Assembly (NCBI GenBank): GCA_900016875.1
Contig: FCNR01000023.1
Coordinates: 1 to 64,000 of the forward strand
Source: Eubacteriaceae bacterium CHKCI004
GTDB taxonomy: Bacteria > Bacillota > Clostridia > Lachnospirales > Lachnospiraceae
Direction: 5' to 3'
Length of the DNA stretch: 64,000 nt
Under the pieces are notes generated by a model. That model did not search any database, had not been told where the DNA came from, and saw only the letters and a program-made list of their open reading frames with translations. This document shows positions 1-64,000 of this stretch, in pieces. The translations under genes and the position numbers were made by a program. Within the stretch, counting starts at the first letter, position 1; every line of letters begins with the position of its first letter.

Positions 1-106
1 CCCTTTTGGATAAGTCGGGTGACGATAGGGTGCGGATTATTCCGCTTTGATACCTTGCCCTATTACTTGCTCAAGGTAAGATTATTACAGCCCCTTACGG
101 GCGCAC
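1..106 (-). mobile_element. 5' end of a group II intron (runs off the window)
   Basis: Read leftward on the minus strand from 106, the sequence starts GTGCGCCC, matching the GUGYG start of bacterial group II introns, and continues into GC-rich paired segments like ribozyme domain I until the window ends. It directly follows codon GTA (109..107) of the giant helicase gene, just after its conserved TPVSNSM motif. Translation through it adds only V-R-P and then a TAA at 97..95. Domain V, any reverse transcriptase and the 3' exon lie outside the window, so the intron call rests on the 5' consensus plus the sharp break in a conserved protein. Confidence 0.8.
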
Positions 107-3100
107 TACCATAGAATTGCTGACCGGCGTTCCCGTTGAAAAAATCACGCCCTTTCCACCCGTGATCTCATCCAGATAGCGGCATTTCATATACATATCA
201 GAGGATTTCTGCGCTTCGGTCTGTGCGACCCCGCCCACATTCCGCATTTTGGTTGTCAGATAAAGGTTCTTATAACCGTCCGCCTCATCCACAAACAGTC
301 GGTCCACGCCCAGTTCCTCAAACGTAATCATATCATCTTTCCGGCTCTGGTCATGAAGCCGTTTCAACCGTGTCTCTAAAGACTTTTTGGCCCGCTCCAT
401 CTGTTTTACCGTAAATCGGCTTCCCTGGATCTTCTTTGCCTCTGCAATCCCTTCAATGATTTCGTCAATCTCCATTTGCAGCATACGTTCCTGCCGCTCG
501 ACGCTTAACGGGATCTTCTCAAACTGGGAGTGTCCGATGATCACGGCGTCAATGTCGCTGGTAGCGATCCTGCCGCAAAACTTTTTCCGGTTTTTCTTCT
601 CAAAATCCTTTTTTGTTGCCACCAGAATATTGGCTGCCGGATAAAGCTGGAGCCACTCAGCGGCGAACTGCTCGATGATGTGATTTGGCACCACAACCAT
701 AGATTTACTGCACAGCCCCAGCCGTTTGCACTCCATCGCAGCCGCCACCATCGTATAGGTCTTTCCTGCGCCCACCACATAGGCCAGCAGCGTATTCCCG
801 CCGTAAATGATCCGGGCCACGCCGTCCTTCTGGTGTTTCCGCAAAGTAATTTCCGGGTTCATACCATAGAAATGCAGGTGGCTCCCGTCATACTCCCGTG
901 GGCGGATCGCATTGAACCGCTCATTATAATCTTCGGTCAGCCGCTGCCTGCGCTTTGGATCTTTCCAGATCCATTCCTGGAACGCCTGCTTGATCAGATC
1001 CTGCTTTCCCTGCGCAATAGCGGTTTCCTTTCTGTTCAGGATTGGCTTACGTTTCCCCTCTTCATCCTCCACATAGTCAAACACACGGGTATCCCTCAGA
1101 TTCAGCGTATCTTCTATGATCTTATAGGCATTTACCCGGTTTGTTCCATAGGTGTTGGTAACACGGGGATTTCCCCTGTCCATGCTCTTCCCTTCGATAT
1201 TCCATTCCCCGGTATGCCGGGAGAAATGGACTTTGATCTTCCACTGGGAATAGTTCGGCGTCTGCAACAGTTCAAACATAAAATCTGCGATATCCGATTC
1301 CGGTATCCATGTGGCTCCCAATCGTACACTGATCTCAGAAGCGGTCAGATCCTTGGGCTGTACTTTTTCCAGTGCCTTCACATTGCTCCGGTATGTTTCC
1401 GAGATTTCCGCTGCTTGCTTTGCCTCCCGCAGTTTCTTTCGCACGTTGCCGGAAAGATACTCGTCCTCAGATACAAACCGGGGCTGCTCCATGCCCTCAG
1501 ACTCCGGCAGACGGAAGATCACGCCTTTTAGTTCTTCTTCCACCTCGCCGGCGCTTTTCCCGGTCAGGGAACACAGATACTCCATGTCCACGCAAGCTTT
1601 CTCAGAAAGGGACAGAGATAAAGCCTCACTTGCGGTATCCACTTTCGTTACCGTCTCGTGAGGCTTGATGGTCCGTTTCGTGAACATATCCGCCTTCCGT
1701 TCCAGCGTTCCGTCCTCTGCCACAATCTCAAGGGAACAGAGAAGAGGGTAACTGCTGTCATCAGAAAACGCCATACTGTTTGCCCTGGAATTCAGCAGTC
1801 CATACTTTCTCTGAAACAGATCATACAAATGGTTCAGCTTTTTCTGCTGTCTTTCAATCTCTTCATCGGGATACCCTTCGGTCTGGTAAGCGATCAGCTC
1901 CCTGGTACAGTCCCGGATAGCAATCATGCCTTTCACACGGTTCTGCGCTGTCACGGATAGTTCCACCGGTTTCATGCGGCTGTTTTCCCGGTAATAGATC
2001 TTCCCGTCATAAACCGTATAGGAAAAGTTTGCCACAGACGGATCAGCCGGGATGGAATGGTCCTCTTCCTCCACCAACTCTTCCGCCTCATAATCCGTGA
2101 TCTCCGCCTCAAGGTTCTCCACTGCCTGCTCCAGAAGTTCCTTTAAATCCCTGTCTGGATAAGGCTTGCATACAAGCTGTGGCCCATACGGGCCGGACAC
2201 GATCTCCTGCTCGCCCAGTACCATTTCCGGGTGCTGCTGAAAATAGGGATTGATACTGACCACCCGGTGTCGGCTTTCGCCCTGTTCATTCAAATGGTCA
2301 TTTTCATAGATCTTCTCCACTTCCACCCAATCCGGCAGATCCACATTTATTTCTCTCGGCGTCTCCCGCTTCTGGAAAAAGAGAATATCCGTATTGATCT
2401 CTGTACCGGCATTGGCAAGGAAAGCATTGTTTGGCAGGCGGATCGCACCTAACAGGTCGCACCGCTGGGCGATATATCTCCGCACCCGGTCATCCCGCTT
2501 ATCCATTGTCCCGCCGCTGATCCCGTTGGACGTAATCAGTGCAAGCACACCTTTCGGCCTCGTCTTGTCAATGGATTTTGCGATAAAATAGTCGTGGATC
2601 AGAAAGTTGTACTTATCGTATTTCCTGTCCAACACCTTATAACTTCCAAACGGCACATTTCCTATGACTACATCAAAAAAGCTGTCCGGCAGATCTGCGT
2701 CCTCAAAGCCCTGAGCAGCGATGGTGGACTTCTGGTAAAGCTGCTGTGCGATCCGGGCGGAAATGCTGTCGATCTCCACACCGTAAACCTTGCAGTCAGA
2801 CAAACTCTCCGGTTTCCGTCCTATAAAATTTCCCGTTCCGCAGCTTGGCTCCAGAATGTTCCCGGATTTCAATCCCATGTTCTCCAACGCCTGATACATG
2901 GCGCTGATGACCACCGGCGGCGTATAAAAGGCGGTCAGCGTGGACTGTCTCGCCGCAGCATACTCTTCCTCTGTCAGGACCGTCTTTAATTCCAGATATT
3001 CCGTTGACCAGGAAGATTTCGTCTCGTCAAAAGCGTCAGATAAGCCGCCCCAGCCAACATATCCGGAAAGGATCTCCTGTTCCTTTGGCGTAGCAAAGCG

Positions 3101-5875
3101 GTTTTCTTCCTCACACTTCTTCAATAGCTGGATCGCCATGAGATTCGCACGGAACTTCTCTTTAGCGGTGCCCTCCCCCAAATGCTCATCCGTGATCCGA
3201 TACTGGCTGCGGCTCTCCTGGGGAATTTCCGGGTGCAGATCAAACCCTCTTACCCTCCCGGCAGGTTTCTTCTGTGTCCATGCCGGGGCCAGATCCTCCA
3301 GAACTTCTTCCGGTTCCTTCTCAAAAGGATTGTCCTCCGGTTTTATCCCGGTAAATCCGTCCTCCTGCTCCTGCGCCATTTCCTGTGTGGGAGCCGGTTC
3401 CTCCCTGTCTTTTTCGGCTGGTTCCTCTGATGGTTTCCTGTATACCTTCAGATGATCATTCGCCGGATTTTCCCGTACCCGGCGGTCGAACACCTCTCTT
3501 GGCATTTTCTCTGTGAAGAGCGGATACATCTGGTCACGCAGAACCACCATCTCATCGGAGATAAAGTCAATGGAATATTCCTTTGTGCCTATTGTGACAA
3601 TCGTATCCACCTGCAGATCATAAGGCGGATTCATAGCAGGTAAGTCTGCAATCCCGACGATCAGTTCAGACACTTCGGAATAGTTTTCATCCTCCGTGTC
3701 CATCCCTTCCCGGACACGGATCAGATAACTGTAAATTTCCTGCACAGACTGGGGATCTTCCAACTGTTCCTGCAACTGGCGCAGAACATCTTCCTGTGCC
3801 TCTCCTGCCTCAATTGTATCCTGATATTCATACCAGTCATATGACTGGTAAAACGCATTGAGACGTCCGGCCAGAACCTCTTCCCGGCTCTGTGCCGGAA
3901 CAGGCTCCGGGGGAGCCTGCGTGTTTTCTCTTTCGGCTGGTATTGGAGTAAATAAGCTAAACGCTCCGTCCCGGAAATCTGTAAGGTCTTTATATGCCTG
4001 TTTCATGGACGGGTATCGCTGATCATAATCTGCGGTTCCCGCAAGAACCTCTTCCATCATGGAAAGGATTTCTTTTACCCGGTTTGGATCATCAAGCTGC
4101 GGACGGATCTGGTCTATCGCTCTATGATAATCTGAGCCATACGGATACGGACGTAAAAACGTCTCCGGCTGATGATAGAAAAAGTTATAAATACCTCTCG
4201 ACAGAACTCCTTTTTCATACTCCGGGATATACTCCAGTTCCTTTTCTGTCATATACCGTCCGACAGAAATCAGTTCCTCGATCCGTTTTGCAACCGCTGT
4301 CCATTTCAGGGTAGTTTCATAGTCTTTCCATTTGATAAAATACCCTTTTGCACTGGTTCCCCGGTTAAATTTTTCTCCTAAATAGTCCGATCCTGATCCC
4401 CATATCCCGTATTCCTGTTTTAAAAAATCTGCTCTCTCCTTATTGCTGTGTCCTTGCAGAAAATAGGAGTAAATTCTGTATTTCCCATGTTCAAAGGGAG
4501 AGCCGGACTGCAGCGCATGGTCGATGATTTCCTGTGGCATAGAAAAAGCAGGAGATTCCTCTCCTGCCAGTTCTTCCAAAAATGTCTGTTGTTCTGCCAC
4601 CGTTGGCTGTGGCTCTGCAGTTGGTTCCTGCCTTTCCTCTTCCTGCGGCGGTTCCTGTCCGGTTAGCTGTAGATCAGCTCCCTCATCACGATTTCTTCCG
4701 CTGCCTGCCGGATATTGCTCATCTGCTGTACCCACATCATCTGGTCTTTCGCTTTCAGCTCTTCCGTCACGCCCCAGGCTGCTTTCATCTGCCCGGTCAG
4801 CACTTCCATCCGCTCCTGCGCCTCCCTCTGTACTTCGTTCAGATGGCTGCTCAGTTGCCCTGTCGTCAGCAGATTCAGATAAATCCCGTATCGGTGTTCC
4901 TTCAGATACGTCTGACGCAGGGAAGCGTACTTCCCAAGGTGTACTTCCGGTCCGTCCGGCACGGTCAGATCCGGAAGAAGATAATCGCCCTGTCTGCTGT
5001 ATGTGATCGCTCTCATGTGTAACGCCCCTTTCTGTAATCTGTCCTCTGTTTTCGCTTTCATTATATCGGCCTGTCTCTCTCCCGGCAAAGGTGCGATTTT
5101 TCCTTCTCTCTGCTTTTCTCAGCTTATTGACCGTATCGGAAATCTCAGATAATGCCATTTCCGCCACATCACTGGCCGCAACGCCAAACAGGTTGATCAT
5201 TTCCGGCGTATTAAAATCCGTGATACTCCGGAAGTCCTCTGTGTCCAGGTACAGGTCGGTATCCACGCCGCACCGTACCATGACCATGTAAGCAGTGCTG
5301 GCCGCTAAAAGTTGACGGGTCTCCACCTCTACGTTGTACTCATCCACTTCTTCCAGATAACTGCCTTTCCGTCCTGCAAGCAGATCCGACAAATAATCCG
5401 TAAGGTTATCTTCTGCCGCAATCTTTGCCGCCTCCAGTATGGTTTCCGCAAATCCTGTTACTGTGTCATCCACGCCAAAGGCATTGACAAGGGTTTCCCT
5501 CACATCCGGCTGATATTCTTCCGGCACTTCCCACAAAGGCACTGGCCGGAGCAGGCGGCGGAAACGCCCTTCCTGCGTATCAGAAACGTCATAATAATAT
5601 TTCAGCCGCAGTTTCGGACTGTCCTTGTCAAAAACGGCAATCCCTTTGGAATCCCTCTTTACCCACCGTCCAAACTTCTCATTCCAAACTTTCATAGGCA
5701 GCACGGCGGACGCCTCCGGGCGCTGCGCATAGATTAAAATCTGTTCATCAAAAGGCAGACGGAAATTCCGGCAGGCAGAGCGCAGGAAAGACATCCAGTT
5801 TCCCGGACTGTCCGTAACTTCCTTCACTGCCTCCGCATACAAGTCTGTGATCAGGTCATATTTCTTCTTTGCCAC
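95..5875 (-). CDS. ICE-type DNA methylase/SNF2-like helicase, 5' exon interrupted by an intron
   Basis: Giant polyvalent protein typical of Firmicutes conjugative elements, thought to modify or remodel element DNA. The open frame gives 1926 residues. The N-terminal domain begins MAKKKYDLITDLY. A Ser/Arg/Glu/Asp-rich linker spans about 255-430 and a second conserved region about 440-650. An adenine methyltransferase follows, with motif I EPSCGTGNF near residue 1005 and an NVPF catalytic motif (usually NPPF/Y) near 1072. A helicase starts with Walker A VGAGKT near 1698, then VDEAD near 1860 and the STGTPVSNSM motif. The frame then enters the group II intron and stops, so helicase domain 2 must be in a 3' exon beyond the window or be lost. 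ATG at 5875 is preceded by GGAGG. Splicing would be needed for a full protein. Confidence 0.85.
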   Translation of the reverse strand: MAKKKYDLITDLYAEAVKEVTDSPGNWMSFLRSACRNFRLPFDEQILIYAQRPEASAVLPMKVWNEKFGRWVKRDSKGIAVFDKDSPKLRLKYYYDVSDTQEGRFRRLLRPVPLWEVPEEYQPDVRETLVNAFGVDDTVTGFAETILEAAKIAAEDNLTDYLSDLLAGRKGSYLEEVDEYNVEVETRQLLAASTAYMVMVRCGVDTDLYLDTEDFRSITDFNTPEMINLFGVAASDVAEMALSEISDTVNKLRKAERRKNRTFAGRETGRYNESENRGQITERGVTHESDHIQQTGRLSSSGSDRAGRTGSTPWEVRFPASDVSEGTPIRDLSESADDRATEQPSERSTEGGAGADGSADRADESSLGRDGRAESERPDDVGTADEQYPAGSGRNRDEGADLQLTGQEPPQEEERQEPTAEPQPTVAEQQTFLEELAGEESPAFSMPQEIIDHALQSGSPFEHGKYRIYSYFLQGHSNKERADFLKQEYGIWGSGSDYLGEKFNRGTSAKGYFIKWKDYETTLKWTAVAKRIEELISVGRYMTEKELEYIPEYEKGVLSRGIYNFFYHQPETFLRPYPYGSDYHRAIDQIRPQLDDPNRVKEILSMMEEVLAGTADYDQRYPSMKQAYKDLTDFRDGAFSLFTPIPAERENTQAPPEPVPAQSREEVLAGRLNAFYQSYDWYEYQDTIEAGEAQEDVLRQLQEQLEDPQSVQEIYSYLIRVREGMDTEDENYSEVSELIVGIADLPAMNPPYDLQVDTIVTIGTKEYSIDFISDEMVVLRDQMYPLFTEKMPREVFDRRVRENPANDHLKVYRKPSEEPAEKDREEPAPTQEMAQEQEDGFTGIKPEDNPFEKEPEEVLEDLAPAWTQKKPAGRVRGFDLHPEIPQESRSQYRITDEHLGEGTAKEKFRANLMAIQLLKKCEEENRFATPKEQEILSGYVGWGGLSDAFDETKSSWSTEYLELKTVLTEEEYAAARQSTLTAFYTPPVVISAMYQALENMGLKSGNILEPSCGTGNFIGRKPESLSDCKVYGVEIDSISARIAQQLYQKSTIAAQGFEDADLPDSFFDVVIGNVPFGSYKVLDRKYDKYNFLIHDYFIAKSIDKTRPKGVLALITSNGISGGTMDKRDDRVRRYIAQRCDLLGAIRLPNNAFLANAGTEINTDILFFQKRETPREINVDLPDWVEVEKIYENDHLNEQGESRHRVVSINPYFQQHPEMVLGEQEIVSGPYGPQLVCKPYPDRDLKELLEQAVENLEAEITDYEAEELVEEEDHSIPADPSVANFSYTVYDGKIYYRENSRMKPVELSVTAQNRVKGMIAIRDCTRELIAYQTEGYPDEEIERQQKKLNHLYDLFQRKYGLLNSRANSMAFSDDSSYPLLCSLEIVAEDGTLERKADMFTKRTIKPHETVTKVDTASEALSLSLSEKACVDMEYLCSLTGKSAGEVEEELKGVIFRLPESEGMEQPRFVSEDEYLSGNVRKKLREAKQAAEISETYRSNVKALEKVQPKDLTASEISVRLGATWIPESDIADFMFELLQTPNYSQWKIKVHFSRHTGEWNIEGKSMDRGNPRVTNTYGTNRVNAYKIIEDTLNLRDTRVFDYVEDEEGKRKPILNRKETAIAQGKQDLIKQAFQEWIWKDPKRRQRLTEDYNERFNAIRPREYDGSHLHFYGMNPEITLRKHQKDGVARIIYGGNTLLAYVVGAGKTYTMVAAAMECKRLGLCSKSMVVVPNHIIEQFAAEWLQLYPAANILVATKKDFEKKNRKKFCGRIATSDIDAVIIGHSQFEKIPLSVERQERMLQMEIDEIIEGIAEAKKIQGSRFTVKQMERAKKSLETRLKRLHDQSRKDDMITFEELGVDRLFVDEADGYKNLYLTTKMRNVGGVAQTEAQKSSDMYMKCRYLDEITGGKGVIFSTGTPVSNSMVVRP
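4663..5016 (-). CDS. tnpV: TnpV-like transposon protein nested inside the methylase/helicase gene
   Basis: 117-residue protein starting MRAITYSRQGDY, resembling the TnpV family carried by clostridial transposons (conserved GDYLLPDL, HLGKY, YLKEHR; C-terminal NIRQ-AEEIVMREL). Its molecular role is not established. ATG at 5016 is preferred over the upstream ATG at 5088 because AAAGGGG lies about 9 bases before it. The whole gene is on the same strand as the methylase/helicase gene but in another frame, and it coincides with residues about 286-404 of the host protein, exactly the low-complexity linker. The linker therefore looks like a by-product of keeping tnpV. Confidence 0.75.
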   Translation of the reverse strand: MRAITYSRQGDYLLPDLTVPDGPEVHLGKYASLRQTYLKEHRYGIYLNLLTTGQLSSHLNEVQREAQERMEVLTGQMKAAWGVTEELKAKDQMMWVQQMSNIRQAAEEIVMRELIYS

Positions 5876-5887
5876 AACTCTGTCCTC

Positions 5888-6244
5888 CTATCGCTCCTGT
5901 TCTTTTTCTTTCTGTCTGGCAGGCGGGTATTTTTCCATAAACTTCTGGACCGTGCGGCAATCCCCGTCGCAAAAATCCCAGTCTTTCTCTGGATCAATCT
6001 CTAAATATCCGTCTGGCGGAAGTCTGATCGGTTCACGGGTAATGATGGAACCAAAATGATTGACCATGATCCCCTTTGCAATCTGTACCGGATCTCCCAG
6101 TCCTTCATCGTCATACCGCACTTCATATAAATACAGTCCTTTTGGTACGGTACTCCGGTCAATCCTCAGATCATGGAAAAGAGCCGGTTTTCCTAACACC
6201 CGGACTTCTGTAAAGGTTTCTTCCATTGCGTTATATCTTGCCAT
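5888..6244 (-). CDS. LPD28-like ICE accessory protein
   Basis: 118 residues starting MARYNAMEETFTEV. It resembles the small proteins with a large-polyvalent-protein-associated domain (LPD28 type) found beside the methylase/helicase gene in Lachnospiraceae elements; recognisable segments are LYLYEVR, IAKGIMVNHFG and a C-terminal CDGDCRTVQKFMEKYP. ATG at 6244 has AAAGGAG at good spacing, so the ten extra residues from 6274 are unlikely. It ends 13 bases before the methylase/helicase start, so the two are probably co-transcribed and co-translated. Function unknown. Confidence 0.7.
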   Translation of the reverse strand: MARYNAMEETFTEVRVLGKPALFHDLRIDRSTVPKGLYLYEVRYDDEGLGDPVQIAKGIMVNHFGSIITREPIRLPPDGYLEIDPEKDWDFCDGDCRTVQKFMEKYPPARQKEKEQER

Positions 6245-6497
6245 ACGTTCTGTCTCCTTTATGCTTTTTCTCACTCATGGGCCGATACTGGATTCCATTC
6301 TTCTCCATCTGCTTTGCAAACTGGCGGATATTTCTGCACTTTCCGTCTATTTCCACCTGTTCCTCGCTGTGGTAACGGCAGAACGCACAGGAGCTGTCCC
6401 CGTTCCCATACTCCAGACACAAAAAAGAACTGTCCGGAAGCGAAAAAAGCGATTTCCCTCGGCTATCCGTAAAGCAGATCAGTTTTCCACTGCTCAT
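6231..6497 (-). CDS. Small Cys-containing ICE protein, unknown function
   Basis: 88 residues (MSSGKLICFTDS...). A CAFCRYH segment plus other cysteines suggests metal binding, but no family was recognised. The start ATG overlaps the stop of the upstream gene as ATGA (6497..6494) and is preceded by GGGAGGCGGGGAG, so translation is coupled. Its 3' end overlaps the next gene by 14 bases. This tight overlap with neighbours on both sides supports it as a real gene in the accessory operon. Confidence 0.6.
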   Translation of the reverse strand: MSSGKLICFTDSRGKSLFSLPDSSFLCLEYGNGDSSCAFCRYHSEEQVEIDGKCRNIRQFAKQMEKNGIQYRPMSEKKHKGDRTYGKI

Positions 6498-6712
6498 ATC
6501 TCCCCGCCTCCCAAAAATGTGATGATCTTTCCGGCTTTTACTGCTTTCTGGATTGCATTGATCATCCCGATTTCTGCCACTGTGATCCCCGGTAGGGATA
6601 AAATATCATCCATCGTCATATTTAAAACTGCTTTCTCGCTGTCAAATCCCGCTTCCATCAGCTTTGAGAGGGAGCGGACAGCCTTATGGTTAATCTGTGC
6701 CAATTTTTTCAT
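6494..6712 (-). CDS. Small HhH-like ICE protein, unknown function
   Basis: Up to 72 residues (MKKLAQINHKAV...). The segment DDILSLPGITVAEIGMINAIQKAV is like a helix-hairpin-helix DNA-binding motif (LPGI turn), suggesting DNA contact, but this is weak. The ATG at 6712 follows AAAGGAG with almost no spacer, so the TTG at 6703, nine bases after GGAG, is the more likely start (69 residues). It ends in an ATGA overlap with the next gene. Confidence 0.55.
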   Translation of the reverse strand: MKKLAQINHKAVRSLSKLMEAGFDSEKAVLNMTMDDILSLPGITVAEIGMINAIQKAVKAGKIITFLGGGEI

Positions 6713-6734
6713 CTCCTTTCGCCTGTTATGTAAA

Positions 6735-6755
6735 GAGGCGGCTTCCCGCCGCCTC
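6735..6755 (-). terminator. Terminator-like hairpin after the adhesin and small membrane gene
   Basis: Eight-base perfect stem GAGGCGGC/GCCGCCTC with a 5-base loop, followed on the minus strand by TTTAC. The short T tract makes it a partial terminator, which may reduce read-through from the adhesin gene into the small-protein/methylase operon. Confidence 0.55.
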
Positions 6756-6769
6756 CTGTCACGTTCTGT

Positions 6770-6859
6770 CTACTTCTTCCGGTTCCGCAGGTTCAGCCAG
6801 ATCAATGCCCCTGCGATAAATACCACTAAGGCAACTGTTATCAAAATCTTTGCACTCAC
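6770..6859 (-). CDS. 29-residue single-pass membrane protein coupled to the adhesin
   Basis: GTG at 6859 overlaps the adhesin stop as GTGA. The frame reads VSAKILITVALVVF... and ends NLRNRKK at TAG 6772..6770: one hydrophobic helix followed by a basic tail, like a small type I/III membrane protein. The gene is too short for usual ORF callers. It is supported by the stop-start overlap, a credible membrane helix, positive-inside charge, and a terminator-like hairpin right behind it. No family recognised. It may help insert or anchor the adhesin, which is inference. Confidence 0.5.
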   Translation of the reverse strand: MSAKILITVALVVFIAGALIWLNLRNRKK

Positions 6860-9800
6860 GCCTTATCTTCCTCCTTCCTTTTCCTCATTTTTACTGCGGT
6901 CAGAATGCCAAAAGCTGCTACTCCCGCACCGGACAGGGCAGATAACCCGATCCACAGGCCCGGCCTGCTGTCATCCCCGGTCTTTGGTGTCGTGATCAGT
7001 TCCTCCGGGATCTTCTCATTGGTCATCGTGGCTTTTACGATCTGTCCGTCCTCCTTGATCTCAAAGGCGTATTCGGACTCATCAATCTCATATCCTTCCG
7101 GCGCATTGTATTCCTGATAGGTGTATTTCCCGTACCGCAGGGTAAAGGTGGCGATCCCGTTCTCATCTGTCACACCTGTTGCGACAATATTTCCATCCTC
7201 GTCCTTAATGCGGAACCCGGCGTTTGGAAGAGGTTTTCCATCCGCAACATCTGTCTTGGTCAGCTCCAGTTTTCCGGTAATCGGCTGGTTGATAAAGCCA
7301 ACGCCTGCCTCATTTTCCACATCTACGATTTTTCCGTCCTCACTGATCTCAAAGTAATAAGCATTCTCATCCAGCTTGAAGCCTTCCGGGGCAGTCTTTT
7401 CTTTCACAAAATATCCTCCGTAGAGCAGACCGTCCGTCTGGTAAATGCCCTCTGAGATTTCCGGGATTTCTCCCACAAGTTCATCCTTTCCGGTCAGTTT
7501 CTGGTCTTTGTCCGTATCTGCATACAACTCAAATACAGCACCCGTCAGCTTGTTCGCCGGATATTCTGCGTCCACTTTCGTCAGACGGACACTGCCCTCA
7601 ATGAGTTTGTTGATCAACTCCACCTCGATCACTTCCTCATCTTCTGTAACCGATACATAATGGAGGGCCTCATTCAACACATATCCTTCCGGGCTTGCGA
7701 TCTCCCGGACGATCCATCTGCCAAAGGGTACATCCCCAAATGCAAAGGCTCCGTCCTCATCAGAAGTAGTTACCATTAAGGCAGTATCTTTCGTAAATTC
7801 CTCTGTACCTGCGGAAAACAGGCCAATCGTTGCGCCTTCCAGTGCCTCCCCGTCCGTATCTACTTTCTTACCGGAGATTTTCCCCCGGATCAGTTCATTC
7901 TCAATGGCATTTCCCTCATTTGCGGAAATGTGGACAACAGCGGTATCCTGCCCCTGATAGGTAAAGTCCACAGGATAGGTTTCTTCTGACAGAAGATAGT
8001 GCTGATCCGTGGCAACTTCTTTCACATAATACTTGCCAAACGGCAGGTCCGTCTGAAATGTGACAGTTCCCTCTGTACTGCAGAACACGATCTCGATCAG
8101 ACCGTCCGCCGGGATCACGGAACCGTCTGCTGCCGTCAGATCCTCTGCGGCATACAGGCCAAAGGCCACGTTCTGGATCTCTCCCGCATTTCCGATCCCA
8201 AAGATTTCATCCTGTTCCAGTGTCTTTGTAAGGTCAACCGTCACTTTCTGCCGCTCATTATAGAAAGCGGTGTCCGCCTCTGTTACAGATACTTCCTGTC
8301 CGGCATAGGTCAGCTCCACCTCATGGGTTTCGGTATTCAGCACCAGACCGTCCGGCGCTGTCTTTTCCACAATCTGGTACTTACCCAGATACAGTTCTTT
8401 TGTCTCAGCCTTTCCTTCTTCATCTGTGGTAATGGTATCTACTACTTCCCCGGCGGCTGCCCGCACAGTTCCATCCGGTGTTACAATGTCCTCGGCAGCA
8501 ACCACTTCATATACCGCCCCGGCCTGTCCAGTTACTTCGTAAACAGGAGTATAAATGTTTTCTCCTTCTACAAGATTCCCGTCTTTGTCTACCACACCGT
8601 CTCCGGATACCTGCACAGAGGAAAATTCTTCCCCTGTCTTTGTCACAAGGATCTTGCCTTTCTGCGGTATATCCTCTTTTTCCACTGTAATCACGGTCAC
8701 TCCATTGTCCTCCCCGGACTGTTCCTTGGATACCGTGAATGGAACCGGCGTACTGTCCAGTACATACCCATAGGGAGCCTGCACCTCTACCAATGTGTAA
8801 TTTCCGTAAGGAAGAACCTCCGGCGTAATGAGATAACCATCACTTCCTGTATAGAAAGTATCCAGTTCTGTTACCTCCGGATAGGTATACTTCATGGTCA
8901 CAAGATTCCCGGCCTCGTCATAGATCTGGAACCCAGCTCCCGCAAGAGGAATGGTATTTCCGGTTTCTGCATCTTTTTTGACCACTTTGATATAGGATTC
9001 AAACAGGCGGTTGTTGATGAGATAGCGGTAAACTTCTCCATTACTGCTGATATATACGTCAAAATCCTCAATCATCTCCCGGCCTTCCCATCCTTTCGTC
9101 TGGTGGACGGTATAAATACCATAAGGCAGGTCTTTGGTCTCGGCATATCCGTTCTCGTCACACACCAAAGTATCCCGCTCACTGTCCTTTGCACTGTCAT
9201 AGCTGCCTGCGCTCTTTAAGTACACTTGGAACTCTGCGCCTTCCTCCGGTGTCTCAATCTGTGTACTGCCATCATCTGTGTGTTTAATGATAGAGATTTT
9301 CCCTTTGATGACCTGCTCAGTCACATCATTGGAAGTATCGTTCAGCTCTACCGTATAAAGGGTTGCCTCCGCACCCACATGGTAGGAAGTCTCATCCAGA
9401 AAATACCCTTCGGACGGAGCAATCTCCCGGATTGTCCAGTCATCGCCGCATATATAATATTTTGTGGTAAAGCTGCCCTTGCTGTCTGTGGTGTAGGTGT
9501 CAATCAATGTGTCCCCGTTATAGATCCCGTATACCGCACCTGCCAGTGTAGCGTCTCCCTGCGGAATTCCTGTCTCCCGGTCTGTCTTTATAACCGTTAC
9601 CCGGAACTTTTTCAGTACGTTATGGACAGTGGCATTGGTCACTTCGTTCCAGTTGACAGTCACGTTCTGAGCCGCCGGAACCACGTATCGCTCTGCTGTC
9701 TCGACTTCCTCCAGTGTATATGGTGTATCGCCGGAAATCAGAATATCAGAAAACGTGGCAACACCTGTGCTGTCCGTAACCGCATACTCATCCACCGGGA

Positions 9801-11070
9801 TACCAGAAAGAGAGGTTCCATAAAGGTGGAACTTCATGCCTTCTACCAGACCATCCTCAGAAGTCTTGGTCACTTTCAGACTGCCACGCTTGAGGATATT
9901 GGAAAAATCCACGGTAGCGGTCTCCCCGCCTTTGACTTCCACAGTCTGCGCTTTCTGCGGTTCATATCTGTTCTCGGTCAGCTCGGTTACCGTATAGGTT
10001 CCCGGCTGAAGGTTTTCCACCTTAATGGTTCCATCCTCCCCGGTTGTCACGGTCTGGTCAATCCCGTTTCCAGTGATCTGAAATTTCAATCCGGCTACCA
10101 CACCGTCCTCGGAAGTTTTCACAATCTGGATATGCCCATAAGGGATTTTCACATTCAGATACGCTTTCACGGCTGCGGTATTCTCCACGCCCGTGACAAT
10201 GTCCTGCAAAGACGGATCTCCATAAGCGATCAGCTTGGCGCTGCTGCTCACGGTGGGGATCTTCTTGGTTGCGGATAACTGCACGTTCCCGGCAATCGCT
10301 TTGCTGGATGTGATGGTCAGTGTATTTCCGGACGTGCTGACTTTCACATCACTGTTGGATGATGTGAAATTGAATTTTGACAGAACACCGTTGCTGTCTG
10401 TCAGTTTCAATACATACTGTTTTCCGTCCCATTTCAGTTCCTGGGGAGCGCTGTCTGTACTTCCGGACGCAAAGCTGGGGATGGTTCCGTGGCTGACCAT
10501 GCCGGAAATGATCTGGTTGTATGCTGCCGCTATCCCGCTGTTCGCCCCGCCTACACAAAGGCTGTTATAAAATTTGGCGTCCGTCTGAGCATACGGGGCG
10601 GTGGCATTCCTGCACCCGGTCACAATCTCCCAGATAACCATCTGTGTCGCAAGCACCTTTTCATCTTCCGTGCCGGACAGACCGCCCATGCTACCCTGTG
10701 CGCCATACAGCAGGGCAAGATTTACAGCGTCCTGTTTTGCCTTTCCTAAGTTGTTCCACACCACAGAAGCGTCCTTCTCCAGTGTGTTCCCGGTATGCAG
10801 GGAGATTCCCGGCTCGATACAGTAGGCATTATCCCCGTCTGCATAGATCCGGGTTCTGGCCTCTCCCGCATGGCTGAACGTGACTCCGTTATGAGACGCA
10901 GTCTGCTGATAACGGATGGTATTCCCATTTCCGTCATAGCAGTAGGCGAACGTGATCGTTGCCCGCTGGGACGCAGCCGATACCGTGGCGGCCGGAAGGA
11001 CGGACAGTGTCGTGACCGCCGCCAATGCCAATGCGACTCCTTTCCTGAATAACTGTTTGATTTTTTTCAC
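6856..11070 (-). CDS. LPXTG-type thioester/Cna-B repeat surface adhesin of the ICE
   Basis: 1404-residue cell-wall-anchored protein. A signal peptide (MKKIKQLFRK then a hydrophobic run to VSA) is followed by a thioester domain with YCIEPG near residue 84 and a TQMVIWE segment near 140, the Cys-Gln pair that forms an internal thioester for covalent host attachment. About ten SpaA/Cna-B (VaFE-like) repeats follow, each opening like KVTKTSEDG or KVVKKDAETG and expected to carry Lys-Asn isopeptide bonds. The C terminus has TTPKTGD, a membrane helix and KMRKRKEEDKA, a sortase signal. GTG at 11070 is chosen because GGAGGA lies just before it; the upstream ATG at 11085 overlaps that ribosome site. 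The gene has its own leader after the parAB terminator. Confidence 0.88.
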   Translation of the reverse strand: MKKIKQLFRKGVALALAAVTTLSVLPAATVSAASQRATITFAYCYDGNGNTIRYQQTASHNGVTFSHAGEARTRIYADGDNAYCIEPGISLHTGNTLEKDASVVWNNLGKAKQDAVNLALLYGAQGSMGGLSGTEDEKVLATQMVIWEIVTGCRNATAPYAQTDAKFYNSLCVGGANSGIAAAYNQIISGMVSHGTIPSFASGSTDSAPQELKWDGKQYVLKLTDSNGVLSKFNFTSSNSDVKVSTSGNTLTITSSKAIAGNVQLSATKKIPTVSSSAKLIAYGDPSLQDIVTGVENTAAVKAYLNVKIPYGHIQIVKTSEDGVVAGLKFQITGNGIDQTVTTGEDGTIKVENLQPGTYTVTELTENRYEPQKAQTVEVKGGETATVDFSNILKRGSLKVTKTSEDGLVEGMKFHLYGTSLSGIPVDEYAVTDSTGVATFSDILISGDTPYTLEEVETAERYVVPAAQNVTVNWNEVTNATVHNVLKKFRVTVIKTDRETGIPQGDATLAGAVYGIYNGDTLIDTYTTDSKGSFTTKYYICGDDWTIREIAPSEGYFLDETSYHVGAEATLYTVELNDTSNDVTEQVIKGKISIIKHTDDGSTQIETPEEGAEFQVYLKSAGSYDSAKDSERDTLVCDENGYAETKDLPYGIYTVHQTKGWEGREMIEDFDVYISSNGEVYRYLINNRLFESYIKVVKKDAETGNTIPLAGAGFQIYDEAGNLVTMKYTYPEVTELDTFYTGSDGYLITPEVLPYGNYTLVEVQAPYGYVLDSTPVPFTVSKEQSGEDNGVTVITVEKEDIPQKGKILVTKTGEEFSSVQVSGDGVVDKDGNLVEGENIYTPVYEVTGQAGAVYEVVAAEDIVTPDGTVRAAAGEVVDTITTDEEGKAETKELYLGKYQIVEKTAPDGLVLNTETHEVELTYAGQEVSVTEADTAFYNERQKVTVDLTKTLEQDEIFGIGNAGEIQNVAFGLYAAEDLTAADGSVIPADGLIEIVFCSTEGTVTFQTDLPFGKYYVKEVATDQHYLLSEETYPVDFTYQGQDTAVVHISANEGNAIENELIRGKISGKKVDTDGEALEGATIGLFSAGTEEFTKDTALMVTTSDEDGAFAFGDVPFGRWIVREIASPEGYVLNEALHYVSVTEDEEVIEVELINKLIEGSVRLTKVDAEYPANKLTGAVFELYADTDKDQKLTGKDELVGEIPEISEGIYQTDGLLYGGYFVKEKTAPEGFKLDENAYYFEISEDGKIVDVENEAGVGFINQPITGKLELTKTDVADGKPLPNAGFRIKDEDGNIVATGVTDENGIATFTLRYGKYTYQEYNAPEGYEIDESEYAFEIKEDGQIVKATMTNEKIPEELITTPKTGDDSRPGLWIGLSALSGAGVAAFGILTAVKMRKRKEEDKA

Positions 11071-11089
11071 TTCATTCTCCTCCATTTCT

Positions 11090-11103
11090 GGGCCTTTCGG
11101 CCC
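11090..11103 (-). other. GNRA-capped hairpin in the adhesin leader
   Basis: GGGCC-GAAA-GGCCC, a five-base stem with a GAAA tetraloop, a few bases upstream of the GGAGGA ribosome site of the adhesin gene. It could stabilise the mRNA or affect initiation. Confidence 0.4.
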
Positions 11104-11106
11104 ACA

Positions 11107-11133
11107 TAAAAAAATCCCTGCTTGCGGGCAGGG
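11107..11133 (-). terminator. Intrinsic terminator of parA-parB
   Basis: Minus-strand stem CCCTGC/GCAGGG with a six-base loop followed by ATTTTTTT, placed between the parB stop and the adhesin start. It separates the partition operon from the adhesin. Confidence 0.8.
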
Positions 11134-11296
11134 CTGGGTACTGATCCGGCGGAATGTGGATAGCCACCGGCTCCTTATTCTTCTTTTCGGCTGGTAAACT
11201 GCTGGTAATCCGGAAGGGGTAGGGTGTGGGGAGGGGAAACCGGAGAACCCGGAAAAGAGAAATCACAAGGGAACCCACTTTCCCCTTGGCGTCTCC

Positions 11297-12232
11297 TTAC
11301 CTTTCCCGTCCTCTCTCCCGTCTGCGGTACAGTTCCAGCGCCTTAATGATCGTGTCCTCCATCTGCTTTGGCGTGGTTCCCGGAGAAAAATATTTGTCAA
11401 TCCTCTTTTTCGGGATTTTAAACTGCTCCACCTGGTTCGGCTTTTCCTCGGTCATGATCGACAGGATCACATCCTCGTTCAGCTTTCCCGCCTCCGCAAA
11501 CTTCCGCATTTTAATCGCCTGTGCATGACTTGGAGTACAGTCCTCCAGTTCCATGGTGTCAAAAAGTGTCTGTTGTTGCTCTTTCGGCAGGTAAGACAAC
11601 TCTACTGCCGGACGCATGGCAATCTTTCCCTCATCCACCATATCCAGAATAGGTGAAATGAGTTCGGTAAGACGGATATAGCGACGGATTGTTTCTCTGC
11701 TTTCGCCCACTTCTTTTGCCAGAACCTCATTTGTTCTTATACCTAAAGAATTTGACACCACTGGTGTCATATTTTTACTAGGGCGTCCTGCTTGTCTGTT
11801 CATGGCCTCCAACTTCATTTTATAAGCAAAGGCTTTTTCTGACGGTAAGACTTTCTCCCTTTGCAGGTTAGAGTCCACCATGATGATCGTAGCCTCATCA
11901 TCTGTCAGATTTCGCACGATACAAGGCATGACCACTTTCCCGGCAAGCTCACTGGCGAATTTTCTCCGGTGTCCTGCCACCATTTCATAACCGCCTTCCG
12001 GTTTCGGACGCACCAGAGCAGGATTGACCACGCCTTTTTCCCGGATACTTGCTGCCAGCTCTAGCATACTTTCATCCTGCTTTACCTTATACGGATGGTC
12101 AGGAAAATCGCTGATTTCTGTCAGAGGAATATCTGCAATAAACTCCCGTTTTGCCTCGTCACGTTCCTCCTGCGTACTGAACAGATCATCTGCTGCGGGA
12201 AGGGGCAGTTTTATTTCTCTGCCTTTCGCCAT
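11297..12232 (-). CDS. parB: ParB/Spo0J-family partition protein
   Basis: 311 residues from MAKGREIKLPLP. The ParB N-terminal nuclease-like domain is clear (IPLTEISDFPDHPYKV, then VRPKPEGGYEMVAGHRR, with GHRR the CTP/DNA-binding motif). A helix-turn-helix region follows (NEVLAKEVGESRETIRRYIRL). It should load at a parS-like site and work with ParA to keep the excised circular element segregating. The start at 12232 has GGGAGGTGG ahead of it; the longer frame from 12319 only reads back inside parA. It overlaps parA by 47 bases, indicating one transcript. The C terminus is basic (YRRRERGRER). Confidence 0.9.
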   Translation of the reverse strand: MAKGREIKLPLPAADDLFSTQEERDEAKREFIADIPLTEISDFPDHPYKVKQDESMLELAASIREKGVVNPALVRPKPEGGYEMVAGHRRKFASELAGKVVMPCIVRNLTDDEATIIMVDSNLQREKVLPSEKAFAYKMKLEAMNRQAGRPSKNMTPVVSNSLGIRTNEVLAKEVGESRETIRRYIRLTELISPILDMVDEGKIAMRPAVELSYLPKEQQQTLFDTMELEDCTPSHAQAIKMRKFAEAGKLNEDVILSIMTEEKPNQVEQFKIPKKRIDKYFSPGTTPKQMEDTIIKALELYRRRERGRER

Positions 12233-13013
12233 CCCGTACCACCTCCCTTGTAAATGACGCATAGGCTTTTGCCACTGTACTGTTTTTGTCATAGCTGTAA
12301 ATGCTTTGTCCTGCGGCACTTGTTTCCGCTGCTTTCACGCCAACCGGAATGACAGTCTGGTAAACCTTAACCATTCTCCCGTAATTCTGACGGATACTCT
12401 CTGCGGTCACACGGGCCAGATTGGTCCGCATATCCGCAAGTGTCAAAAGAACACCATCCACCTTCAACGCCGGATTGATCTGTCTTTGTACCTTCCCGAT
12501 TGTTTTCATAAGCTGTGTCATTCCCTTTGCCGGAAGATACTGGGCCTGCACCGGAACAATTACACTGTCGGATGCTGCCAGTGCATTGATCGTCAGCATA
12601 CCCAAACTCGGCATACAGTCGATTAACACATAGTCGTAGCCGCTTTTTACTTCATTCAGGTAATTTTTCAGCGTCAGTTCCCGGCTCATGGCATTGACAA
12701 GCATAACTTCCAGTCCCGCCAGTTCGATATTGGACGGGATCAGATCAACGCCTTCCTCATGGTGCAAAATCCCGGCGTGGCTATCCATTTCCCGGTCAGC
12801 CACAATCTCTTCTAACTGTGTGGCAAGTGTCACAGAAAGGTTATCCTGCTCCGGCCATCCCAGTGAAGTTGTCAGATCTCCCTGCGGATCAGCGTCCACC
12901 AGAAGGACCTTTTTCCCTTCTCTGGCAAGCCCGGTCCCTAAATTGACGGTGGTAGTGGTTTTCCCTGTTCCGCCTTTCTGGTTGGCAATCGCAATTACTT
13001 TGCAATTCCCCAT
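12186..13013 (-). CDS. parA: ParA-family partition ATPase
   Basis: 275 residues from MGNCKVIAIANQKGG. It has a deviant Walker A KGGTGKTTT, a Walker A' region VLLVDADPQGD and the Walker B region YVLIDCMPSLG, all typical of ParA/Soj. It drives segregation of the replicating ICE together with ParB, encoded immediately downstream with a 47-base overlap. ATG at 13013 is preceded by AAAGGAGGG; an alternative start at 13049 would add MAIKFLGKEGTI, but that stretch contains the ribosome site. Transcription probably starts near 13190 and passes a terminator-like hairpin. Confidence 0.93.
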   Translation of the reverse strand: MGNCKVIAIANQKGGTGKTTTTVNLGTGLAREGKKVLLVDADPQGDLTTSLGWPEQDNLSVTLATQLEEIVADREMDSHAGILHHEEGVDLIPSNIELAGLEVMLVNAMSRELTLKNYLNEVKSGYDYVLIDCMPSLGMLTINALAASDSVIVPVQAQYLPAKGMTQLMKTIGKVQRQINPALKVDGVLLTLADMRTNLARVTAESIRQNYGRMVKVYQTVIPVGVKAAETSAAGQSIYSYDKNSTVAKAYASFTREVVRDGERQRNKTAPSRSR

Positions 13014-13090
13014 AATGGTTCCCTCCTTTCCTAAAAATTTAATAGCCATCTTCCTGTGTGGGGAAATGGCTATGTATAAAAATGGGCATG

Positions 13091-13130
13091 AAAAAAGCCG
13101 GATGATTTTCGTAATTGAAAACCTTCCGGC
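13091..13130 (-). terminator. Terminator-like hairpin in the parA leader
   Basis: Minus-strand stem GCCGGA/TCCGGC, extended inside by TTTTC/GAAAA pairing and followed by TTTTTTC. It lies between the predicted parA promoter and the parA start, so it may act as an attenuator rather than ending an upstream gene. A second hairpin (ATAGCCAT/ATGGCTAT, 13047-13078) follows next to the ribosome site. Confidence 0.65.
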
Positions 13131-13196
13131 TATGTAAAATTACATAATAGAAATAGCACTATGAAATTTCAAAGTACAGAGATACCATTTATCATT

Positions 13197-13225
13197 ATTA
13201 TATCGGATAGCTCCATCTGACTCAA
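13197..13225 (-). promoter_or_regulatory. Predicted parA promoter with overlapping inverted repeat
   Basis: Minus strand TTGAGT (13225..13220), 17-base spacer, TATAAT (13202..13197). An inverted repeat TCGGATA/TATCCGA overlaps the -35 and spacer, a likely operator. It gives a leader of about 175 bases before parA. Confidence 0.55.
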
Positions 13226-13268
13226 TGTATCCGAACTAATCAACACACCGGCTTACAAAAATGATACA

Positions 13269-13315
13269 ATCAGACTGCTTTTTATCCTACTTAGCCTGGA
13301 AACAATATCCCACTT
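13269..13315. repeat. Copy A of the direct repeat bracketing the cargo block
   Basis: 3' end of the winged-helix gene plus about 18 bases downstream. It matches 16317-16362 in the same orientation with roughly eight differences and one indel. Copy A encodes GYCFQAK then stop; copy B encodes GYCFETK then stop. Confidence 0.7.
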
Positions 13316-13649
13316 CACGCACACACCGGATCTCAAATTGCCGATCCGGGCAGGCTTTGTATAGTTTTTCTTTTAATTTACATACATGGGAACCAATCGT
13401 GTTGTTTTCTATATCCTGCACATAATTGCCCCATATCTTTTGATAAATCTGTTCGTATGTAAGAACCCTTCCTTCATTGACAGCGAAATAACACAACAAG
13501 TTATATTCTTTTGCAGTTAGAGATACTTCCTGTTTCCCGCAATATACCTTTCTTTGATCCGAAAGTATTTCAAGATCGGGAATAGATATTATGTGTGCGT
13601 AGTCTATTTCATATTTTTGAAAATCTGGATATTTACGAAACACTTCCAT
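13287..13649 (-). CDS. OmpR-type winged-helix regulator, N-terminal part out of frame or missing a start
   Basis: 120 residues from the first in-frame ATG, covering a complete Trans_reg_C winged helix (VSLTAKEYNLLCYF, GRVLTYEQIYQKIW, SHVCKLKEKL, CVREVGYCF). The coding-like frame continues upstream (GRLLVVEFKDNEIRPFDEI) to about 13700 with no in-frame start. An ATG with an AAGGG ribosome site near 13707 is one base out of frame and hits a stop at the third codon. This suggests a single-base frameshift near the original start, or a non-ATG start. The gene is AT-rich and a remnant of its 3' end recurs at 16.3 kb. It is a DNA-binding regulator without a visible phosphoacceptor domain. Confidence 0.6.
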   Translation of the reverse strand: MEVFRKYPDFQKYEIDYAHIISIPDLEILSDQRKVYCGKQEVSLTAKEYNLLCYFAVNEGRVLTYEQIYQKIWGNYVQDIENNTIGSHVCKLKEKLYKACPDRQFEIRCVREVGYCFQAK

Positions 13650-13781
13650 AATTTCATCAAACGGACGTATTTCATTATCCTTAAATTCTACAACTAATAA
13701 ACGTCCTATATCATTTCCCTTCTTTCTACTATTCTGAGTTTTATAAAAACGTAGTATATGTATAGTATTTTTTTGATATAA

Positions 13782-14264
13782 TCATTGTACATAAATTATG
13801 TTATTTTCACTAGCAGGTACCAAATAGTCTATTTTATTAGTAATGTCCACATAATTCCCATCTTCATCAAAAACAAAGAACGCATAATTTCCGCTATCTT
13901 TTAATTCAAGTTCTTCATCTTTATTCTCAAAAGTGATCGTTTTATAGAGTTCATTATAATAATATACGCAGATTGTATCAGGTGAATCAATTTCATCAAG
14001 TAACATTTCCGATTCCAACGTTACAAGTGTTTCCTCCGAAAAAAAAGCTCCTAAAGAATATGTTCTATATACGCCGTCATGTATAGATGATTCTATATTT
14101 TCCAACTCACATATATATCCTGGTATTTTCGTCTTATTTTCTGAAGAAGAGACATCTTTAATGATTGGTTTTGTATTGTCACAATAATTTCCGACTGCAG
14201 TGCAACCAAAAAGGGGAAAAAAACTCAAAGATATACCCGCCATATACATTGCTTTTCTTTTCAT
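13782..14264 (-). CDS. Putative lipoprotein of the AT-rich cargo block
   Basis: 160 residues. MKRKAMYMAGISLSF precedes a lipobox-like LFGC, so the mature protein would be lipid-anchored outside the membrane from Cys21. The rest is acidic with aromatic strands (TICVYYYNELYKTITF, YAFFVFDEDGNYVDI), like a small beta-rich domain; no family recognised. It lies downstream of the sigma/anti-sigma/SH3 genes in the same direction and may belong to their regulon. A 130-base gap with no evident gene separates it from the SH3-like gene. Confidence 0.65.
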   Translation of the reverse strand: MKRKAMYMAGISLSFFPLFGCTAVGNYCDNTKPIIKDVSSSENKTKIPGYICELENIESSIHDGVYRTYSLGAFFSEETLVTLESEMLLDEIDSPDTICVYYYNELYKTITFENKDEELELKDSGNYAFFVFDEDGNYVDITNKIDYLVPASENNIIYVQ

Positions 14265-14394
14265 ATTATCCCACCTTTCATTGTCTGGCTATACAATAAA
14301 ATTATATCTCGATAAAATGCTGATTCGACTTCAACACCCCATTATCTTTATAAAGAACATTCTGACCAATCCTATTATAATAACCGTCCATAAA

Positions 14395-15024
14395 TTACTG
14401 AATAAATTTTAGTGTATTGAAATCAATCTCCGGCACATCCGCTTTATTTCTATTTATATCTATTGAAGCTCTCAAATAGATATAATCGTTTACAATCCAA
14501 CCCGGATACCCAATAGAACTATCTACAACTTCCCACCAAATATAATTTTCATTCAAGGAATAATTGTTATTTAAGAGTACCCAATCTTGGCTTGATTCAT
14601 GCAAAAATCCATTAACGACAGCGGATGTTAATGATGTTTTTCTCAGCCTGACATCATTTTCTTTTACATATGCCAAGTAATATGCTTTAGACTGCATAAG
14701 TACTTTTACATCCGGGTTCTCCGTCCATATTTTAGCAATTTCATTTTGATCTTTGATAATCTCAAGTTCAGCAAACGGCTCATTTTGTTCTAAATACTTT
14801 TTTACTTTTGGATTGTCCGATGTGATTTTTGAAATTTCTTTTTTATCTGTAATTACTTGAAGTCTAGCCAATGGTTCTTTTTTATCCACAGTCTCTGAAA
14901 TATTATTCTTTTTTATTGATATATTATTCACTGTGTTTGGTTCTGCCGTATCAGATGCAAATACTATTGCCGTTCCTGATAAAAGAATCGCACTACATAA
15001 CAATATTCCTATTATTTTTTTCAT
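14395..15024 (-). CDS. Secreted SH3-like protein with an internal repeat
   Basis: 209 residues. The signal peptide (MKKIIGILLCSAILLSG...VFA) is clear. Residues about 50-110 hold two tandem copies of a 35-residue unit (PLARLQVITDKKEIS... and PFAELEIIKDQNEIA...). The C-terminal part has the pattern of a bacterial SH3 domain (VRLRKTS...WVLL...WWEVV...PGWIVNDYIYL), often a cell-wall binding module. It starts four bases after the anti-sigma stop, so the genes form one operon. Probably an envelope-stress product; function unproven. Confidence 0.7.
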   Translation of the reverse strand: MKKIIGILLCSAILLSGTAIVFASDTAEPNTVNNISIKKNNISETVDKKEPLARLQVITDKKEISKITSDNPKVKKYLEQNEPFAELEIIKDQNEIAKIWTENPDVKVLMQSKAYYLAYVKENDVRLRKTSLTSAVVNGFLHESSQDWVLLNNNYSLNENYIWWEVVDSSIGYPGWIVNDYIYLRASIDINRNKADVPEIDFNTLKFIQ

Positions 15025-15028
15025 CTCA

Positions 15029-15628
15029 TTAATTACCTCCTTCGTTTTCTAACAATTCAATATAAGTACCTGTTTCCTCCCTTTCTAACTGCAAATAAAT
15101 ATCTTCCGCCTTTTCTCCTTTATACACTCGTATTTTCAATATCGAACTATTAGTTTTGTTAATTTGAATATCACTACCATCTCCATCTGTTATTTTCCCC
15201 GGCAAAAATCCGTCTGGTACCCAATATATGGTATCTCCATTTACAAAAATATTTTCTGCATAAGAATTTTCTAATCCATCTATCACTTCAAATCGTTCAT
15301 TTTTTCTATGGGAGATTTGTATCGTATATCCCTTCCCTAATGGGGTCATTTCCTCTATAAGACTAACTTTCTCACCTTCTTTTAATTGTACCATTCCTTC
15401 TTTTCCGGAAGCATATACCACTGTATAATTCAAATTGTGAAAAGTAGTACATAAACAGATTAAAAGTATTACAGCTATAAATGTCATAGAATACCTTTTT
15501 CTCGTTCTTTTCTTAATTCTCATGCCATATTTTTTTTGACATTCCTCATATAATTCTTTCTCTTCACCAAATGAAATATCTTTTGCTAAATCTGACATCT
15601 TATCGAAAACCAAATTATCACTCCTCAT
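15029..15628 (-). CDS. Membrane anti-sigma-like protein
   Basis: Up to 199 residues. A cytoplasmic N-terminal part (MSDLAKDISFGEEKELYEEC) precedes a basic stretch KKRTRKR, one membrane helix (MTFIAVILLICLCTTF) and an extracytoplasmic beta-rich domain. This is the layout of anti-sigma factors partnered with ECF sigma factors. It overlaps the sigma gene 3' end. The ATG at 15628 lies within that overlap; a TTG at 15613, seven bases after GAGGAG, is an equally good start. It would hold the sigma factor at the membrane until an envelope signal arrives. Confidence 0.65.
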   Translation of the reverse strand: MRSDNLVFDKMSDLAKDISFGEEKELYEECQKKYGMRIKKRTRKRYSMTFIAVILLICLCTTFHNLNYTVVYASGKEGMVQLKEGEKVSLIEEMTPLGKGYTIQISHRKNERFEVIDGLENSYAENIFVNGDTIYWVPDGFLPGKITDGDGSDIQINKTNSSILKIRVYKGEKAEDIYLQLEREETGTYIELLENEGGN

Positions 15629-16079
15629 ACATTTTTTTATAATTTTTCCTTGCTCTCTCAAGTCTCTTTTTGACAGCACTTTCACTAATTTTCAAGATTT
15701 CCTTTATTTCTTTACATGAGTAACCCTCAATATAATATAAAATCAATATTTCTTTATCTCTACTTTTCATTTCCATTAGGATATCCATAACTTTGTTTTC
15801 CTCACTACTATGATACTTTTCTGTAAGTTCTTCATAGTTAATATGTGGATGTAATTTATGAAATCTCAGCATGTTTTTACAAATATTGATATTTACTCTG
15901 ATCAGCCATGCCTTTTCATATTCATTGGTGCCAAATCTCTTATTTGATAGCATGTACTTCAAAAACGTTTCTTGAACCGCATCATTAGCATCAAATTTGT
16001 TTCCCAACATCAAGCTTGATATTTTATACAAAGTTGGACTATATAAAGAGAATATCTCTTTAATGTGATCACTATTCAT
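15618..16079 (-). CDS. ECF RNA polymerase sigma factor
   Basis: 153 residues from MNSDHIKEIFSLY. Region 2 is seen as LMLGNKFDANDAVQETFLKYM and region 4 as ILILYYIEGYSCKEIKEILKISESAVKKRLERARK, the normal length and layout of a sigma-70 ECF factor. The reading frame opens with TTG at 16100, but AAGGAG lies inside that extension, so ATG at 16079 (12-base spacing) is preferred. It should direct RNA polymerase to its own small regulon, probably including the three genes downstream. A TATAAT-like -10 on the minus strand near 16275 may drive basal expression. Confidence 0.85.
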   Translation of the reverse strand: MNSDHIKEIFSLYSPTLYKISSLMLGNKFDANDAVQETFLKYMLSNKRFGTNEYEKAWLIRVNINICKNMLRFHKLHPHINYEELTEKYHSSEENKVMDILMEMKSRDKEILILYYIEGYSCKEIKEILKISESAVKKRLERARKNYKKMYEE

Positions 16080-16316
16080 CCGTTTATTTTTCTCCTTCAA
16101 TAATAATACACATACTATATGCCAATGGTGACTTTAAAAAAATATAAATGAGTAGATCTCTTCAGACTGCTTTCTTTATTTTTCTCATTCACATGTGAAA
16201 CGACATCTTACTTTATTACATATAAGCATTGCAGCAACACATGTTAAACTACAATACACCTACATTTCTGTAAAAAGCACAATTATAGCAACCAAAAAGT
16301 AGCACAACCAAACAAG

Positions 16317-16362
16317 ATCAGACTACTTTTACCCTACTTAGTTTCGAAACAATATCCTACTT
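16317..16362. repeat. Copy B of the direct repeat (winged-helix gene remnant)
   Basis: Same orientation as 13269-13315 and about 83 percent identical by eye. It preserves the last codons VGYCFETK and stop of a second winged-helix gene, whose upstream part is missing and replaced by the toxin start region. Confidence 0.7.
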
Positions 16363-16433
16363 GCATATCTTCTTTGTATCATATCAAAAAATTCATCTTT
16401 GATATGATAAGAGTATCCCTGTTTTATTTCCAT
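16338..16433 (-). pseudogene. Truncated type III toxin (CptN/ToxN-like) start
   Basis: ATG at 16433 preceded by AAGGAG opens MEIKQGYSYHIKDEFFDMIQ, like the N terminus of CptIN-family endoribonuclease toxins of Lachnospiraceae (remembered similarity, not searched). Those toxins are about 150-170 residues. Here the frame leaves the family after roughly 20 codons, runs into the 3' remnant of a winged-helix gene in another frame, and stops at 31 codons. The upstream architecture, antitoxin repeats then a terminator then the toxin, is that of a type III toxin-antitoxin locus. The locus should be toxin-dead. Confidence 0.65.
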
Positions 16434-16447
16434 TTTTTCTCCTTATG

Positions 16448-16478
16448 AAAAATCCCCATCATTGACTGACGGGGATTT
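16448..16478 (-). terminator. Terminator between antitoxin repeats and toxin
   Basis: Minus-strand stem AATCCCC/GGGGATT followed by TTTTC, 15 bases before the toxin ATG. In type III systems such a terminator sets the ratio of antitoxin RNA to toxin mRNA. Confidence 0.75.
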
Positions 16479-16496
16479 ATTTACGCACTATACTAT

Positions 16497-16615
16497 TTGT
16501 ATCCCACCTATATAGCAAGTGGCATTTTCATACCGAATCATTTATATCCCACACCATCGGCAAGTGGCAAAAATACTCGTTATACATCTTGTACCCCGTC
16601 GTATAACAAACGGCA
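16497..16615 (-). ncRNA. Type III antitoxin RNA repeats (three copies)
   Basis: Three tandem imperfect repeats with cores at 16589-16615, 16542-16569 and 16497-16524, spaced 47 and 45 bases. On the minus strand each reads TGCC[A/G][C/T]TTG...GGG[A/G]TA[T/C]AA. Each contains a short helix: CCAC/GTGG in two copies and CCGT/ACGG in the third, so two base pairs have changed together. That covariation supports a folded RNA unit such as the pseudoknots of ToxI/CptI antitoxins. Three units of about 45 bases followed by a terminator and a toxin start match the CptIN layout. Confidence 0.68.
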
Positions 16616-16629
16616 AACATTTACTTCTA

Positions 16630-16700
16630 TACATAGTATGGCAAAAACTCTAAAAAAAGCAAGTCAGAATTTTTCCGTGTTTCAACCAGCATACTATGTA
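16630..16700. repeat. 11-bp inverted repeat upstream of the antitoxin repeats
   Basis: TACATAGTATG (16630-16640) and CATACTATGTA (16690-16700) are perfect inverted copies 49 bases apart. A minus-strand TATAAT lies at 16711..16706 just outside. It could be an operator, a long hairpin, or the scar of a small mobile element. The stretch 16701-16904 shows no gene. Confidence 0.4.
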
Positions 16701-16904
16701 CCTATATTATATTACGCAACTACTCATTCTATGCTACTGCACTTTCTATATCTATTCTCATTACGAATTTTTCCTGCAAAAAGTCACAAAATCCTTTTGT
16801 CCACATGATATCATCCAGTCTATTCCGTCCTGTTCCCTCCACAAAATATGGACAAATCAGAGTCAAATAACACCAGATATCCCCCATTTTCCTGCCCCGG
16901 CACA

Positions 16905-17177
16905 CTAGGAGACAAAATATTCTACCGCATTGTGCGGAAAAAACGCCTTAAACTCACTGTACAGCTGCGCCGCCAGCGTCTTATTATGCGCCAGAATCAG
17001 CGTTGGCTTATTCAACTGCTGGATAACATTCGCCATGGTAAAAGTCTTACCCGACCCGGTAACACCCAGCAGTGTTTCAAACTGATTGCCCTCTTTAAAG
17101 CCCTTCACCAGCTTCTCGATAGCCTGCGGCTGATCGCCGGTGGGAGCGAATTCTGATACTAATTCGAAATGGTCCAT
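16905..17177 (-). pseudogene. uvrB: uvrB, 5' fragment cut by the mobile element
   Basis: Encodes the first 90 residues of the excision nuclease helicase subunit Uvr[20 protein letters not shown], the P-loop [17 protein letters not shown], and [12 protein letters not shown]. Normal UvrB (about 660 residues) continues VEYFVSYYDYYQPEAY; here the frame reads VEYFVS and then TAG at 16907..16905. The sequence beyond is AT-rich element DNA. The start at 17177 has AAAGGAG with eight bases of spacing. The simplest reading is that an integrating element inserted into the conserved YYDYY codons around 16905-16910, displacing the rest of uvrB to beyond the left edge. A partial duplicate with an intact uvrB elsewhere is the alternative. 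Confidence 0.85.
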
Positions 17178-17266
17178 GATAAATTCTCCTTTGTTGATTT
17201 TGATATGTTCGATATCAGCTATACTCAAAAATCATTTTTCTCTCTTATAAATTTAGGTTAATCCTT

Positions 17267-18250
17267 TTATTCTAATTCTTCTAACTTATTAATGCTCCCC
17301 AAAAAATGTTCTTCTACTAAGGATACTCTGTTTCTTTCCAGTTTTTTATATCTTTCATACTCACTATGAGCTTTTTCAAGCGCTTGCTTATGTGTAACAG
17401 TCCCTTTAGTCTTAAGTATATCCCTTCTTGTCATTTTCAAATAGTCATCTATGGTTTCCAACCAGTCTTTCATATACATAGGCTCATGATTTAATGCATG
17501 TACCTCCGCAATATCCAAATAGGCGGTAACAATTTTATTTAATGCATCCATTTCGTCTTTATTCAAATAGTTTTTTGCTACTTCTACGTCTGTCTTTTTT
17601 ATGGATTTCCCCTGCCAGGAAGTTAATCCCATATGTTCTTTTTCTGCATCCGCTCTTTGATATATCACTTCTGCAGCTGTATGCTTATGTGCTGCCCAAT
17701 GCATTTTATTCTGTACCTGTTTAAAGAAAAGAATTGAACTTTCTGCTCTTGGATCATAATCAATGCTAGTTGCATAAATTTCCAATACTTTTCTCCAAAA
17801 AACCTTTTCTGATGACCTGATATCACGAATACGTTCTAATAATTCATCAAAATAGTTTCCGCCCCCTAAGCGTTTTAAACGATCATCATCTAAAGCAAAA
17901 CCTTTTTGCATATATTCCTTTAAAATATTCGTTGCCCATATTCTAAACTGAGTACCACGCAAAGATTTTACTCTATATCCCACAGATATAATCACATCCA
18001 GATTATAATAATCCACTTGATAGGTTTTTCTATCATCAGCAGTATGGGCAAATTTTGCCCATACTGATTCTTTTTTCAATTCTCCCTCTTTAAAAATATT
18101 GCGTATATGTTTTCCTATAACACTTCTGTCTCTTTGAAACAACTCTGCCATCTGTTCTACAGAAAGCCATACCGTATCATCTACAAAAGTTGCCTCAATC
18201 TTTGTTAATCCATCTTCTGTAGTATACATCAGAAAATTAGATTCCTTCAT
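17267..18250 (-). CDS. rhuM: RhuM family protein
   Basis: 327 residues from MKESNFLMYTTEDG. Matches the RhuM family first noted on Salmonella pathogenicity islands: WLSVEQMAELFQRDRSVIGKHI near the N terminus (helix-turn-helix-like), YNLDVIISVGYRVKS and RGTQFRIWATNILKEYMQKGFALDDDRL, then a C-terminal helical part. Its biochemical role is unknown; RhuM genes are often found beside restriction or defence genes. It begins six bases after the upstream nuclease/STAND-like gene stop, so the two form an operon. The start at 18250 is preceded by GAGAGGTGAG. It ends 89 bases before the uvrB start. Confidence 0.85.
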   Translation of the reverse strand: MKESNFLMYTTEDGLTKIEATFVDDTVWLSVEQMAELFQRDRSVIGKHIRNIFKEGELKKESVWAKFAHTADDRKTYQVDYYNLDVIISVGYRVKSLRGTQFRIWATNILKEYMQKGFALDDDRLKRLGGGNYFDELLERIRDIRSSEKVFWRKVLEIYATSIDYDPRAESSILFFKQVQNKMHWAAHKHTAAEVIYQRADAEKEHMGLTSWQGKSIKKTDVEVAKNYLNKDEMDALNKIVTAYLDIAEVHALNHEPMYMKDWLETIDDYLKMTRRDILKTKGTVTHKQALEKAHSEYERYKKLERNRVSLVEEHFLGSINKLEELE

Positions 18251-18255
18251 CTGTC

Positions 18256-19839
18256 TCACCTCTCTATCTGCTGAAATATTCTGCCAAAACCAATATCCCT
18301 GTAATTTTGCTCTGTCTCATATCGCTCAGACAGCTTATGGATCTCCTGATGATATCGCAAAATCATTTTGTATTTATCATAAAATAAAATCGAATCAGAA
18401 TTTATTTTATTCACAGCGCTTTGGTATATCTCGCCATATATTTCTTCCGACGCATTGATTTCATCGAGAACCTTCAGATATTCCACATACTGTGAATAAT
18501 ATTGACAATTCCTGAACAAAGTTGTGTGGTATTTCTCAAAATTTTCTTTGACCAGAGCAATAAGGAAATCTCTTGCAGACGGATTTTGATAGGTGATCGT
18601 CAACAACCCTTCTTCACCTCTTTTATATCTGTCCGTTCGGATTACAGTCTTTTCCAGTTCAATGACAGCATCGGAAAAATTTTTCCACTCAGAACTATTT
18701 GTCCGTGCTTTCATCTCATCATTATAACTTTTCTCCAGATATTGCATTTCTATCGGCATCGGAAAGATGAGTGTCAACATGTATAATATTTTGGCTTCAT
18801 CCGATAAATCATGAAAAATCTTTTTCCAAAATTCATGGGGACACTCGATATATTTATCAAACTCTGCTACACATTTTTCTGCCGGCATATCCGGTTTAAT
18901 ATGCTTTGTAAATAATTCTATGACCCGTGGATTATAATTAGGCGAATAGATCACTCTGTGATAATGACTCTGCAATTCCCTGGTCTGTTCCCACGTCAAA
19001 CAGGAACTTTTCAGATGTCCATAATAAATCTGCAGCTTTTCTTCGTCTGAATACTGCTCTACCCTGCATTCAAGTTCATAGTCTTTCACCATACGACGCA
19101 GTTCTTCATTCTGTTCCAGCCCCTGCTCCAAAATATATTCTCGCGTGGTCATAACAAGCAGACAATCTTTATGTCTGCGAATACGATCAATAAATGTTAC
19201 TAATTCTCCTGCCGGCTCTCCGGAAATAATAATAACCCTGTTCTTTCGCAGCTGCATGACTGCATCTTTAAAAACGGACGTTTCAACAAAAACCTCTCTC
19301 TTTTTTAATATCTCTTCATAACAGGTAATTGATTTTTGCACCAGCGCACTGTTTACCATTCGAAATAATTGTTTGCGCAATATATTGGCGCTGGGAATCC
19401 ACAATTGATAATATTTATCTTCCACTTCCCGGTATTCTTTTTGGCTGAGCAGATTATTCAAATCCTCTTTCATCAATATATCGTCTGTACTAACAATATA
19501 CGGAGACATCAGCTGATATATCTCATCTTTTTTCCTCACAGTAATGTTATCTGCTATCGCCAGAATGTACCGATCTACCCTTTTCCCCTTTGCCAGGAGT
19601 TTATCCTGTTTTGTTCTCTCTGTGCGCATTATCTTCATGATACTGTCGCCAGCATTTTTTATTCTCTTTGCCTGAAAGATGATTGTATATCCATCTTTGG
19701 CCACATATCGCCCGTCGATTCCCATATCTCGGCCTTCTGCAAAAGACTCCAGAATAATGTGTTCTTTTATTTGTATGATATCTCTTGCAAAATTTTGAAA
19801 TTCTGTCGGTGAAAATGCATGATAAAAGTCATAAGACAT
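18256..19839 (-). CDS. Restriction-endonuclease/STAND-like defence protein lacking its P-loop
   Basis: 527 residues. The N-terminal part (GRDMGIDGRYV...IIFQAKR) has the D...QxK pattern of Mrr-type PD-(D/E)xK nucleases. Residues about 195-230 resemble an nSTAND3 NTPase but read VIIISGEPAGELVTFIDRIRR...LLVMTTREYIL. In the family, GEPG is followed by GKT and a long stretch with Walker B before the LxxFIxRIRR segment. Here GEP is joined directly to that later segment, consistent with an in-frame loss of some 70 residues. The C-terminal helical sensor-like region is retained. ATG at 19839 follows GGGGGTGG. Probably a defence ATPase that is now inactive or altered. Confidence 0.65.
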   Translation of the reverse strand: MSYDFYHAFSPTEFQNFARDIIQIKEHIILESFAEGRDMGIDGRYVAKDGYTIIFQAKRIKNAGDSIMKIMRTERTKQDKLLAKGKRVDRYILAIADNITVRKKDEIYQLMSPYIVSTDDILMKEDLNNLLSQKEYREVEDKYYQLWIPSANILRKQLFRMVNSALVQKSITCYEEILKKREVFVETSVFKDAVMQLRKNRVIIISGEPAGELVTFIDRIRRHKDCLLVMTTREYILEQGLEQNEELRRMVKDYELECRVEQYSDEEKLQIYYGHLKSSCLTWEQTRELQSHYHRVIYSPNYNPRVIELFTKHIKPDMPAEKCVAEFDKYIECPHEFWKKIFHDLSDEAKILYMLTLIFPMPIEMQYLEKSYNDEMKARTNSSEWKNFSDAVIELEKTVIRTDRYKRGEEGLLTITYQNPSARDFLIALVKENFEKYHTTLFRNCQYYSQYVEYLKVLDEINASEEIYGEIYQSAVNKINSDSILFYDKYKMILRYHQEIHKLSERYETEQNYRDIGFGRIFQQIER

Positions 19840-20016
19840 CAACTTGCCACCCCCGCTTTATCCTGAAAGTTTCCTTATAACCCGCTTCTATAGAAATAAC
19901 CTGAATACCTGCTATCGCACTCCCTGATTGTAGTTGAAATTTTTTTTAGTATACCACACCCTCCCTCAAATGTATACATTTTTCAGAACGTTTGTTCTTT
20001 TTTAGGCGTAAATTTT

Positions 20017-20041
20017 GAGCCGGATGCAGAACATCCGGCTC
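20017..20041 (-). terminator. 3' hairpin after glnA
   Basis: Perfect ten-base stem GAGCCGGATG/CATCCGGCTC with a five-base loop, 14 bases beyond the glnA stop. The minus-strand sequence after it is AAAATTT, not a T tract, so it is a weak terminator or an mRNA-stabilising end. No gene is seen from 19840 to 20054. Confidence 0.5.
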
Positions 20042-20054
20042 GTGTCAGACAATA

Positions 20055-21482
20055 TTACAGATCATAATATTTCTTAAATTCTGCCGGGTTCGGTATCTGG
20101 GACAGCTCCAGGGCTTCCTGGCGTTTGCGGTCAAGCCAGATCTCGATGAGGCGTTCCGGGAAGACGCCACCGGCGGTCAGGTAGTCGTGGTCGGCTTCCA
20201 GAGCGTCGAGGGCTTCCTCGAGGGTCTTCGGCAGGGATTCTACTTTGGCCTTTTCCTCGTCGGACAGGTCGTAGAGGTTGAAGTCGTAAGGTCCCCAGCC
20301 GCAGGCGGACGGGTCGATTTTGTTGATGACGCCGTCGATGCCTGCCATGAGGATGGCCGCGTAGGCGTAATACGGGTTGGCGGTGGCGTCCGGGTTGCGC
20401 AGCTCAAAGCGCTTGGTCTCCGGGGATTTGGCGTAGGCCGGGATGCGAATGACCGCGCTTCGGTTGGAGGTGGCGTAGCCCACCGTCACAGGAGCCTCAA
20501 AGCCCGGCACCAGACGTTTGAAGGAGTTGGTGGACGGGTTGGTGAAGGCGCACAGGGACGCGATATGCTTCAGCAGGCCGCCGATGAAGTAGTGGGCGGT
20601 CTGACTTAAGCCCGAGTATCCGTCCTTGTCGTAAAAGACCGGTTTTCCGTCTTTTTTCAGGAGCATGTGAACGTGCATGCCGTTGCCGGCCTCATGGTGA
20701 ATCGGCTTTGGCATGAAGGTGGCGGTTTTACCTGCTTTAACGGCTGCGTTGCGGATGACATACTTGATGATCATGGTCTTGTCCGCCATGTCCACCATGT
20801 CGCCCAGTTCCACCTCGATCTCCATCTGACCGGAGCCGCCCACCTCGTGATGGTGGTATTTTACGTCCACGCCCCAGTTTTCCAGGAGGATGCACATCTG
20901 GCTTCTCAGATTATAGGCAATGTCCTGCGGTGCCGCCACGTGATAACCGCCGCCAGCAGGAACCTGAAAGCCGTTATTGTACAGACTCTCCTTTCCGCTG
21001 TTCCAGGCAGCCTGCGCCGTGTCAATGGTAAAAGAAGTCTTCTGCGGGGATACCGTATAACTTACGTTGTCAAAAAGATGAAATTCAAATTCCGGCCCGA
21101 TGAGCATCTCATCGGCGACGCCCTGTTCTTTCATGTACTCCATGGCGCGCAGACTTACATTTCTCGGGTACTGGTCAAACGGCCGGTTCTCCTCGCCGAT
21201 GACGCATACGTTGCCGCACATGGTCAGGGTCGGTATCTCCACGAACGGGTCGATGACCGCGGTGGATGGATCCGGGATGAATACCATGTCGCTCTTCTCC
21301 ACCGGAGCGTAGCCATAGTTGGAGCCGTCGAATCCGATACCGTAGGTAAAGATATCCTCGTTGAACCGCTCCACCGGAATGGTGATATGACGCCACCGTC
21401 CATCCAGGTCTGTCATCTTAAAATCAATCATGCGGATACCCTGCTCCGCGCACATTTTTCTTAATTCTTCTACTCTTTCCAT
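20055..21482 (-). CDS. glnA: Type I glutamine synthetase
   Basis: 475 residues from MERVEELRKMCAEQG. Catalyses ATP-dependent glutamine formation from glutamate and ammonia in a dodecamer. The beta-grasp segment (DLDGRWRHITIP, GFDGSNYGY), metal-binding GPEFEFHLFD, HHHEVGGSGQMEIEV, NGMHVHM, the ATP-binding region KPIHHEAGNGMH, and RSAVIRIPAY and RFELRNPDATANPYYA are all present. A tyrosine sits in NLYDLSDEE, the position adenylylated in some type I enzymes, but no adenylyltransferase is seen here. ATG at 21482 follows GGGAGG. Transcribed alone, divergent from the glycine-riboswitch symporter gene. Confidence 0.96.
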   Translation of the reverse strand: MERVEELRKMCAEQGIRMIDFKMTDLDGRWRHITIPVERFNEDIFTYGIGFDGSNYGYAPVEKSDMVFIPDPSTAVIDPFVEIPTLTMCGNVCVIGEENRPFDQYPRNVSLRAMEYMKEQGVADEMLIGPEFEFHLFDNVSYTVSPQKTSFTIDTAQAAWNSGKESLYNNGFQVPAGGGYHVAAPQDIAYNLRSQMCILLENWGVDVKYHHHEVGGSGQMEIEVELGDMVDMADKTMIIKYVIRNAAVKAGKTATFMPKPIHHEAGNGMHVHMLLKKDGKPVFYDKDGYSGLSQTAHYFIGGLLKHIASLCAFTNPSTNSFKRLVPGFEAPVTVGYATSNRSAVIRIPAYAKSPETKRFELRNPDATANPYYAYAAILMAGIDGVINKIDPSACGWGPYDFNLYDLSDEEKAKVESLPKTLEEALDALEADHDYLTAGGVFPERLIEIWLDRKRQEALELSQIPNPAEFKKYYDL

Positions 21483-21659
21483 AATAACCTCCCACATTAT
21501 TTTATTAAGTATATTCTAACATATTGTTAATTTTTTTACGATATTTTTCTTATTTAATTTATTATTTGAATTTTTATACTGAAAAACTTCAAAATAGCCC
21601 TCTGGTCCCCCGCTTTTTCCCCGATTCTCCATGAAAATTAAAATATCTGCAAAATCATC

Positions 21660-21688
21660 TTGCATTACTCTTCCGTTTATGATAGTCT
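21660..21688 (+). promoter_or_regulatory. Possible promoter of the glycine-riboswitch transcript
   Basis: TTGCAT (21660-21665), 17-base spacer, TAGTCT (21683-21688), which would start RNA about 25 bases before the aptamer. The -10 match is moderate. The stretch 21483-21718 holds only AT-rich divergent promoter DNA besides this. Confidence 0.35.
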
Positions 21689-21718
21689 GTTATCGTTCGC
21701 TATACATACAGCATTACT

Positions 21719-21808
21719 CTGGAGAGTCTTCACCGGCTTCGGCATACGGTGAAGCGCCGAAGGTGTACGGCAGATAGTTCTGCCAATCTCTCAGGCAAAA
21801 GGACAGAA
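21719..21808 (+). promoter_or_regulatory. Glycine riboswitch, single aptamer
   Basis: Shows the glycine aptamer landmarks in order: GGAGAGTCTTCACCG, the core GCGCCGAAGGTG, and the signature AATCTCTCAGGCAAAAGGACAG, whose CTCTC pairs back with GGAGAG to close P1. Only one aptamer is evident rather than the frequent tandem. It is followed by an intrinsic terminator and a sodium:alanine/glycine symporter gene, so glycine should set read-through into the transporter. Confidence 0.93.
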
Positions 21809-21833
21809 CACGTAAATGCATGTTTTTCTTCGG

Positions 21834-21861
21834 AGAGCTGATTTTTTGCAGCTCTTTTTTT
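21834..21861 (+). terminator. Riboswitch expression-platform terminator
   Basis: AGAGCTG/CAGCTCT stem with an eight-base loop and a run of seven T, 26 bases after the aptamer. Alternative pairing with the aptamer 3' side would give the regulatory switch. Confidence 0.85.
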
Positions 21862-21956
21862 GTTCTTCCCATCCTACTTTACACTCTTCTGCCTCCTTTT
21901 TTGCTGAATTGAAGATGGCGGAATTACACAGTAAAGAGGAAAGGAAGTATGAAAAA

Positions 21957-23378
21957 ATGTTTGAAACTATCAACAATGTGCTGACGTCCATTGATAATGT
22001 GGTCTGGGGTGTACCCCTGATCGTTATGATCATGGCGACAGGCATCTATCTGACCATCCGTCTGCGGGGACTTCAGGTCCGCAGACTTATTCTCGCCGTA
22101 AAATACATGTTTGCCAACGAAGAGCATGACGGGGACGGCGAGATTTCCAGCTTTGCAGCCCTTTGTACGGCACTCTCCGCCACCATCGGTACGGGTAATA
22201 TTGTCGGTGTTGCAACTGCCATCGTCGCCGGAGGACCGGGCGCTCTGTTCTGGATGGTCATGGCCGCCATCGTCGGTACAGCTACAAAATATACAGAAGG
22301 TTTTCTGGCCATCAAGTACCGGACCATCGCTGAGGACGGACATGTGGTCGGCGGACCGTTTTATTACATCGAAAATGGTATGGGCAAACAGTGGCGCTGG
22401 CTGGCTAAGATTTTTGCCTTTTTCGGACTCTGCGTCGGTCTGATGGGCATCGGTACTTTCACACAGATCAACGGTATCACCAGCGCGGTCAAAAACTTTT
22501 TTGACCCGGGAAACGTAAATACTGTTTCATTGTTTGGCAGGGACTATTCCTGGGCAGTAGTGATCGCCGGCATTATTCTTACCGTTATTGTCGCTTTTGT
22601 TATCATCGGCGGTATTCAGAGAATATCTACCGTATCACAGGTCATAGTTCCATTTATGGCTATTGCTTACGTGGCAACCGCCCTGTTGATCCTTATTCTT
22701 AACTATGAAAGAATCCCTGGCGCTATTGTGGAGATTGTACAGGGAGCCTTCGGTCTCCGCGCCGCTGCCGGCGGTGCTCTGGGAGCCATGATCGTCGCCA
22801 TGCAGAAAGGTATTGCCCGCGGTATTTTCTCCAATGAATCCGGCCTCGGCAGCGCGCCGATCGCCGCCGCCGCTGCTAAGTCCAACGAACCGGTTCGGCA
22901 GGGTCTTATCTCCATGCTGGGTACTGTCATCGACACGATCATCATCTGTACCATGACTGGTCTTTCCATCGTCATCACCGGTTCCTGGAATGTGGGACTG
23001 GACGGCGTTGACGTTACAACGAGAGCTTTCCAGGTTGGCCTGCCGTTCCCGGCACAGGTTTCTTCCTTTATATTAATGCTGTGCCTGGTATTCTTTGCCT
23101 TCACCACAATTCTCGGATGGGACTACTACAGTGAACGCTGCCTTGACTACCTGACTCACAATAACGCCAAAGCCGTGAAAATCTTCCGCTGGCTTTACAT
23201 TGCCTGCGTTTTCATCGGCCCTTACATGACCGTGTCCGCCGTATGGACCATCGCCGATATCTTTAACGGCCTCATGGCGATTCCTAACCTGATTGCTCTG
23301 CTGGCATTAAGCAGTATTGTGGCGAGAGAAACCAAAGCATATTTTAAAAACTTTAAAGAGAAAAATACATTTAGGTAA
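21957..23378 (+). CDS. Sodium:alanine/glycine symporter (AGCS family)
   Basis: 473 residues from MFETINNVLTSIDNVVWG. Integral membrane amino acid carrier with about ten or eleven helices. The family signature GTGNIVGVATAIVAGGPGALFWM is split over two adjacent segments, and KGIARGIFSNESGLGSAPIAAAAA and GWDYYSERC are present. It imports alanine or glycine with sodium. The longer open frame from 21816 runs through the terminator and is not used. ATG at 21957 has AAAGGAAG about nine bases upstream; another ATG at 21949 is out of frame. The glycine riboswitch in the leader argues for glycine as substrate. Confidence 0.92.
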   Translation: MFETINNVLTSIDNVVWGVPLIVMIMATGIYLTIRLRGLQVRRLILAVKYMFANEEHDGDGEISSFAALCTALSATIGTGNIVGVATAIVAGGPGALFWMVMAAIVGTATKYTEGFLAIKYRTIAEDGHVVGGPFYYIENGMGKQWRWLAKIFAFFGLCVGLMGIGTFTQINGITSAVKNFFDPGNVNTVSLFGRDYSWAVVIAGIILTVIVAFVIIGGIQRISTVSQVIVPFMAIAYVATALLILILNYERIPGAIVEIVQGAFGLRAAAGGALGAMIVAMQKGIARGIFSNESGLGSAPIAAAAAKSNEPVRQGLISMLGTVIDTIIICTMTGLSIVITGSWNVGLDGVDVTTRAFQVGLPFPAQVSSFILMLCLVFFAFTTILGWDYYSERCLDYLTHNNAKAVKIFRWLYIACVFIGPYMTVSAVWTIADIFNGLMAIPNLIALLALSSIVARETKAYFKNFKEKNTFR

Positions 23379-23409
23379 AGATACTTCTCCACAAATATGT
23401 CTGATATTA

Positions 23410-23442
23410 TTAGCACTCATCAAAAATGAGTGCTAATTTTTT
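23410..23442 (+). promoter_or_regulatory. CIRCE operator upstream of htpG, also terminator-shaped
   Basis: Perfect CIRCE: TTAGCACTC (23410-23418), nine bases, GAGTGCTAA (23428-23436). This is the HrcA repressor site of class I heat-shock genes. The inverted repeat is followed by TTTTTTC and lies 31 bases after the symporter stop, so the same DNA can act as the symporter terminator. It sits just upstream of the htpG -35, not over the start site as is usual. Confidence 0.95.
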
Positions 23443-23443
23443 C

Positions 23444-23472
23444 TTGACATTCATTTTTTTTGGTATTACTAT
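23444..23472 (+). promoter_or_regulatory. htpG promoter
   Basis: TTGACA (23444-23449), 17-base spacer, TACTAT (23467-23472). Predicted start near 23479 gives a leader of about 130 bases. HrcA on CIRCE seven bases upstream would block polymerase at the -35. Confidence 0.8.
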
Positions 23473-23611
23473 ATTATCCAAAGCCCGCTCTTTTTCACTT
23501 TGTCGGGCAGCATATGCCGTTACTGTTCACACCGTGACCAGTAACCGTATTCCAACAATTCCTCGCCGCTGCGGCGCGGATTTATTACCAAATCAAAAAG
23601 GAGATGCTATT

Positions 23612-25615
23612 ATGGCTAAGCAGGGAAGTTTATCAATCAACAGCGAAAACATTTTTCCTATTATTAAAAAATGGCTGTACTCTGATCACGATATCTTCAT
23701 TCGTGAGCTGGTCAGCAACGGCTGCGACGCTGTAACCAAATTAAAAAAATTATCTGTCATCGGCGAATATGAAGAGCCGGAAGGCAACAAATACAAAGTA
23801 GACGTTCTTGTCAGCCCGGAAGATAAGACGATAAAATTCATTGATAACGGTATCGGTATGACCGAGAACGAAGTTGATGAATATATTAACCAGATCGCCT
23901 TCTCCGGCGCGGAAGCCTTCCTGGCACAATACAAAGACAAGACCAACGAAGAACAGATTATCGGTCATTTCGGTCTGGGCTTCTACTCCGCATTCATGGT
24001 TGCCGACCGTGTGACCATCGATACTCTTTCTTATAAAGAAGGCGCCAGACCGGTTCACTGGGAATGTGACGGCGGCACAGAGTTCTCCATGGAGGACGGC
24101 GAGAGAACAGAGCGTGGTACGGAGATCACCCTCTATCTTAACGAAGACAGCTATGAATTTTCCAACGAATACCGTGTTCGCGAGGTTCTGGAGAAATACT
24201 GTTCCTTCATGCCGGTGGAGATTTATTTCACCAATGAAGACGCAGAAGAACCGGAGAAAGAAGACATCCCGGATGTGGTGGACGTGGACGCCAAAGAAGA
24301 TGCCTCTGATGCGGACGCAGCAACAGAGAATGCCGACGATACAGATGACGGCAGCGAAGGCGCAGACAGCGAAGATCATGAAGTTACTCTGGACGATGAT
24401 GACGAGGAGAAAGAGGACGAAGGTCCGAAGCCGATCAACACCATACATCCTCTCTGGACCAAACATCCGAATGACTGTACTGAGGAAGAATACAAAGAAT
24501 TCTACCGGGATACCTTCCATGACTACAGAGAGCCTTTATTCTGGATCCATCTGAACATGGATTACCCGTTCAACTTAAAAGGTATTCTCTACTTCCCGAA
24601 GATCAACTCTCAGTATGAGAGCATTGAGGGAACCATCAAGTTATACAACAATCAGGTATTTATCGCCGACAACATCAAGGAAGTCATTCCGGAATACCTT
24701 CTTCTTCTGAAGGGATGCATCGACTGTCCGGATCTGCCGCTGAACGTATCCAGAAGCGCTCTGCAGAATGATGGGTTTGTAAAGAAGATCTCCAACTACA
24801 TCACGAAAAAGGTAGCGGAGAAGTTATCCGGTATGTGCAAAACAGATCGGGAAGCCTATGAGAAATACTGGGATGACATTAGCCCGTTCATCAAATACGG
24901 CTGTATCCGTGACATGAAGTTCAACGAGAAGATGCGCGACTACATCATCTTTAAAAATATGGAAGGCAAATATATCACTCTTCCGGAATATCTGGAAGCA
25001 GGCAAAGAGTCCTATGAAAACAAAGTCTTCTATATCACTGATGATGTGGCACAGTCCCAGTACATTAACATGTTCAAAGAAAACAACATGGATGCCGTTT
25101 ATCTGACCCATCCGATCGACAATACTTTCATCACTCATCTGGAACAGGCGAATCCGGACGTCCGCTTCCTGCGTATCGACTCCGATCTGACCGACAACTT
25201 CAAAGAAGAAGTTTCCGAGGATGAGATGAAAGAGACCACCGAAAAGCTGGCAGAGTTATTCAAGAAAGCAACCGGACAGGAGAACCTGATTCTCAAGGTG
25301 GAAAAACTGAAAAACCCTGAGATATCTTCCATGATCACTGTTTCCGAGCAGACAAGACGTATGGCGGAAATGATGGAAATGTACGGCATGAGCAAGAGTG
25401 AGACCGGTCTTGGCGCACAGGGCGAAACTCTCATATTAAACGCCAACAACGAACTGGTTCAGTTCATCTTAAATAATGAAGAGAATGAAAACACCGAACT
25501 CATCTGCCAGCAGATTTACGACCTGGCACAGCTTGCCAACCATCCGCTGAAACCGGAGGAAATGACCAAGTTCGTGGCACGCTCCAACAAAATCCTTGGT
25601 ATCCTGACCAAATAA
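23612..25615 (+). CDS. htpG: Molecular chaperone HtpG (bacterial Hsp90)
   Basis: 667 residues from MAKQGSLSINSENIF. ATP-driven dimeric chaperone. The N-terminal GHKL ATPase is intact: FIRELVSNGCDAVTKL, KFIDNGIGMTENEV and IGHFGLGFYSAFMVA. The middle domain has LYFPKINSQYES and GCIDCPDLPLNVSRSALQND; the C-terminal dimer region ends at 25615. Between N and middle domains, residues about 208-274 form a strongly acidic insert (runs of D and E) like the charged linker of eukaryotic Hsp90, which most bacterial HtpG lack. ATG at 23612 follows AAAAAGGAG; the open frame upstream covers promoter DNA. Heat-shock regulation through HrcA is indicated by CIRCE. Confidence 0.95.
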   Translation: MAKQGSLSINSENIFPIIKKWLYSDHDIFIRELVSNGCDAVTKLKKLSVIGEYEEPEGNKYKVDVLVSPEDKTIKFIDNGIGMTENEVDEYINQIAFSGAEAFLAQYKDKTNEEQIIGHFGLGFYSAFMVADRVTIDTLSYKEGARPVHWECDGGTEFSMEDGERTERGTEITLYLNEDSYEFSNEYRVREVLEKYCSFMPVEIYFTNEDAEEPEKEDIPDVVDVDAKEDASDADAATENADDTDDGSEGADSEDHEVTLDDDDEEKEDEGPKPINTIHPLWTKHPNDCTEEEYKEFYRDTFHDYREPLFWIHLNMDYPFNLKGILYFPKINSQYESIEGTIKLYNNQVFIADNIKEVIPEYLLLLKGCIDCPDLPLNVSRSALQNDGFVKKISNYITKKVAEKLSGMCKTDREAYEKYWDDISPFIKYGCIRDMKFNEKMRDYIIFKNMEGKYITLPEYLEAGKESYENKVFYITDDVAQSQYINMFKENNMDAVYLTHPIDNTFITHLEQANPDVRFLRIDSDLTDNFKEEVSEDEMKETTEKLAELFKKATGQENLILKVEKLKNPEISSMITVSEQTRRMAEMMEMYGMSKSETGLGAQGETLILNANNELVQFILNNEENENTELICQQIYDLAQLANHPLKPEEMTKFVARSNKILGILTK

Positions 25616-25671
25616 ATGTGTTCTTATACCGATCAGACACTTTGAAAACTTATATCTGAAAACACACAAAT

Positions 25672-25721
25672 AAAGAACCACTGCTCTGCAGAATCGATAA
25701 TCTGTAAAGCAGCGGTTCTTT
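25672..25721. terminator. Bidirectional terminator between htpG and htrA
   Basis: AAAGAACC-A-CTGCT pairs with AGCAG-C-GGTTCTTT, with further pairing in the loop. T-rich on the plus side (TTTTATTTATT) and A-rich on the other, serving both convergent genes. Confidence 0.85.
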
Positions 25722-25760
25722 TATTTATTGGTATATACAAGAAGGTTATTCACAATCTGT

Positions 25761-27521
25761 CTAGTTAAAGAAGTAATCATACGGACTGCTGTAATAATCG
25801 TTGCCGTTTCCGCCGTTATAATATTCGTACGGATCGGTTCCATACTGCTGGGAATCCTGCTCTGTAGTGTCGGCAGATTCTTCCGTGGCAGTCTCAGCAT
25901 CCTGATAATCACTCTCTTTTCCAAGAGTTACCGTCACTGTCTGTTCCTCATAAGTTCCATTCTGATTTGCACGCTGAAGAGTAATCTGTACTTCCGTGCC
26001 GGCCTGCTGTGCGGAAATCCTGTCTTTCAGTCCGTCCATGGTAGAAACTGTATTTCCCTCAAATCCGGTAATAACATCACCGGCAGCAATTCCTGCTGTT
26101 TCGGCCGGAGAACCTTCTACTACCTGTGAAACATATACGCCGCTCGGCATACCCAGCGCCTCGGAATAAGTAGAATCGATGGTTCTTCCGAGAATACCCA
26201 GATATGCGGCTTCTCCTTCCGGTATGCTTCCGGAATTCATCAAAGTCTCCAGGGTTCCCTGCGCTGTGGATATCGGAATCGCATAACCCATACCTTCTAC
26301 GGAAGTATCTTCCAGTTTCGCGTTATTGATACCTACGACCTCGCCGTTCAGATTCACGAGAACGCCGCCGCTGTTTCCAGGATTGATGGCTGCGTCTGTC
26401 TGCAGCAGAGTCATGGTTCCGTCTGTGAAGGAAACCTCTCTGTCCTTGGCGCTGACAACGCCCGTTGTCACGGACTGTCCGTAACCCAGCGCATTTCCGA
26501 TGGCGATCACAGTTTCTCCTACTTTCAGGTCATCAGAACTTCCCAGTACTGCAACCTTGATGGTGGATAATGTGTCTTCGGAAAGCCCGCTGGCCTGTAC
26601 GGAAATCACTGCCAAGTCGGCGTCGGAATCCGTTCCCACAATAGTGGCGTCCGCTGTCGTTCCGTCTGAGAAACCAACAGTCAATGCATTGGCTCCTTCC
26701 ACCACATGGTTGTTGGTGGCAATCATCAGTGCGTCATCGGTCTTTGCCAGAATAAATCCGGAACCGGCGCCCTCAGATTCCTGTGTTCCAAAGAAATAAT
26801 TGGAAACCTGTGTTGTGCTGGTAATGGACACCACAGAAGGCATTACCGCATCAACCACATTGGAAATATCCTGCGCAGATGCAGAAGAACTGGAACTGTC
26901 ATCGGAACCATTGTTCTGCACTGTTGTTGTCTGCACTCTCTCTGTCGCTGATGGAATCAGCCGGTCTCTTGCAATGGAAACTCCCGCAAAACCTACACCT
27001 GCCACTATACCAAACAACAGAGCAGCTCCTGCAATTTTTGCTATTCTCATTCCCATCCCACCTCTTTTTTTATCTGGTTCATCCGGAATGCTGCTGTAAT
27101 ACTGCTGGCTGCTTTCATTATAAGCGCCGCCGTTATATTGTGCATCCTGCTGGCTGTCCGCCGAAGTTCCGTCACCCTGCCAGCTTCCCTCCGAAAAGGA
27201 ATTATTATACTGTGCGTTCTGCTGGCCCTGATAACGGTATCTTGGATTTCTTCCATCTTCGGACGCAGTACCGGATTCCTCTCTGTAAGGATCTCCCACA
27301 TAATGATACGTACCGTCCGCCGGTGCGGTATCGGCTGCAGCAGGCTCATAAGACGAAGTTCCTGTTTCCTCCGAAGCCGCTGTATCTATATCGTCGCCCG
27401 GTTTGTTCCAGCCAGCGTCATCATTCAGGCTGTCATTCCCGGCAGGATCATGATTCAGGCTGTCATCAGTATTGTCATTATTCAGACCGTCATTTGTATT
27501 GTTATAATCAAATTCGCTCAT
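25761..27521 (-). CDS. htrA: HtrA/DegP-like membrane serine protease
   Basis: 586 residues. A long cytoplasmic N-terminal tail (about 1-155) is rich in Asn, Asp, Gly, Gln and Tyr. One membrane helix (IAKIAGAALLFGIVAGVGFAG) anchors an extracytoplasmic trypsin-like domain with triad His in TNNHVV, Asp in DSDADLAVI and Ser in NPGNSGG, then a PDZ domain (GVYVSQVVEGSPAETAGIAAGDVITGF). The C-terminal tail repeats the Tyr/Asn-rich composition. It degrades or refolds damaged surface proteins, fitting with the neighbouring heat-shock chaperone. GGGG lies nine bases before ATG 27521. The promoter lies about 110 bases upstream. Confidence 0.93.
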   Translation of the reverse strand: MSEFDYNNTNDGLNNDNTDDSLNHDPAGNDSLNDDAGWNKPGDDIDTAASEETGTSSYEPAAADTAPADGTYHYVGDPYREESGTASEDGRNPRYRYQGQQNAQYNNSFSEGSWQGDGTSADSQQDAQYNGGAYNESSQQYYSSIPDEPDKKRGGMGMRIAKIAGAALLFGIVAGVGFAGVSIARDRLIPSATERVQTTTVQNNGSDDSSSSSASAQDISNVVDAVMPSVVSITSTTQVSNYFFGTQESEGAGSGFILAKTDDALMIATNNHVVEGANALTVGFSDGTTADATIVGTDSDADLAVISVQASGLSEDTLSTIKVAVLGSSDDLKVGETVIAIGNALGYGQSVTTGVVSAKDREVSFTDGTMTLLQTDAAINPGNSGGVLVNLNGEVVGINNAKLEDTSVEGMGYAIPISTAQGTLETLMNSGSIPEGEAAYLGILGRTIDSTYSEALGMPSGVYVSQVVEGSPAETAGIAAGDVITGFEGNTVSTMDGLKDRISAQQAGTEVQITLQRANQNGTYEEQTVTVTLGKESDYQDAETATEESADTTEQDSQQYGTDPYEYYNGGNGNDYYSSPYDYFFN

Positions 27522-27592
27522 ATCGCAAACCCCTTTCTTTCGATTTGATATGCATATCTTAGCAATGATATGTGAATAAATTGTGTCATTTT

Positions 27593-27611
27593 CATGGTCA
27601 AAACATGGTCA
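27593..27611. repeat. Direct repeat CATGGTCA in the htrA leader
   Basis: Two perfect eight-base copies (27593-27600 and 27604-27611) three bases apart, so 11 bases centre to centre, about one helical turn. They lie in the predicted htrA leader, a plausible regulator site. Confidence 0.4.
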
Positions 27612-27631
27612 TTTTCGCTTATTTTCTCCCC

Positions 27632-27660
27632 GTTATATGATTTTCCACGAAAAAACACAA
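27632..27660 (-). promoter_or_regulatory. Predicted htrA promoter
   Basis: Minus strand TTGTGT (27660..27655), 17-base spacer, TATAAC (27637..27632). Confidence 0.5.
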
Positions 27661-27682
27661 AATAAATATTGTGGAATAATTT

Positions 27683-27704
27683 AATCTATTGTATCATAGA
27701 TTAG
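27683..27704. repeat. Palindrome in the htrA/sugar transferase divergent region
   Basis: TAATCTAT-TGTATC-ATAGATTA, a perfect eight-base inverted repeat between the two divergent genes and upstream of both predicted promoters; operator-like. Apart from this, the direct repeat and the promoter, the 312-base gap 27522-27833 shows nothing. Confidence 0.45.
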
Positions 27705-27833
27705 AAATTCACAGTAAATTATCCCTGTGTAAACTCCTGTTATTTTTGCGTAAAATATTATATAATAAGGAAAAGAAACCAGTCACTTTTTGTTTTGTGC
27801 CGGGTACAGTCCCGGATGAGTAAGGATAAAATT

Positions 27834-29261
27834 ATGATTAAAGAGAATCAAAAGTATTTTAACCGGCTTCATGTTGTCATTGACGCCGTAGTTATTTATT
27901 GTTCTTTCTGCCTCAGTTATTATATCCGTTTCAAGAATCCTTTTACAAGATATCTTTTCGGTTTATTTTTACCGCCGGTATCATTTTACCGAGAGTTGTG
28001 GCAGTATCAGAGCATGCTTCTCGTTCTCGTTCCGGTCTATCTTATTTTATACGCCAAGTTTAATCTTTATAAACCCAAGCGGTATCAAAATCAGTCGACC
28101 GAATATAAAAATCTGATCCAGGCAAATACCTGCGGTATATTATTTTTATTCATCTACATCTTTTTTATGAAGATAGAGCACGTACCGAGAAGCCTGATCG
28201 CGACATTTTATATTATCAGCATGTGCGCCACTCTGGGGGAACGTTTCCTCATCAAGAATTTCCTCCATCGTGCCCGCCGCAGCGGTCATAATTTAAAACA
28301 TATTATCATCATCGGTTTCAGCGCCGCCGCAGAGGCATATATCGACCGCATCAAGGCCAATCCTCAATGGGGCTATATGATCCACGGTATTTTTGATGAT
28401 AATCTCAACGAGAACTTTCAGTACAAAAACATTTTCTACATCGGCAAGATCAAAGATCTTGAAAAATATCTGCAGAATACTACTATGGACGAAGTTGTCA
28501 TCACGCTGAGCCTGAAAGAATATTTCAAGCTTGAGAACATTGTCAACATATGTGAAAAATCCGGCGTGCATACCAAGTTCGTTCCGGATTATTACAAATT
28601 TATCACCACAAATCCTGTCACAGAGGATTTGAACGGTCTCCCTGTTATCAATATCAGGGATGTGCCCCTGACCAACACGGTCAATAAGTTTATCAAGAGA
28701 GCTATTGATATCGTAGGTTCCCTGGTCTGCATTGTTATTTTTTCACCGCTGATGCTGATTGTTGCTCTTCTTGTGAAAAAAAGCTCGCCGGGACCGATTA
28801 TTTTCTGTCAGGAAAGGGTAGGACTTCACAATAAGCCGTTTAAAATGTACAAGTTCCGTTCCATGGGGGTACAGTCTCCTTCCAAAGAGAAAACAGCGTG
28901 GACCACCCACAACGATCCCCGTGTCACCCCTGTTGGCCGTATAATCCGCAAAACAAGTATTGATGAACTGCCGCAGCTATTCAATGTTTTAAAGGGAGAC
29001 ATGAGCCTGATCGGACCACGTCCTGAGCGCCCTTTGTTCGTTGAGAAGTTTAAAGAGGAAATACCTCGGTATATGATCAAACATCAGGTTCGCCCGGGCA
29101 TGACCGGGTGGGCTCAGGTCTGCGGTTTCCGCGGTGATACTTCCATAGAAGGACGTATTGAGCATGACCTTTTCTACATTGAAAACTGGACCCTGACCTT
29201 TGATATCAAGATTCTTTTCCTAACGGTATTCAAAGGATTTATAAATAAAAACGCATATTAA
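27834..29261 (+). CDS. Polyprenyl-phosphate sugar-1-phosphate transferase (WbaP/WcaJ type)
   Basis: 475 residues from [13 protein letters not shown]. It starts exopolysaccharide or capsule assembly by moving a hexose-1-phosphate onto undecaprenyl phosphate in the membrane. Four N-terminal helices precede a Rossmann-like CoA-binding-type domain ([18 protein letters not shown]). The catalytic bacterial sugar transferase domain follows, from about residue 280: [11 protein letters not shown], the re-entrant helix with [47 protein letters not shown] and [17 protein letters not shown] sits seven bases before the ATG. An LCP ligase gene follows, fitting a surface polymer role. Confidence 0.93.
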
Positions 29262-29368
29262 TTATTATACCGGCACGTTCATCATCAATGTACGTGCCAA
29301 TACATTACTCAGACATCACGCACGGCGTCGAAAGACGCCTGAGACATTACAGAAAAGAGAGGTGCTTT

Positions 29369-30610
29369 ATGCAATCATCCTCATCCAATAAACACAGCAA
29401 AAAACGTTCTACGAGTTCATTGAGTTATCGTTCCGCACAGAACGCTTCTTACCGGCAGCTTGATGATGAGCGTAGAAAAAAGCGGCATTCCGCTGAAGAA
29501 TCTCAATCCGGAGGACATTCCGGCAGCCGGACCAAATCCGCTGTTCCCGACAACAGATACGATACCCGAAACAGCCGGCCTCCAAAGCGGAAAAAAAACA
29601 GGGGATGTCTTGGACGAATCCTTTTACCGCTTATTCTGCTCATTCTGATTATTTTTGCTCTTTTCTTTCTTTTTCTGCGGTCCGCTTTTAATAAGGTTGA
29701 AAAGTATGAGCTGAATATGTCGGATATCGTCGTCAATGATAAGGACGATAACATGAACAATTACCAGACTATTGCCCTGTTTGGCGTCGATAATCAGGAC
29801 AACAAGATTAAGGACGTTGGTTCAAGAACCGATACCATTATCATCGTAAGCATCAACAAATCCAGCAAGGATGTCAAACTGATGTCCATTTACCGCGATA
29901 CTTACGTGAGCATTGACGGAGAATACGACAAGATCAATGCTGCCTATGCCTATGGCGGCCCTGAACAGGCCATAAATACCATCAACCGGAATCTGGATCT
30001 GAATATCACTGATTTTGCCACCGTCAACTTCAAGGCACTGGCTGACGCAGTAGATATTCTGGGCGGTATTGAGCTCACCATCAAATCGGAAAAGGAACTG
30101 GAAAATCTGAACGATTATATTGGGAATATGAATAAGATCAACGGCGGCGACTCTCCAAAGTTTAACGAAGTGGGTACCTACACCTTTGACGGCAATCAGG
30201 CGGTGGCCTACTCACGCATCCGCTATATGGAAGGAGGCGACCACGAACGTGCCAATCATCAGCGTCTGGTCGTGGAAGGCATCGTGAAAAAAGTAAAACA
30301 GCAGCCATGGAAACTGAAGGCATTGGCCGACACCGTCATCCCACAATGTAAGACGAGTCTTTCCACAGGAGATATGACTTCGCTGACCATGAGTCTTCTT
30401 CGTTACAGCATTGTGGATTCCCAAGCCTATCCTTTTGAGTCCGTAGATGAACGCTACGGCGGAATCTACTACGGATTCCCGCTGACCGTGTACTCCAATA
30501 CCGTACAGGCTCACGAATATCTCTATGGAACCAAAGATTATGAGCCTACTGAGGAGCTGGGCAGAATCAGCGACAAGGTGGAAGCGGTTACCGATGATCT
30601 GGGGTATTAA
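29369..30610 (+). CDS. LytR-CpsA-Psr family cell-wall polymer ligase
   Basis: 413 residues from MQSSSSNKHSKKRS. The cytoplasmic tail is long and basic/Ser-rich (about 95 residues). One membrane helix (ILLPLILLILIIFALFFLFL) precedes the extracellular LCP domain with TIALFGVDNQ, GSRTDTIIIVSINK, KLMSIYRDTYV, INAAYAYGGPEQAINTI and YSRIRYMEGGDHERANHQRLV, whose Arg and Asp residues bind polyprenyl pyrophosphate. LCP enzymes attach teichoic acid or capsule polymers to peptidoglycan. ATG at 29369 has GAGAGGTG before it. It lies 107 bases after the sugar transferase, with only a GGCACGT/ACGTGCC hairpin between them. Confidence 0.92.
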   Translation: MQSSSSNKHSKKRSTSSLSYRSAQNASYRQLDDERRKKRHSAEESQSGGHSGSRTKSAVPDNRYDTRNSRPPKRKKNRGCLGRILLPLILLILIIFALFFLFLRSAFNKVEKYELNMSDIVVNDKDDNMNNYQTIALFGVDNQDNKIKDVGSRTDTIIIVSINKSSKDVKLMSIYRDTYVSIDGEYDKINAAYAYGGPEQAINTINRNLDLNITDFATVNFKALADAVDILGGIELTIKSEKELENLNDYIGNMNKINGGDSPKFNEVGTYTFDGNQAVAYSRIRYMEGGDHERANHQRLVVEGIVKKVKQQPWKLKALADTVIPQCKTSLSTGDMTSLTMSLLRYSIVDSQAYPFESVDERYGGIYYGFPLTVYSNTVQAHEYLYGTKDYEPTEELGRISDKVEAVTDDLGY

Positions 30611-30634
30611 TCTGAGCAATCAATTAATAATACC

Positions 30635-30688
30635 AAAAAGAGTCATTGCGGAATGTATCATCATACATTTCCCGCAATGACTCTTTTT
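30635..30688. terminator. Strong bidirectional terminator
   Basis: Long stem AAAAAGAGTCATTGCGG with its complement ending in CTCTTTTTTT, between the convergent LCP gene and the acidic protein gene. Confidence 0.92.
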
Positions 30689-30731
30689 TTGTATTACGCC
30701 GGCGTTTCTTTATTTCATCCGCCGCCGTATA

Positions 30732-33700
30732 TTATTCTTCAAAGTAATTAAACTTCGGCGTTCCCTGAATCTGGCAGGACGCCCGCAGAGGACGACGGTT
30801 TCTGTGAAGAAGGACGTTAATCAGCAGACTGTCTCCCTCTTCGACCATCTCCTCGATGTCTTCCTCGGTGATCTCCACGGAATCCTCGGTGGTCATATCC
30901 GCGTACTGCAGTTCCATGTAGACGTCGCACATATTTCCCAGCAGTTCGTGGAAGCGGCTTTCTTCTCCGCTCATCTCCGTCTCGCTTTCCGCCTGGGCGT
31001 ATCCGTAAGACATGATGATCGGGATTCCCAGCTCTCCGGCCAGCCGGCGGATGCCTTCCATCAAAGGCTTGATATCCTCGGTATCCTCCACCGACAGAAT
31101 ATTTTCAATGTTATCAATGAAGACAACCGGTTTGTGAACGCCGTCCCGCACGATGGAGCGGATGAGTTCTCCAAGAATATCTCCGGCGGAAGAGTCTTCC
31201 ATGGCGTCGGTGTACTCTGCCACGACTTCCTGATCGAGAATATAGAGATGTTCGCTGATTCTTCCTCTGTACCAGTTCAGCTCATCTTTCAGAGACTCCA
31301 AATCCGCGCCGTCTTCGCCGGTCATGATGGACATGACGGAGACCGCCTTGTCAGGATCTCCCTGATGGATCTCGTAGCTGAGTCTTGAAATGGTATCCAC
31401 CATCAAGTCATACCGGGACAGTTCCGTGGAAATGTACAGCACATCCACGCCGCTTTCCGCTGCCCGGTCTGCCATCTGCTGCATAAAGCTGTTCTTCAGG
31501 TACTGCGGTTTGGAATCGATAAAATAGGTTCCTTTGTGGAGACCGTAGCGCAGCATGGCATCCAGCTTCTTAAAGCCGGTGCTTAATTTGCGGTTCTCCT
31601 GGGTGTCGGCAATATATTTTTCAAACTGATCCATGAAGCTGGCCGAGTTCTTAAGCACAAACGGATGACGAAGAGACACCTGATACTCTCTCTTCTCTGC
31701 CGGTCCTGCCTGATCCGTCCATATTCCTTCTCCGGCAGCCTTCTCCCCGGTAGTTTTTCCGGTTCCATCCGCCGTAGTCCGTGCTGCCTCACCGGCAGTT
31801 TTTCCTGGGGCTGCGCCTTCCGCAGCTTTTTTCTCCCTGCGTTTTACTACCTTTTTCCTGGAGACTGACGCCCGCGCCGTACGGTTTATAGCCGAATGTC
31901 TTCTGTCTGCTTCCGGAATCGGAACTGTGTCCTCTACTTCCACTTCAGAGATGACATCTGCAGACATATCTTCCCGCTCTTCCGGGGAAGATTCCTGTGC
32001 CGGTTCATCTTCCGCAGATTCTTCGTCTTCCCCGGTTTCTTCTTCTGTATGTTCCTCATGCGCTAATTCTTCGTTGCCGGATTTTTCGTCTTCCGGCTCG
32101 TCATCGACCGATTCTGCGTCTTCTTCATCATCATCCACCAGGAAGTCCTCATCCATGGCAAGTTCCAGCTCTTTCTCCAGCATATCCTCATCCAGATCGT
32201 CTAAGTCAAGGCTGTCTTCTTCACCATCCAGGGCTGACACAGTTGCTTTTTTCTTTTTGCCGCTCTCCTGTTCGCGGAGCCATGCGTCAAGTTCACCTTC
32301 TGAACCGGCCAGTTCTAACAGGAGCATCCGTTTGGCACGCTCATAGACCTCACCTTCCAATCCCAGACTATTGAGATTATCAAGAGCCTCGTCAATCTCT
32401 GCCTGAGTGTGCTCGCCGAGCACCAGTTCGTCCGGATCTACGTACTCATATTCTTCCTCCGGCTCCTCTTCCTGCACTGCAGGATCTGGCTCACTTTCAC
32501 CGGCTGCCGCTTCAGCAGCGGCTTCATCCGGCTGCTGTACGGATTTGTCATCTTCTGCCGCATCGCTGTCAGCGCTATCCATCTCTTCGCCTTTTTCTTC
32601 TGTATTATTCTCTGTCTCTGACAGAACTTCGTCTTCGTGAGGAATAGTCTGAGACTGCGCTATTTCCCCCTTTATTGCTTCTTCAGAGTCTATATCCGAA
32701 ACTCTCTCATCTGCTTCAGCCTGATCCTGCTCCTGATGCTGCAGATTAGAATCCTGTTCTTCCTGGCCTTTGGACTCCGGTCCACGGCTGGCAACTCCGC
32801 TGCCGGCTCCGGCGCCTTCTTCTGCCGCCCGGGCTTTTCTGGCGTTTTCCTGCGCTTCTTTTGCCAGCTCCACTGCGGATTTACCCTCTTTCACTTCCTG
32901 CGGTTCCGGTTTAGCCGCCCTCTGCGCCGCCTTCGCCAGTTCCACTGCAGATAAGCCCCGCAATGGTTCTTCCGATTCTTTCCCCGGAGCCTGCGCGGAT
33001 TCTTTCTCTGTGCCGGAGCCTGACGCTGCTCCGCTTCCCGTCTCGCCTTTTGCCGCCGCTGCTGCCTGTGCAAGAAGATCTCCCACATTTTCCTGCGGCA
33101 CTGCGGCTCCGCTGCCGCTCATCATATTTTTGATATTTTCCATAATCAGGTCGTTGAGACTGTCCATATCTTCGTTCTCATTTTCTGACAGAATCATCTC
33201 AGAATTCTCCCGGATGACCTCCTGGCTGAGCTGACGGAGCATATTCTCTGTCAACACCGGAGCGGACGGTGTCTCCCCGACAGATTCTTTCGGAGAGGTC
33301 TCCGCCTCATTTTCATTATCTCCGGCGCCGCTGTTTGCTCCGGCACCTGCTTCCCTGGCGTCTGTCATCGCAGCTTTTAATTCTTCCGGAATAAACTCTT
33401 CCGGCACCTGATCATCCACTTCATCCGGATGTACGCCGTCTGCCAGCTGTTTTTCAATATGAAGCTGTCTCTCGATTTCATATTTTTCTTCCGGAGAAAG
33501 ATCCTCATAGTCCTCAAAGGAAACCAGCTCATCGCTGTTTTTCTCCATATACCGAAGAATCTCCTGCTGGTGAAGCGCAAACTTCATCGGGTCCTGTCCG
33601 CGCTTCTTCGCCTCTTCCATCAGGCGTTCCGCCTGTTTCTCGATTTCAAGTTTTTCTCTGTCTTCTTCCTGTGAACGGCGGATAGCCTCCGCTGCAAGCT

Positions 33701-34610
33701 GAGAAGCAGACTTTGTCGCCGGCTCATCATCCAGTACCTGCGGGATATACGGCTCCTTCTCGTGAGCCTGCTCATCCCTGTCGATGGCGTCCTGCGCAAG
33801 CTCCCAGGCAGAGCGGGGATGATTTTCTGTCTCCTGCTGTACCGTTTGATTCCGGTTCATGGTCCGGGCCGTATTCTGCAGCGCCTCCTCCCTCTGCCGA
33901 CTCTCTTCTTTCAGACGTTCTTCTTCCTGGCGTTCCTCTTCCAGCATCTCTGTGACAGACTTCTCTCTGCCATATTGAATCTGAGAAAGGTCAAAAGGAT
34001 ACTCCACCTGAGGATTCTGCATTCCCATCATTTCCATGAGATTTTTATAAATCAGATCATTTAACTCCGCTGTCTGCTGCGCATCAAATGAATCTGCCGA
34101 ATCAGGAACCGCCTCCTGTGCCGGCGTCTCATACGAGTCTTCCGTTTCTTCCGGCCGGGCCGGTTCCTGCGAAGCCCCGCTGCCATGCATACCGGCATCC
34201 GCATTATCCTCATTCTCCTGTATACCCTCTTCCCGGCTGTTCTCTGCCGCCTGTTCCATATGCGTGTTCTCCGCCTGCTGTTCCATTGCGGAATTCTCTG
34301 ACGCAGCACGTCTCCCGGTCATTCCTCTGCGAAGACGTTCTTCTATCATACTTGCCACAGAAGCAGCCTGCTCCGTATCATCCATTTCCTCAAAAGGTTT
34401 TGGCGGAAAGATATCCGGCGCCAGCGTCTCCACAAGTCTTTGTATGGAGTCTACCATCTCCGCCACTTCCTCTGACTCATCGGGACGGCCTACAATATTC
34501 ATAGCCATATCCACAATATCATTCATATCGAACGGCGCCTCATCTGTGCCTTCCGCTGCTGAATGCTGTGCTCTGACAACATCAAGCAGCGCTCTAATAA
34601 TGTCTTCCAT
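30732..34610 (-). CDS. Giant acidic protein with a degenerate DnaB/RecA-like C-terminal domain
   Basis: 1292 residues, not assigned to a known function. Residues about 1-90 look folded (MEDIIRALLDVVRAQ...). Residues about 90-970 are Glu/Ala/Asp/Ser-rich and probably disordered or coiled, with repeated SAVELAKAAQ/SAVELAKEAQ-like units and a basic patch (SVSRKKVVKRREKKAA) near 950. The last 310 residues resemble a DnaB/KaiC-type core: STGFKKLDAMLRYGLHKGTYFI, ADRAAESGVDVLYISTELSRYDL, and the Walker B-like PVVFIDNIENIL. The P-loop position reads SKPQYLKNSF in place of xxGK[ST], so ATP hydrolysis is unlikely by the usual route. Monocistronic with its own promoter. A scaffold or regulatory ATPase relative is possible. 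Confidence 0.6.
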   Translation of the reverse strand: MEDIIRALLDVVRAQHSAAEGTDEAPFDMNDIVDMAMNIVGRPDESEEVAEMVDSIQRLVETLAPDIFPPKPFEEMDDTEQAASVASMIEERLRRGMTGRRAASENSAMEQQAENTHMEQAAENSREEGIQENEDNADAGMHGSGASQEPARPEETEDSYETPAQEAVPDSADSFDAQQTAELNDLIYKNLMEMMGMQNPQVEYPFDLSQIQYGREKSVTEMLEEERQEEERLKEESRQREEALQNTARTMNRNQTVQQETENHPRSAWELAQDAIDRDEQAHEKEPYIPQVLDDEPATKSASQLAAEAIRRSQEEDREKLEIEKQAERLMEEAKKRGQDPMKFALHQQEILRYMEKNSDELVSFEDYEDLSPEEKYEIERQLHIEKQLADGVHPDEVDDQVPEEFIPEELKAAMTDAREAGAGANSGAGDNENEAETSPKESVGETPSAPVLTENMLRQLSQEVIRENSEMILSENENEDMDSLNDLIMENIKNMMSGSGAAVPQENVGDLLAQAAAAAKGETGSGAASGSGTEKESAQAPGKESEEPLRGLSAVELAKAAQRAAKPEPQEVKEGKSAVELAKEAQENARKARAAEEGAGAGSGVASRGPESKGQEEQDSNLQHQEQDQAEADERVSDIDSEEAIKGEIAQSQTIPHEDEVLSETENNTEEKGEEMDSADSDAAEDDKSVQQPDEAAAEAAAGESEPDPAVQEEEPEEEYEYVDPDELVLGEHTQAEIDEALDNLNSLGLEGEVYERAKRMLLLELAGSEGELDAWLREQESGKKKKATVSALDGEEDSLDLDDLDEDMLEKELELAMDEDFLVDDDEEDAESVDDEPEDEKSGNEELAHEEHTEEETGEDEESAEDEPAQESSPEEREDMSADVISEVEVEDTVPIPEADRRHSAINRTARASVSRKKVVKRREKKAAEGAAPGKTAGEAARTTADGTGKTTGEKAAGEGIWTDQAGPAEKREYQVSLRHPFVLKNSASFMDQFEKYIADTQENRKLSTGFKKLDAMLRYGLHKGTYFIDSKPQYLKNSFMQQMADRAAESGVDVLYISTELSRYDLMVDTISRLSYEIHQGDPDKAVSVMSIMTGEDGADLESLKDELNWYRGRISEHLYILDQEVVAEYTDAMEDSSAGDILGELIRSIVRDGVHKPVVFIDNIENILSVEDTEDIKPLMEGIRRLAGELGIPIIMSYGYAQAESETEMSGEESRFHELLGNMCDVYMELQYADMTTEDSVEITEEDIEEMVEEGDSLLINVLLHRNRRPLRASCQIQGTPKFNYFEE

Positions 34611-34652
34611 ATCTGTTCATCCTCCGTCAATCAGTCAATAAGCTTAGTTTGT

Positions 34653-34681
34653 ATTGTAACACTTTTGTGCCATTATTACAA
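34653..34681 (-). promoter_or_regulatory. Predicted promoter of the giant acidic protein gene
   Basis: Minus strand TTGTAA (34681..34676), 17-base spacer, TACAAT (34658..34653), about 40 bases before the ATG, which has GACGGAGG ahead of it. Confidence 0.6.
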
Positions 34682-34703
34682 ATATTCCTCTCCTTTAAAA
34701 CCG

Positions 34704-34732
34704 TTGCTTTTTCACCTGTTTTCTGCCATAAT
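34704..34732 (+). promoter_or_regulatory. Predicted promoter of the PHP gene
   Basis: TTGCTT (34704-34709), 17-base spacer, CATAAT (34727-34732), giving a leader of about 90 bases. Confidence 0.45.
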
Positions 34733-34830
34733 AAATACGAAATACCGCGCAGAATACGCCGGTATGCACAAGAAACATACGGGCAGACTGATCCTGCCGA
34801 ATTTTTATATTTTTACGGAGGAACTACATT

Positions 34831-35727
34831 TTGAAAACGTATATCGATTTACACATTCATTCCACCGCATCGGACGGTACACTTACCCCGGCGCAGGTTG
34901 TTTCATCGGCCATGGCGGCCGCAGGAAAGAAAAAAGATCCGGTAGTCATCGCTCTTACCGACCATGACACCGTCGCCGGCATTCCTGAATTTATGAAAGA
35001 AGCTGAGAAGTATAAAGACCGTCTGACAGCAATTCCGGGTGTGGAAATCTCCACCGACTACCACGGCGTAGAGATTCATATCCTGGGCTATAACATTGAC
35101 ATTCATAACGCCGAGCTTCTGGAGCGTCTGAAAGTATGCCGTGAGAGCCGTGACGGCAGAAATGAGAAAATCATTCAGAAACTGCAGGAACAGGGATTCC
35201 AGATTACCATGGAAGATATCCGTCCGGCAGATCCCAACGAGACCATCGCAAGACCGCATATTGCAAAACAGCTTCTTAAGAAGAACTATGTTTCTTCTGT
35301 AAAAGAAGCCTTTGACAAATATCTTGCCGAAGGAAGATGCTGCTACGTGGAGAGAATCATGCCGACTCCGCAGGAAGCCATCTCTCTTATCAAAAACAGC
35401 GGCGGTTTCGCTGTGCTGGCGCACCTGATGTACTATAAGAAGCTGGACGCTGCCCAAAAAGCGGAGCTGGCTGCCGAGCTGAAAGACGCCGGACTGACCG
35501 GTATTGAGACATATTACAATACCTATACTCCGGTGGAAGAGGACTTTGTGAAGAGCCTTGCCAAACAGCACTCTCTGCTGCTCACCGGCGGAACTGACTT
35601 CCACGGCCAGAACAAGCCTCACATTTCTCTGTTTAAAGGACAGGGCGAGATGGAAGTACCGGAAGACATTCTGCCCGAATTCATGGAAGCGGTCGGCACG
35701 ATCAAACAAACTGACGCCAAAAAATAA
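34831..35727 (+). CDS. PHP-domain phosphoesterase (RNase AM/TrpH-like)
   Basis: 298 residues. Metal-dependent phosphoesterase of the PHP superfamily, close in layout to TrpH/YciV enzymes that hydrolyse nucleoside 3',5'-bisphosphates or trim RNA 5' ends. Metal ligands are visible in DLHIHSTASDG, ALTDHDTVAGI, GVEISTDYHGVEIHILGY, ARPHIAK, VLAHL and GGTDFHGQNK. TTG at 34831 is the start: GGAGG lies eight bases before it and there is no ATG near. Transcribed alone and convergent with mnmA. Confidence 0.88.
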   Translation: MKTYIDLHIHSTASDGTLTPAQVVSSAMAAAGKKKDPVVIALTDHDTVAGIPEFMKEAEKYKDRLTAIPGVEISTDYHGVEIHILGYNIDIHNAELLERLKVCRESRDGRNEKIIQKLQEQGFQITMEDIRPADPNETIARPHIAKQLLKKNYVSSVKEAFDKYLAEGRCCYVERIMPTPQEAISLIKNSGGFAVLAHLMYYKKLDAAQKAELAAELKDAGLTGIETYYNTYTPVEEDFVKSLAKQHSLLLTGGTDFHGQNKPHISLFKGQGEMEVPEDILPEFMEAVGTIKQTDAKK

Positions 35728-35746
35728 AAGCCAAATATTAACATGC

Positions 35747-35828
35747 AAAAGGAGCCTTCTGTCATGTGATTCCTGTAGTCAGATTACTGATCTGACGATT
35801 GGAAATCCATTCACAAAGGCTCCTTTTT
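35747..35828. terminator. Terminator between the PHP gene and mnmA
   Basis: AAAAGGAGCC pairs with GGCTCCTTTT across a long loop that itself folds (CAGAT/ATCTG). T-rich on the plus side, A-rich on the other. Confidence 0.7.
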
Positions 35829-35916
35829 ATACTGTCACTCTCTATTTACGCTGTTGCGCTTATTCTTATTATCACACTCTGTCCCCTGCTATCGCACTTA
35901 TGCGGACTGCCGCACT

Positions 35917-36981
35917 TTATTCGATGATCCTTCCGCCGCCCACCACGGCGTCTCCCCGGTAGAGAACCACAGACTGCCCTTTTGTAATCGCCCTCTGAGG
36001 TTCCAGGAAGTCTACTTCCACTCGGCCATCTTGTGTCACTCGGGCGGTGGCTTCCTTTTCCACCTGATGATATCGTATCCTTGCCTTGATAACTTCATCC
36101 GGCCGTACCTCCTCAATCCAGTTAAAGTTATCCGCTGTCAGATGGCTGTGGAACAGATCATCGTTGCTGCCAAGCACCACTTTATTCTCCTCCGGACGAA
36201 TTTCCGTCACATAGAGAGACTGCGGCGCGGAAATACCAAGACCTCTGCGCTGACCGATGGTATAGCAGTAGTAACCCTTGTGGGTTCCCAGTACATTTCC
36301 GTCCTTATCCACGAAGTCACCCGGCTGACTGCTCTGCCCCGTAGTTTTCTCAATGAAGCTTCGGTAATCCCCGTCCGGGATGAAGCAAATGTCCTGGCTG
36401 TCTTTTTTGGCGGCGTTGAAAAAGCCCTGCTCCTCGGCAATCCGCCGGATCTCTTCCTTGGTATAACCTCCCAGAGGAAAGCAGGTGTGAGCCAGCTGCT
36501 CCTGCGTCAGTGAATAGAGCACATAGCTCTGGTCTTTGGCGCTGTCTTTCCCTTTCAGCAAATGATATCCCTGCCCGTCTTCTGTGATCCGGGCATAGTG
36601 GCCTGTGACCACCACGTCACACTGCAGCTCCCTGGCCTTCTGCCAGAGATGGGCAAACTTCAGATGACGGTTGCACTCGATGCATGGATTCGGCGTCATG
36701 CCGCATCGGTAGCTCTCAATAAAATTATCAATGACCTTTTCCTTGAAATCCGCCTTAAAATTAAACACATAATAAGGGATGCCCAGCTTCACAGCCACAC
36801 TCCGAGCATCCTCTATATCACTCAGGGAACAGCAGGTCTTCTCCTGCTCCATTCCAATATCTTCATTATCATAGAGCTTCATCGTCACGCCGATACAGTC
36901 ATAACCGGCCTCCTTCATCAGATAAGCCGCCACTGATGAATCCACGCCTCCGCTCATGGCGATCAAAGCTTTCTTTCCCAT
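35917..36981 (-). CDS. mnmA: tRNA 2-thiouridine(34) synthase MnmA
   Basis: 354 residues. Adenylates U34 of Glu, Gln and Lys tRNAs and transfers sulfur to it. The PP-loop AMSGGVDSSVAAYL, the first catalytic Cys in MTPNPCIECN, the second in DSQDICFIPDGDY, tRNA-contacting TGHYARI and KDQSYVLY, and the C-terminal barrel are all present. ATG 36981 has GGGAG before it and follows the shell-protein gene stop by 20 bases, so both are on one transcript. Sulfur delivery would come from a cysteine desulfurase not seen here. Confidence 0.96.
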   Translation of the reverse strand: MGKKALIAMSGGVDSSVAAYLMKEAGYDCIGVTMKLYDNEDIGMEQEKTCCSLSDIEDARSVAVKLGIPYYVFNFKADFKEKVIDNFIESYRCGMTPNPCIECNRHLKFAHLWQKARELQCDVVVTGHYARITEDGQGYHLLKGKDSAKDQSYVLYSLTQEQLAHTCFPLGGYTKEEIRRIAEEQGFFNAAKKDSQDICFIPDGDYRSFIEKTTGQSSQPGDFVDKDGNVLGTHKGYYCYTIGQRRGLGISAPQSLYVTEIRPEENKVVLGSNDDLFHSHLTADNFNWIEEVRPDEVIKARIRYHQVEKEATARVTQDGRVEVDFLEPQRAITKGQSVVLYRGDAVVGGGRIIE

Positions 36982-37001
36982 GTTCTCTTTCTCCCTATAT
37001 A

Positions 37002-37808
37002 CTATCGTTCTTCATCACATTTTTTGTTGATATGGATGGATGCTGCTTTTTCCTCCTGGCAGACTGCCGGGGACATATTGCGTTTCAGATAATCCTCCCC
37101 ACATTCTTCCGCCACGTCCTGTATGGAGATCGGAGTGATCCCCAGAGCTGTCAGCAGCTGGCATCCTGTTTCTTTGCCCACATCCATAGCTTTTTGTACC
37201 GCCGCGATATCTCCTGTCACTCCTGCGACGAACTCATTCATCATCCGCAGATTATGACTGGGCGAACCGTACCAGACGATATCCACCGGCGCCGCCTTCA
37301 CTGCTCTGTCCACAGCGGCAATGCCCACGCCCGCCGGCGCTGCGCCTACCACACCGAACGCTCTTCCCACAGGTGTTCCGAAAATCTCATGGAGCACCTC
37401 GCCCGCACGGGGCGTCACATGGGACTCCATATGCCCTACTTCGTTAATGTAAATACACTGAGACCAGTAATCAATATTATGCAGAGATTCCTCCACCACT
37501 TTTCTGGCATCAGAGATCGTCTCCGCTCCCAGTATAAAAAGGCAGCCCTGCCCGCACTGTCTTCCGGCGTCAATGGCCATCTCAAATCGAAGCAGCTTTG
37601 CATTGCACGCCTTCACCGCATCGTCAATGGCAATGGCCTGGGCCACCGTACCAGTTCGTGAAGAAATGATACCCAGAGCATTATATTTCTCCGGAATATC
37701 CAGAATCAGCCTAACCATCCCGTTTATATTTCCAATCATCAAACCTATCGTATGTGCTGCCGCTGTTCCGACAAACTGTTCCGCATCCGGAGTAAAATAA
37801 TCTGCCAT
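37002..37808 (-). CDS. Orphan PduB-like tandem-BMC shell protein
   Basis: 268 residues from MADYFTPDAEQFVG. Two bacterial microcompartment domains in tandem, matching PduB-type trimeric shell proteins: FVGTAAAHTIGLMIGNIN, GIISSRTGTVAQAIAIDDAVKACN, CLFILGAETISDARKVVEESL; then GTPVGRAFGVVGAAPAGVGIAAVDRAVKAAPV and VAGVTGDIAAVQKAMDVG (each split here for length). No other shell, signature enzyme or encapsulation gene is in the window. It shares a transcript with mnmA. ATG at 37808 has AGGTGA at short spacing; an earlier ATG at 37826 is less likely. It may supply a shell protein for a compartment encoded elsewhere. Confidence 0.82.
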   Translation of the reverse strand: MADYFTPDAEQFVGTAAAHTIGLMIGNINGMVRLILDIPEKYNALGIISSRTGTVAQAIAIDDAVKACNAKLLRFEMAIDAGRQCGQGCLFILGAETISDARKVVEESLHNIDYWSQCIYINEVGHMESHVTPRAGEVLHEIFGTPVGRAFGVVGAAPAGVGIAAVDRAVKAAPVDIVWYGSPSHNLRMMNEFVAGVTGDIAAVQKAMDVGKETGCQLLTALGITPISIQDVAEECGEDYLKRNMSPAVCQEEKAASIHINKKCDEER

Positions 37809-37894
37809 CTGTATCACCTGTCCCATGCTGTCTGTTTTAATCTGCTATTTATAAAATTATGTCATTTGTACACGAAAATGTATACAGCAATTTT

Positions 37895-37923
37895 ATTATA
37901 CCTTATGAAAACGGCGGAGTCAA
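37895..37923 (-). promoter_or_regulatory. Promoter of the shell protein-mnmA operon
   Basis: Minus strand TTGACT (37923..37918), 17-base spacer, TATAAT (37900..37895). The -35 lies inside one arm of the upstream terminator stem. Confidence 0.75.
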
Positions 37924-37963
37924 TTCCCATCTAAAAAATAGGAATTGACTCCGCCGCTTTTTG
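37913..37963. terminator. Terminator after the XRE regulator gene, overlapping a promoter
   Basis: Perfect 15-base stem GGCGGAGTCAATTCC/GGAATTGACTCCGCC with a 13-base loop. Strong T run on the plus side (GCTTTTTG), weaker on the minus side (GTTTTC), where it follows the XRE gene. Confidence 0.8.
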
Positions 37964-38029
37964 ACAGCTTTTTCTGCATATACTGTACTTTGTTTCGTGC
38001 ATTATCCGTTGCTTTTCTCATGTCTCTTT

Positions 38030-39160
38030 TCATTTCTTTTTCCGTACCATCTCTGCAACCGCAAGGACAGCCGCATAAAAAACGCCTGCCGTCGGCCAAA
38101 TGATCCAGGTTCTGTACCACCAGCCTGTGAGAAGGCTGACAGCCAGGTAAACAGCGGTGATCGTACACCAGTATACTGTCGAAAGATGGTCGTTGCGTTT
38201 ATTCTTCATTTTATTCTTACGGGCATAATCTCCTTCTTCCAGCAGTTTCTGATAGCTTCCGTAGATCATGCCGCTCCAGACGAACTGGAAGACGCCGAGA
38301 GCCACCAGAATCAGCAGCAGTGCCACGGCAAACACAAACACCACATCCGGTGCATTGAAGGCGGCGCCGATCAAAATCGGGATAACACTCAAAATGCACA
38401 GCACCACGCCGGAAGCCACCACTCCTCTGTAATAAGGCTCAAAGCTTTCTTTTTTGCACTCCACCAGCTTCCGGACGCCTTCTTCCAGAGACAGCAGTTC
38501 CTTTTCCATATATTCATAGCGATCCAGTTTCATGCCCTGCAGGATGAAAACCGACACGGCTCCCGCGATGATCAAAAGCAAAATCACCACGCCGATTCCT
38601 CCTGCCATATCCTCATTCATTGGAATGGCTTTGTATTCTGCCAGCCCGCCCAAAAGCACAAGGAGAACCGGAGAGACAATGCAGGCGGAGACCCCGACGG
38701 CAATTTTTTTGGCTGTCGCCTCCACAGTGTCCATGTATTGCTCCGCCTCTTCCTCTGTCACCTCTATGTTCTCTCTGGCTTCCGCTGTGTCTTCTCTCAT
38801 CCTCATGGAATCTTCCGGATACTCTGCATTCCAGCTCCCGACTTGTTCTTCCTGCCAATTTCCCGTCTGCTCTTCTTCCAAAAAACCGGCTCTTTCCATC
38901 TGCTGCATCACGCCCGGTCTCTCTGATACCTCTCTCTCACTTTTCCAATCTCCGCTTTCTTCCTCAGTCTCTTTCAGAAGATAATCTGTGGTCACATCGA
39001 AAATTTCACTGAGCTTAAGAATTTTATCCAGATCCGGAATCGAAGCTCCGCTTTCCCATTTAGATACAGATTGACGGGAAATGTTAAGCTGCATGGCGAG
39101 TTCTTCCTGCGACCACCCTCTCTTTTTTCTCAGAGTCATTATTTTTTCTGCTAAATTCAT
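38030..39160 (-). CDS. XRE-family regulator with C-terminal membrane domain
   Basis: 376 residues. Residues 1-65 are a classic Cro/C1 helix-turn-helix (IMTLRKKRGWSQEELAMQLNIS, RQSVSKWESGASIPDLDKILKL). An acidic linker of about 90 residues follows, then four to six membrane helices arranged in pairs (VGVSACIVSPVLLVLLGGLA, GVVILLLIIAGAVSVFIL, GVVASGVVLCILSVIPILIGAAF, VFVFAVALLLILVALGVFQF, and two near the C terminus). A membrane-tethered transcription regulator; signal unknown. AGGAGG lies before ATG 39160. Confidence 0.85.
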   Translation of the reverse strand: MNLAEKIMTLRKKRGWSQEELAMQLNISRQSVSKWESGASIPDLDKILKLSEIFDVTTDYLLKETEEESGDWKSEREVSERPGVMQQMERAGFLEEEQTGNWQEEQVGSWNAEYPEDSMRMREDTAEARENIEVTEEEAEQYMDTVEATAKKIAVGVSACIVSPVLLVLLGGLAEYKAIPMNEDMAGGIGVVILLLIIAGAVSVFILQGMKLDRYEYMEKELLSLEEGVRKLVECKKESFEPYYRGVVASGVVLCILSVIPILIGAAFNAPDVVFVFAVALLLILVALGVFQFVWSGMIYGSYQKLLEEGDYARKNKMKNKRNDHLSTVYWCTITAVYLAVSLLTGWWYRTWIIWPTAGVFYAAVLAVAEMVRKKK

Positions 39161-39267
39161 ATAAATCCTCCTGCAGTTAATTATACTATATGCCAGCCGG
39201 CCGGATTATCCGATCTTCATCTGCCGCCGCTCAGCATATCATAACTGGTATCTGCTGCAAGTATAGC

Positions 39268-39317
39268 AAAAAAACCGGTTGACAACTACCAAGTGCGCTT
39301 GGAAATGTGTCAACCGG
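39268..39317 (-). terminator. Terminator of glgX
   Basis: Minus-strand stem CCGGTTGACA/TGTCAACCGG with an inner CCAAG/CTTGG pairing, followed by seven T, 20 bases past the glgX stop. Confidence 0.9.
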
Positions 39318-39336
39318 CGGTTGCAATTACCTTAAT

Positions 39337-41466
39337 CTAAAACTCCCGCACAGTAAAGACTGCCACTGACCTCGGACGCATAATAAACTGTCCGTCAATT
39401 CTCGTTTCTTCTCCTTCGTGATAAACATAACGTCCCGCGCCGTCGCCGTAAGTGTTGACACAGAGATACCAGGATCCCTTTTTAAGAGGAGGAAGCATGA
39501 TCTCCACGTCCTTCCAGTAGGTATTCAGAGTGATGTAGACGATATCGTCCCGGCCTTTCTGTCGGTCATAACCGGCAAATCCCACGGAAATAGTTTTGGA
39601 ATCTCCCGGCAGATTAATCTTATTGCCATCGATATCGTAGGCACGAATCGGTTCCATGCCGCAGACGGCATCCGGAAGCTTCCTGCTGATAACGATATGC
39701 TTTTTCCGAAATGCGATCATAAATTTAAAAAACTCAAACAGATTCCTGTTTTTTTCAAGCATATTCCAGTCCAGCCAGGAGATTTCATTATCCTGACAAT
39801 AACCGTTATTGTTGCCATACTGCGTATTTCCAAATTCATCACCGGCCAGAAACATCGGCGTTCCCCGGCTGCATAAGAGAACGGTGCAGGCATTTCGGAT
39901 CATCCGGAAGCGAAGCTTCAATACCTCCGGATCATCGGTATCTCCCTCGGCGCCGCAGTTCCAGCTGCGATTATCGTCACTGCCGTCAGTGTTATCCCAG
40001 CCGTTGCCCTCATTATGTTTTGTATTATATGAATAAAGATCATAAAGCGTAAAGCCGTCGTGGCAGGTCAGAAAATTTACACAGGAATTATAGCCGGCAT
40101 AATTTCCTTTGTAATCGGAGAAAAATCCGCCATACATATCTCCTGATCCGACAATACGCCACATGGCGTCATTGGCCAGCCAGGCATCCCCCTTCAAATA
40201 GCTGCGCATGGTATCGCGGTATTTGCCGTTCCACTCTGCCCAGCGGTGGTGAGCCGGAAAGCTTCCGACCTGATACATGCCTCCGGCGTCCCACGCCTCC
40301 GCTATGAGCTTGACATTACTTAAAACCGGATCAAATGCGAGGCTGCTCAAAAGCGGCGGCATATTCATCGGCGTGCCGTCTTCGTTTCTTCCAAGGATAC
40401 TGGCAAGATCAAAACGAAAACCGTCAATACGATAATTGACCGTCCAGTAACGGAGACATTCCAGAATCATCTGCCGGACAATCGGATGATTACAGTTAAG
40501 GGTATTGCCGCAGCCGCTGAAATTATAATAATTGCCATCCGGCGTCAGCATGTAGTACACTTTGTTATCAAATCCTTTAAAACAGAAAACAGGTCCCTTT
40601 TCATTTCCTTCGGCTGTGTGATTAAATACCACGTCCAGGATAACCTCTATCCCGTTTTCATGAAGCTCTTTGATGAGTTCTTTCAATTCCCATCCTTCAT
40701 GATTAAAATTATCAGCGGAAGCATAGCTGGTATTCGGAGCAAAAAAGCTTACGGAATTATACCCCCAATAGTCCAGCAGCATTTTTCCGTCTATTTCTCT
40801 GGCATTTGCCAGCTCGTCGAATTCAAAAACCGGCATCAGTTCCACGGCGTTGATTCCCAGTTCTTTTAAATAAGGAATCTTTTCCTTCAGTCCCGCAAAG
40901 GTTCCCGGATTTTTCACCCCTGAGGAACTGTGCTGTGTAAAACCTCTGACATGAAGCTCGTATATGATCAGCTCGCACATTTCCTGTTTGGACTGCGGCA
41001 TATCACCCCAGTCAAAAATGTCTTTTACGACCCGGGCATGATAAGCTCCCGCTTTTCCTTTTCCCCAGCGCCGCTGACCAGCCACCGCCCTGGCATAAGG
41101 ATCCAGCAAAATATTTTTTTTATCAAAGATCAGTCCGTTTTCCGGGTCATAAGGCCCGTCTACCCGGTAAGCATACTCAAATTCCTCAATATCCAGATTA
41201 AATACTATCATAGAGTACACATCTCCGATCTTGTACTCTTCCGGAAATGGCAGTACAGCAAACGGCTCTTCCTCACCTTTTCGGAACAGCAGAAGCTCGC
41301 AGGAGGTTCCTCTGTTGGTGTGAACTGTGAAGTTTACGCCATTCTGGAGCGGCATAGCCCCATTTGTATCAAACAGTCCCGGCCGTACCGGAAAACCTGC
41401 AATTTCATCTATCGGTTTTATTGTTTCCTGCGATGTCGCCATATACGTATAATTATGTTCCTTCAC
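39337..41466 (-). CDS. glgX: Glycogen debranching enzyme/isoamylase (GH13)
   Basis: 709 residues. Hydrolyses alpha-1,6 branches in glycogen-like polymers. An N-terminal CBM48-like domain (PGLFDTNGAMPLQNGVNFTVH, split by position 30-50) precedes the GH13 barrel: ELHVRGFTQH, ELMPVFEFDE, VILDVVFNHTAEG, catalytic Asp in DGFRFDLAS, catalytic Glu in KLIAEAWD, and FLTCHDGFTLYDL as the third acid. GTG at 41466 is the start, five bases after AGGAGG. It follows the GGDEF gene by 70 bases on the same strand. Confidence 0.92.
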   Translation of the reverse strand: MKEHNYTYMATSQETIKPIDEIAGFPVRPGLFDTNGAMPLQNGVNFTVHTNRGTSCELLLFRKGEEEPFAVLPFPEEYKIGDVYSMIVFNLDIEEFEYAYRVDGPYDPENGLIFDKKNILLDPYARAVAGQRRWGKGKAGAYHARVVKDIFDWGDMPQSKQEMCELIIYELHVRGFTQHSSSGVKNPGTFAGLKEKIPYLKELGINAVELMPVFEFDELANAREIDGKMLLDYWGYNSVSFFAPNTSYASADNFNHEGWELKELIKELHENGIEVILDVVFNHTAEGNEKGPVFCFKGFDNKVYYMLTPDGNYYNFSGCGNTLNCNHPIVRQMILECLRYWTVNYRIDGFRFDLASILGRNEDGTPMNMPPLLSSLAFDPVLSNVKLIAEAWDAGGMYQVGSFPAHHRWAEWNGKYRDTMRSYLKGDAWLANDAMWRIVGSGDMYGGFFSDYKGNYAGYNSCVNFLTCHDGFTLYDLYSYNTKHNEGNGWDNTDGSDDNRSWNCGAEGDTDDPEVLKLRFRMIRNACTVLLCSRGTPMFLAGDEFGNTQYGNNNGYCQDNEISWLDWNMLEKNRNLFEFFKFMIAFRKKHIVISRKLPDAVCGMEPIRAYDIDGNKINLPGDSKTISVGFAGYDRQKGRDDIVYITLNTYWKDVEIMLPPLKKGSWYLCVNTYGDGAGRYVYHEGEETRIDGQFIMRPRSVAVFTVREF

Positions 41467-41536
41467 CTTTTCCTCCTATTCGTCTCTTCCAGCCTGTTTT
41501 TGTCTTCTGTAATTCTCATCTTGGCGCGTGCCTGCT

Positions 41537-43525
41537 CTACCTGCCCTGCATCTTTTCCTCTCCGGAGCCGTCATACAGCTTCACTGAAACGGCCGAGTCC
41601 TTCGTAATCTGTTTTCTCGCCTCATTGGCTGCGTCAATGGCAAAAGATGCGCTGGGGCATCCCGGCTCGATTATATACACACCGGTCCGGAGATGAATCT
41701 TTGCTCCCGGAAACTTTCCGGACTGCGTTTTTTCGAACTCTTTATTGAGCCGGTCTATTTCTCCCAGAAAGTCACTCTGTTTTTTATACGGGATAAGAAG
41801 CAGAAACTGATCGGAAACCACCCGGGTAAAAAAGACTTCTTCCTCATTTTCCAGCTTCTCAATGAAAAAGTTGCTGTACTCTTTTAACAGCTGATCTCCC
41901 ACACAATATCCAAACTTTTTGTTGAACGATTTAAAACCTATGAAATCGCTGTAGAGCATAAGATGGGAATTCGCATAATCTCCCAGAATAAAATGCTCCG
42001 CCTCAATACGGAATCGCGAAAAAGTCATCAGCCCCGTCAGGCTGTCATAATCTGTCCAGTACGTTTCCCTGTATTCATCCCGGTTTCCTTCCTGCTTTCT
42101 TGCCAGATGCGCAGAAATAATCTTAGTCACCTCTCCAAGCTCTTTCCGGTTCTGCTTAGACCAGTAACGTTTTTCCCTGCATACCACATATGATATGGCG
42201 CCGGTATATTTTCCTTCCAGATACATGGCTGCGTAAAGCACCGTCTTTGCCTCACCCTGCATCAGTAAAGCGGCTCCGCCCGGCGAATACATACCCATAT
42301 TGTCACACTGCAGAACTGTGGTCTGATACTCATCGTAGCTCTGAAATAGTGTGATAAAATCTTCTTTGGTAAAATTCCCCGGCTCATCCAGCACTTCCGG
42401 AGCATATTCCGACACCCATTGATACTGTCTCCCTGCACTTTTTTCTTTGATGTCCGTACGGATGACTGTGATCCGGTCAAGCTGAAAACGATAACCGATG
42501 ACCTCCATCAACAATTTCATAGCCGCGGTAAAGCTGCTCATCTTTTCAAATATCTCAAATGCGGTGGAGATGATATCATTGTGCAGATAACGAATATCTA
42601 TATTTCCCTTTGGAGATTTATCCGTCTCCATGAGTTCAAACCGCTGAAGATTATCACAAAATACGTAACAGTTCCGTCCATTCTCTTTAGCACGGTACAG
42701 AGCCCAGTCCGCATTTTCAAACAACTGATCATAGGTGTAACCCGACACATTTTCTTTCAGGAAACAGACGCCCATACTGCAGGTCATGGCGTAATCCTTT
42801 CCTTCAAAATGAATCTCCCGCACTGCTTTCACGAGCTGCATGGCTTTTTTTACCAGCGTCGCATGGCTGATATCTTTCAGGAAAACGACAAATTCGTCTC
42901 CTCCCGGACGCATAATCACATCTTTCGCATCAAACATCCTTGTCAGAAGCCGCGCCAGCTCCACCAGCACCTGATCTCCGAAAAGATGCCCGTACCTGTC
43001 ATTGGCCTGCTTAAAATAATCCACATCAATGACCATCATCCCACAGGTGGCATAAGGGTCTTTATTTTTAAGATATTCATTGATCAGCTCTTTGCCGAAA
43101 AAATGATTGTACAGAGAAGTCAGTGAATCTTTCATCGCCCGCTCTTCCAGCAGTGCTTCTCTGTCCTTCGCCGTGGTAATATCTTTCACAAGAACAGAAA
43201 GCCTCACCGACGCATCTACTCCCCCAACCGGAATAGCCTGAAAAAGAAGCCTGATGGTTTTTTGATCATGTAAAAGGCGTACCTCCGTCTCTCCTCTTAT
43301 CTTCCCCTGATAAAAATCTTTCATTTTCCACCGGTCTTCCGGATGAATAAAAGAATCATGCTGTAAATATTCCAAATAATCAGAAATCTCTTTTTTCACC
43401 GTAAGGGTGTCATCATAAAATATAAGCCGGTCTTCTTTGACAAGATATTCACAGAACACCATCCCGCAGTTTTTTAAAATGGCACTTAATATTTCTTTCT
43501 TCTGTTCACATTCATTCCTTTGCAT
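41537..43525 (-). CDS. Dual-GGDEF signalling protein with PAS and GAF-like domains
   Basis: 662 residues. A PAS-like sensor (about 20-125) leads into a full GGDEF domain: DSLTSLYNHFFGKELI, VIDVDYFKQANDRYGHLFGDQVL, and the active site RPGGDEFVVFL, so it should make cyclic di-GMP. A GAF-like region (about 310-480) follows, then a second GGDEF-like domain (DSLTGLMTFSRFRIEAEHF) whose active site reads TRVVSDQFLLLI, without GGDEF. No EAL domain or membrane helix. ATG at 43525 follows GGAAGTGAG; a GTG at 43534 is possible. Confidence 0.88.
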   Translation of the reverse strand: MQRNECEQKKEILSAILKNCGMVFCEYLVKEDRLIFYDDTLTVKKEISDYLEYLQHDSFIHPEDRWKMKDFYQGKIRGETEVRLLHDQKTIRLLFQAIPVGGVDASVRLSVLVKDITTAKDREALLEERAMKDSLTSLYNHFFGKELINEYLKNKDPYATCGMMVIDVDYFKQANDRYGHLFGDQVLVELARLLTRMFDAKDVIMRPGGDEFVVFLKDISHATLVKKAMQLVKAVREIHFEGKDYAMTCSMGVCFLKENVSGYTYDQLFENADWALYRAKENGRNCYVFCDNLQRFELMETDKSPKGNIDIRYLHNDIISTAFEIFEKMSSFTAAMKLLMEVIGYRFQLDRITVIRTDIKEKSAGRQYQWVSEYAPEVLDEPGNFTKEDFITLFQSYDEYQTTVLQCDNMGMYSPGGAALLMQGEAKTVLYAAMYLEGKYTGAISYVVCREKRYWSKQNRKELGEVTKIISAHLARKQEGNRDEYRETYWTDYDSLTGLMTFSRFRIEAEHFILGDYANSHLMLYSDFIGFKSFNKKFGYCVGDQLLKEYSNFFIEKLENEEEVFFTRVVSDQFLLLIPYKKQSDFLGEIDRLNKEFEKTQSGKFPGAKIHLRTGVYIIEPGCPSASFAIDAANEARKQITKDSAVSVKLYDGSGEEKMQGR

Positions 43526-43661
43526 ATATCTCACTTCCGATACCTGACACCGACATGTTTTTTGTCTTTTACAGTAATAAATTATATTAAAACGTTTCTA
43601 TTCTATCATATATAATTACGGTTTTCCATGAAAAAATATGCATAAAAACGAGCATAAAATG

Positions 43662-43698
43662 AGCCATATTTCTGAAAATCACTGACAGAAATATGGCT
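43662..43698 (-). terminator. Terminator of the ech operon
   Basis: Perfect 13-base stem AGCCATATTTCTG/CAGAAATATGGCT just past echF; the plus side carries seven T shortly after, the minus side CATTTTA. Confidence 0.7.
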
Positions 43699-43717
43699 GT
43701 AACTTTTTTTCGGCACT

Positions 43718-44101
43718 TTAACCAGTCTTTTTTGTCTTTCCCGCCGGCTCTTCCTGCGGCTTTACAAAGGTCTCGCTCTTTTTTACACCGTCCGGCTCTG
43801 TATAGCCTTTCTCCATGAACAGACATTTCTTCGGGCAGGCGGTCACGCAGCTTCCGCACTGCACGCAGTCGAACCGGTCGATAGTCCAGGTCCCGGCCTT
43901 CCGGTCCACCACGATGGCGCCGGAAGGACAGGAGCGCATGCAAAGACCGCAGGAAATGCAGTCTCCTATCTCAATACGCACATGCCCCCGCATCCGCTCC
44001 GGGTAATCTGCCGGCTCAAAAGGATACTGCGTCGTTGCCGGTCTCCGGAACAGATTTTTAAGCATTCTTCCCGCCAGGGTAAACGCTCTTATTTTATCCA
44101 T
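43718..44101 (-). CDS. echF: Ech hydrogenase polyferredoxin subunit EchF
   Basis: 127 residues. Two 4Fe-4S motifs, CISCGLCMRSCP and CVQCGSCVTACP, carry electrons between soluble ferredoxin and the hydrogenase small subunit (NuoI-like). The Lys-rich C-terminal tail of about 30 residues is poorly conserved. Last gene of the ech operon, 31 bases after echE; AGGAGA precedes the ATG. Confidence 0.9.
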   Translation of the reverse strand: MDKIRAFTLAGRMLKNLFRRPATTQYPFEPADYPERMRGHVRIEIGDCISCGLCMRSCPSGAIVVDRKAGTWTIDRFDCVQCGSCVTACPKKCLFMEKGYTEPDGVKKSETFVKPQEEPAGKTKKTG

Positions 44102-44132
44102 ATGATTTCTCCTTTCCCGTAAACAGGCTTCT

Positions 44133-45212
44133 CTACCGCTCTGTGCAGCTGATACACGGATCGATGGTCAGAATCAGCACCGGAACATCTGCCAGCTGGC
44201 AGCCTTTAAGCGTCTCTACCAGCGGAGGAATATTGCTGGTAGTCGGGGTTCGCAGCCGGAAACGATCCAGAAATTTTGTGCCGTTTCCTTTGACATAATA
44301 AATTGCTTCTCCGCGTGGCTGCTCAATTCGCAGAAAATATTCTCCTGACGGATTTCCCTTCACCGGCACATGGATATCTCCTTCCGGTATCTTTCCTATG
44401 GCCTCGCGAATCAGATCAAAAGACTGAAACAGCTCTTTAATCCGCACCACACATCGGCCGTAACTGTCTCCATCCGTGCATGTAACCGGCTCCATTGACA
44501 GATTCTTATATGCGCCGTATCCCAGCATTCTCACATCATATTCCACGCCGCTGGCCCTGAGCATCGGCCCCACCGCACCAAGAAGAATCGCATCATCTTT
44601 TTTAAGAATCCCGGTTCCTTTCAGACGGCTCTGCACAGTATAATCTTTTAAAAAAGTATCAACCAGCGGTTTGATATCTCTTTCAATGTCTTTTATTGTC
44701 TCCAGCAGATGTTTTAACATACTGCTGTCCATATCTTTCTGAACACCGCCCACCTGATTCACCGAGTGGATGATTCTCCCTCCTGTCGTCTCATCAAACA
44801 TATCAAGGATCTTTTCCCGCACTCTCCAGCTCTCCATGAAAAGGCTCTCAAATCCAAGGGCGTCGGCCAGAAGTCCCAGCCAAAGAAGATGACTGTGTAT
44901 CCGGCTCATCTCTACCCAGATTACCCGCAGATACTGCGCCCGCTCGGGCACATCAATTCCCATGACATTTTCTACTGCCATACAGTAGCCCAGCCCATGT
45001 CCGCAGCTGCAGATACCGCAGATTCTCTCTGCAATATACACATACTGTTTAAAATCTTTCTTTTTTACCAGCGTTTCCAGTCCCCGGTGAACGTATCCAA
45101 TGCTCGGAACTGCGCCCACCACAGTCTCATCCTCCAGCACCAGATCCAGATGAATCGGCTCCGGCAGTACAGGATGCTGGGGACCAAAAGGTACTATGCT
45201 TCTCTTTGCCAT
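44133..45212 (-). CDS. echE: Ech [NiFe] hydrogenase large subunit EchE
   Basis: 359 residues, NuoD-like. The nickel-iron centre ligands are both present: N-terminal ERICGICSCGH and C-terminal DPCISCTER. This makes it a true hydrogenase rather than a complex I subunit. The protein ends three residues after the last Cys, so there is no C-terminal peptide for a maturation protease to remove, as described for some group 4 enzymes. It evolves hydrogen from reduced ferredoxin coupled to ion transport. HypABCDE encoded divergently would build its centre. Confidence 0.95.
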   Translation of the reverse strand: MAKRSIVPFGPQHPVLPEPIHLDLVLEDETVVGAVPSIGYVHRGLETLVKKKDFKQYVYIAERICGICSCGHGLGYCMAVENVMGIDVPERAQYLRVIWVEMSRIHSHLLWLGLLADALGFESLFMESWRVREKILDMFDETTGGRIIHSVNQVGGVQKDMDSSMLKHLLETIKDIERDIKPLVDTFLKDYTVQSRLKGTGILKKDDAILLGAVGPMLRASGVEYDVRMLGYGAYKNLSMEPVTCTDGDSYGRCVVRIKELFQSFDLIREAIGKIPEGDIHVPVKGNPSGEYFLRIEQPRGEAIYYVKGNGTKFLDRFRLRTPTTSNIPPLVETLKGCQLADVPVLILTIDPCISCTER

Positions 45213-45218
45213 CTTTCC

Positions 45219-45566
45219 CTACTCCTTTTCCTTAAACGGCGTCTCTTCCTCGATCCGGTACAGTTTATCTTTGTAATCCGGCTTGATATGAGTGATATTT
45301 ACTCCAAAAAGTTCTTTTGCCTCGTTCTCCTGAAGAAATGCACAGGGATAAATCTGTGTGATGCTGGCCACTTCTTCATCTCCATAAGCTACAAAACGAT
45401 ATGTCCGCATGTCATACCCTCTGCAAAAAGAATAGCTCATCTCGCAGCCGCCTTCTACTGAGGTCGCGCATATCTGAACCAGCCGCCATTTTTCCGTCCT
45501 CATCTTCACAATGGCAGGGAAGAACTGCCTTGCATTAATTTCTCTGATATCATTTTTTTCTTCCAT
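45219..45566 (-). CDS. echD: Ech hydrogenase subunit EchD
   Basis: 115 residues from MEEKNDIREINARQF, NuoC-like (30 kDa subunit). LVQICATSVEGGCEMSYSF and SITQIYPCAFLQENEAKELFGV match the family fold; the Cys residues are not known ligands. AGGTGA precedes the start. It starts six bases after the echC stop and ends six bases before echE. Confidence 0.88.
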   Translation of the reverse strand: MEEKNDIREINARQFFPAIVKMRTEKWRLVQICATSVEGGCEMSYSFCRGYDMRTYRFVAYGDEEVASITQIYPCAFLQENEAKELFGVNITHIKPDYKDKLYRIEEETPFKEKE

Positions 45567-45571
45567 CCCTG

Positions 45572-46018
45572 TCACCTCTCCTTCTCTTCCGGCGTTTTCA
45601 TGACCGCCTGCTTTTCATCGAGTACCGCAAGAGCTTTTACAACACCGTCTATGATCGCTTCCGGACGGGCGGCGCACCCCGGTACATACACATCCACCGG
45701 AATGACTGTGTCAATCCCGCCCCGTATATTGTAGCATTCTTTAAATACGCCGCCGGTACAGGCGCAGATCCCCACCGCCACCACAACTTTTGGCTCCGGC
45801 ATCTGGCTGTAAAGCTGTTTGACCACTCTCTCTGTCTGGCTGTTGACTCCGCCTGTGATCAGCAGGATATCCGCCTGAAAAGGATCTCCTGTATTAATAA
45901 TACCAAACCTCTCGATATCATACTTGGGCGTCAGACAATCCAGCACCTCTATGTCGCATCCGTTGCAGCTGCTGGCGTCATAATGAAGCAGCCACGGTGA
46001 TTTTGATACTTTACCCAT
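45572..46018 (-). CDS. echC: Ech hydrogenase small subunit EchC
   Basis: 148 residues, NuoB-like. Four cysteine ligands of the proximal 4Fe-4S cluster are visible: SSCNGCDIE, GICACTGG and VPGCAARPE. It relays electrons from EchF to the NiFe centre in EchE. Located in mid-operon, 16 bases after echB. Confidence 0.93.
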   Translation of the reverse strand: MGKVSKSPWLLHYDASSCNGCDIEVLDCLTPKYDIERFGIINTGDPFQADILLITGGVNSQTERVVKQLYSQMPEPKVVVAVGICACTGGVFKECYNIRGGIDTVIPVDVYVPGCAARPEAIIDGVVKALAVLDEKQAVMKTPEEKER

Positions 46019-46034
46019 GTTCTTTCCCTCCTGC

Positions 46035-46898
46035 TCATTTATCCAGCATCAGAATCAATATATTTACGCCTCCCGCCACCAGAGTAACTACCCAGCAGCT
46101 GTAAAGAAGCGTCTTCCATTTTACACGGGCGCTGACATTGTCCCACAGCGTCTCCAGAAAGAAGATCACCGCGCAGAGCAAAAGCGCCACGATCCAGCTC
46201 CACCATGTACTGTTCACAAAAAACAGGAAGAAGATACCGAGGAGCAGAACCATCTCATAATATTCCGCAATATTCATAATGGCAAGAGTCGTGCCGGACA
46301 TCTCCGTGGTCAGGCCCTTTACCATCTCCTGATGGGCGTGATGGCTGGTGGAAAGGTCAAAAGGCGACTTCCGGAACTTGATGGCTGTGGTAAACATAAA
46401 GCCTGCCAGAAGTCCCGGCATCCACAGTACCGCGCTTATATCCTCCCGAATAATGTCCGATACCAGAAAAGATCCCGTGGTAAGATAAAATCCTACCGCC
46501 ACCAAAAGAGTCAGCGGCTCATAAGCCATCATCTGCAGCATCTCCCTGCTGGAACCCATATTAGAATACGGCGACGAATCACTGGATGCCGCCATAATAA
46601 GAAACATATCCGCAGTACTCAGAATGAAGAGCACCATAAGAAGATCCGCTCCAGCAAAAAGCATGCTTCCGGCGATCATCAGAATCACCAGATAGCTCAT
46701 GTTGAGGAACAGCTGCACATTATTAACGCCGATCCTTTCTTTGGAAAACAGTTTACCCAGATCATAAAACGGCTGCAGAAGCTTCGGTCCCTTTCTCCGC
46801 TGCATTCTGGCGCTGATGATACGGTCAACGCCGTCCAGAAGTGCGCCGACAAAAGGGGCAAAAATCAGATAAGCCAGCACAAAAATCACTTTCACCAT
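46035..46898 (-). CDS. echB: Ech hydrogenase membrane subunit EchB
   Basis: 287 residues, NuoH-like, about eight membrane helices. The cytoplasmic loop with RISARMQRRKGPKLLQPFYDLGKL and the conserved KFRKSPFDLSTSHHAHQEMVKG are characteristic (each shown in part of a longer motif). It connects the hydrogenase arm to the ion pump. The start overlaps the echA stop by seven bases. Confidence 0.93.
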   Translation of the reverse strand: MVKVIFVLAYLIFAPFVGALLDGVDRIISARMQRRKGPKLLQPFYDLGKLFSKERIGVNNVQLFLNMSYLVILMIAGSMLFAGADLLMVLFILSTADMFLIMAASSDSSPYSNMGSSREMLQMMAYEPLTLLVAVGFYLTTGSFLVSDIIREDISAVLWMPGLLAGFMFTTAIKFRKSPFDLSTSHHAHQEMVKGLTTEMSGTTLAIMNIAEYYEMVLLLGIFFLFFVNSTWWSWIVALLLCAVIFFLETLWDNVSARVKWKTLLYSCWVVTLVAGGVNILILMLDK

Positions 46899-48781
46899 GA
46901 CACACCTCCAATGACAAGACAGATTCCGATGACCAGCACCGCCGCTGCGATGATGATTGAAGGAATCCGCAGATGCCTCCGTCCGAACTCAAATCGCAGA
47001 TACCAATTGCTCAGATATAAATGTTCTTTTTCCCCGTAACTGTTAGTAAAGAACCGGTTGTCTCCCTCGTTGATACCGTTCATATAAATCGGAACCAGCT
47101 CCGTGTGGGAGCGGCGGCTGATAAAGAACATGGCGACCGGAACCACAAAGATGGAAACCAGCATGATCGCCATTGTAGCCAGCACACTCATGGAAAGTAC
47201 ATCTTTGGAATTGCCGAAAAGCTGGCGTACGATTGGGTTGACAAGCCATCTTGCCACCAGAGGCAGAAGCAGACACATGAGCAGCATGACGCAGGCGTGA
47301 AACAGCATGGACAGATACTCGTCTTTTCTTGTCACATCCTTAACTGTATCCCTCGGGATATGCCGGCAGAGCAGTTTGGATAACCATTTTGTCCAATAAA
47401 ACATCGTCGTCGCGCTGCCATACGCGATACACAGAACCAGCACTACATTTCCTGAATCCACAAACGCCTTGAGCGCCACCCATTTGGAAATCAGCATCCC
47501 GAACGGCGCCAGATACATGCCTGCAATGCCAATGCCCATGATATAGGCCAGACGAGGCACACGGATGATGAGGCCATGCATATCCTCAATGTCTCTGGAT
47601 CCCAGTGTATTTTCCGTGGCGCCCACAGACTGGAACAGCATGGATTTGCTGACCGCATGGAACATCATAAGGAAAATGGCAGCCCACACAGTCTCCTCCA
47701 CTCCAATACCTGAACAGGCCACAATCAGTCCCAGATTAGAAATGGTGGAAAAAGCCAGCACTTTTTTTGCATCATTCTGTGCAATGGCCATCATACTTGC
47801 CATAATAAACGTAAGACCCCCGATACTCGATACGATGAGACCCACCAGATTACCGGAAAGCGCCGGAGAAATCCGGATCAGCAGATAAACGCCGGCTTTT
47901 ACCATTGTCGCACTGTGCAGAAGAGCGCTGGACGGCGTCGGCGCCACCATGGCTCCCAGCAGCCAGGTGGAAAACGGTAGCTGTGCCGATTTGGTCAGTC
48001 CAGCCAGCGACAAACACATCAGAGGAAGAAGCGCTCCCGTACTCACCACTTCCGTAAGCTGCAGCGATTCCTGTCCCAGTGCCATCAGGACTATGGCTAT
48101 GGCAAAGCCTAAACCCCCCAACAGATTCATCCACAGAGCACAAAAACTGTTTCCTACCGCTTCTTCCGCGCGGGTATAGCCAATCATTAAAAAAGAAATA
48201 ACACTGGTAATCTCCCAGAAAAAATAAATCCAGATAAGATTTTGTGAAAGCACCAGCCCGAACATAGCGGCAAGGAACAGAAACAGCATGGAAAAGAAAA
48301 ATGGCTGTCTGTCTTTTACATCTTTATGATGCTGGTGATACCCCTTCATATAGCCAACTGTATAGATGCAGATAAAACCTCCGATAAACGCAATGATAAT
48401 ACACATCAATATCGTTAGCCAGTCCACCATCATATGCGGTCCCTCCGTCACCTCCGCGGTAAATTCCACGTACAGCACCAGCACCGTCTGCAGTATGGAC
48501 AGAATCATGGGGAGCACCCTTTTGTACCGGACACTCAGCCAGACGATCAGACACATAAGAAAGATATCTCCCGCCGTCATCAAATGGTCGATGGTCTCTG
48601 TCCGTGGATAGAACATCCATGTCTTCGCTCCGCCGCCAATCCAGTCCGCAATAAACACAACCGTCATGGCCATGATCGCTCCGGCACCCGCATAGACAAT
48701 ATAACCCCGTATTTTTTCATTTCGGACTATCTGAAAAACCACTGCCAGCACTGCCGGAATTCCAATCAGGAATGGTATCAT
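46892..48781 (-). CDS. echA: Ech hydrogenase antiporter-like subunit EchA
   Basis: 629 residues, NuoL/Mrp-like, 14 or more helices. Key charged residues for ion transfer lie in IYFFWEITSVISFLMIGY (Glu), SLAGLTKSAQLPFSTWLLGAM (Lys; shown with neighbours) and TPSSALLHSATMVKAGVYLL. First gene of the ech operon; AAAGGAGGA precedes the ATG. It probably exports protons or sodium when ferredoxin is oxidised. Confidence 0.94.
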   Translation of the reverse strand: MIPFLIGIPAVLAVVFQIVRNEKIRGYIVYAGAGAIMAMTVVFIADWIGGGAKTWMFYPRTETIDHLMTAGDIFLMCLIVWLSVRYKRVLPMILSILQTVLVLYVEFTAEVTEGPHMMVDWLTILMCIIIAFIGGFICIYTVGYMKGYHQHHKDVKDRQPFFFSMLFLFLAAMFGLVLSQNLIWIYFFWEITSVISFLMIGYTRAEEAVGNSFCALWMNLLGGLGFAIAIVLMALGQESLQLTEVVSTGALLPLMCLSLAGLTKSAQLPFSTWLLGAMVAPTPSSALLHSATMVKAGVYLLIRISPALSGNLVGLIVSSIGGLTFIMASMMAIAQNDAKKVLAFSTISNLGLIVACSGIGVEETVWAAIFLMMFHAVSKSMLFQSVGATENTLGSRDIEDMHGLIIRVPRLAYIMGIGIAGMYLAPFGMLISKWVALKAFVDSGNVVLVLCIAYGSATTMFYWTKWLSKLLCRHIPRDTVKDVTRKDEYLSMLFHACVMLLMCLLLPLVARWLVNPIVRQLFGNSKDVLSMSVLATMAIMLVSIFVVPVAMFFISRRSHTELVPIYMNGINEGDNRFFTNSYGEKEHLYLSNWYLRFEFGRRHLRIPSIIIAAAVLVIGICLVIGGVSW

Positions 48782-48858
48782 CGATGTTGTCCTCCTTTCA
48801 TTTCCTCTCTTTTCAGGCAGTAGTCAGAAACTGCCCTTTTTCTATATATATCACCCTG

Positions 48859-48887
48859 ATTTTAATCCTCATTCACAAATTTTACAA
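48859..48887 (-). promoter_or_regulatory. Predicted ech promoter
   Basis: Minus strand TTGTAA (48887..48882), 17-base spacer, TAAAAT (48864..48859). The leader carries a hairpin GGCAGT/ACTGCC (48814-48833) before the ribosome site. The hyp side has a TAAAAT at 48930-48935 without a clear -35. Confidence 0.5.
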
Positions 48888-48973
48888 GACTTCTGCCGGA
48901 TTTTGTGTTTATTTTAACTAATAATGTGATAAAATGTCTCTGAGATAAATTACAAGATCACAGGAGAACATCC

Positions 48974-49396
48974 ATGCATGAATTGAGTATAACCGAACAT
49001 CTTCTCAAAGACTGCATCAGAGAAGCGCAGGCGCAGAACGCATCAAAAATCCGGAGCATCCGGCTGTGCATCGGAACTCTCCGGGGCATCGTACCTGATT
49101 GTATCCAGATTTATATGGACATGCTGTCAGAAGGGACTATCGCTGAAGGAGTACGCATCGAATCCGAGACCCTTCCTATCCGGGTGCGCTGCATGGACTG
49201 CGGAAAAGAGGGAGAAATCACTCCCCATCATCTGGAGTGCCCCCATTGTAAGAGTCTGCGCCTTACGCTCCTGTCCGGAAAAGAGTTTTACATAGAGAGT
49301 CTGGAGATTGATGTAGCAGAGAACACAAGCAAAACTGCACAGGAGGCGAATATCCATGGAAATAAAAATACTGCATCAGGTCATGGAGTGGAATGA
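48974..49396 (+). CDS. hypA: Hydrogenase nickel insertion protein HypA
   Basis: 140 residues. N-terminal MHE binds nickel; zinc site CMDC...CPHC (residues about 74-97). Delivers nickel to the large subunit with HypB. The C-terminal 25 residues after EIDVAENT exceed the usual length and read over the hypB start, with a 41-base overlap. CAGGAGAA precedes the ATG. Confidence 0.95.
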   Translation: MHELSITEHLLKDCIREAQAQNASKIRSIRLCIGTLRGIVPDCIQIYMDMLSEGTIAEGVRIESETLPIRVRCMDCGKEGEITPHHLECPHCKSLRLTLLSGKEFYIESLEIDVAENTSKTAQEANIHGNKNTASGHGVE

Positions 49397-50072
49397 GGAT
49401 GTCAGCGAAGAAGTAAAAGATACCCTGGCTTCCCGTCACATCTGTATGATTAACGTTATGGGAAGCCCCGGCGCCGGGAAAACCAGCCTGATTTCTGCTT
49501 TGATCGAACGGCTGCGCAACGATTTCCGTATCAGTGTCATTGAGGGGGACATCGCAGGGCAGGTGGACGCCGAGCGAATTGCCAGCCTCGGCATTCCCGC
49601 TGTTCAGCTGAATACGGACGGAGCCTGCCATATCGAGGCCATGAGCATCCGGCATATCCTTCCCGAACTTCCTCTGGATGACCTGGATGTTATTTTTGTG
49701 GAAAACATCGGCAATCTGGTATGTCCTGCCGAATTCCGCATCGGCGAATCTCTCCGCATTACTCTCCTGAGTATCCCGGAGGGAGACGACAAAGTAGAAA
49801 AATATCCCCTCATGTTCACAGACACTGATTGTCTTGTCCTTAACAAATATGATATGCTGCCTTATTTTGATTTTGATGAGGCAAGGATCCGCTCCAACTA
49901 CGAGACGGTCAACCCAAACGCCCCTCTTTTCTGCGTCAGCAGCAGAACCGGGGACGGACTGGGAGCGCTGGCAGCGTTTCTTTCTGAACAGATCCATAAA
50001 GCGCAGCATCCCGAAGAGTCCTGCGCAAATCATGGAGCAGCGTCCGGGAATCAGTTAAAAAATAACCATTGA
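49356..50072 (+). CDS. hypB: Hydrogenase maturation GTPase HypB
   Basis: 238 residues. G-domain motifs VMGSPGAGKTSL, EGDIAGQVDAERI, VENIGNLVCPAEF and LNKYDMLPY; the metal-binding switch Cys-His is in DGACHIEAM. No N-terminal CxxCGC or His-rich storage stretch, so it is a minimal HypB. GTP hydrolysis drives nickel release to HypA or the enzyme. The last 20 residues are variable. Confidence 0.95.
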   Translation: MEIKILHQVMEWNEDVSEEVKDTLASRHICMINVMGSPGAGKTSLISALIERLRNDFRISVIEGDIAGQVDAERIASLGIPAVQLNTDGACHIEAMSIRHILPELPLDDLDVIFVENIGNLVCPAEFRIGESLRITLLSIPEGDDKVEKYPLMFTDTDCLVLNKYDMLPYFDFDEARIRSNYETVNPNAPLFCVSSRTGDGLGALAAFLSEQIHKAQHPEESCANHGAASGNQLKNNH

Positions 50073-50138
50073 ACAATGCTGCCGCAATCCTACCGGCTTC
50101 AGGCGGTGGGATAAAAAATACGAAGGGAGTACAATAAT

Positions 50139-50357
50139 ATGTGTCTGGCAATGCCCATGAAAATCAACGAAATAGACGGTCCTCTGGCCCGCTGCGAGGC
50201 CGGCGGACTCTCTCAGAATATCCGCATTGATTTCATCACGGACCCAAAACCCGGGGATTACGTCATGGTTCATGCGGGATTTGCTATCGAAAAAATGTCA
50301 GAAAAGGAAGCCCTGGAAAATATCGAGCTTCTTGAGGAAATAAAAAATGCTTTATGA
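50139..50357 (+). CDS. hypC: Hydrogenase maturation chaperone HypC
   Basis: 72 residues. The N-terminal MCLAMP has the essential Cys2; ends KNAL. With HypD it carries the Fe(CN)2CO unit to the large-subunit precursor. AAGGGAG lies ahead of the ATG. It overlaps hypD by 11 bases. The 66-base hypB-hypC gap shows nothing notable. Confidence 0.94.
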   Translation: MCLAMPMKINEIDGPLARCEAGGLSQNIRIDFITDPKPGDYVMVHAGFAIEKMSEKEALENIELLEEIKNAL

Positions 50358-51438
50358 AAACTGGTTTAAAAATCCGGGGGATGTGCCGTTTCTCCTTAAG
50401 AAAATCACTGAGTACAGCAAACAGACCGGCCCCATCCGTCTGATGGAGGTCTGTGGAACTCACACCATGTCCATCGCCCGCAGTGGGATCAAAAGCGTTC
50501 TGCCGGAAAATGTACAGCTTCTCTCCGGCCCCGGCTGTCCGGTCTGCGTCACCCCCGCCAATATCATCGATATGATTCTCTCTCTGTCCGAACGGGAAGA
50601 TATTCTGATCACCAGCTACGGAGATCTTCTCCGGGTTCCCGGTTCCATCCGGGGAGACAATCTTTTGAAACGCCGCGCTGGCGGCGGGAATGTAGAATCC
50701 GTCTACTCGCCCATGGACGCGCTCCGGCTGGCCGAAGATCATCCTGAAAAGGAAGCTGTCTTCCTTGGCGCAGGCTTTGAGACCACCGCACCCGGAACGG
50801 CCGCCTGCCTTCTGGAAGCTGCTTCCCGCCGCCTCGATAACTTTTCTGTACTCTGCCTGTTAAAACAGACCGAACCAGCCCTGCGCTCCCTCATCGAATC
50901 CCCGGATTTTGCCGTCAGTGGATTCCTCTGTCCGGGACATGTGGCCGCTATCATCGGAGCGGATCGTTTTTCTTTTCTGCCCGGCGACTACCGGCTGCCT
51001 GGCGTTGTGGCCGGCTTTGAAGCTGCAGACCTGCTTTGCTCTATTCTGGAACTGACACGGATGCTTGCCGAAAACCGCCCGGCTCTCAAAAACGAATATA
51101 CCCGCCTCGTCCGGCCGGGAGGTAATCCAGCGGCTCTTTCTCTCATGGAAAAAGTCTTTCGTCCGGCGCCGTCCCGCTGGCGGGGACTTGGATACATTGA
51201 CGGCAGCGGTTATGCCATCCGGGACGAGTACGCCTCCTGGGACGCCATGCAAAAGTTCTCTCTGAAGCCCCCGGCAGAAACCGAGATTCCCGGATGTCAG
51301 TGTTCCGGCGTTATCCGCGGCGTCGTTCGTCCTGCAGACTGCCCGCTGTTTGGGAATATCTGCTCTCCAGCCAGCCCGGTTGGCCCTTGCATGGTATCCG
51401 GAGAAGGCGCCTGCGCCGCAGCGTATCAATACGGATAA
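50347..51438 (+). CDS. hypD: Hydrogenase maturation protein HypD
   Basis: 363 residues. Conserved MEVCGTHTMSIARSGI, SGPGCPVCVTP, GAGFETTAPGTA, SGFLCPGHVAAIIG, VVAGFEAADLL and C-terminal cysteines for the 4Fe-4S cluster (EIPGCQCSGVIRGV, ADCPLFGNIC, CMVSGEGACAAAY). It is the scaffold where cyanide and CO are fitted to iron. Translation is coupled to hypC. Confidence 0.96.
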   Translation: MLYENWFKNPGDVPFLLKKITEYSKQTGPIRLMEVCGTHTMSIARSGIKSVLPENVQLLSGPGCPVCVTPANIIDMILSLSEREDILITSYGDLLRVPGSIRGDNLLKRRAGGGNVESVYSPMDALRLAEDHPEKEAVFLGAGFETTAPGTAACLLEAASRRLDNFSVLCLLKQTEPALRSLIESPDFAVSGFLCPGHVAAIIGADRFSFLPGDYRLPGVVAGFEAADLLCSILELTRMLAENRPALKNEYTRLVRPGGNPAALSLMEKVFRPAPSRWRGLGYIDGSGYAIRDEYASWDAMQKFSLKPPAETEIPGCQCSGVIRGVVRPADCPLFGNICSPASPVGPCMVSGEGACAAAYQYG

Positions 51439-51580
51439 TTGTGGATATAACTATCGTTTCCGTCTGCAATAAATAATTATAAGTTAAATTATTTTATCGA
51501 CAAATATGAAAAATAAAACAACAAGTAATACAATGATGAATACCAACACAAAAAATATAGATAAACATAACACAGAAATT

Positions 51581-52639
51581 ATGAGCGAACGCATCACTCT
51601 GGATTATGGCAGCGGCGGTCTGAAAACGGCAGAGCTGATTGACAGCATTCTCCTGCCCGCCTTCGATAATCCCGCTCTGGCTTCTCTGGGTGACGGAGCA
51701 CTGCTGAAAGGAAACAGGCAGCTGGTTTTCTCCACCGACAGTTTCGTGGTCACTCCGTGGCGATTTCCCGGCGGCGATATCGGAAAGCTCTCTGTCTGCG
51801 GTACTGTCAATGACGTCTGTATGGCAGGAGGCGAGCCAAAATATTTAAGTCTTTCCTTTATTCTGGAAGAAGGCTTTCTTTTTGCCGATTTCCGGAACAT
51901 CGTATCTTCCATCGCCGAAGAAGCAAAAAAGGCAGGCATCTCCATCGTCACCGGAGATACCAAAGTAGTAGAAGCCGGCAAGTGTGACGGTATCTATATC
52001 AACACTGCCGGCATCGGCTTCCAGAGAGCCTGCCTGCCAGGCAAGACCGGCATCCGCCCCGGCGACGCGGTTCTTATCAGCGGTACCATAGGGTGCCACG
52101 GCACTGCGGTCATGATGGCCCGCTCCGGCCTGCTGACTGCGGACAGCCCTCTGGTCTCTGACTGCCGCCTTCTGCACGAGATCAGCGCAGCGGCGCTTAC
52201 CGCCGCCGGCGCCATGAGACATGGTTCTACGACACCTGATTCTATGCCGCATCACATGTCTGACGCCATCCGCATCATGCGCGATCCCACCAGAGGCGGC
52301 GTCGCCACCACTCTCAACGAATTTACGGAACAGATGCCTTTCTCCATCGAACTGGATGAGTCTTCTCTTCCTTTTGATACTTCAGTGGAAACAGCCTGTC
52401 ACATGCTGGGACTGGACCCACTCTACTGCGCCTGTGAAGGACGGATGCTTGTGGTCTGTGCCTCGGAGGCTGCCGCGCAGATTCTTACCGCCATGCAGAA
52501 GACTCCCGGCGGAGAACATGCCGCGCAGATCGGCACTGTCACAAAAGAAATGCCAGGCAAGGTTATCCTGAAAACCTCCATCGGCGGACGGCGCATTTTA
52601 TCCAGACTGACCGGTATCCAGCTGCCCAGAATCTGCTGA
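51581..52639 (+). CDS. hypE: Hydrogenase maturation protein HypE (carbamoyl dehydratase)
   Basis: 352 residues from MSERITLDYGSGGLKT. PurM-like ATP-binding fold (LASLGDGALLK, TDSFVVTPWRFPGGDIGKLSVCGTVNDV, MRDPTRGGVATTLNEF, split motifs) and the C-terminal PRIC whose Cys accepts carbamoyl from HypF and becomes thiocyanate. Several ATGs occur upstream in frame (51506, 51530 and others) in an Asn/Thr/Lys-rich AT-rich stretch, and none has a clear ribosome site; the family start is chosen. It lies 142 bases after hypD, looser than the rest of the operon. No hypF follows. Confidence 0.93.
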   Translation: MSERITLDYGSGGLKTAELIDSILLPAFDNPALASLGDGALLKGNRQLVFSTDSFVVTPWRFPGGDIGKLSVCGTVNDVCMAGGEPKYLSLSFILEEGFLFADFRNIVSSIAEEAKKAGISIVTGDTKVVEAGKCDGIYINTAGIGFQRACLPGKTGIRPGDAVLISGTIGCHGTAVMMARSGLLTADSPLVSDCRLLHEISAAALTAAGAMRHGSTTPDSMPHHMSDAIRIMRDPTRGGVATTLNEFTEQMPFSIELDESSLPFDTSVETACHMLGLDPLYCACEGRMLVVCASEAAAQILTAMQKTPGGEHAAQIGTVTKEMPGKVILKTSIGGRRILSRLTGIQLPRIC

Positions 52640-52793
52640 GACAGCCGGCCCGTCAAATGCTGAGGCGGCGGCACAGACCTGCGCAAAGATAACGCGCGGT
52701 TCCGGTCCGCAGCCTCCTCCCCTCTTCCTTCATAATCACAGATTTATTATATATTTGCGATACAATACGGTAAATATCCGTAAGGGAACAGTA

Positions 52794-52822
52794 TTTACAG
52801 ATATGTTGAGAAAACATATAAT
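52794..52822 (+). promoter_or_regulatory. Promoter of the membrane protein gene at 52863
   Basis: TTTACA (52794-52799), 17-base spacer, TATAAT (52817-52822), about 40 bases before the ATG. The hypE-to-promoter gap (52640-52793) has no convincing terminator or gene. Confidence 0.7.
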
Positions 52823-52862
52823 AGACAAGATTTTGTACACAAAAAAGTAATGGAGGAAATTT

Positions 52863-53981
52863 ATGAATAACAGAAAAAGCTCAGCTATTCTTTTAGGCGC
52901 GCTGACCGCTGCCATCGTCTTTCTTAATTATTATCTGGTCATACACAGAATACATTTCTGGGGATTGTTCTACGAATTTTCCAGCAATATCAATAATCCA
53001 CGAGCTGTTCTCAGCTCCGCGGTATTAATTGGAGGGCTTACATATATTGTCATGGCTTTCCTGCGTTTCCGGAACGGAAATATGCCTGTCATTATGATCG
53101 TCCTCCCCCTGCTTTCCATTATATTATACCGGTTTATTTTTGAATATAACTCTCTGGGGCTTATTCTTCCTCTTATCACTATGGTGATTCAATTTGTTCT
53201 GGGTATTGTCCCGACGCTCCTCTGGGTGATGATAAACTGGGTACTGCGTCTGCTGCCCCTTCCGTCGATGATTCACACGGCGCTGTCTGTCGCTATAGCT
53301 GCAGTGCTTGCCGTGGGTACAGCCTTTCTTTTCAGCCGAAAAGTAAAGTACAAACGAAAAAAAATCATTAAAACCAAACGAGGAAAAAATAAACACTCCT
53401 CTACCCACACAGAAGTCATTTCTGAACCGGGACAGCAATTATACCAGCCGGTTACCGGCCACGCTTCCGGCACTGACAGCAGCGCGGCAGAAGAGATCGA
53501 CCAGCCGGCCGCAGAACAGACAGGCAGCCAGAACCTGAATAACATTTATGAGAAACACGGATACCACGTAAGTGGACAGATCAACTGGACCGGCAGTATG
53601 CAGGAAGGTTCCTGTTCCATAGACCTCTCTCTCCAATGCCGTACCGTACCGGATCATGTTTACCGGATTACCGGAAACGGATGGGAAAGCTCAGCTTCTC
53701 TCACAGGCGTCCTTCAGGTCAACGCCGTTGCAGAAGCGATCAACGGGACAGATCAATACGACATCAGCGGAACCATCCAATACGATGAAACTGCTTTTGC
53801 CAGAGTGGAACTGCATTTATCTGACAACGCGCAACGGATATCCTATGTTATTAAAGGCGAAATCAGTAATTTCTCAGCCTCTCAGCCGGGTTACCGCCGC
53901 GTATATCTGATTTTTGAAGACCTGCAGAATCAAAATGATTTTTATGCCGAAGGTTCCTATGAATCAAACGGCCTTCACTAA
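52863..53981 (+). CDS. Membrane protein of unknown function
   Basis: 372 residues. Four or five helices fill residues 1-160 (ILLGALTAAIVFLNYYLVIH, LIGGLTYIVMAFL, IMIVLPLLSIILYRFI, LILPLITMVIQFVLGIVPTLL, SVAIAAVLAVGTAFLF). A Lys-rich cytoplasmic patch (YKRKKIIKTKRGKNK), a polar linker and a C-terminal beta-rich domain of about 150 residues follow (HVSGQINWTGS, LTGVLQVNAVAEAI, DISGTIQYDETAFARVELHL). No family recognised. Single gene with its own promoter, GGAGG ribosome site and terminator. Confidence 0.75.
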   Translation: MNNRKSSAILLGALTAAIVFLNYYLVIHRIHFWGLFYEFSSNINNPRAVLSSAVLIGGLTYIVMAFLRFRNGNMPVIMIVLPLLSIILYRFIFEYNSLGLILPLITMVIQFVLGIVPTLLWVMINWVLRLLPLPSMIHTALSVAIAAVLAVGTAFLFSRKVKYKRKKIIKTKRGKNKHSSTHTEVISEPGQQLYQPVTGHASGTDSSAAEEIDQPAAEQTGSQNLNNIYEKHGYHVSGQINWTGSMQEGSCSIDLSLQCRTVPDHVYRITGNGWESSASLTGVLQVNAVAEAINGTDQYDISGTIQYDETAFARVELHLSDNAQRISYVIKGEISNFSASQPGYRRVYLIFEDLQNQNDFYAEGSYESNGLH

Positions 53982-54029
53982 AAAACAGTCTTGTTCCGGA
54001 TATAATGTCCGAAACAAGACTGTTTTTTC
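53982..54029. terminator. Strong bidirectional terminator
   Basis: AAAACAGTCTTGTT pairs with AACAAGACTGTTTT, with CCGGA/TCCG inside, followed by TTTTTTC. Separates the convergent membrane protein and DUF134-NifX genes. Confidence 0.9.
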
Positions 54030-54089
54030 TCTGTCATTTTGTCTCTATCCTCTGTATCCATGCGCGCATGCCCACAGTAGCCGGCTGCC

Positions 54090-54908
54090 TTATCCCTGAT
54101 GATGACCGCAGTCGCTATGTCCATGACAATGCCCTTCTCCCTCATGGTGGCCGCATCCGCCTTCACCATGTTCATGCTCATGATGTGCGCACCGGGTATC
54201 CGGGTCATAGTCAAGATTGCCGTTGAGAAATGCCTCAACCGCCGCGTCAGCAGTCCCGCTCACTCCCGGATACAACTTGATACCCGCCTCATCGAGAGCC
54301 ATCCGGGCGCCGCCGCCAATTCCTCCGCAAATGAGCATATCTGCTTTCAGTCCGGCCAGGAAACCTGCCAGAGCTCCATGTCCATTTCCGGCAGTATCCA
54401 CTACCTCTTCATGAACCACCTTTCCATCTTCCACATCATAGATTTTCATCTGGCTGGTATGTCCAAAATGCTGATATACATTTCCATCCTCGTAAGTTAC
54501 TGCAATTCTCATAATATATGCTCCCTTCTTTTTCTTCGATCTTTCCATTTGTTCATCCGAAAATTCCGGCTGCGTCCACCGGCAGCGCCGCCCACAGCCT
54601 CGTTCTCCGGCATCCTTTCCCCGGCAGATCTGGTAATTTCCCCCGGCGATCCGCAGCTGCTTTCCATTAACCAGACAATCCGCAATCTTATAGCGGGCCT
54701 TTTCATAAATCTCTGTCACTGTCGTCCGGGAAATATCCATCTGTGCAGCGCACTGGGCGTGGGTCTTTTTCTCATAGTCCACCAGGCGGATCACCTCATA
54801 TTCATCCACCGTCAGCGAAACTTCTTCCACCCCGTCCCTGCCACATGGAGCGAAACGGTCAAACGCCGGTTCATCGCACACACGCCGGCATCGGCTGGGT
54901 CTTGCCAT
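54090..54908 (-). CDS. DUF134 regulator fused to a NifX/NifB-type domain with His-rich tail
   Basis: 272 residues from MARPSRCRRVCDEP. Residues 1-110 are DUF134, a putative winged-helix/sigma-4-like DNA-binding family (EVSLTVDEYEVIRLVDYE, QCAAQMDISRTTVTEIYEKAR). Residues about 132-245 are a dinitrogenase iron-molybdenum cofactor-binding-like fold (MRIAVTYEDGNVYQHFGHTSQM, ICGGIGGGARMALDEAGI). The last 30 residues are His/Cys/Gly/Glu-rich (HHEHEHGEGGCGHH), a metal-binding tail. These are more often separate proteins. ATG at 54908 has CGGAGGTGA. No nitrogenase genes are present; a metal- or redox-responsive regulator is the likeliest role. Palindromic operator at its own promoter. Confidence 0.8.
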   Translation of the reverse strand: MARPSRCRRVCDEPAFDRFAPCGRDGVEEVSLTVDEYEVIRLVDYEKKTHAQCAAQMDISRTTVTEIYEKARYKIADCLVNGKQLRIAGGNYQICRGKDAGERGCGRRCRWTQPEFSDEQMERSKKKKGAYIMRIAVTYEDGNVYQHFGHTSQMKIYDVEDGKVVHEEVVDTAGNGHGALAGFLAGLKADMLICGGIGGGARMALDEAGIKLYPGVSGTADAAVEAFLNGNLDYDPDTRCAHHEHEHGEGGCGHHEGEGHCHGHSDCGHHQG

Positions 54909-54934
54909 CCGGTCACCTCCGTTCACATCATTTA

Positions 54935-54946
54935 CGACATATGTCG
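54935..54946. promoter_or_regulatory. Palindromic operator CGACATATGTCG
   Basis: Perfect 12-base palindrome at the predicted start site of the DUF134-NifX gene, well placed for autoregulation by its own DNA-binding domain. Confidence 0.55.
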
Positions 54947-54951
54947 ATAAT

Positions 54952-54980
54952 ATTATGACACAAATGAACGAATTAATCAA
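54952..54980 (-). promoter_or_regulatory. Promoter of the DUF134-NifX gene
   Basis: Minus strand TTGATT (54980..54975), 17-base spacer, CATAAT (54957..54952). Confidence 0.55.
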
Positions 54981-55000
54981 GAGAATCAGGAACAATTTTC

Positions 55001-55669
55001 TTACAGATACCTCTCCATATTCTCAAAAATTACATAGTACGCGTTGGCATACATGTGGATTCCCTCCACGGTAAATTCCTTTTTGAGCCGTCCGTGCTCA
55101 TCCCGGAGTCCTTCGCTGACATCAATAAAATGCAGTCCCATCTCCGCTGCCAGTCCGGCAATCCGCTGGTTCGCTGCCTCAATGTTTTTGTTGTTCCGAT
55201 TGGTGAAGGAGGCCGCTCCCTGTTCACAGCGGGAAAGTTTATCTGTCTCATTGACCGGATAGTAGGCCATGACATAAACTTCCGCCTGCGGCAGCCGCTC
55301 TTTGATCTGAGTGAGAATCCTGCCATAGTTTGCCAGCAGCGCGTCCTCCGAATAGTCCGTCGCGCCGATATCATTAGTCCCGATATTAATAAAAATCCGG
55401 GACGGCTCCAGATCAAACACCATGGTATCCATGTGATTCAGCATATCCAAAGTGGTAAATCCGCTCACGCCCCGATTATATATCCGGTACGAAAGTCCTT
55501 TTGTCATAAGGATCTCATTGACCGGAAACTGCTCCATCAGCGAGGAACCGGTAAAAAGAATCTGCCCCTTTCCGGCGTACTGATTCAGGATACTCAGTTT
55601 CTCAATACGTTCCTGCTGTTCTTTTTGAACCCGGAGAGCTTCCCGGGCTTCCCACTGTTCTTGATTCAT
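55001..55669 (-). CDS. SGNH/GDSL-family hydrolase
   Basis: 222 residues, no signal peptide. Block I reads ILFTGSSLMEQF (GSS in place of GDS, nucleophile Ser), block II YNRGVSGFTTLDML (Gly), block III FINIGTNDIGA (Asn) and block V VEGIHMYANAY (His). Likely a cytoplasmic esterase or acetylhydrolase; substrate unknown. Start ATG 55669 after GGAAGGAA. Confidence 0.88.
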   Translation of the reverse strand: MNQEQWEAREALRVQKEQQERIEKLSILNQYAGKGQILFTGSSLMEQFPVNEILMTKGLSYRIYNRGVSGFTTLDMLNHMDTMVFDLEPSRIFINIGTNDIGATDYSEDALLANYGRILTQIKERLPQAEVYVMAYYPVNETDKLSRCEQGAASFTNRNNKNIEAANQRIAGLAAEMGLHFIDVSEGLRDEHGRLKKEFTVEGIHMYANAYYVIFENMERYL

Positions 55670-55734
55670 TTTTTATCATTCCTTCCTTCGCTTTCTTTGC
55701 TCTACATACAATATCCGTGCTCCGCCATATGGAA

Positions 55735-56061
55735 TCAAAACACCAGCTGCACCAGCAGCATATAGCATATGGTTCCACCTGCGATGGACAAAAGCATCTG
55801 CCGCTTCCAGAGATGCAGTGCAATGACCAGAACAATGGAAATCAGCTCCGGTATCCCGTGACTTCCCGTGAAGATGCTCACGTTTCGCAGGCAGTAGATC
55901 ACGAGCAGGCCGAACACGGCGGAGGGCAGAACTTTGCCCAGATACTGCACATATTTCGGCACGGGCTTGTCTGCCGGAAAAACAATAAATGGCAAAAAAC
56001 GTGTGATGGCAGTGCCGAGAACCACCATGGCGATGGTGATGATTTGCTGTAAAAGAGTCAT
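55735..56061 (-). CDS. azlD: Branched-chain amino acid exporter small subunit AzlD
   Basis: 108 residues, three or four helices ([41 protein letters not shown], shown in part). Partner of AzlC, whose gene it overlaps by four bases (ATGA). Together they export branched-chain amino acids or analogues. Confidence 0.88.
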
Positions 56062-56795
56062 ACTATACCTCCTTCTTTTTCTATGGTGCCCCGCAGAAGG
56101 GTCAGTACGCCCAGCATGGCGAACATAGACGGGATGATAAAGTTATCAGCGCCAAAGGCCAGCAGGCACAGAACAGAAAGGCCGATGCCGATCAGCGCGC
56201 TGGTATGCCGTTTCTCTTTCAGCCACTGTTCCAGGAAAATTACCACAAACATGGCGGTCATGACAAAGTCAAGTCCCTCTGTGTTGAAATGTATCAAAGA
56301 TCCGAAGATACCTCCCAGCGTCGCGCCGAAGAACCAGTAAAAATGGTTCAGCAGCGTCACAAAAAACATGAACCAGCCTCTGTCCACGTCGTCCGGTATA
56401 TCGGCGGTATAGTTGATGGAAAAACTTTCGTCGCACATGCCAAAAATCAGGTATATTTTCTTCCATCCGATTCCCCGGAATTTTTCCAGCATGGATATGC
56501 CGTAAAACAGGTGGCGGGCATTGATCATGAGGGTCATGGCCAGCGCCTGCAGCGGATTAAACGCTCCCAGCAGCAGGTTTACCGCCACAAATTCCACCGA
56601 ACCCGCAAAGATGGTGATGCTCATAAGCATCGGATACCAGAAGCTGAATCCGGAGACATTCATGTAGATTCCATAGGTCAGCCCCAGAAACCAGAAACCG
56701 GCAAAGATCGGTATCGTATAAGGAAATGCGGTTACAAAAGCTTTTTTTATTACGTCTGATTTTTTCTCTGATTGTATATAAGGTTTTGTATGCAT
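56058..56795 (-). CDS. azlC: Branched-chain amino acid exporter large subunit AzlC
   Basis: 245 residues, about seven helices. Family features are [42 protein letters not shown] and [18 protein letters not shown] (each slightly cut). Translated with azlD through an ATGA overlap. GGGAG precedes ATG 56795. It follows the RlmD-type gene by 25 bases on the same strand, so co-transcription is possible. Confidence 0.9.
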
Positions 56796-56820
56796 TGGTT
56801 TTCTCCCTTTAGTAAATCTC

Positions 56821-58074
56821 CTATTTCCTCGTGAGAAGGCAGACCGTCTCCATCTCCTCCGTCATCGGGAACATGTCAACCGGCTGTATCTTCTTTACGC
56901 GATATCCGTTGCCAGCCAGATATCCGAGATCCCGTTTCAGGGTTTCCGGATTGCAGGAAATGTACACCACTTTTCCCGGTTTCAGGCGCAGAAGGGAGTC
57001 CAAAAACTTCCGGTCGCTGCCGGCGCGGGGCGGGTCCATGAAGACCACGTCGGCCTTCTGTCCGGCCGCCGCCATTTTGACCATGAATTCTCCGGCATCC
57101 GCTTTATAAAAACGAATATTTTTTATTTTGTTCATCTTGGCATTGGCGATGGCGTCGCGGACTGCATCGCCGTTTAGCTCGACGCTGATCACTTCTTTGG
57201 CCTTGCCGCTGGCAACCATACCGATGGTTCCGATGCCGCTGTAGGCATCAATCACTCTCTCCTTGCCGGTGAGTTCCGCATATTCCATGGCTTTACGATA
57301 CAGCACCTCTGTCTGCACAGGGTTCACCTGATAAAAGGATTTCGGTGAGATCCGGAACCGCTTGCCGCATAAAATGTCCTCTATGTATCCTTTTCCGTAG
57401 AGAACCTGCTGCTTGTCGCCGAGCACCATGCTGGTGCTGCGGTCATTGACATTGGCCACAATGGTCGTGATCTCCGGGTGCAGCTTCCGGAGTGCTTTGA
57501 CAAAATTATTTTTTGACGGAAATACCGGGGACGCTGTCACCAGCACCACCATAATCTGTCCGGTATGGTATCCGGTCCGGATTAAAATGTGCCGCAGGAA
57601 GCCGTAACCGGTATCCTCGTTATACGCCCGCATCTTAAAGGACTTCATCAGACCGGCCACCGACTGCATGATTGCGTCGGCTTTCTGATCCTCGATGAGG
57701 CAGGAATCCACCCGGACAACCCGGTGACTCTTCGCCTCATAGATGCCCGTGTATCCGTTCCCTCTGCGGTCCGCCGCCACCACGCCGTGTACCTTATTGC
57801 GGTAATGATACGGGTCCTTCATGCCAATCATCGGCTGCACTCTGCAGAACGCTCCCAGCAGACTTTCCTCCCGCTGCTGCTTCCGCTCCAGCTGCTTCTT
57901 ATAAGGCAGGTGCACATACTGACAGCCGCCGCATTTCTTCTCATATGGGCAGACCGGAGTCTTGCTTGCGGATAATGAACTGCTCCCGTTTCCCTGTTTA
58001 TTCTTTTTGTCCTGTTTTTGATTATTTTTATTCTTTATAAATTTTTCTTTATTGTCTGTTCTCATATTTTTCAT
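56821..58074 (-). CDS. RlmD/TrmA-type RNA 5-methyluridine methyltransferase
   Basis: 417 residues. Uses S-adenosylmethionine to methylate C5 of uridine in rRNA or tRNA. A Lys/Asn-rich tail (1-40) takes the place of a TRAM domain, followed by the 4Fe-4S motif CPYEKKCGGC, the QVNPVQTEVLY segment, SAM-binding VIDAYSGIGTIGM, MDPPRAGSD and catalytic Cys in YISCNPETL. Whether the target is 23S rRNA U1939, U747 or tRNA U54 cannot be told from sequence alone. The ribosome site is weak (GGGAAAG). Confidence 0.88.
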   Translation of the reverse strand: MKNMRTDNKEKFIKNKNNQKQDKKNKQGNGSSSLSASKTPVCPYEKKCGGCQYVHLPYKKQLERKQQREESLLGAFCRVQPMIGMKDPYHYRNKVHGVVAADRRGNGYTGIYEAKSHRVVRVDSCLIEDQKADAIMQSVAGLMKSFKMRAYNEDTGYGFLRHILIRTGYHTGQIMVVLVTASPVFPSKNNFVKALRKLHPEITTIVANVNDRSTSMVLGDKQQVLYGKGYIEDILCGKRFRISPKSFYQVNPVQTEVLYRKAMEYAELTGKERVIDAYSGIGTIGMVASGKAKEVISVELNGDAVRDAIANAKMNKIKNIRFYKADAGEFMVKMAAAGQKADVVFMDPPRAGSDRKFLDSLLRLKPGKVVYISCNPETLKRDLGYLAGNGYRVKKIQPVDMFPMTEEMETVCLLTRK

Positions 58075-58151
58075 TTTCTATATTCTTTCCCGCACAGCTG
58101 CGCCTGTTGATTCCATCATTATTCGGTTTTCCTGTAAATCCTTTCATCGCT

Positions 58152-58682
58152 TTACTCTCTCAGCTCCCGGTACGTCTCCAGATACCTCTCTTCCACTTCC
58201 CGCCGCGGCATCTCCGAGAATACCGGGCGGCTTTGGAGGCCTGCGCCCGGATTGCCGCAGCCGACGCCCATGTAGTGGAGGAACTCAAAGTACAGCAGGG
58301 TTTTGTCTATTTCTTTGACGGCTTTTTGCTCCGCTTCGCTGGGCGTCCGCCCGGCGAACTTCCGATAGATCATGTCGAGCAGATGGTCTTCTGCTTCCCG
58401 GTAGCCTTCCATCCGGGCCTTCACCGGCTGGATGAAGTCTCCGAGGTAGGCTTCCGCTCCGTCGTGAAGCAGGCAGAAAAGCTGCGTCTGCCGGGGCAGG
58501 TTTCTCGCTTTTGCTTCCGCAGCACATTCCAGGCAGTGCTGCGCCACCGTATGTACTTCGGGAAAATGTCCGTTGGCCCGGCTGATCATAGACAGGGCGT
58601 GGGCGATATCTTCGATGCGCACCTGCTCCGGCTCGGGAGCCAGCGGGTCCATAAAAAGACCGGTATATGTCATGATATTCAT
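58152..58682 (-). CDS. HD-domain phosphohydrolase (YfbR-like)
   Basis: 176 residues. HD-superfamily pattern: HTVAQHCLECA, CLLHDGAEAYLGD (the HD pair), and DKTLLYFEF further on. Similar to 5'-deoxynucleotidases acting on nucleoside monophosphates. It follows leuS by about 80 bases beyond a terminator. GGAGG is seen before the ATG. Confidence 0.8.
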   Translation of the reverse strand: MNIMTYTGLFMDPLAPEPEQVRIEDIAHALSMISRANGHFPEVHTVAQHCLECAAEAKARNLPRQTQLFCLLHDGAEAYLGDFIQPVKARMEGYREAEDHLLDMIYRKFAGRTPSEAEQKAVKEIDKTLLYFEFLHYMGVGCGNPGAGLQSRPVFSEMPRREVEERYLETYRELRE

Positions 58683-58703
58683 TTTATTTTCCTCCCGGTA
58701 TAA

Positions 58704-58738
58704 AATAACGCAGACAGCTTTCCGCCATCTGCGTTATT
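58704..58738 (-). terminator. Terminator of leuS
   Basis: AATAACGCAGA/TCTGCGTTATT stem followed on the minus strand by TTTAT, 26 bases past the leuS stop. Confidence 0.75.
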
Positions 58739-58764
58739 GTCATTTGTCATCAATGATGCAACAA

Positions 58765-61176
58765 TTATTTCGCCACGATATTCACAATTCTGCCCGGCAC
58801 GTAGATCTCCTTGCGGATGGTTCCGGTCAGCTTATTGCCCAGAGCCTCTTTTGCCTTGGCAAGGACGTCATCTTTGTCGGCGTCTGCCGGGATGAAGATG
58901 GTGCATCGGGTCTTTCCGTTAACCTGTACAGGAATCTCAATCTCGTCGTCCTTCATGGCGTCCTCATCGTATTCCGGCCAGGTCTGATCAAATACGGAAT
59001 CTGTGTGGCCGAACTGCTCCCACAGCTCCTCTGCGATGTGCGGAGCAAACGGAGCGAGAAGGATGATATAGGTCTCCAGAGTGTTTTTGTCCACGCCGCC
59101 TTTTTTGCTCAGATCGATGAGCTTGTTGTTGTATTCCATGAAACCGCTGACAACAGTGTTCAGACTGAAGGAATTGAGACGGGTGGTGATGTCGTATACC
59201 AGCTTGTGGCGTACTTTTACCAGCTCGTCGGTCTCCGCCACATCTTTGTCCTTGTTGTCCATGGCCATCTTCCAGAAACGATTCAGGAAACGGTATACGC
59301 CGTCGATTCCCTTGTCGTCCCACTCGGAATCCAGTTCCGGCGGTCCCACAAACAGTTCGTAGAGACGCAGGGAGTCACAGCCATAATCTCTTACCAGATC
59401 GTCCGGAGAAACAACATTTCCTTTGGACTTACTCATCTTGATACCGTTCTTTCCGGTGATCATACCCTGGTTGAAGAGCTTCTTGAACGGCTCGTCAAAG
59501 TCGATCGCTCCGATGTCATATAAGAACTTGGTGTAGAATCTGGAGTATAACAGATGAAGCACCGCGTGCTCCACGCCGCCGATGTACATGTCAACCGGCA
59601 GGTATTTGTCTGCTTTTTCCTTGCTCACCAGTTCTTTGTCATTCTTACTGTCCACGTAACGCAGGAAGTACCAGGAAGATCCGGCCCACTGCGGCATGGT
59701 GTTGGTCTCTCTCTTGGCCGGAGCGCCGCAGCACGGACAGGTGGTGTTCACCCAGTCGGTGATGCCTGCCAGCGGTGATTCGCCGGTTCCGGTCGGTTCG
59801 TATTTTTCCACATCCGGAAGCAGCAGCGGCAGCTCTTCTTCCGGTACAGGCACCGCTCCGCATTTCGGGCAGTGTACGATAGGGATCGGCTCACCCCAGT
59901 AACGCTGACGGGAGAATACCCAGTCACGGAGCTTGTAGTTGACTTTCTTCTTGCCGATGCCTCTTTCTTCAATCATGGCAGGAGCTTCTTTTTTCAGCAC
60001 AGCGGATTCCATGCCGTTCCACTCGCCGGAGTTGATCATGGTTCCCACAGCGTCGGTGTAAGCCTCTGTCATGTTCTCGATCTCTTTGCCGTCTTTGGCG
60101 ATAACCTGAATGATCGGGATATCGAACTTCTTCGCAAACTCAAAGTCACGGTCGTCATGGGCAGGTACGCACATGATGGCGCCTGTACCGTAGTCCGCCA
60201 GTACATAGTCGGCCAGCCAGATCGGAATCTTGGCGCCGTTTAACGGGTTGATGGCGTAGGAGCCTGTGAACACACCGGTCTTTTCCTTATCCTGCAGACG
60301 ATCCACGTTGGACTTCATGCTGGAATCAAAAATGTATTTTTCCACCGCTTCTCTTGTCTCGTCGGTAGCCAGTTCTTTCGCCAGAGCATGCTCCGGAGCA
60401 AGAACCATGAATGTTGCGCCGTGGAGCGTATCCGGACGTGTGGTGTAAACTGTAATCTTATCCTCTCTTCCCTCCACCGGGAAATCCACTTCAGCGCCGT
60501 AGCTCTTGCCGATCCAGTCAGTCTGCATCTTCTTAACCTTCTCCGGCCAGTCCAGCTTATCCAGATCGTTCAACAGACGGTCCGCGTATTTGGTGATGCG
60601 CAGCATCCACTGTTTTAAGTTCTTCTTGGTCACCGGAGAGCCGCAGCGCTCGCAGCAGCCGTCCACAACCTCTTCGTTGGCAAGACCTGTCTTACAGGAA
60701 GGACACCAGTTGATCGGCATCTCCTTTTCGTAAGCCAGTCCGGCCTTGAACATTTTTACAAAAATCCACTGAGTCCATTTGTAGAAATTCGGGTCAGTGG
60801 TGTTGACCTCCATATCCCAGTCGTAAATAGCCGCGATCTCATTGATCTGGCGCTTGATATTTCTGATATTTTCTTCTGTGGTAACTTTTGGATGAGTTCC
60901 CATCTTGATGGCGTAGTTCTCTGCCGGAAGACCAAAAGCGTCCCATCCCATCGGATGAATCAGATAATAGCCCTGAAGCATCTTATAACGGCTCCAGACA
61001 TCGCTGATCACGTATCCTCTCCAGTGTCCCACGTGCAGTCCGCTGCCGGACGGATACGGGAACATGTCCAGACAGTAATATTTCGGTTTCTTACCGTCAT
61101 CGACATTTACAGGATGTTCCTCCCAATTCTTACGCCATTTCTGTTCAATGGCTCTATGATTATATGGTACTGCCAT
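58765..61176 (-). CDS. leuS: Leucyl-tRNA synthetase
   Basis: 803 residues from MAVPYNHRAIEQKW. Charges tRNA-Leu. Class I signatures: HIGH-like SGLHVGHWRGY and KMSKS in GIKMSKSKGNVV; zinc-type CPSC and CERC knuckles; a CP1 editing domain (about 220-420); DWVFSRQRYWGEP. ATG at 61176 has AGGAGG eight bases upstream; the frame back to 61329 crosses the leader. No T-box is seen in the 200-base leader, which holds only AT-rich promoter DNA and the upstream gene terminator. Confidence 0.96.
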   Translation of the reverse strand: MAVPYNHRAIEQKWRKNWEEHPVNVDDGKKPKYYCLDMFPYPSGSGLHVGHWRGYVISDVWSRYKMLQGYYLIHPMGWDAFGLPAENYAIKMGTHPKVTTEENIRNIKRQINEIAAIYDWDMEVNTTDPNFYKWTQWIFVKMFKAGLAYEKEMPINWCPSCKTGLANEEVVDGCCERCGSPVTKKNLKQWMLRITKYADRLLNDLDKLDWPEKVKKMQTDWIGKSYGAEVDFPVEGREDKITVYTTRPDTLHGATFMVLAPEHALAKELATDETREAVEKYIFDSSMKSNVDRLQDKEKTGVFTGSYAINPLNGAKIPIWLADYVLADYGTGAIMCVPAHDDRDFEFAKKFDIPIIQVIAKDGKEIENMTEAYTDAVGTMINSGEWNGMESAVLKKEAPAMIEERGIGKKKVNYKLRDWVFSRQRYWGEPIPIVHCPKCGAVPVPEEELPLLLPDVEKYEPTGTGESPLAGITDWVNTTCPCCGAPAKRETNTMPQWAGSSWYFLRYVDSKNDKELVSKEKADKYLPVDMYIGGVEHAVLHLLYSRFYTKFLYDIGAIDFDEPFKKLFNQGMITGKNGIKMSKSKGNVVSPDDLVRDYGCDSLRLYELFVGPPELDSEWDDKGIDGVYRFLNRFWKMAMDNKDKDVAETDELVKVRHKLVYDITTRLNSFSLNTVVSGFMEYNNKLIDLSKKGGVDKNTLETYIILLAPFAPHIAEELWEQFGHTDSVFDQTWPEYDEDAMKDDEIEIPVQVNGKTRCTIFIPADADKDDVLAKAKEALGNKLTGTIRKEIYVPGRIVNIVAK

Positions 61177-61278
61177 TTTCATTTCCTCCTGTTTTATAAT
61201 CTGCCGCTGCCGTTCTATTAGATGACAGCTGTTTATTCTTATTATAATATAATAATAATTTTCCTGTTGAATAATAAA

Positions 61279-61299
61279 GAGTTCTGCCAGACAGAACTC
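61279..61299 (-). terminator. Terminator of the L,D-transpeptidase gene
   Basis: Minus-strand GAGTTCTG/CAGAACTC stem, five-base loop, followed by TTTATTATT. Confidence 0.8.
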
Positions 61300-61374
61300 C
61301 CGCGCCCGGAGCGATCGCCCCGGCGGCAAAGTTCTGTTCTCTTTATCAGAGAGTCTATCCCGCTATGCCGTATT

Positions 61375-62226
61375 TCAAACAGCAGCGTCCGCCGGTTCCT
61401 GCGGCTGCTTTTTCACAGTAAATGTAACTTTTATCGACTTAGTAAGCAGCGTCCTCGGGTCTGTCACTGTATAAGTGACTTTATATTTGCCCGGCTTCGA
61501 CGTATTGACCTTTCCCTTTACTTTTATATATTTCTGCAATACAGAACCGGATGTGACAGGCGATGAAACCTTCATCCATTTTTTCAGTTTCTTTTTATTT
61601 ACCTTGCTGCCATATTCCAGTTTCCTTGGCGCAGACTTTTTCAGCTTGAACTTTGGATAATACGGATTCGCCGGATCCGGATCCGTTGGATCCCAGCCGC
61701 TTCGTCTCGCTGTGGATATCTTTATCTTATCACGGGTCGGCTTCTGCAGATTTCTTGATTCCCCGATCACGACTCTTGTTCCGAGACCACAGTTATCATA
61801 AATCCATTTTGCGTCCACGACAGCCAGCCGGATACATCCGGCGGACGCCTGAGTTCCCAGCTTATTGTATTCTACTGTCTCCACCTGATTTTTTGCCACC
61901 CTGTAATATGGAACGGAATGGAACAGATAAGAACCATAGATTCTCGTACAATACTGTCCGTACACCCCGCCGTAAAGAGCATGCCAGCGCATTTTACTCA
62001 CTGTATTATATGTACCCCGGATAGTGGAATAGCCTCTTCCCGTGGAACAATACATCGCGCGGACTACCTTTCCTGTCCTGCTGCTTACCACATTGATAAT
62101 ATTGGTTCTCCGGTTTACATAAATCGTATACTGACTGGCCGCCTCTGTGTCGAGCTTCTGTCCGTACAGAAATGCCGCTCCGCACAACAGCAGCATGACC
62201 GCCATGAAATATCGTCTTATTTTCAT
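61375..62226 (-). CDS. Secreted L,D-transpeptidase (YkuD family)
   Basis: 283 residues from MKIRRYFMAVMLLL. Signal peptide, then the YkuD catalytic domain: IYVNRRTNIINVV, His in YLFHSVPYY, and nucleophile Cys in QASAGCIRLAVVDAKWIYD. The C-terminal third (about 200-275) is a Lys-rich Ig-like domain (YKVTYTVTDPRT, KVTFTVKK) after a Pro/Asp spacer. It makes 3-3 peptidoglycan cross-links or anchors proteins. ATG at 62226 follows AAAGGGAGAG. Confidence 0.92.
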   Translation of the reverse strand: MKIRRYFMAVMLLLCGAAFLYGQKLDTEAASQYTIYVNRRTNIINVVSSRTGKVVRAMYCSTGRGYSTIRGTYNTVSKMRWHALYGGVYGQYCTRIYGSYLFHSVPYYRVAKNQVETVEYNKLGTQASAGCIRLAVVDAKWIYDNCGLGTRVVIGESRNLQKPTRDKIKISTARRSGWDPTDPDPANPYYPKFKLKKSAPRKLEYGSKVNKKKLKKWMKVSSPVTSGSVLQKYIKVKGKVNTSKPGKYKVTYTVTDPRTLLTKSIKVTFTVKKQPQEPADAAV

Positions 62227-62370
62227 AAATCTCTCCCTTTCCTCTGTGTCGGTTATTATGCGTTCTGCCTGCCGCATTATCGGGCTCTGGGTATTATTAT
62301 ATAATTTTTCTCTCGTTTGTAAAGAAAAAGTTGCTGAAAATATGCCTGTAAGCGCTCAAAAATGCCTTTA

Positions 62371-62399
62371 TTGCCCTCTCTCCCAAAATGTGATATAGT
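62371..62399 (+). promoter_or_regulatory. Predicted promoter of the VOC gene
   Basis: TTGCCC (62371-62376), 17-base spacer, TATAGT (62394-62399), 42 bases before the ATG. Confidence 0.5.
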
Positions 62400-62441
62400 A
62401 AACGGGATAAATCGATACTTCAATGTTAAGGAGGCGTAATC

Positions 62442-62807
62442 ATGATTGAATTTAACCATTTTAATTTTAACGTTTTAGACCTGAACAAAAGCATTGCATT
62501 CTATAAGGAAGCTCTCGGTCTTTCCGTTGTCCGCGAAAAGAACGCGTCGGACGGAAGTTATAAAATCGTATATCTTGGCGACGGACGTACCGGATTTTCC
62601 CTGGAACTGACCTGGATGCGCGACCGCAAAGAACCATATGATCTGGGAGACGAAGAGTTCCATCTGGCGTTCAAAACCGATGAATACGATGCCTTCCATA
62701 AAAAACACGAAGAAATGGGCTGCATCTGTTTTGAAAATCCTTCCATGGGCATTTACTTTATCAATGACCCGGACGGATACTGGGTTGAGATTGTTCCGGT
62801 AAGATAG
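62442..62807 (+). CDS. VOC-family glyoxalase-like protein
   Basis: 121 residues. Compact glyoxalase I-like fold with metal ligand candidates His6 (FNHFNFNV), Glu in FSLELTW, His in FHLAFKTD and Glu in YWVEIVPV. The segment IYFINDPDGYWVEI is typical of lactoylglutathione lyase-type enzymes, but Clostridia mostly lack glutathione, so the substrate is open. AAGGAGG precedes the ATG. The PBP gene follows 37 bases on. Confidence 0.88.
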   Translation: MIEFNHFNFNVLDLNKSIAFYKEALGLSVVREKNASDGSYKIVYLGDGRTGFSLELTWMRDRKEPYDLGDEEFHLAFKTDEYDAFHKKHEEMGCICFENPSMGIYFINDPDGYWVEIVPVR

Positions 62808-62844
62808 CACCTTGCCCGGATCATTCTCTTAAAGGAACTTTTTA

Positions 62845-64000
62845 TGCGTTACGACAAAACATCTATCCAAAAGAGAAGAAAGCAGCTCCATTCCAGGAAA
62901 AAGAGAATTCACAGTTCTCTTTCCACCCTACTGTTTAAAGTATTTCTTCTGTTTCTCCTGGTGGTCATCGCCGGGGGCTGCGGACTGGCGTTGGGTTCTG
63001 TACAGGGGATGATCGAGACCACTCCCACCGACTATAACCTGAAGCCAAAATACTCTGCAACGATTATTTATGATGACAGCGGCGGAAAAACTGAAGTTTT
63101 AAGCGACTATTCTTCCAACCGCATCATTGTGGATTATGATCAGATTCCCGCCAATCTGAGAAACGCCTTCATCGCCATAGAAGATGAGCGTTTTTACGAA
63201 CACAACGGCGTGGATTTAAAGGGAATCATCCGTGCAGGTTTCACTGCGCTGCGCAATGGTGGCGCCACTCAGGGGGCCAGCACTATTACTCAGCAGCTCA
63301 TCAAAAACAATGTGTTTGAGGTCTGGGACGAGAGTAATTTCCTGGCAAAAATCAAACGAAAGATCCAGGAGCAGTACCTTGCCATCCAGGTGGAAAAAAA
63401 TACTTCCAAAGAAGAAATCCTCACCGATTATCTCAATACTATCAATCTGGGGAAGGGAACTCTCGGCGTGGAATCTGCCGCCAATTATTATTTTGATAAA
63501 TCCGTTGACCAGCTCACACTGTCGGAATGTGCGGTACTTGCCAGCATCACCAAAAATCCGACTCGTTTGAATCCCATTGATCACCCGGAGGATAATAAGG
63601 AGCGGCGTGACATTGTTCTTAAGAAAATGTATGAACTGAATTACATTTCCAACGAAGAATATGAGGAGGCTCTGTCAGACGATGTGTATTCCCGCATCTC
63701 AAAAACACAGGCCAATTCCACCCAGCGCTCTGTATACTCTTATTTTACTGACGCTCTGATCACACAGATCGTGGAGGACCTGCAGAGCGAGTACGGCTAC
63801 ACCCAGTCACAGGCATACAATCTGGTATACCGGGGAGGCCTGCGGATTCATTCCACGCAATCCTCTCAAATGCAGAATATCGCGGATACCGTCATCAATG
63901 ATAAGAGCAATTATCCGGTGGATACCGATTATTCTCTGGAATATGATCTGCATGTCACAAGGGAAAACGGAGAATCCATCACTTACACAGAGCGGGATAT
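62845..64000 (+). CDS. Class A penicillin-binding protein, N-terminal part (runs off the window)
   Basis: First 385 codons. A basic cytoplasmic tail (MRYDKTSIQKRRKQL), one membrane helix (FKVFLLFLLVVIAGGCGLAL), and a GT51 glycosyltransferase with AIEDERFYEHNGVD (catalytic Glu), GASTITQQLIKN, NTINLGKGTLGVESAANYYF and ILTDYL. After about residue 300 it enters the linker before the transpeptidase domain, which lies beyond 64000. It polymerises lipid II glycan strands. AAAGGAA precedes the ATG. The frame is open to the window end. Confidence 0.93.

Follow-up and report, generated by a model that had tools for sequence, protein, structure and literature searches.

A probably genuine and old tnpV gene nested on the same strand in the linker of a giant methylase/helicase gene of Tn1549-like conjugative elements

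Background

Can one stretch of one strand encode a small conserved protein in one frame and part of a giant protein in another? The question is raised by a locus of Eubacteriaceae bacterium CHKCI004 (contig FCNR01000023.1, positions 1 to 64,000; this whole 64,000-nucleotide stretch is the window), where a sequence-only reading had placed a TnpV-like gene inside a giant methylase/helicase gene (MH) and had proposed that the linker of the larger protein is dictated by the frame of the smaller one.

Results

The nested gene and its host

The tnpV reading frame is complete (ATG at 5016, stop at 4665-4663, minus strand, 117 aa), and a Pfam profile search matches its translation to PF14198 (TnpV) over 111 of 111 positions at 142.8 bits against a cut-off of 27 (E 5e-42), which bears out the earlier proposal of a full TnpV-like protein at this place. 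It occupies the +1 frame of MH and lies wholly inside the MH ORF on the same strand, MH staying open through it in the other frame, so that the nesting as first read is confirmed (Table 1). The gene was also said to have its own ribosome site, and one is found: the Shine-Dalgarno motif GAAAGGGG, at 5032-5025 and 8 nt from the ATG, has a duplex energy of -7.9 kcal/mol and, read in the MH frame, gives the codons Glu-Arg-Gly. The sole Rfam match of the window is a glycine riboswitch away from this locus, and a search of the loci L008 and L010 returned none.

Table 1. Features of the tnpV/MH locus in the window
Feature	Positions	Strand	Notes
MH, giant methylase/helicase (polyvalent protein) ORF	95..5875	-	1926 aa; N6_Mtase and ResIII matches
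MH N-terminal domain (A1 family)	5018..5866	-	398.9 bits; precedes nested tnpV
Shine-Dalgarno motif of tnpV, GAAAGGGG	5025..5032	-	8 nt before ATG, inside MH
tnpV, nested gene	4663..5016	-	117 codons and stop; translation, PF14198 match, purifying selection
MH linker, residues about 287-404	4663..5016	-	same DNA as tnpV, other frame; hydrophilic, sequence unconserved

The MH protein (P0002) carries Pfam matches to N6_Mtase (residues 971-1176, 5.9e-13) and ResIII (residues 1676-1777, 1.6e-5); an adenine methylase and an SF2 helicase in one chain are the make-up of a polyvalent methylase-helicase (the DarB-like dyad). The SNF2 profile finds no match in P0002, the ORF breaking off within the helicase part, and this copy looks to have been cut short at its left end by an apparent group II intron. 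(One relative is annotated as SNF2-related downstream.) The host gene, together with its LPD28, ParB and ParA neighbours, sets the tnpV of the window in a mobile-element context. The predicted structure of the MH N-domain gave no convincing match in the PDB; ArdC (6i89) came only at rank 7 with E 2.3, and the ArdC-like look of the domain is something we take to be a lead.

Distribution of the nesting

With 13 TnpV matches of fewer than 90 positions dropped, five at contig edges set aside, and N-domain matches spanning no more than about 200 model positions uncounted, TnpV stands directly downstream of 156 of the 161 distinct MH N-domains (292 loci), in all 156 in one phase and inside an open MH ORF. 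Of the remaining five, three have a short MH frame, one lies at a contig end, and one is a long MH that lacks tnpV. All 151 distinct nested TnpVs share this single phase (none in the other), and of the 61 distinct standalone TnpVs none lies beside an N-domain and none has another frame open throughout. (In L059, set aside at a contig edge, the other frame is 95% open.) The weakest TnpV matches, at 38-54 bits and obtained with an iterated profile, mark the five most divergent places (L074/L121/L197, L171, L173, L176 and L182); TnpV was not seen at L195/L129, L254, L261, L262 or L264, which are among the uncounted N-domain matches. In a phylum-wide sample of 398 genomes, compared by coordinates with at most six candidates scored per genome, 25 of 25 N-domain matches above 200 bits were followed directly by a PF14198 match, one of these 25 being below the Pfam cut-off. 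Rows lacking tnpV fall within tnpV-bearing clades, and the gene must be dispensable, since long MH proteins exist without it (L204, and the very divergent L195 of 2354 aa).

Selection on the two frames

Rates were compared in 202 pairs of equal length (TnpV DNA identity 0.75-0.985, N-domain identity at least 0.7), 31 of them disjoint, by statistics that take no account of shared ancestry. Among the disjoint pairs the TnpV frame has pN/pS of 0.22, that is, purifying selection, with pN below pS in 31 of 31; the MH frame of the same DNA has pN/pS of 1.7, with pN above pS in 26 of 31. The synonymous rate of MH falls 5.6-fold in the overlap (lower pS in 30 of the 31 pairs). In nested pairs less than 20% divergent, 57-63% of the differences fall on the third base of a TnpV codon, which is the first base of an MH codon. 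Among pairs that have diverged by 30-40%, nested ones have 43% of their differences at TnpV third positions and standalone ones a larger part, 51%.

The MH frame is nonetheless kept open. Not one MH-frame stop occurs in the overlap across 134 distinct nested sequences, whereas synonymous-codon shuffles of nested tnpV acquire 2.6 on average (7.9% are stop-free) and standalone tnpV genes average 4.6 in the corresponding frame. Where T at a TnpV third position precedes AA, AG or GA, and would thus create a stop, it is used in 0 of 2887 nested cases and in 214 of 1039 standalone ones; at other nested sites T use is 24.7%.

The synonymous-site comparison divides the original claim of two conserved proteins. 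Conservation of one frame only had been named beforehand as a refuting result; it is seen for amino acids, but the MH frame is conserved as an open one. TnpV is under purifying selection and the MH synonymous rate is depressed, but amino acids are conserved in the TnpV frame alone; the description holds for the proteins as wholes and fails for the MH linker segment. Because the MH amino acids are unconserved in the overlap, the MH side of the dual-coding case is carried entirely by openness.

Translation start of tnpV

Start signals were scored in 81 nested representatives; the full set of 85 includes four divergent ones that lack the N-terminus of TnpV and were dropped. A Shine-Dalgarno motif at -6 kcal/mol or lower is found in 75 of the 81, against 10% of 1383 other internal ATGs, a comparison that somewhat flatters the nested genes, since each was credited with its best-scoring ATG among a few candidates and background ATGs were scored singly. 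The spacing from motif to ATG is 8-11 nt in 76 of the 81, mostly 8 nt. Of the 47 standalone genes 16 could be scored, and three of these have a strong motif at the expected ATG. Arginine codons before the ATG are AGG in 64 of 84 cases (elsewhere 204 of 1411), an excess partly built in because it was counted only in loci already having the motif; AGG bias was accordingly dropped as proof of a nucleotide motif.

The linker of MH

The low-complexity stretch of MH, judged by eye, runs from about residue 263 to 433, and TnpV spans residues 287-404. The two do overlap, as the sequence-only reading had it, but do not coincide exactly: tnpV is the middle two thirds. Its further proposal, that the linker is dictated by the tnpV frame, fares better, for linker type changes where tnpV is absent, though few relatives are open across the junction. 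In L204 and L259, tnpV-less relatives that are, the linker is unrelated, acidic and Glu/Pro-rich, the opposite of the outcome named beforehand as damaging, namely that such relatives would keep the same linker. A third tnpV-less relative, L194, retains the Shine-Dalgarno motif, the ATG and about 35 codons, followed by a stop. (Their MH ORFs are 2042 aa in L204, 601 aa in L259 and 592 aa in L194, so that only L204 has a long MH.) With unrelated linkers in L204 and L259 and the tnpV start region retained in L194, the linker follows tnpV in the few relatives compared. These relatives support the view that the linker is what the DNA of TnpV spells in another frame: open, hydrophilic and without sequence conservation.

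TnpV structure and standalone neighbours

The predicted TnpV model (pLDDT 85.6) is a beta-hairpin with helices, for which neither Foldseek nor VIA-align gave a convincing PDB match. Pfam families beside standalone TnpV are Mob_Pre (3 of 38), Recombinase (3 of 38) and MobA/MobL (2 of 38), and response regulators lie downstream in 4 of 36; on each side the longest ORF of the locus was taken, which is not always the neighbouring gene. No shared neighbour hints at function; flanking ORFs are diverse, the commonest upstream families reaching 3 of 38 only. Our best guess, itself rather unlikely, is that TnpV may help transfer or establishment as a small accessory protein, useful with a DarB-like methylase/helicase and also carried alone by other mobile elements.

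Discussion

Expression from one message

Conservation, phase, selection, stop avoidance and start signal all support tnpV as a gene in its own right. Very probably it is a genuine, old, same-strand nested gene in the MH linker of conjugative Tn1549-like elements, in which selection on the overlap would hold the TnpV amino-acid sequence and the MH frame need only be stop-free and hydrophilic. A single mRNA would then serve both frames. Ribosomes from the MH start would pass through the overlap to make the giant protein, its N-domain and enzymatic part joined by a disordered spacer, and others would enter at the conserved internal Shine-Dalgarno motif and ATG just past the N-domain to make TnpV. 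That both proteins are made, and the smaller by internal initiation, is what we infer from the sequences.

Overlapping open frames are common and the linker is of low complexity, so the tnpV frame might be a chance shadow of a conserved MH linker, MH being the only real gene. The 142.8-bit match to a curated family, the free-standing homologues, the conserved Shine-Dalgarno motif, and differences gathered at TnpV third (MH first) positions with pN/pS reversed between the frames leave this reading next to no probability; the substitution pattern, start signal and free homologues rule it out. It is very improbable, rather than negligible, that MH is not read through at all, N-domain, TnpV and methylase/helicase being separate products and the open MH frame incidental. 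The MH segment does lack amino-acid conservation, and the gene table of one public record has entries for TnpV and, from 1.9 kb downstream, for an SNF2 gene but none for the N-domain; that table is known to be incomplete, and in the same record an open ORF spans the whole stretch. Stop-free frames in all 134 nested sequences, the absence of T at stop-creating sites and the several stops of standalone tnpV also speak against incidental openness, as do L204 and L259, where tnpV is absent and N-domain and methylase part still share one ORF. Very improbable too is +1 frameshifting from the MH N-domain to yield an N-domain-TnpV fusion, with no internal initiation. TnpV does lie in frame +1 relative to MH, and its frame in the window is open for a further 37 codons ahead of the model start. 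In L034, L040 and L067, however, it is open for just 4-8 codons upstream, and a Shine-Dalgarno motif stands 8-11 nt before the ATG in 76 of 81 representatives; expression by frameshift is disfavoured on the short upstream stretches.

Origin of the arrangement

Two histories may be considered, either of which would produce the present pattern. The gene could have been born by overprinting in the MH linker, later escaping several times as a free gene, or a free tnpV could have been trapped between neighbouring genes as these joined into one along its other frame, the linker then being the newer reading. The TnpV tree, which is unrooted (no outgroup) and poorly supported (113 columns; 20 of 121 inner branches starred), has nested sequences as its deepest rows when rooted at the midpoint. 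A single clade holds 36 of the 39 standalone representatives; L003 with L057, and L006, lie among nested rows, three changes in all, as overprinting would have it. A root inside the standalone clade, however, likewise needs three changes. Trapping is favoured by the ordinary pattern of G+C by codon position in the TnpV frame (0.56/0.30/0.70), by a codon usage nearer that of the N-domain than the MH frame's is (rho 0.46 versus 0.16; 53 of 81 loci) and by the confident fold predicted for TnpV, although present-day constraint does not date a frame. We give trapping over overprinting about even odds. The fuller history, that a free tnpV trapped by fusion of its flanking genes was held through nearly all sampled MH lineages and leaked out at least twice, is offered tentatively and is somewhat improbable as a whole. 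A blastp search of the flanks of L003, L057 and L006 (about 1.5 kb on each side) against MH parts found no MH remnants. By eye, what precedes L003 and L057 is the C-terminal portion of a large serine recombinase, and what precedes L006 is a ParB gene.

Relation to known systems

In phage lambda Rz1 is, like tnpV, fully nested on the same strand with its own start, inside Rz; Rz and Rz1 act as one pair in lysis. The comS gene, of 46 codons, has a narrow distribution, unlike TnpV, a Pfam family of 117 codons here, which occurs nested throughout the phylum sample and also as a free gene. Nesting of comS inside srfA of Bacillus subtilis is named in PMC12350097. In Thermus thermophilus rpmH lies wholly within rnpA (PMC9841429), a complete same-strand nesting of two real proteins as is read here from sequence; there one initiation site serves two adjacent ATGs, whereas tnpV has its own Shine-Dalgarno motif about 850 nt into MH. 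TnpV of Tn4451 and Tn6104, for which a role in excision is postulated by homology with lambda Xis (PMC3158075), shares the protein name and element type, but is listed there as separate ORFs, the comparison being by listing alone. Polyvalent proteins with a DarB-like methylase-SWI2/SNF2 helicase dyad, whose methylase-helicase make-up MH shares, are described as many in Tn1549-like and other conjugative elements in PMC5512222, in whose main text the words TnpV and overlapping do not occur. No paper on the nesting of tnpV in MH was found in the open-access literature, subscription papers and preprints lying outside the search.

Implications

One public plasmid record lists tnpV and omits the N-terminal part of the giant gene, and another lists the giant gene and omits tnpV. 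Both TnpV and complete polyvalent proteins are probably undercounted in mobile elements. Some 150 distinct natural sequences, with free-standing controls, can show how selection splits DNA between two proteins, and the tnpV/MH pair can show whether nested genes leave their host. If the trapping history is true, the linker in a major class of conjugative-element methylase/helicases would exist as a side effect of coding for a different protein, and the giant protein would put up with nearly any open, hydrophilic stretch in its place. A nested gene would then be where much of a widespread protein family has its stable ancestral home.

The tnpV gene within the methylase/helicase gene

The tnpV gene lies wholly within the open reading frame of the giant methylase/helicase (MH) and on the same strand; MH is open in a different frame across the entire gene, with each MH codon beginning at a tnpV third codon position. 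The coordinates that the sequence-only reading had proposed for tnpV are correct, its product covering the whole Pfam TnpV profile (142.8 bits in a profile search; cut-off 27), and the ribosome site claimed for it is present as a Shine-Dalgarno motif, GAAAGGGG, 8 nt 5' of the ATG. Its location in the low-complexity linker of MH also stands, but the coincidence is not exact, the low-complexity stretch of MH being somewhat longer than the gene.

MH belongs among the polyvalent proteins with a DarB-like methylase-helicase dyad, many of which occur in conjugative elements, Tn1549-like ones among them (PMC5512222); the main text of that paper does not name TnpV. TnpV of Tn4451 has been postulated to be an excision protein, from homology with lambda Xis (PMC3158075). 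A structure model (pLDDT 85.6, pTM 0.67) predicts helices after a beta-hairpin, with no convincing match in the PDB.

Features of the window around tnpV
Feature	Position	Strand	Remarks
tnpV	5016 to 4663	minus	117 codons, ATG start (translation)
MH	95-5875	minus	1926 residues; N6 adenine methylase and helicase matches
LPD28 protein	5888-6274		upstream of MH
1409-aa protein	6856-11085		thioester domain, ten SpaA stretches; upstream of MH
ParB, then ParA	11297-13049		upstream of MH
RhuM-family protein adjoining nSTAND3 NTPase	17267-19842
Glycine riboswitch	21709-21816	plus	immediately 5' of ORF at 21816

The genes upstream of MH, from LPD28 to ParA, are mobile-element backbone, and the RhuM-family protein and nSTAND3 NTPase are possibly a defence pair. 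At its other end (1-106, minus) the MH frame stops just past the helicase motif STGTPVSNSM, in what looks like the 5' end of a group II intron, the intron itself lying beyond the window. Locus L008 has the same end sequence followed by an apparent reverse-transcriptase frame (read by eye), and in L007, L009 and L012 MH continues past this point.

Distribution of the nested arrangement

The genome carries six TnpV matches, three nested in MH genes and three standalone. Relatives from GTDB genomes, IMG/VR, whole genomes and plasmid records come to 292 loci (L-numbers), some places being counted twice. All 151 distinct nested TnpVs share one phase, none having the other, and 148 have the MH N-terminal domain (N-domain) directly upstream, the other three being at contig starts. 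None of the 61 distinct standalone TnpVs adjoins an N-domain or has a second frame that is open from end to end (the most open reaches a share of 0.84); five distinct TnpVs at contig edges are kept apart from both counts. Taken from the MH side, a TnpV lies within the open MH frame for 156 of 161 distinct N-domains, counting those whose match covers upwards of about 200 of the model's 282 positions. The five exceptions are L204, with an MH ORF of 2042 aa, and its relative L259, with one of 601 aa; L194, with one of 592 aa; L252, where the frame breaks immediately past the N-domain; and L253, which lies at a contig end. No TnpV was seen in the very divergent MH of L195 (2354 aa), whose match is too weak for the 161.

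A check that does not rest on our own TnpV profile agrees. In a single draw of 398 genomes from across the phylum, each of the 25 N-domain matches scoring over 200 bits has a PF14198 match immediately 3' of it, as judged by comparing coordinates by eye; one of these PF14198 matches falls below the Pfam cut-off, and at most six N-domain candidates were scored per genome. IMG/VR contigs searched with a TnpV alignment gave 7 nested and 17 standalone copies out of 24, all seven with an N-domain match (one a fragment) and in the same phase. The arrangement is found also in a plasmid record of Streptococcus suis, class Bacilli.

In a divergent MH clade (L121, L171, L173, L182) the N-terminal part of TnpV differs, as it may in the S. 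suis copy, L291; by eye, the TnpV of this clade is perhaps a distinct subfamily. In L245, L247, L249 and L250 the N-domain and tnpV are intact and the MH frame is broken about 15-45 codons past the tnpV stop; since the downstream sequence differs, these breaks are insertions or decay.

Selection on the two frames

Below 20% divergence, nested copies differ from one another as ordinary genes read in the TnpV frame would: 57-63% of differences fall at TnpV third positions and 12-17% at second positions, the third positions of MH (standalone copies: 56-66% and 4-16%). At 30-40% divergence the third-position share is 43% for nested vs 51% for standalone copies. Over 31 disjoint pairs, no locus entering more than one, the overlap has pS 0.219 and pN 0.049 in the TnpV frame (ratio 0.22), pS 0.056 and pN 0.096 in the MH frame (ratio 1.7), and 0.081 and 0.088 in the third frame, taken as control. 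The flanking MH sequence gives pS 0.315 and pN 0.054 (N-domain) and, in the 100 codons 3' of the overlap, 0.236 and 0.048 (18 pairs). TnpV pN is below pS in 31/31 pairs, and in 30/31 the overlap has a smaller MH pS than the N-domain does. TnpV pS is below that of the N-domain in 23/31, perhaps through constraint exerted by the MH frame, but different regions are compared and this result is insufficient alone to show it.

What MH keeps in the overlap is the openness of its frame, its amino acids showing no conservation. MH-frame stops number zero in 134 distinct nested sequences, a set whose entry did not depend on an open MH frame, whereas 47 standalone sequences average 4.6. A T at a TnpV third position ahead of AA, AG or GA makes such a stop, and occurs at 0/2887 sites in nested vs 214/1039 in standalone copies; at the remaining third positions T stands at 24.7% and 37.6%. 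Gly, Asp, Ser, Arg and Glu abound in the linker. Because codon-shuffled controls have a similar composition, but with less Ser and more Lys, most of this composition can be put down to the TnpV frame, as its by-product.

Translation of tnpV

Of 81 nested representatives, 75 have at the tnpV ATG a Shine-Dalgarno duplex at least as stable as -6 kcal/mol, a figure somewhat favoured by choosing, among a few nearby ATGs, the best-scoring one; other ATGs in N-domains reach this value in 10% of 1383 cases. An AGGAG-like motif ends 8-11 nt ahead of the ATG in 76/81, and exactly 8 nt in 59. Standalone copies do poorly by the duplex measure (3/16 scorable), for which different upstream contexts may be the reason. 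The simplest account would be a single mRNA with two initiation sites: ribosomes entering at the MH start would make MH, and those entering at the internal Shine-Dalgarno, about 850 nt further 3', would make TnpV. Frameshifting out of MH would require a +1 shift, and is disfavoured by loci that offer just 4-8 open codons for it 5' of the TnpV model start. We infer internal initiation and the production of both proteins.

Loss and origin

The sequence-only reading suggested that the second frame dictates the linker sequence, and the few tnpV-less relatives with a frame open across the junction do not keep the same linker. That of L204 and L259 differs and is acidic, and L194 has only a remnant, with Shine-Dalgarno, ATG and about 35 codons kept, then a stop. 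On an N-domain tree of 88 representatives (quick method), L204 and L259 form one clade within tnpV-bearing rows, and L194 is sister to tnpV-bearing L192 on long branches. Given these placements, linkers and remnant, tnpV was probably lost in all three, the linker sequence going with it.

On the TnpV tree, three changes between nested and standalone states suffice: 36 of the 39 standalone representatives group in a single clade, and L003 with L057, and separately L006, are placed among nested rows. Under a midpoint root the deepest rows are nested ones; the tree being otherwise unrooted, tnpV may either have been born within the linker or have been trapped there. In codon-position G+C and codon usage the TnpV frame is ordinary and the MH frame odd, which inclines towards the linker as the newer reading of the overlap.

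No account of tnpV nesting in MH was found in the mainly open-access literature searched; two public records annotate one frame or the other, and the plasmid gene tables have known gaps. Nesting on the same strand is shared with comS in srfA (PMC12350097) and rpmH in rnpA (PMC9841429). New here, to our knowledge, is that a curated family of proteins occurs nested in so many lineages and free as well.
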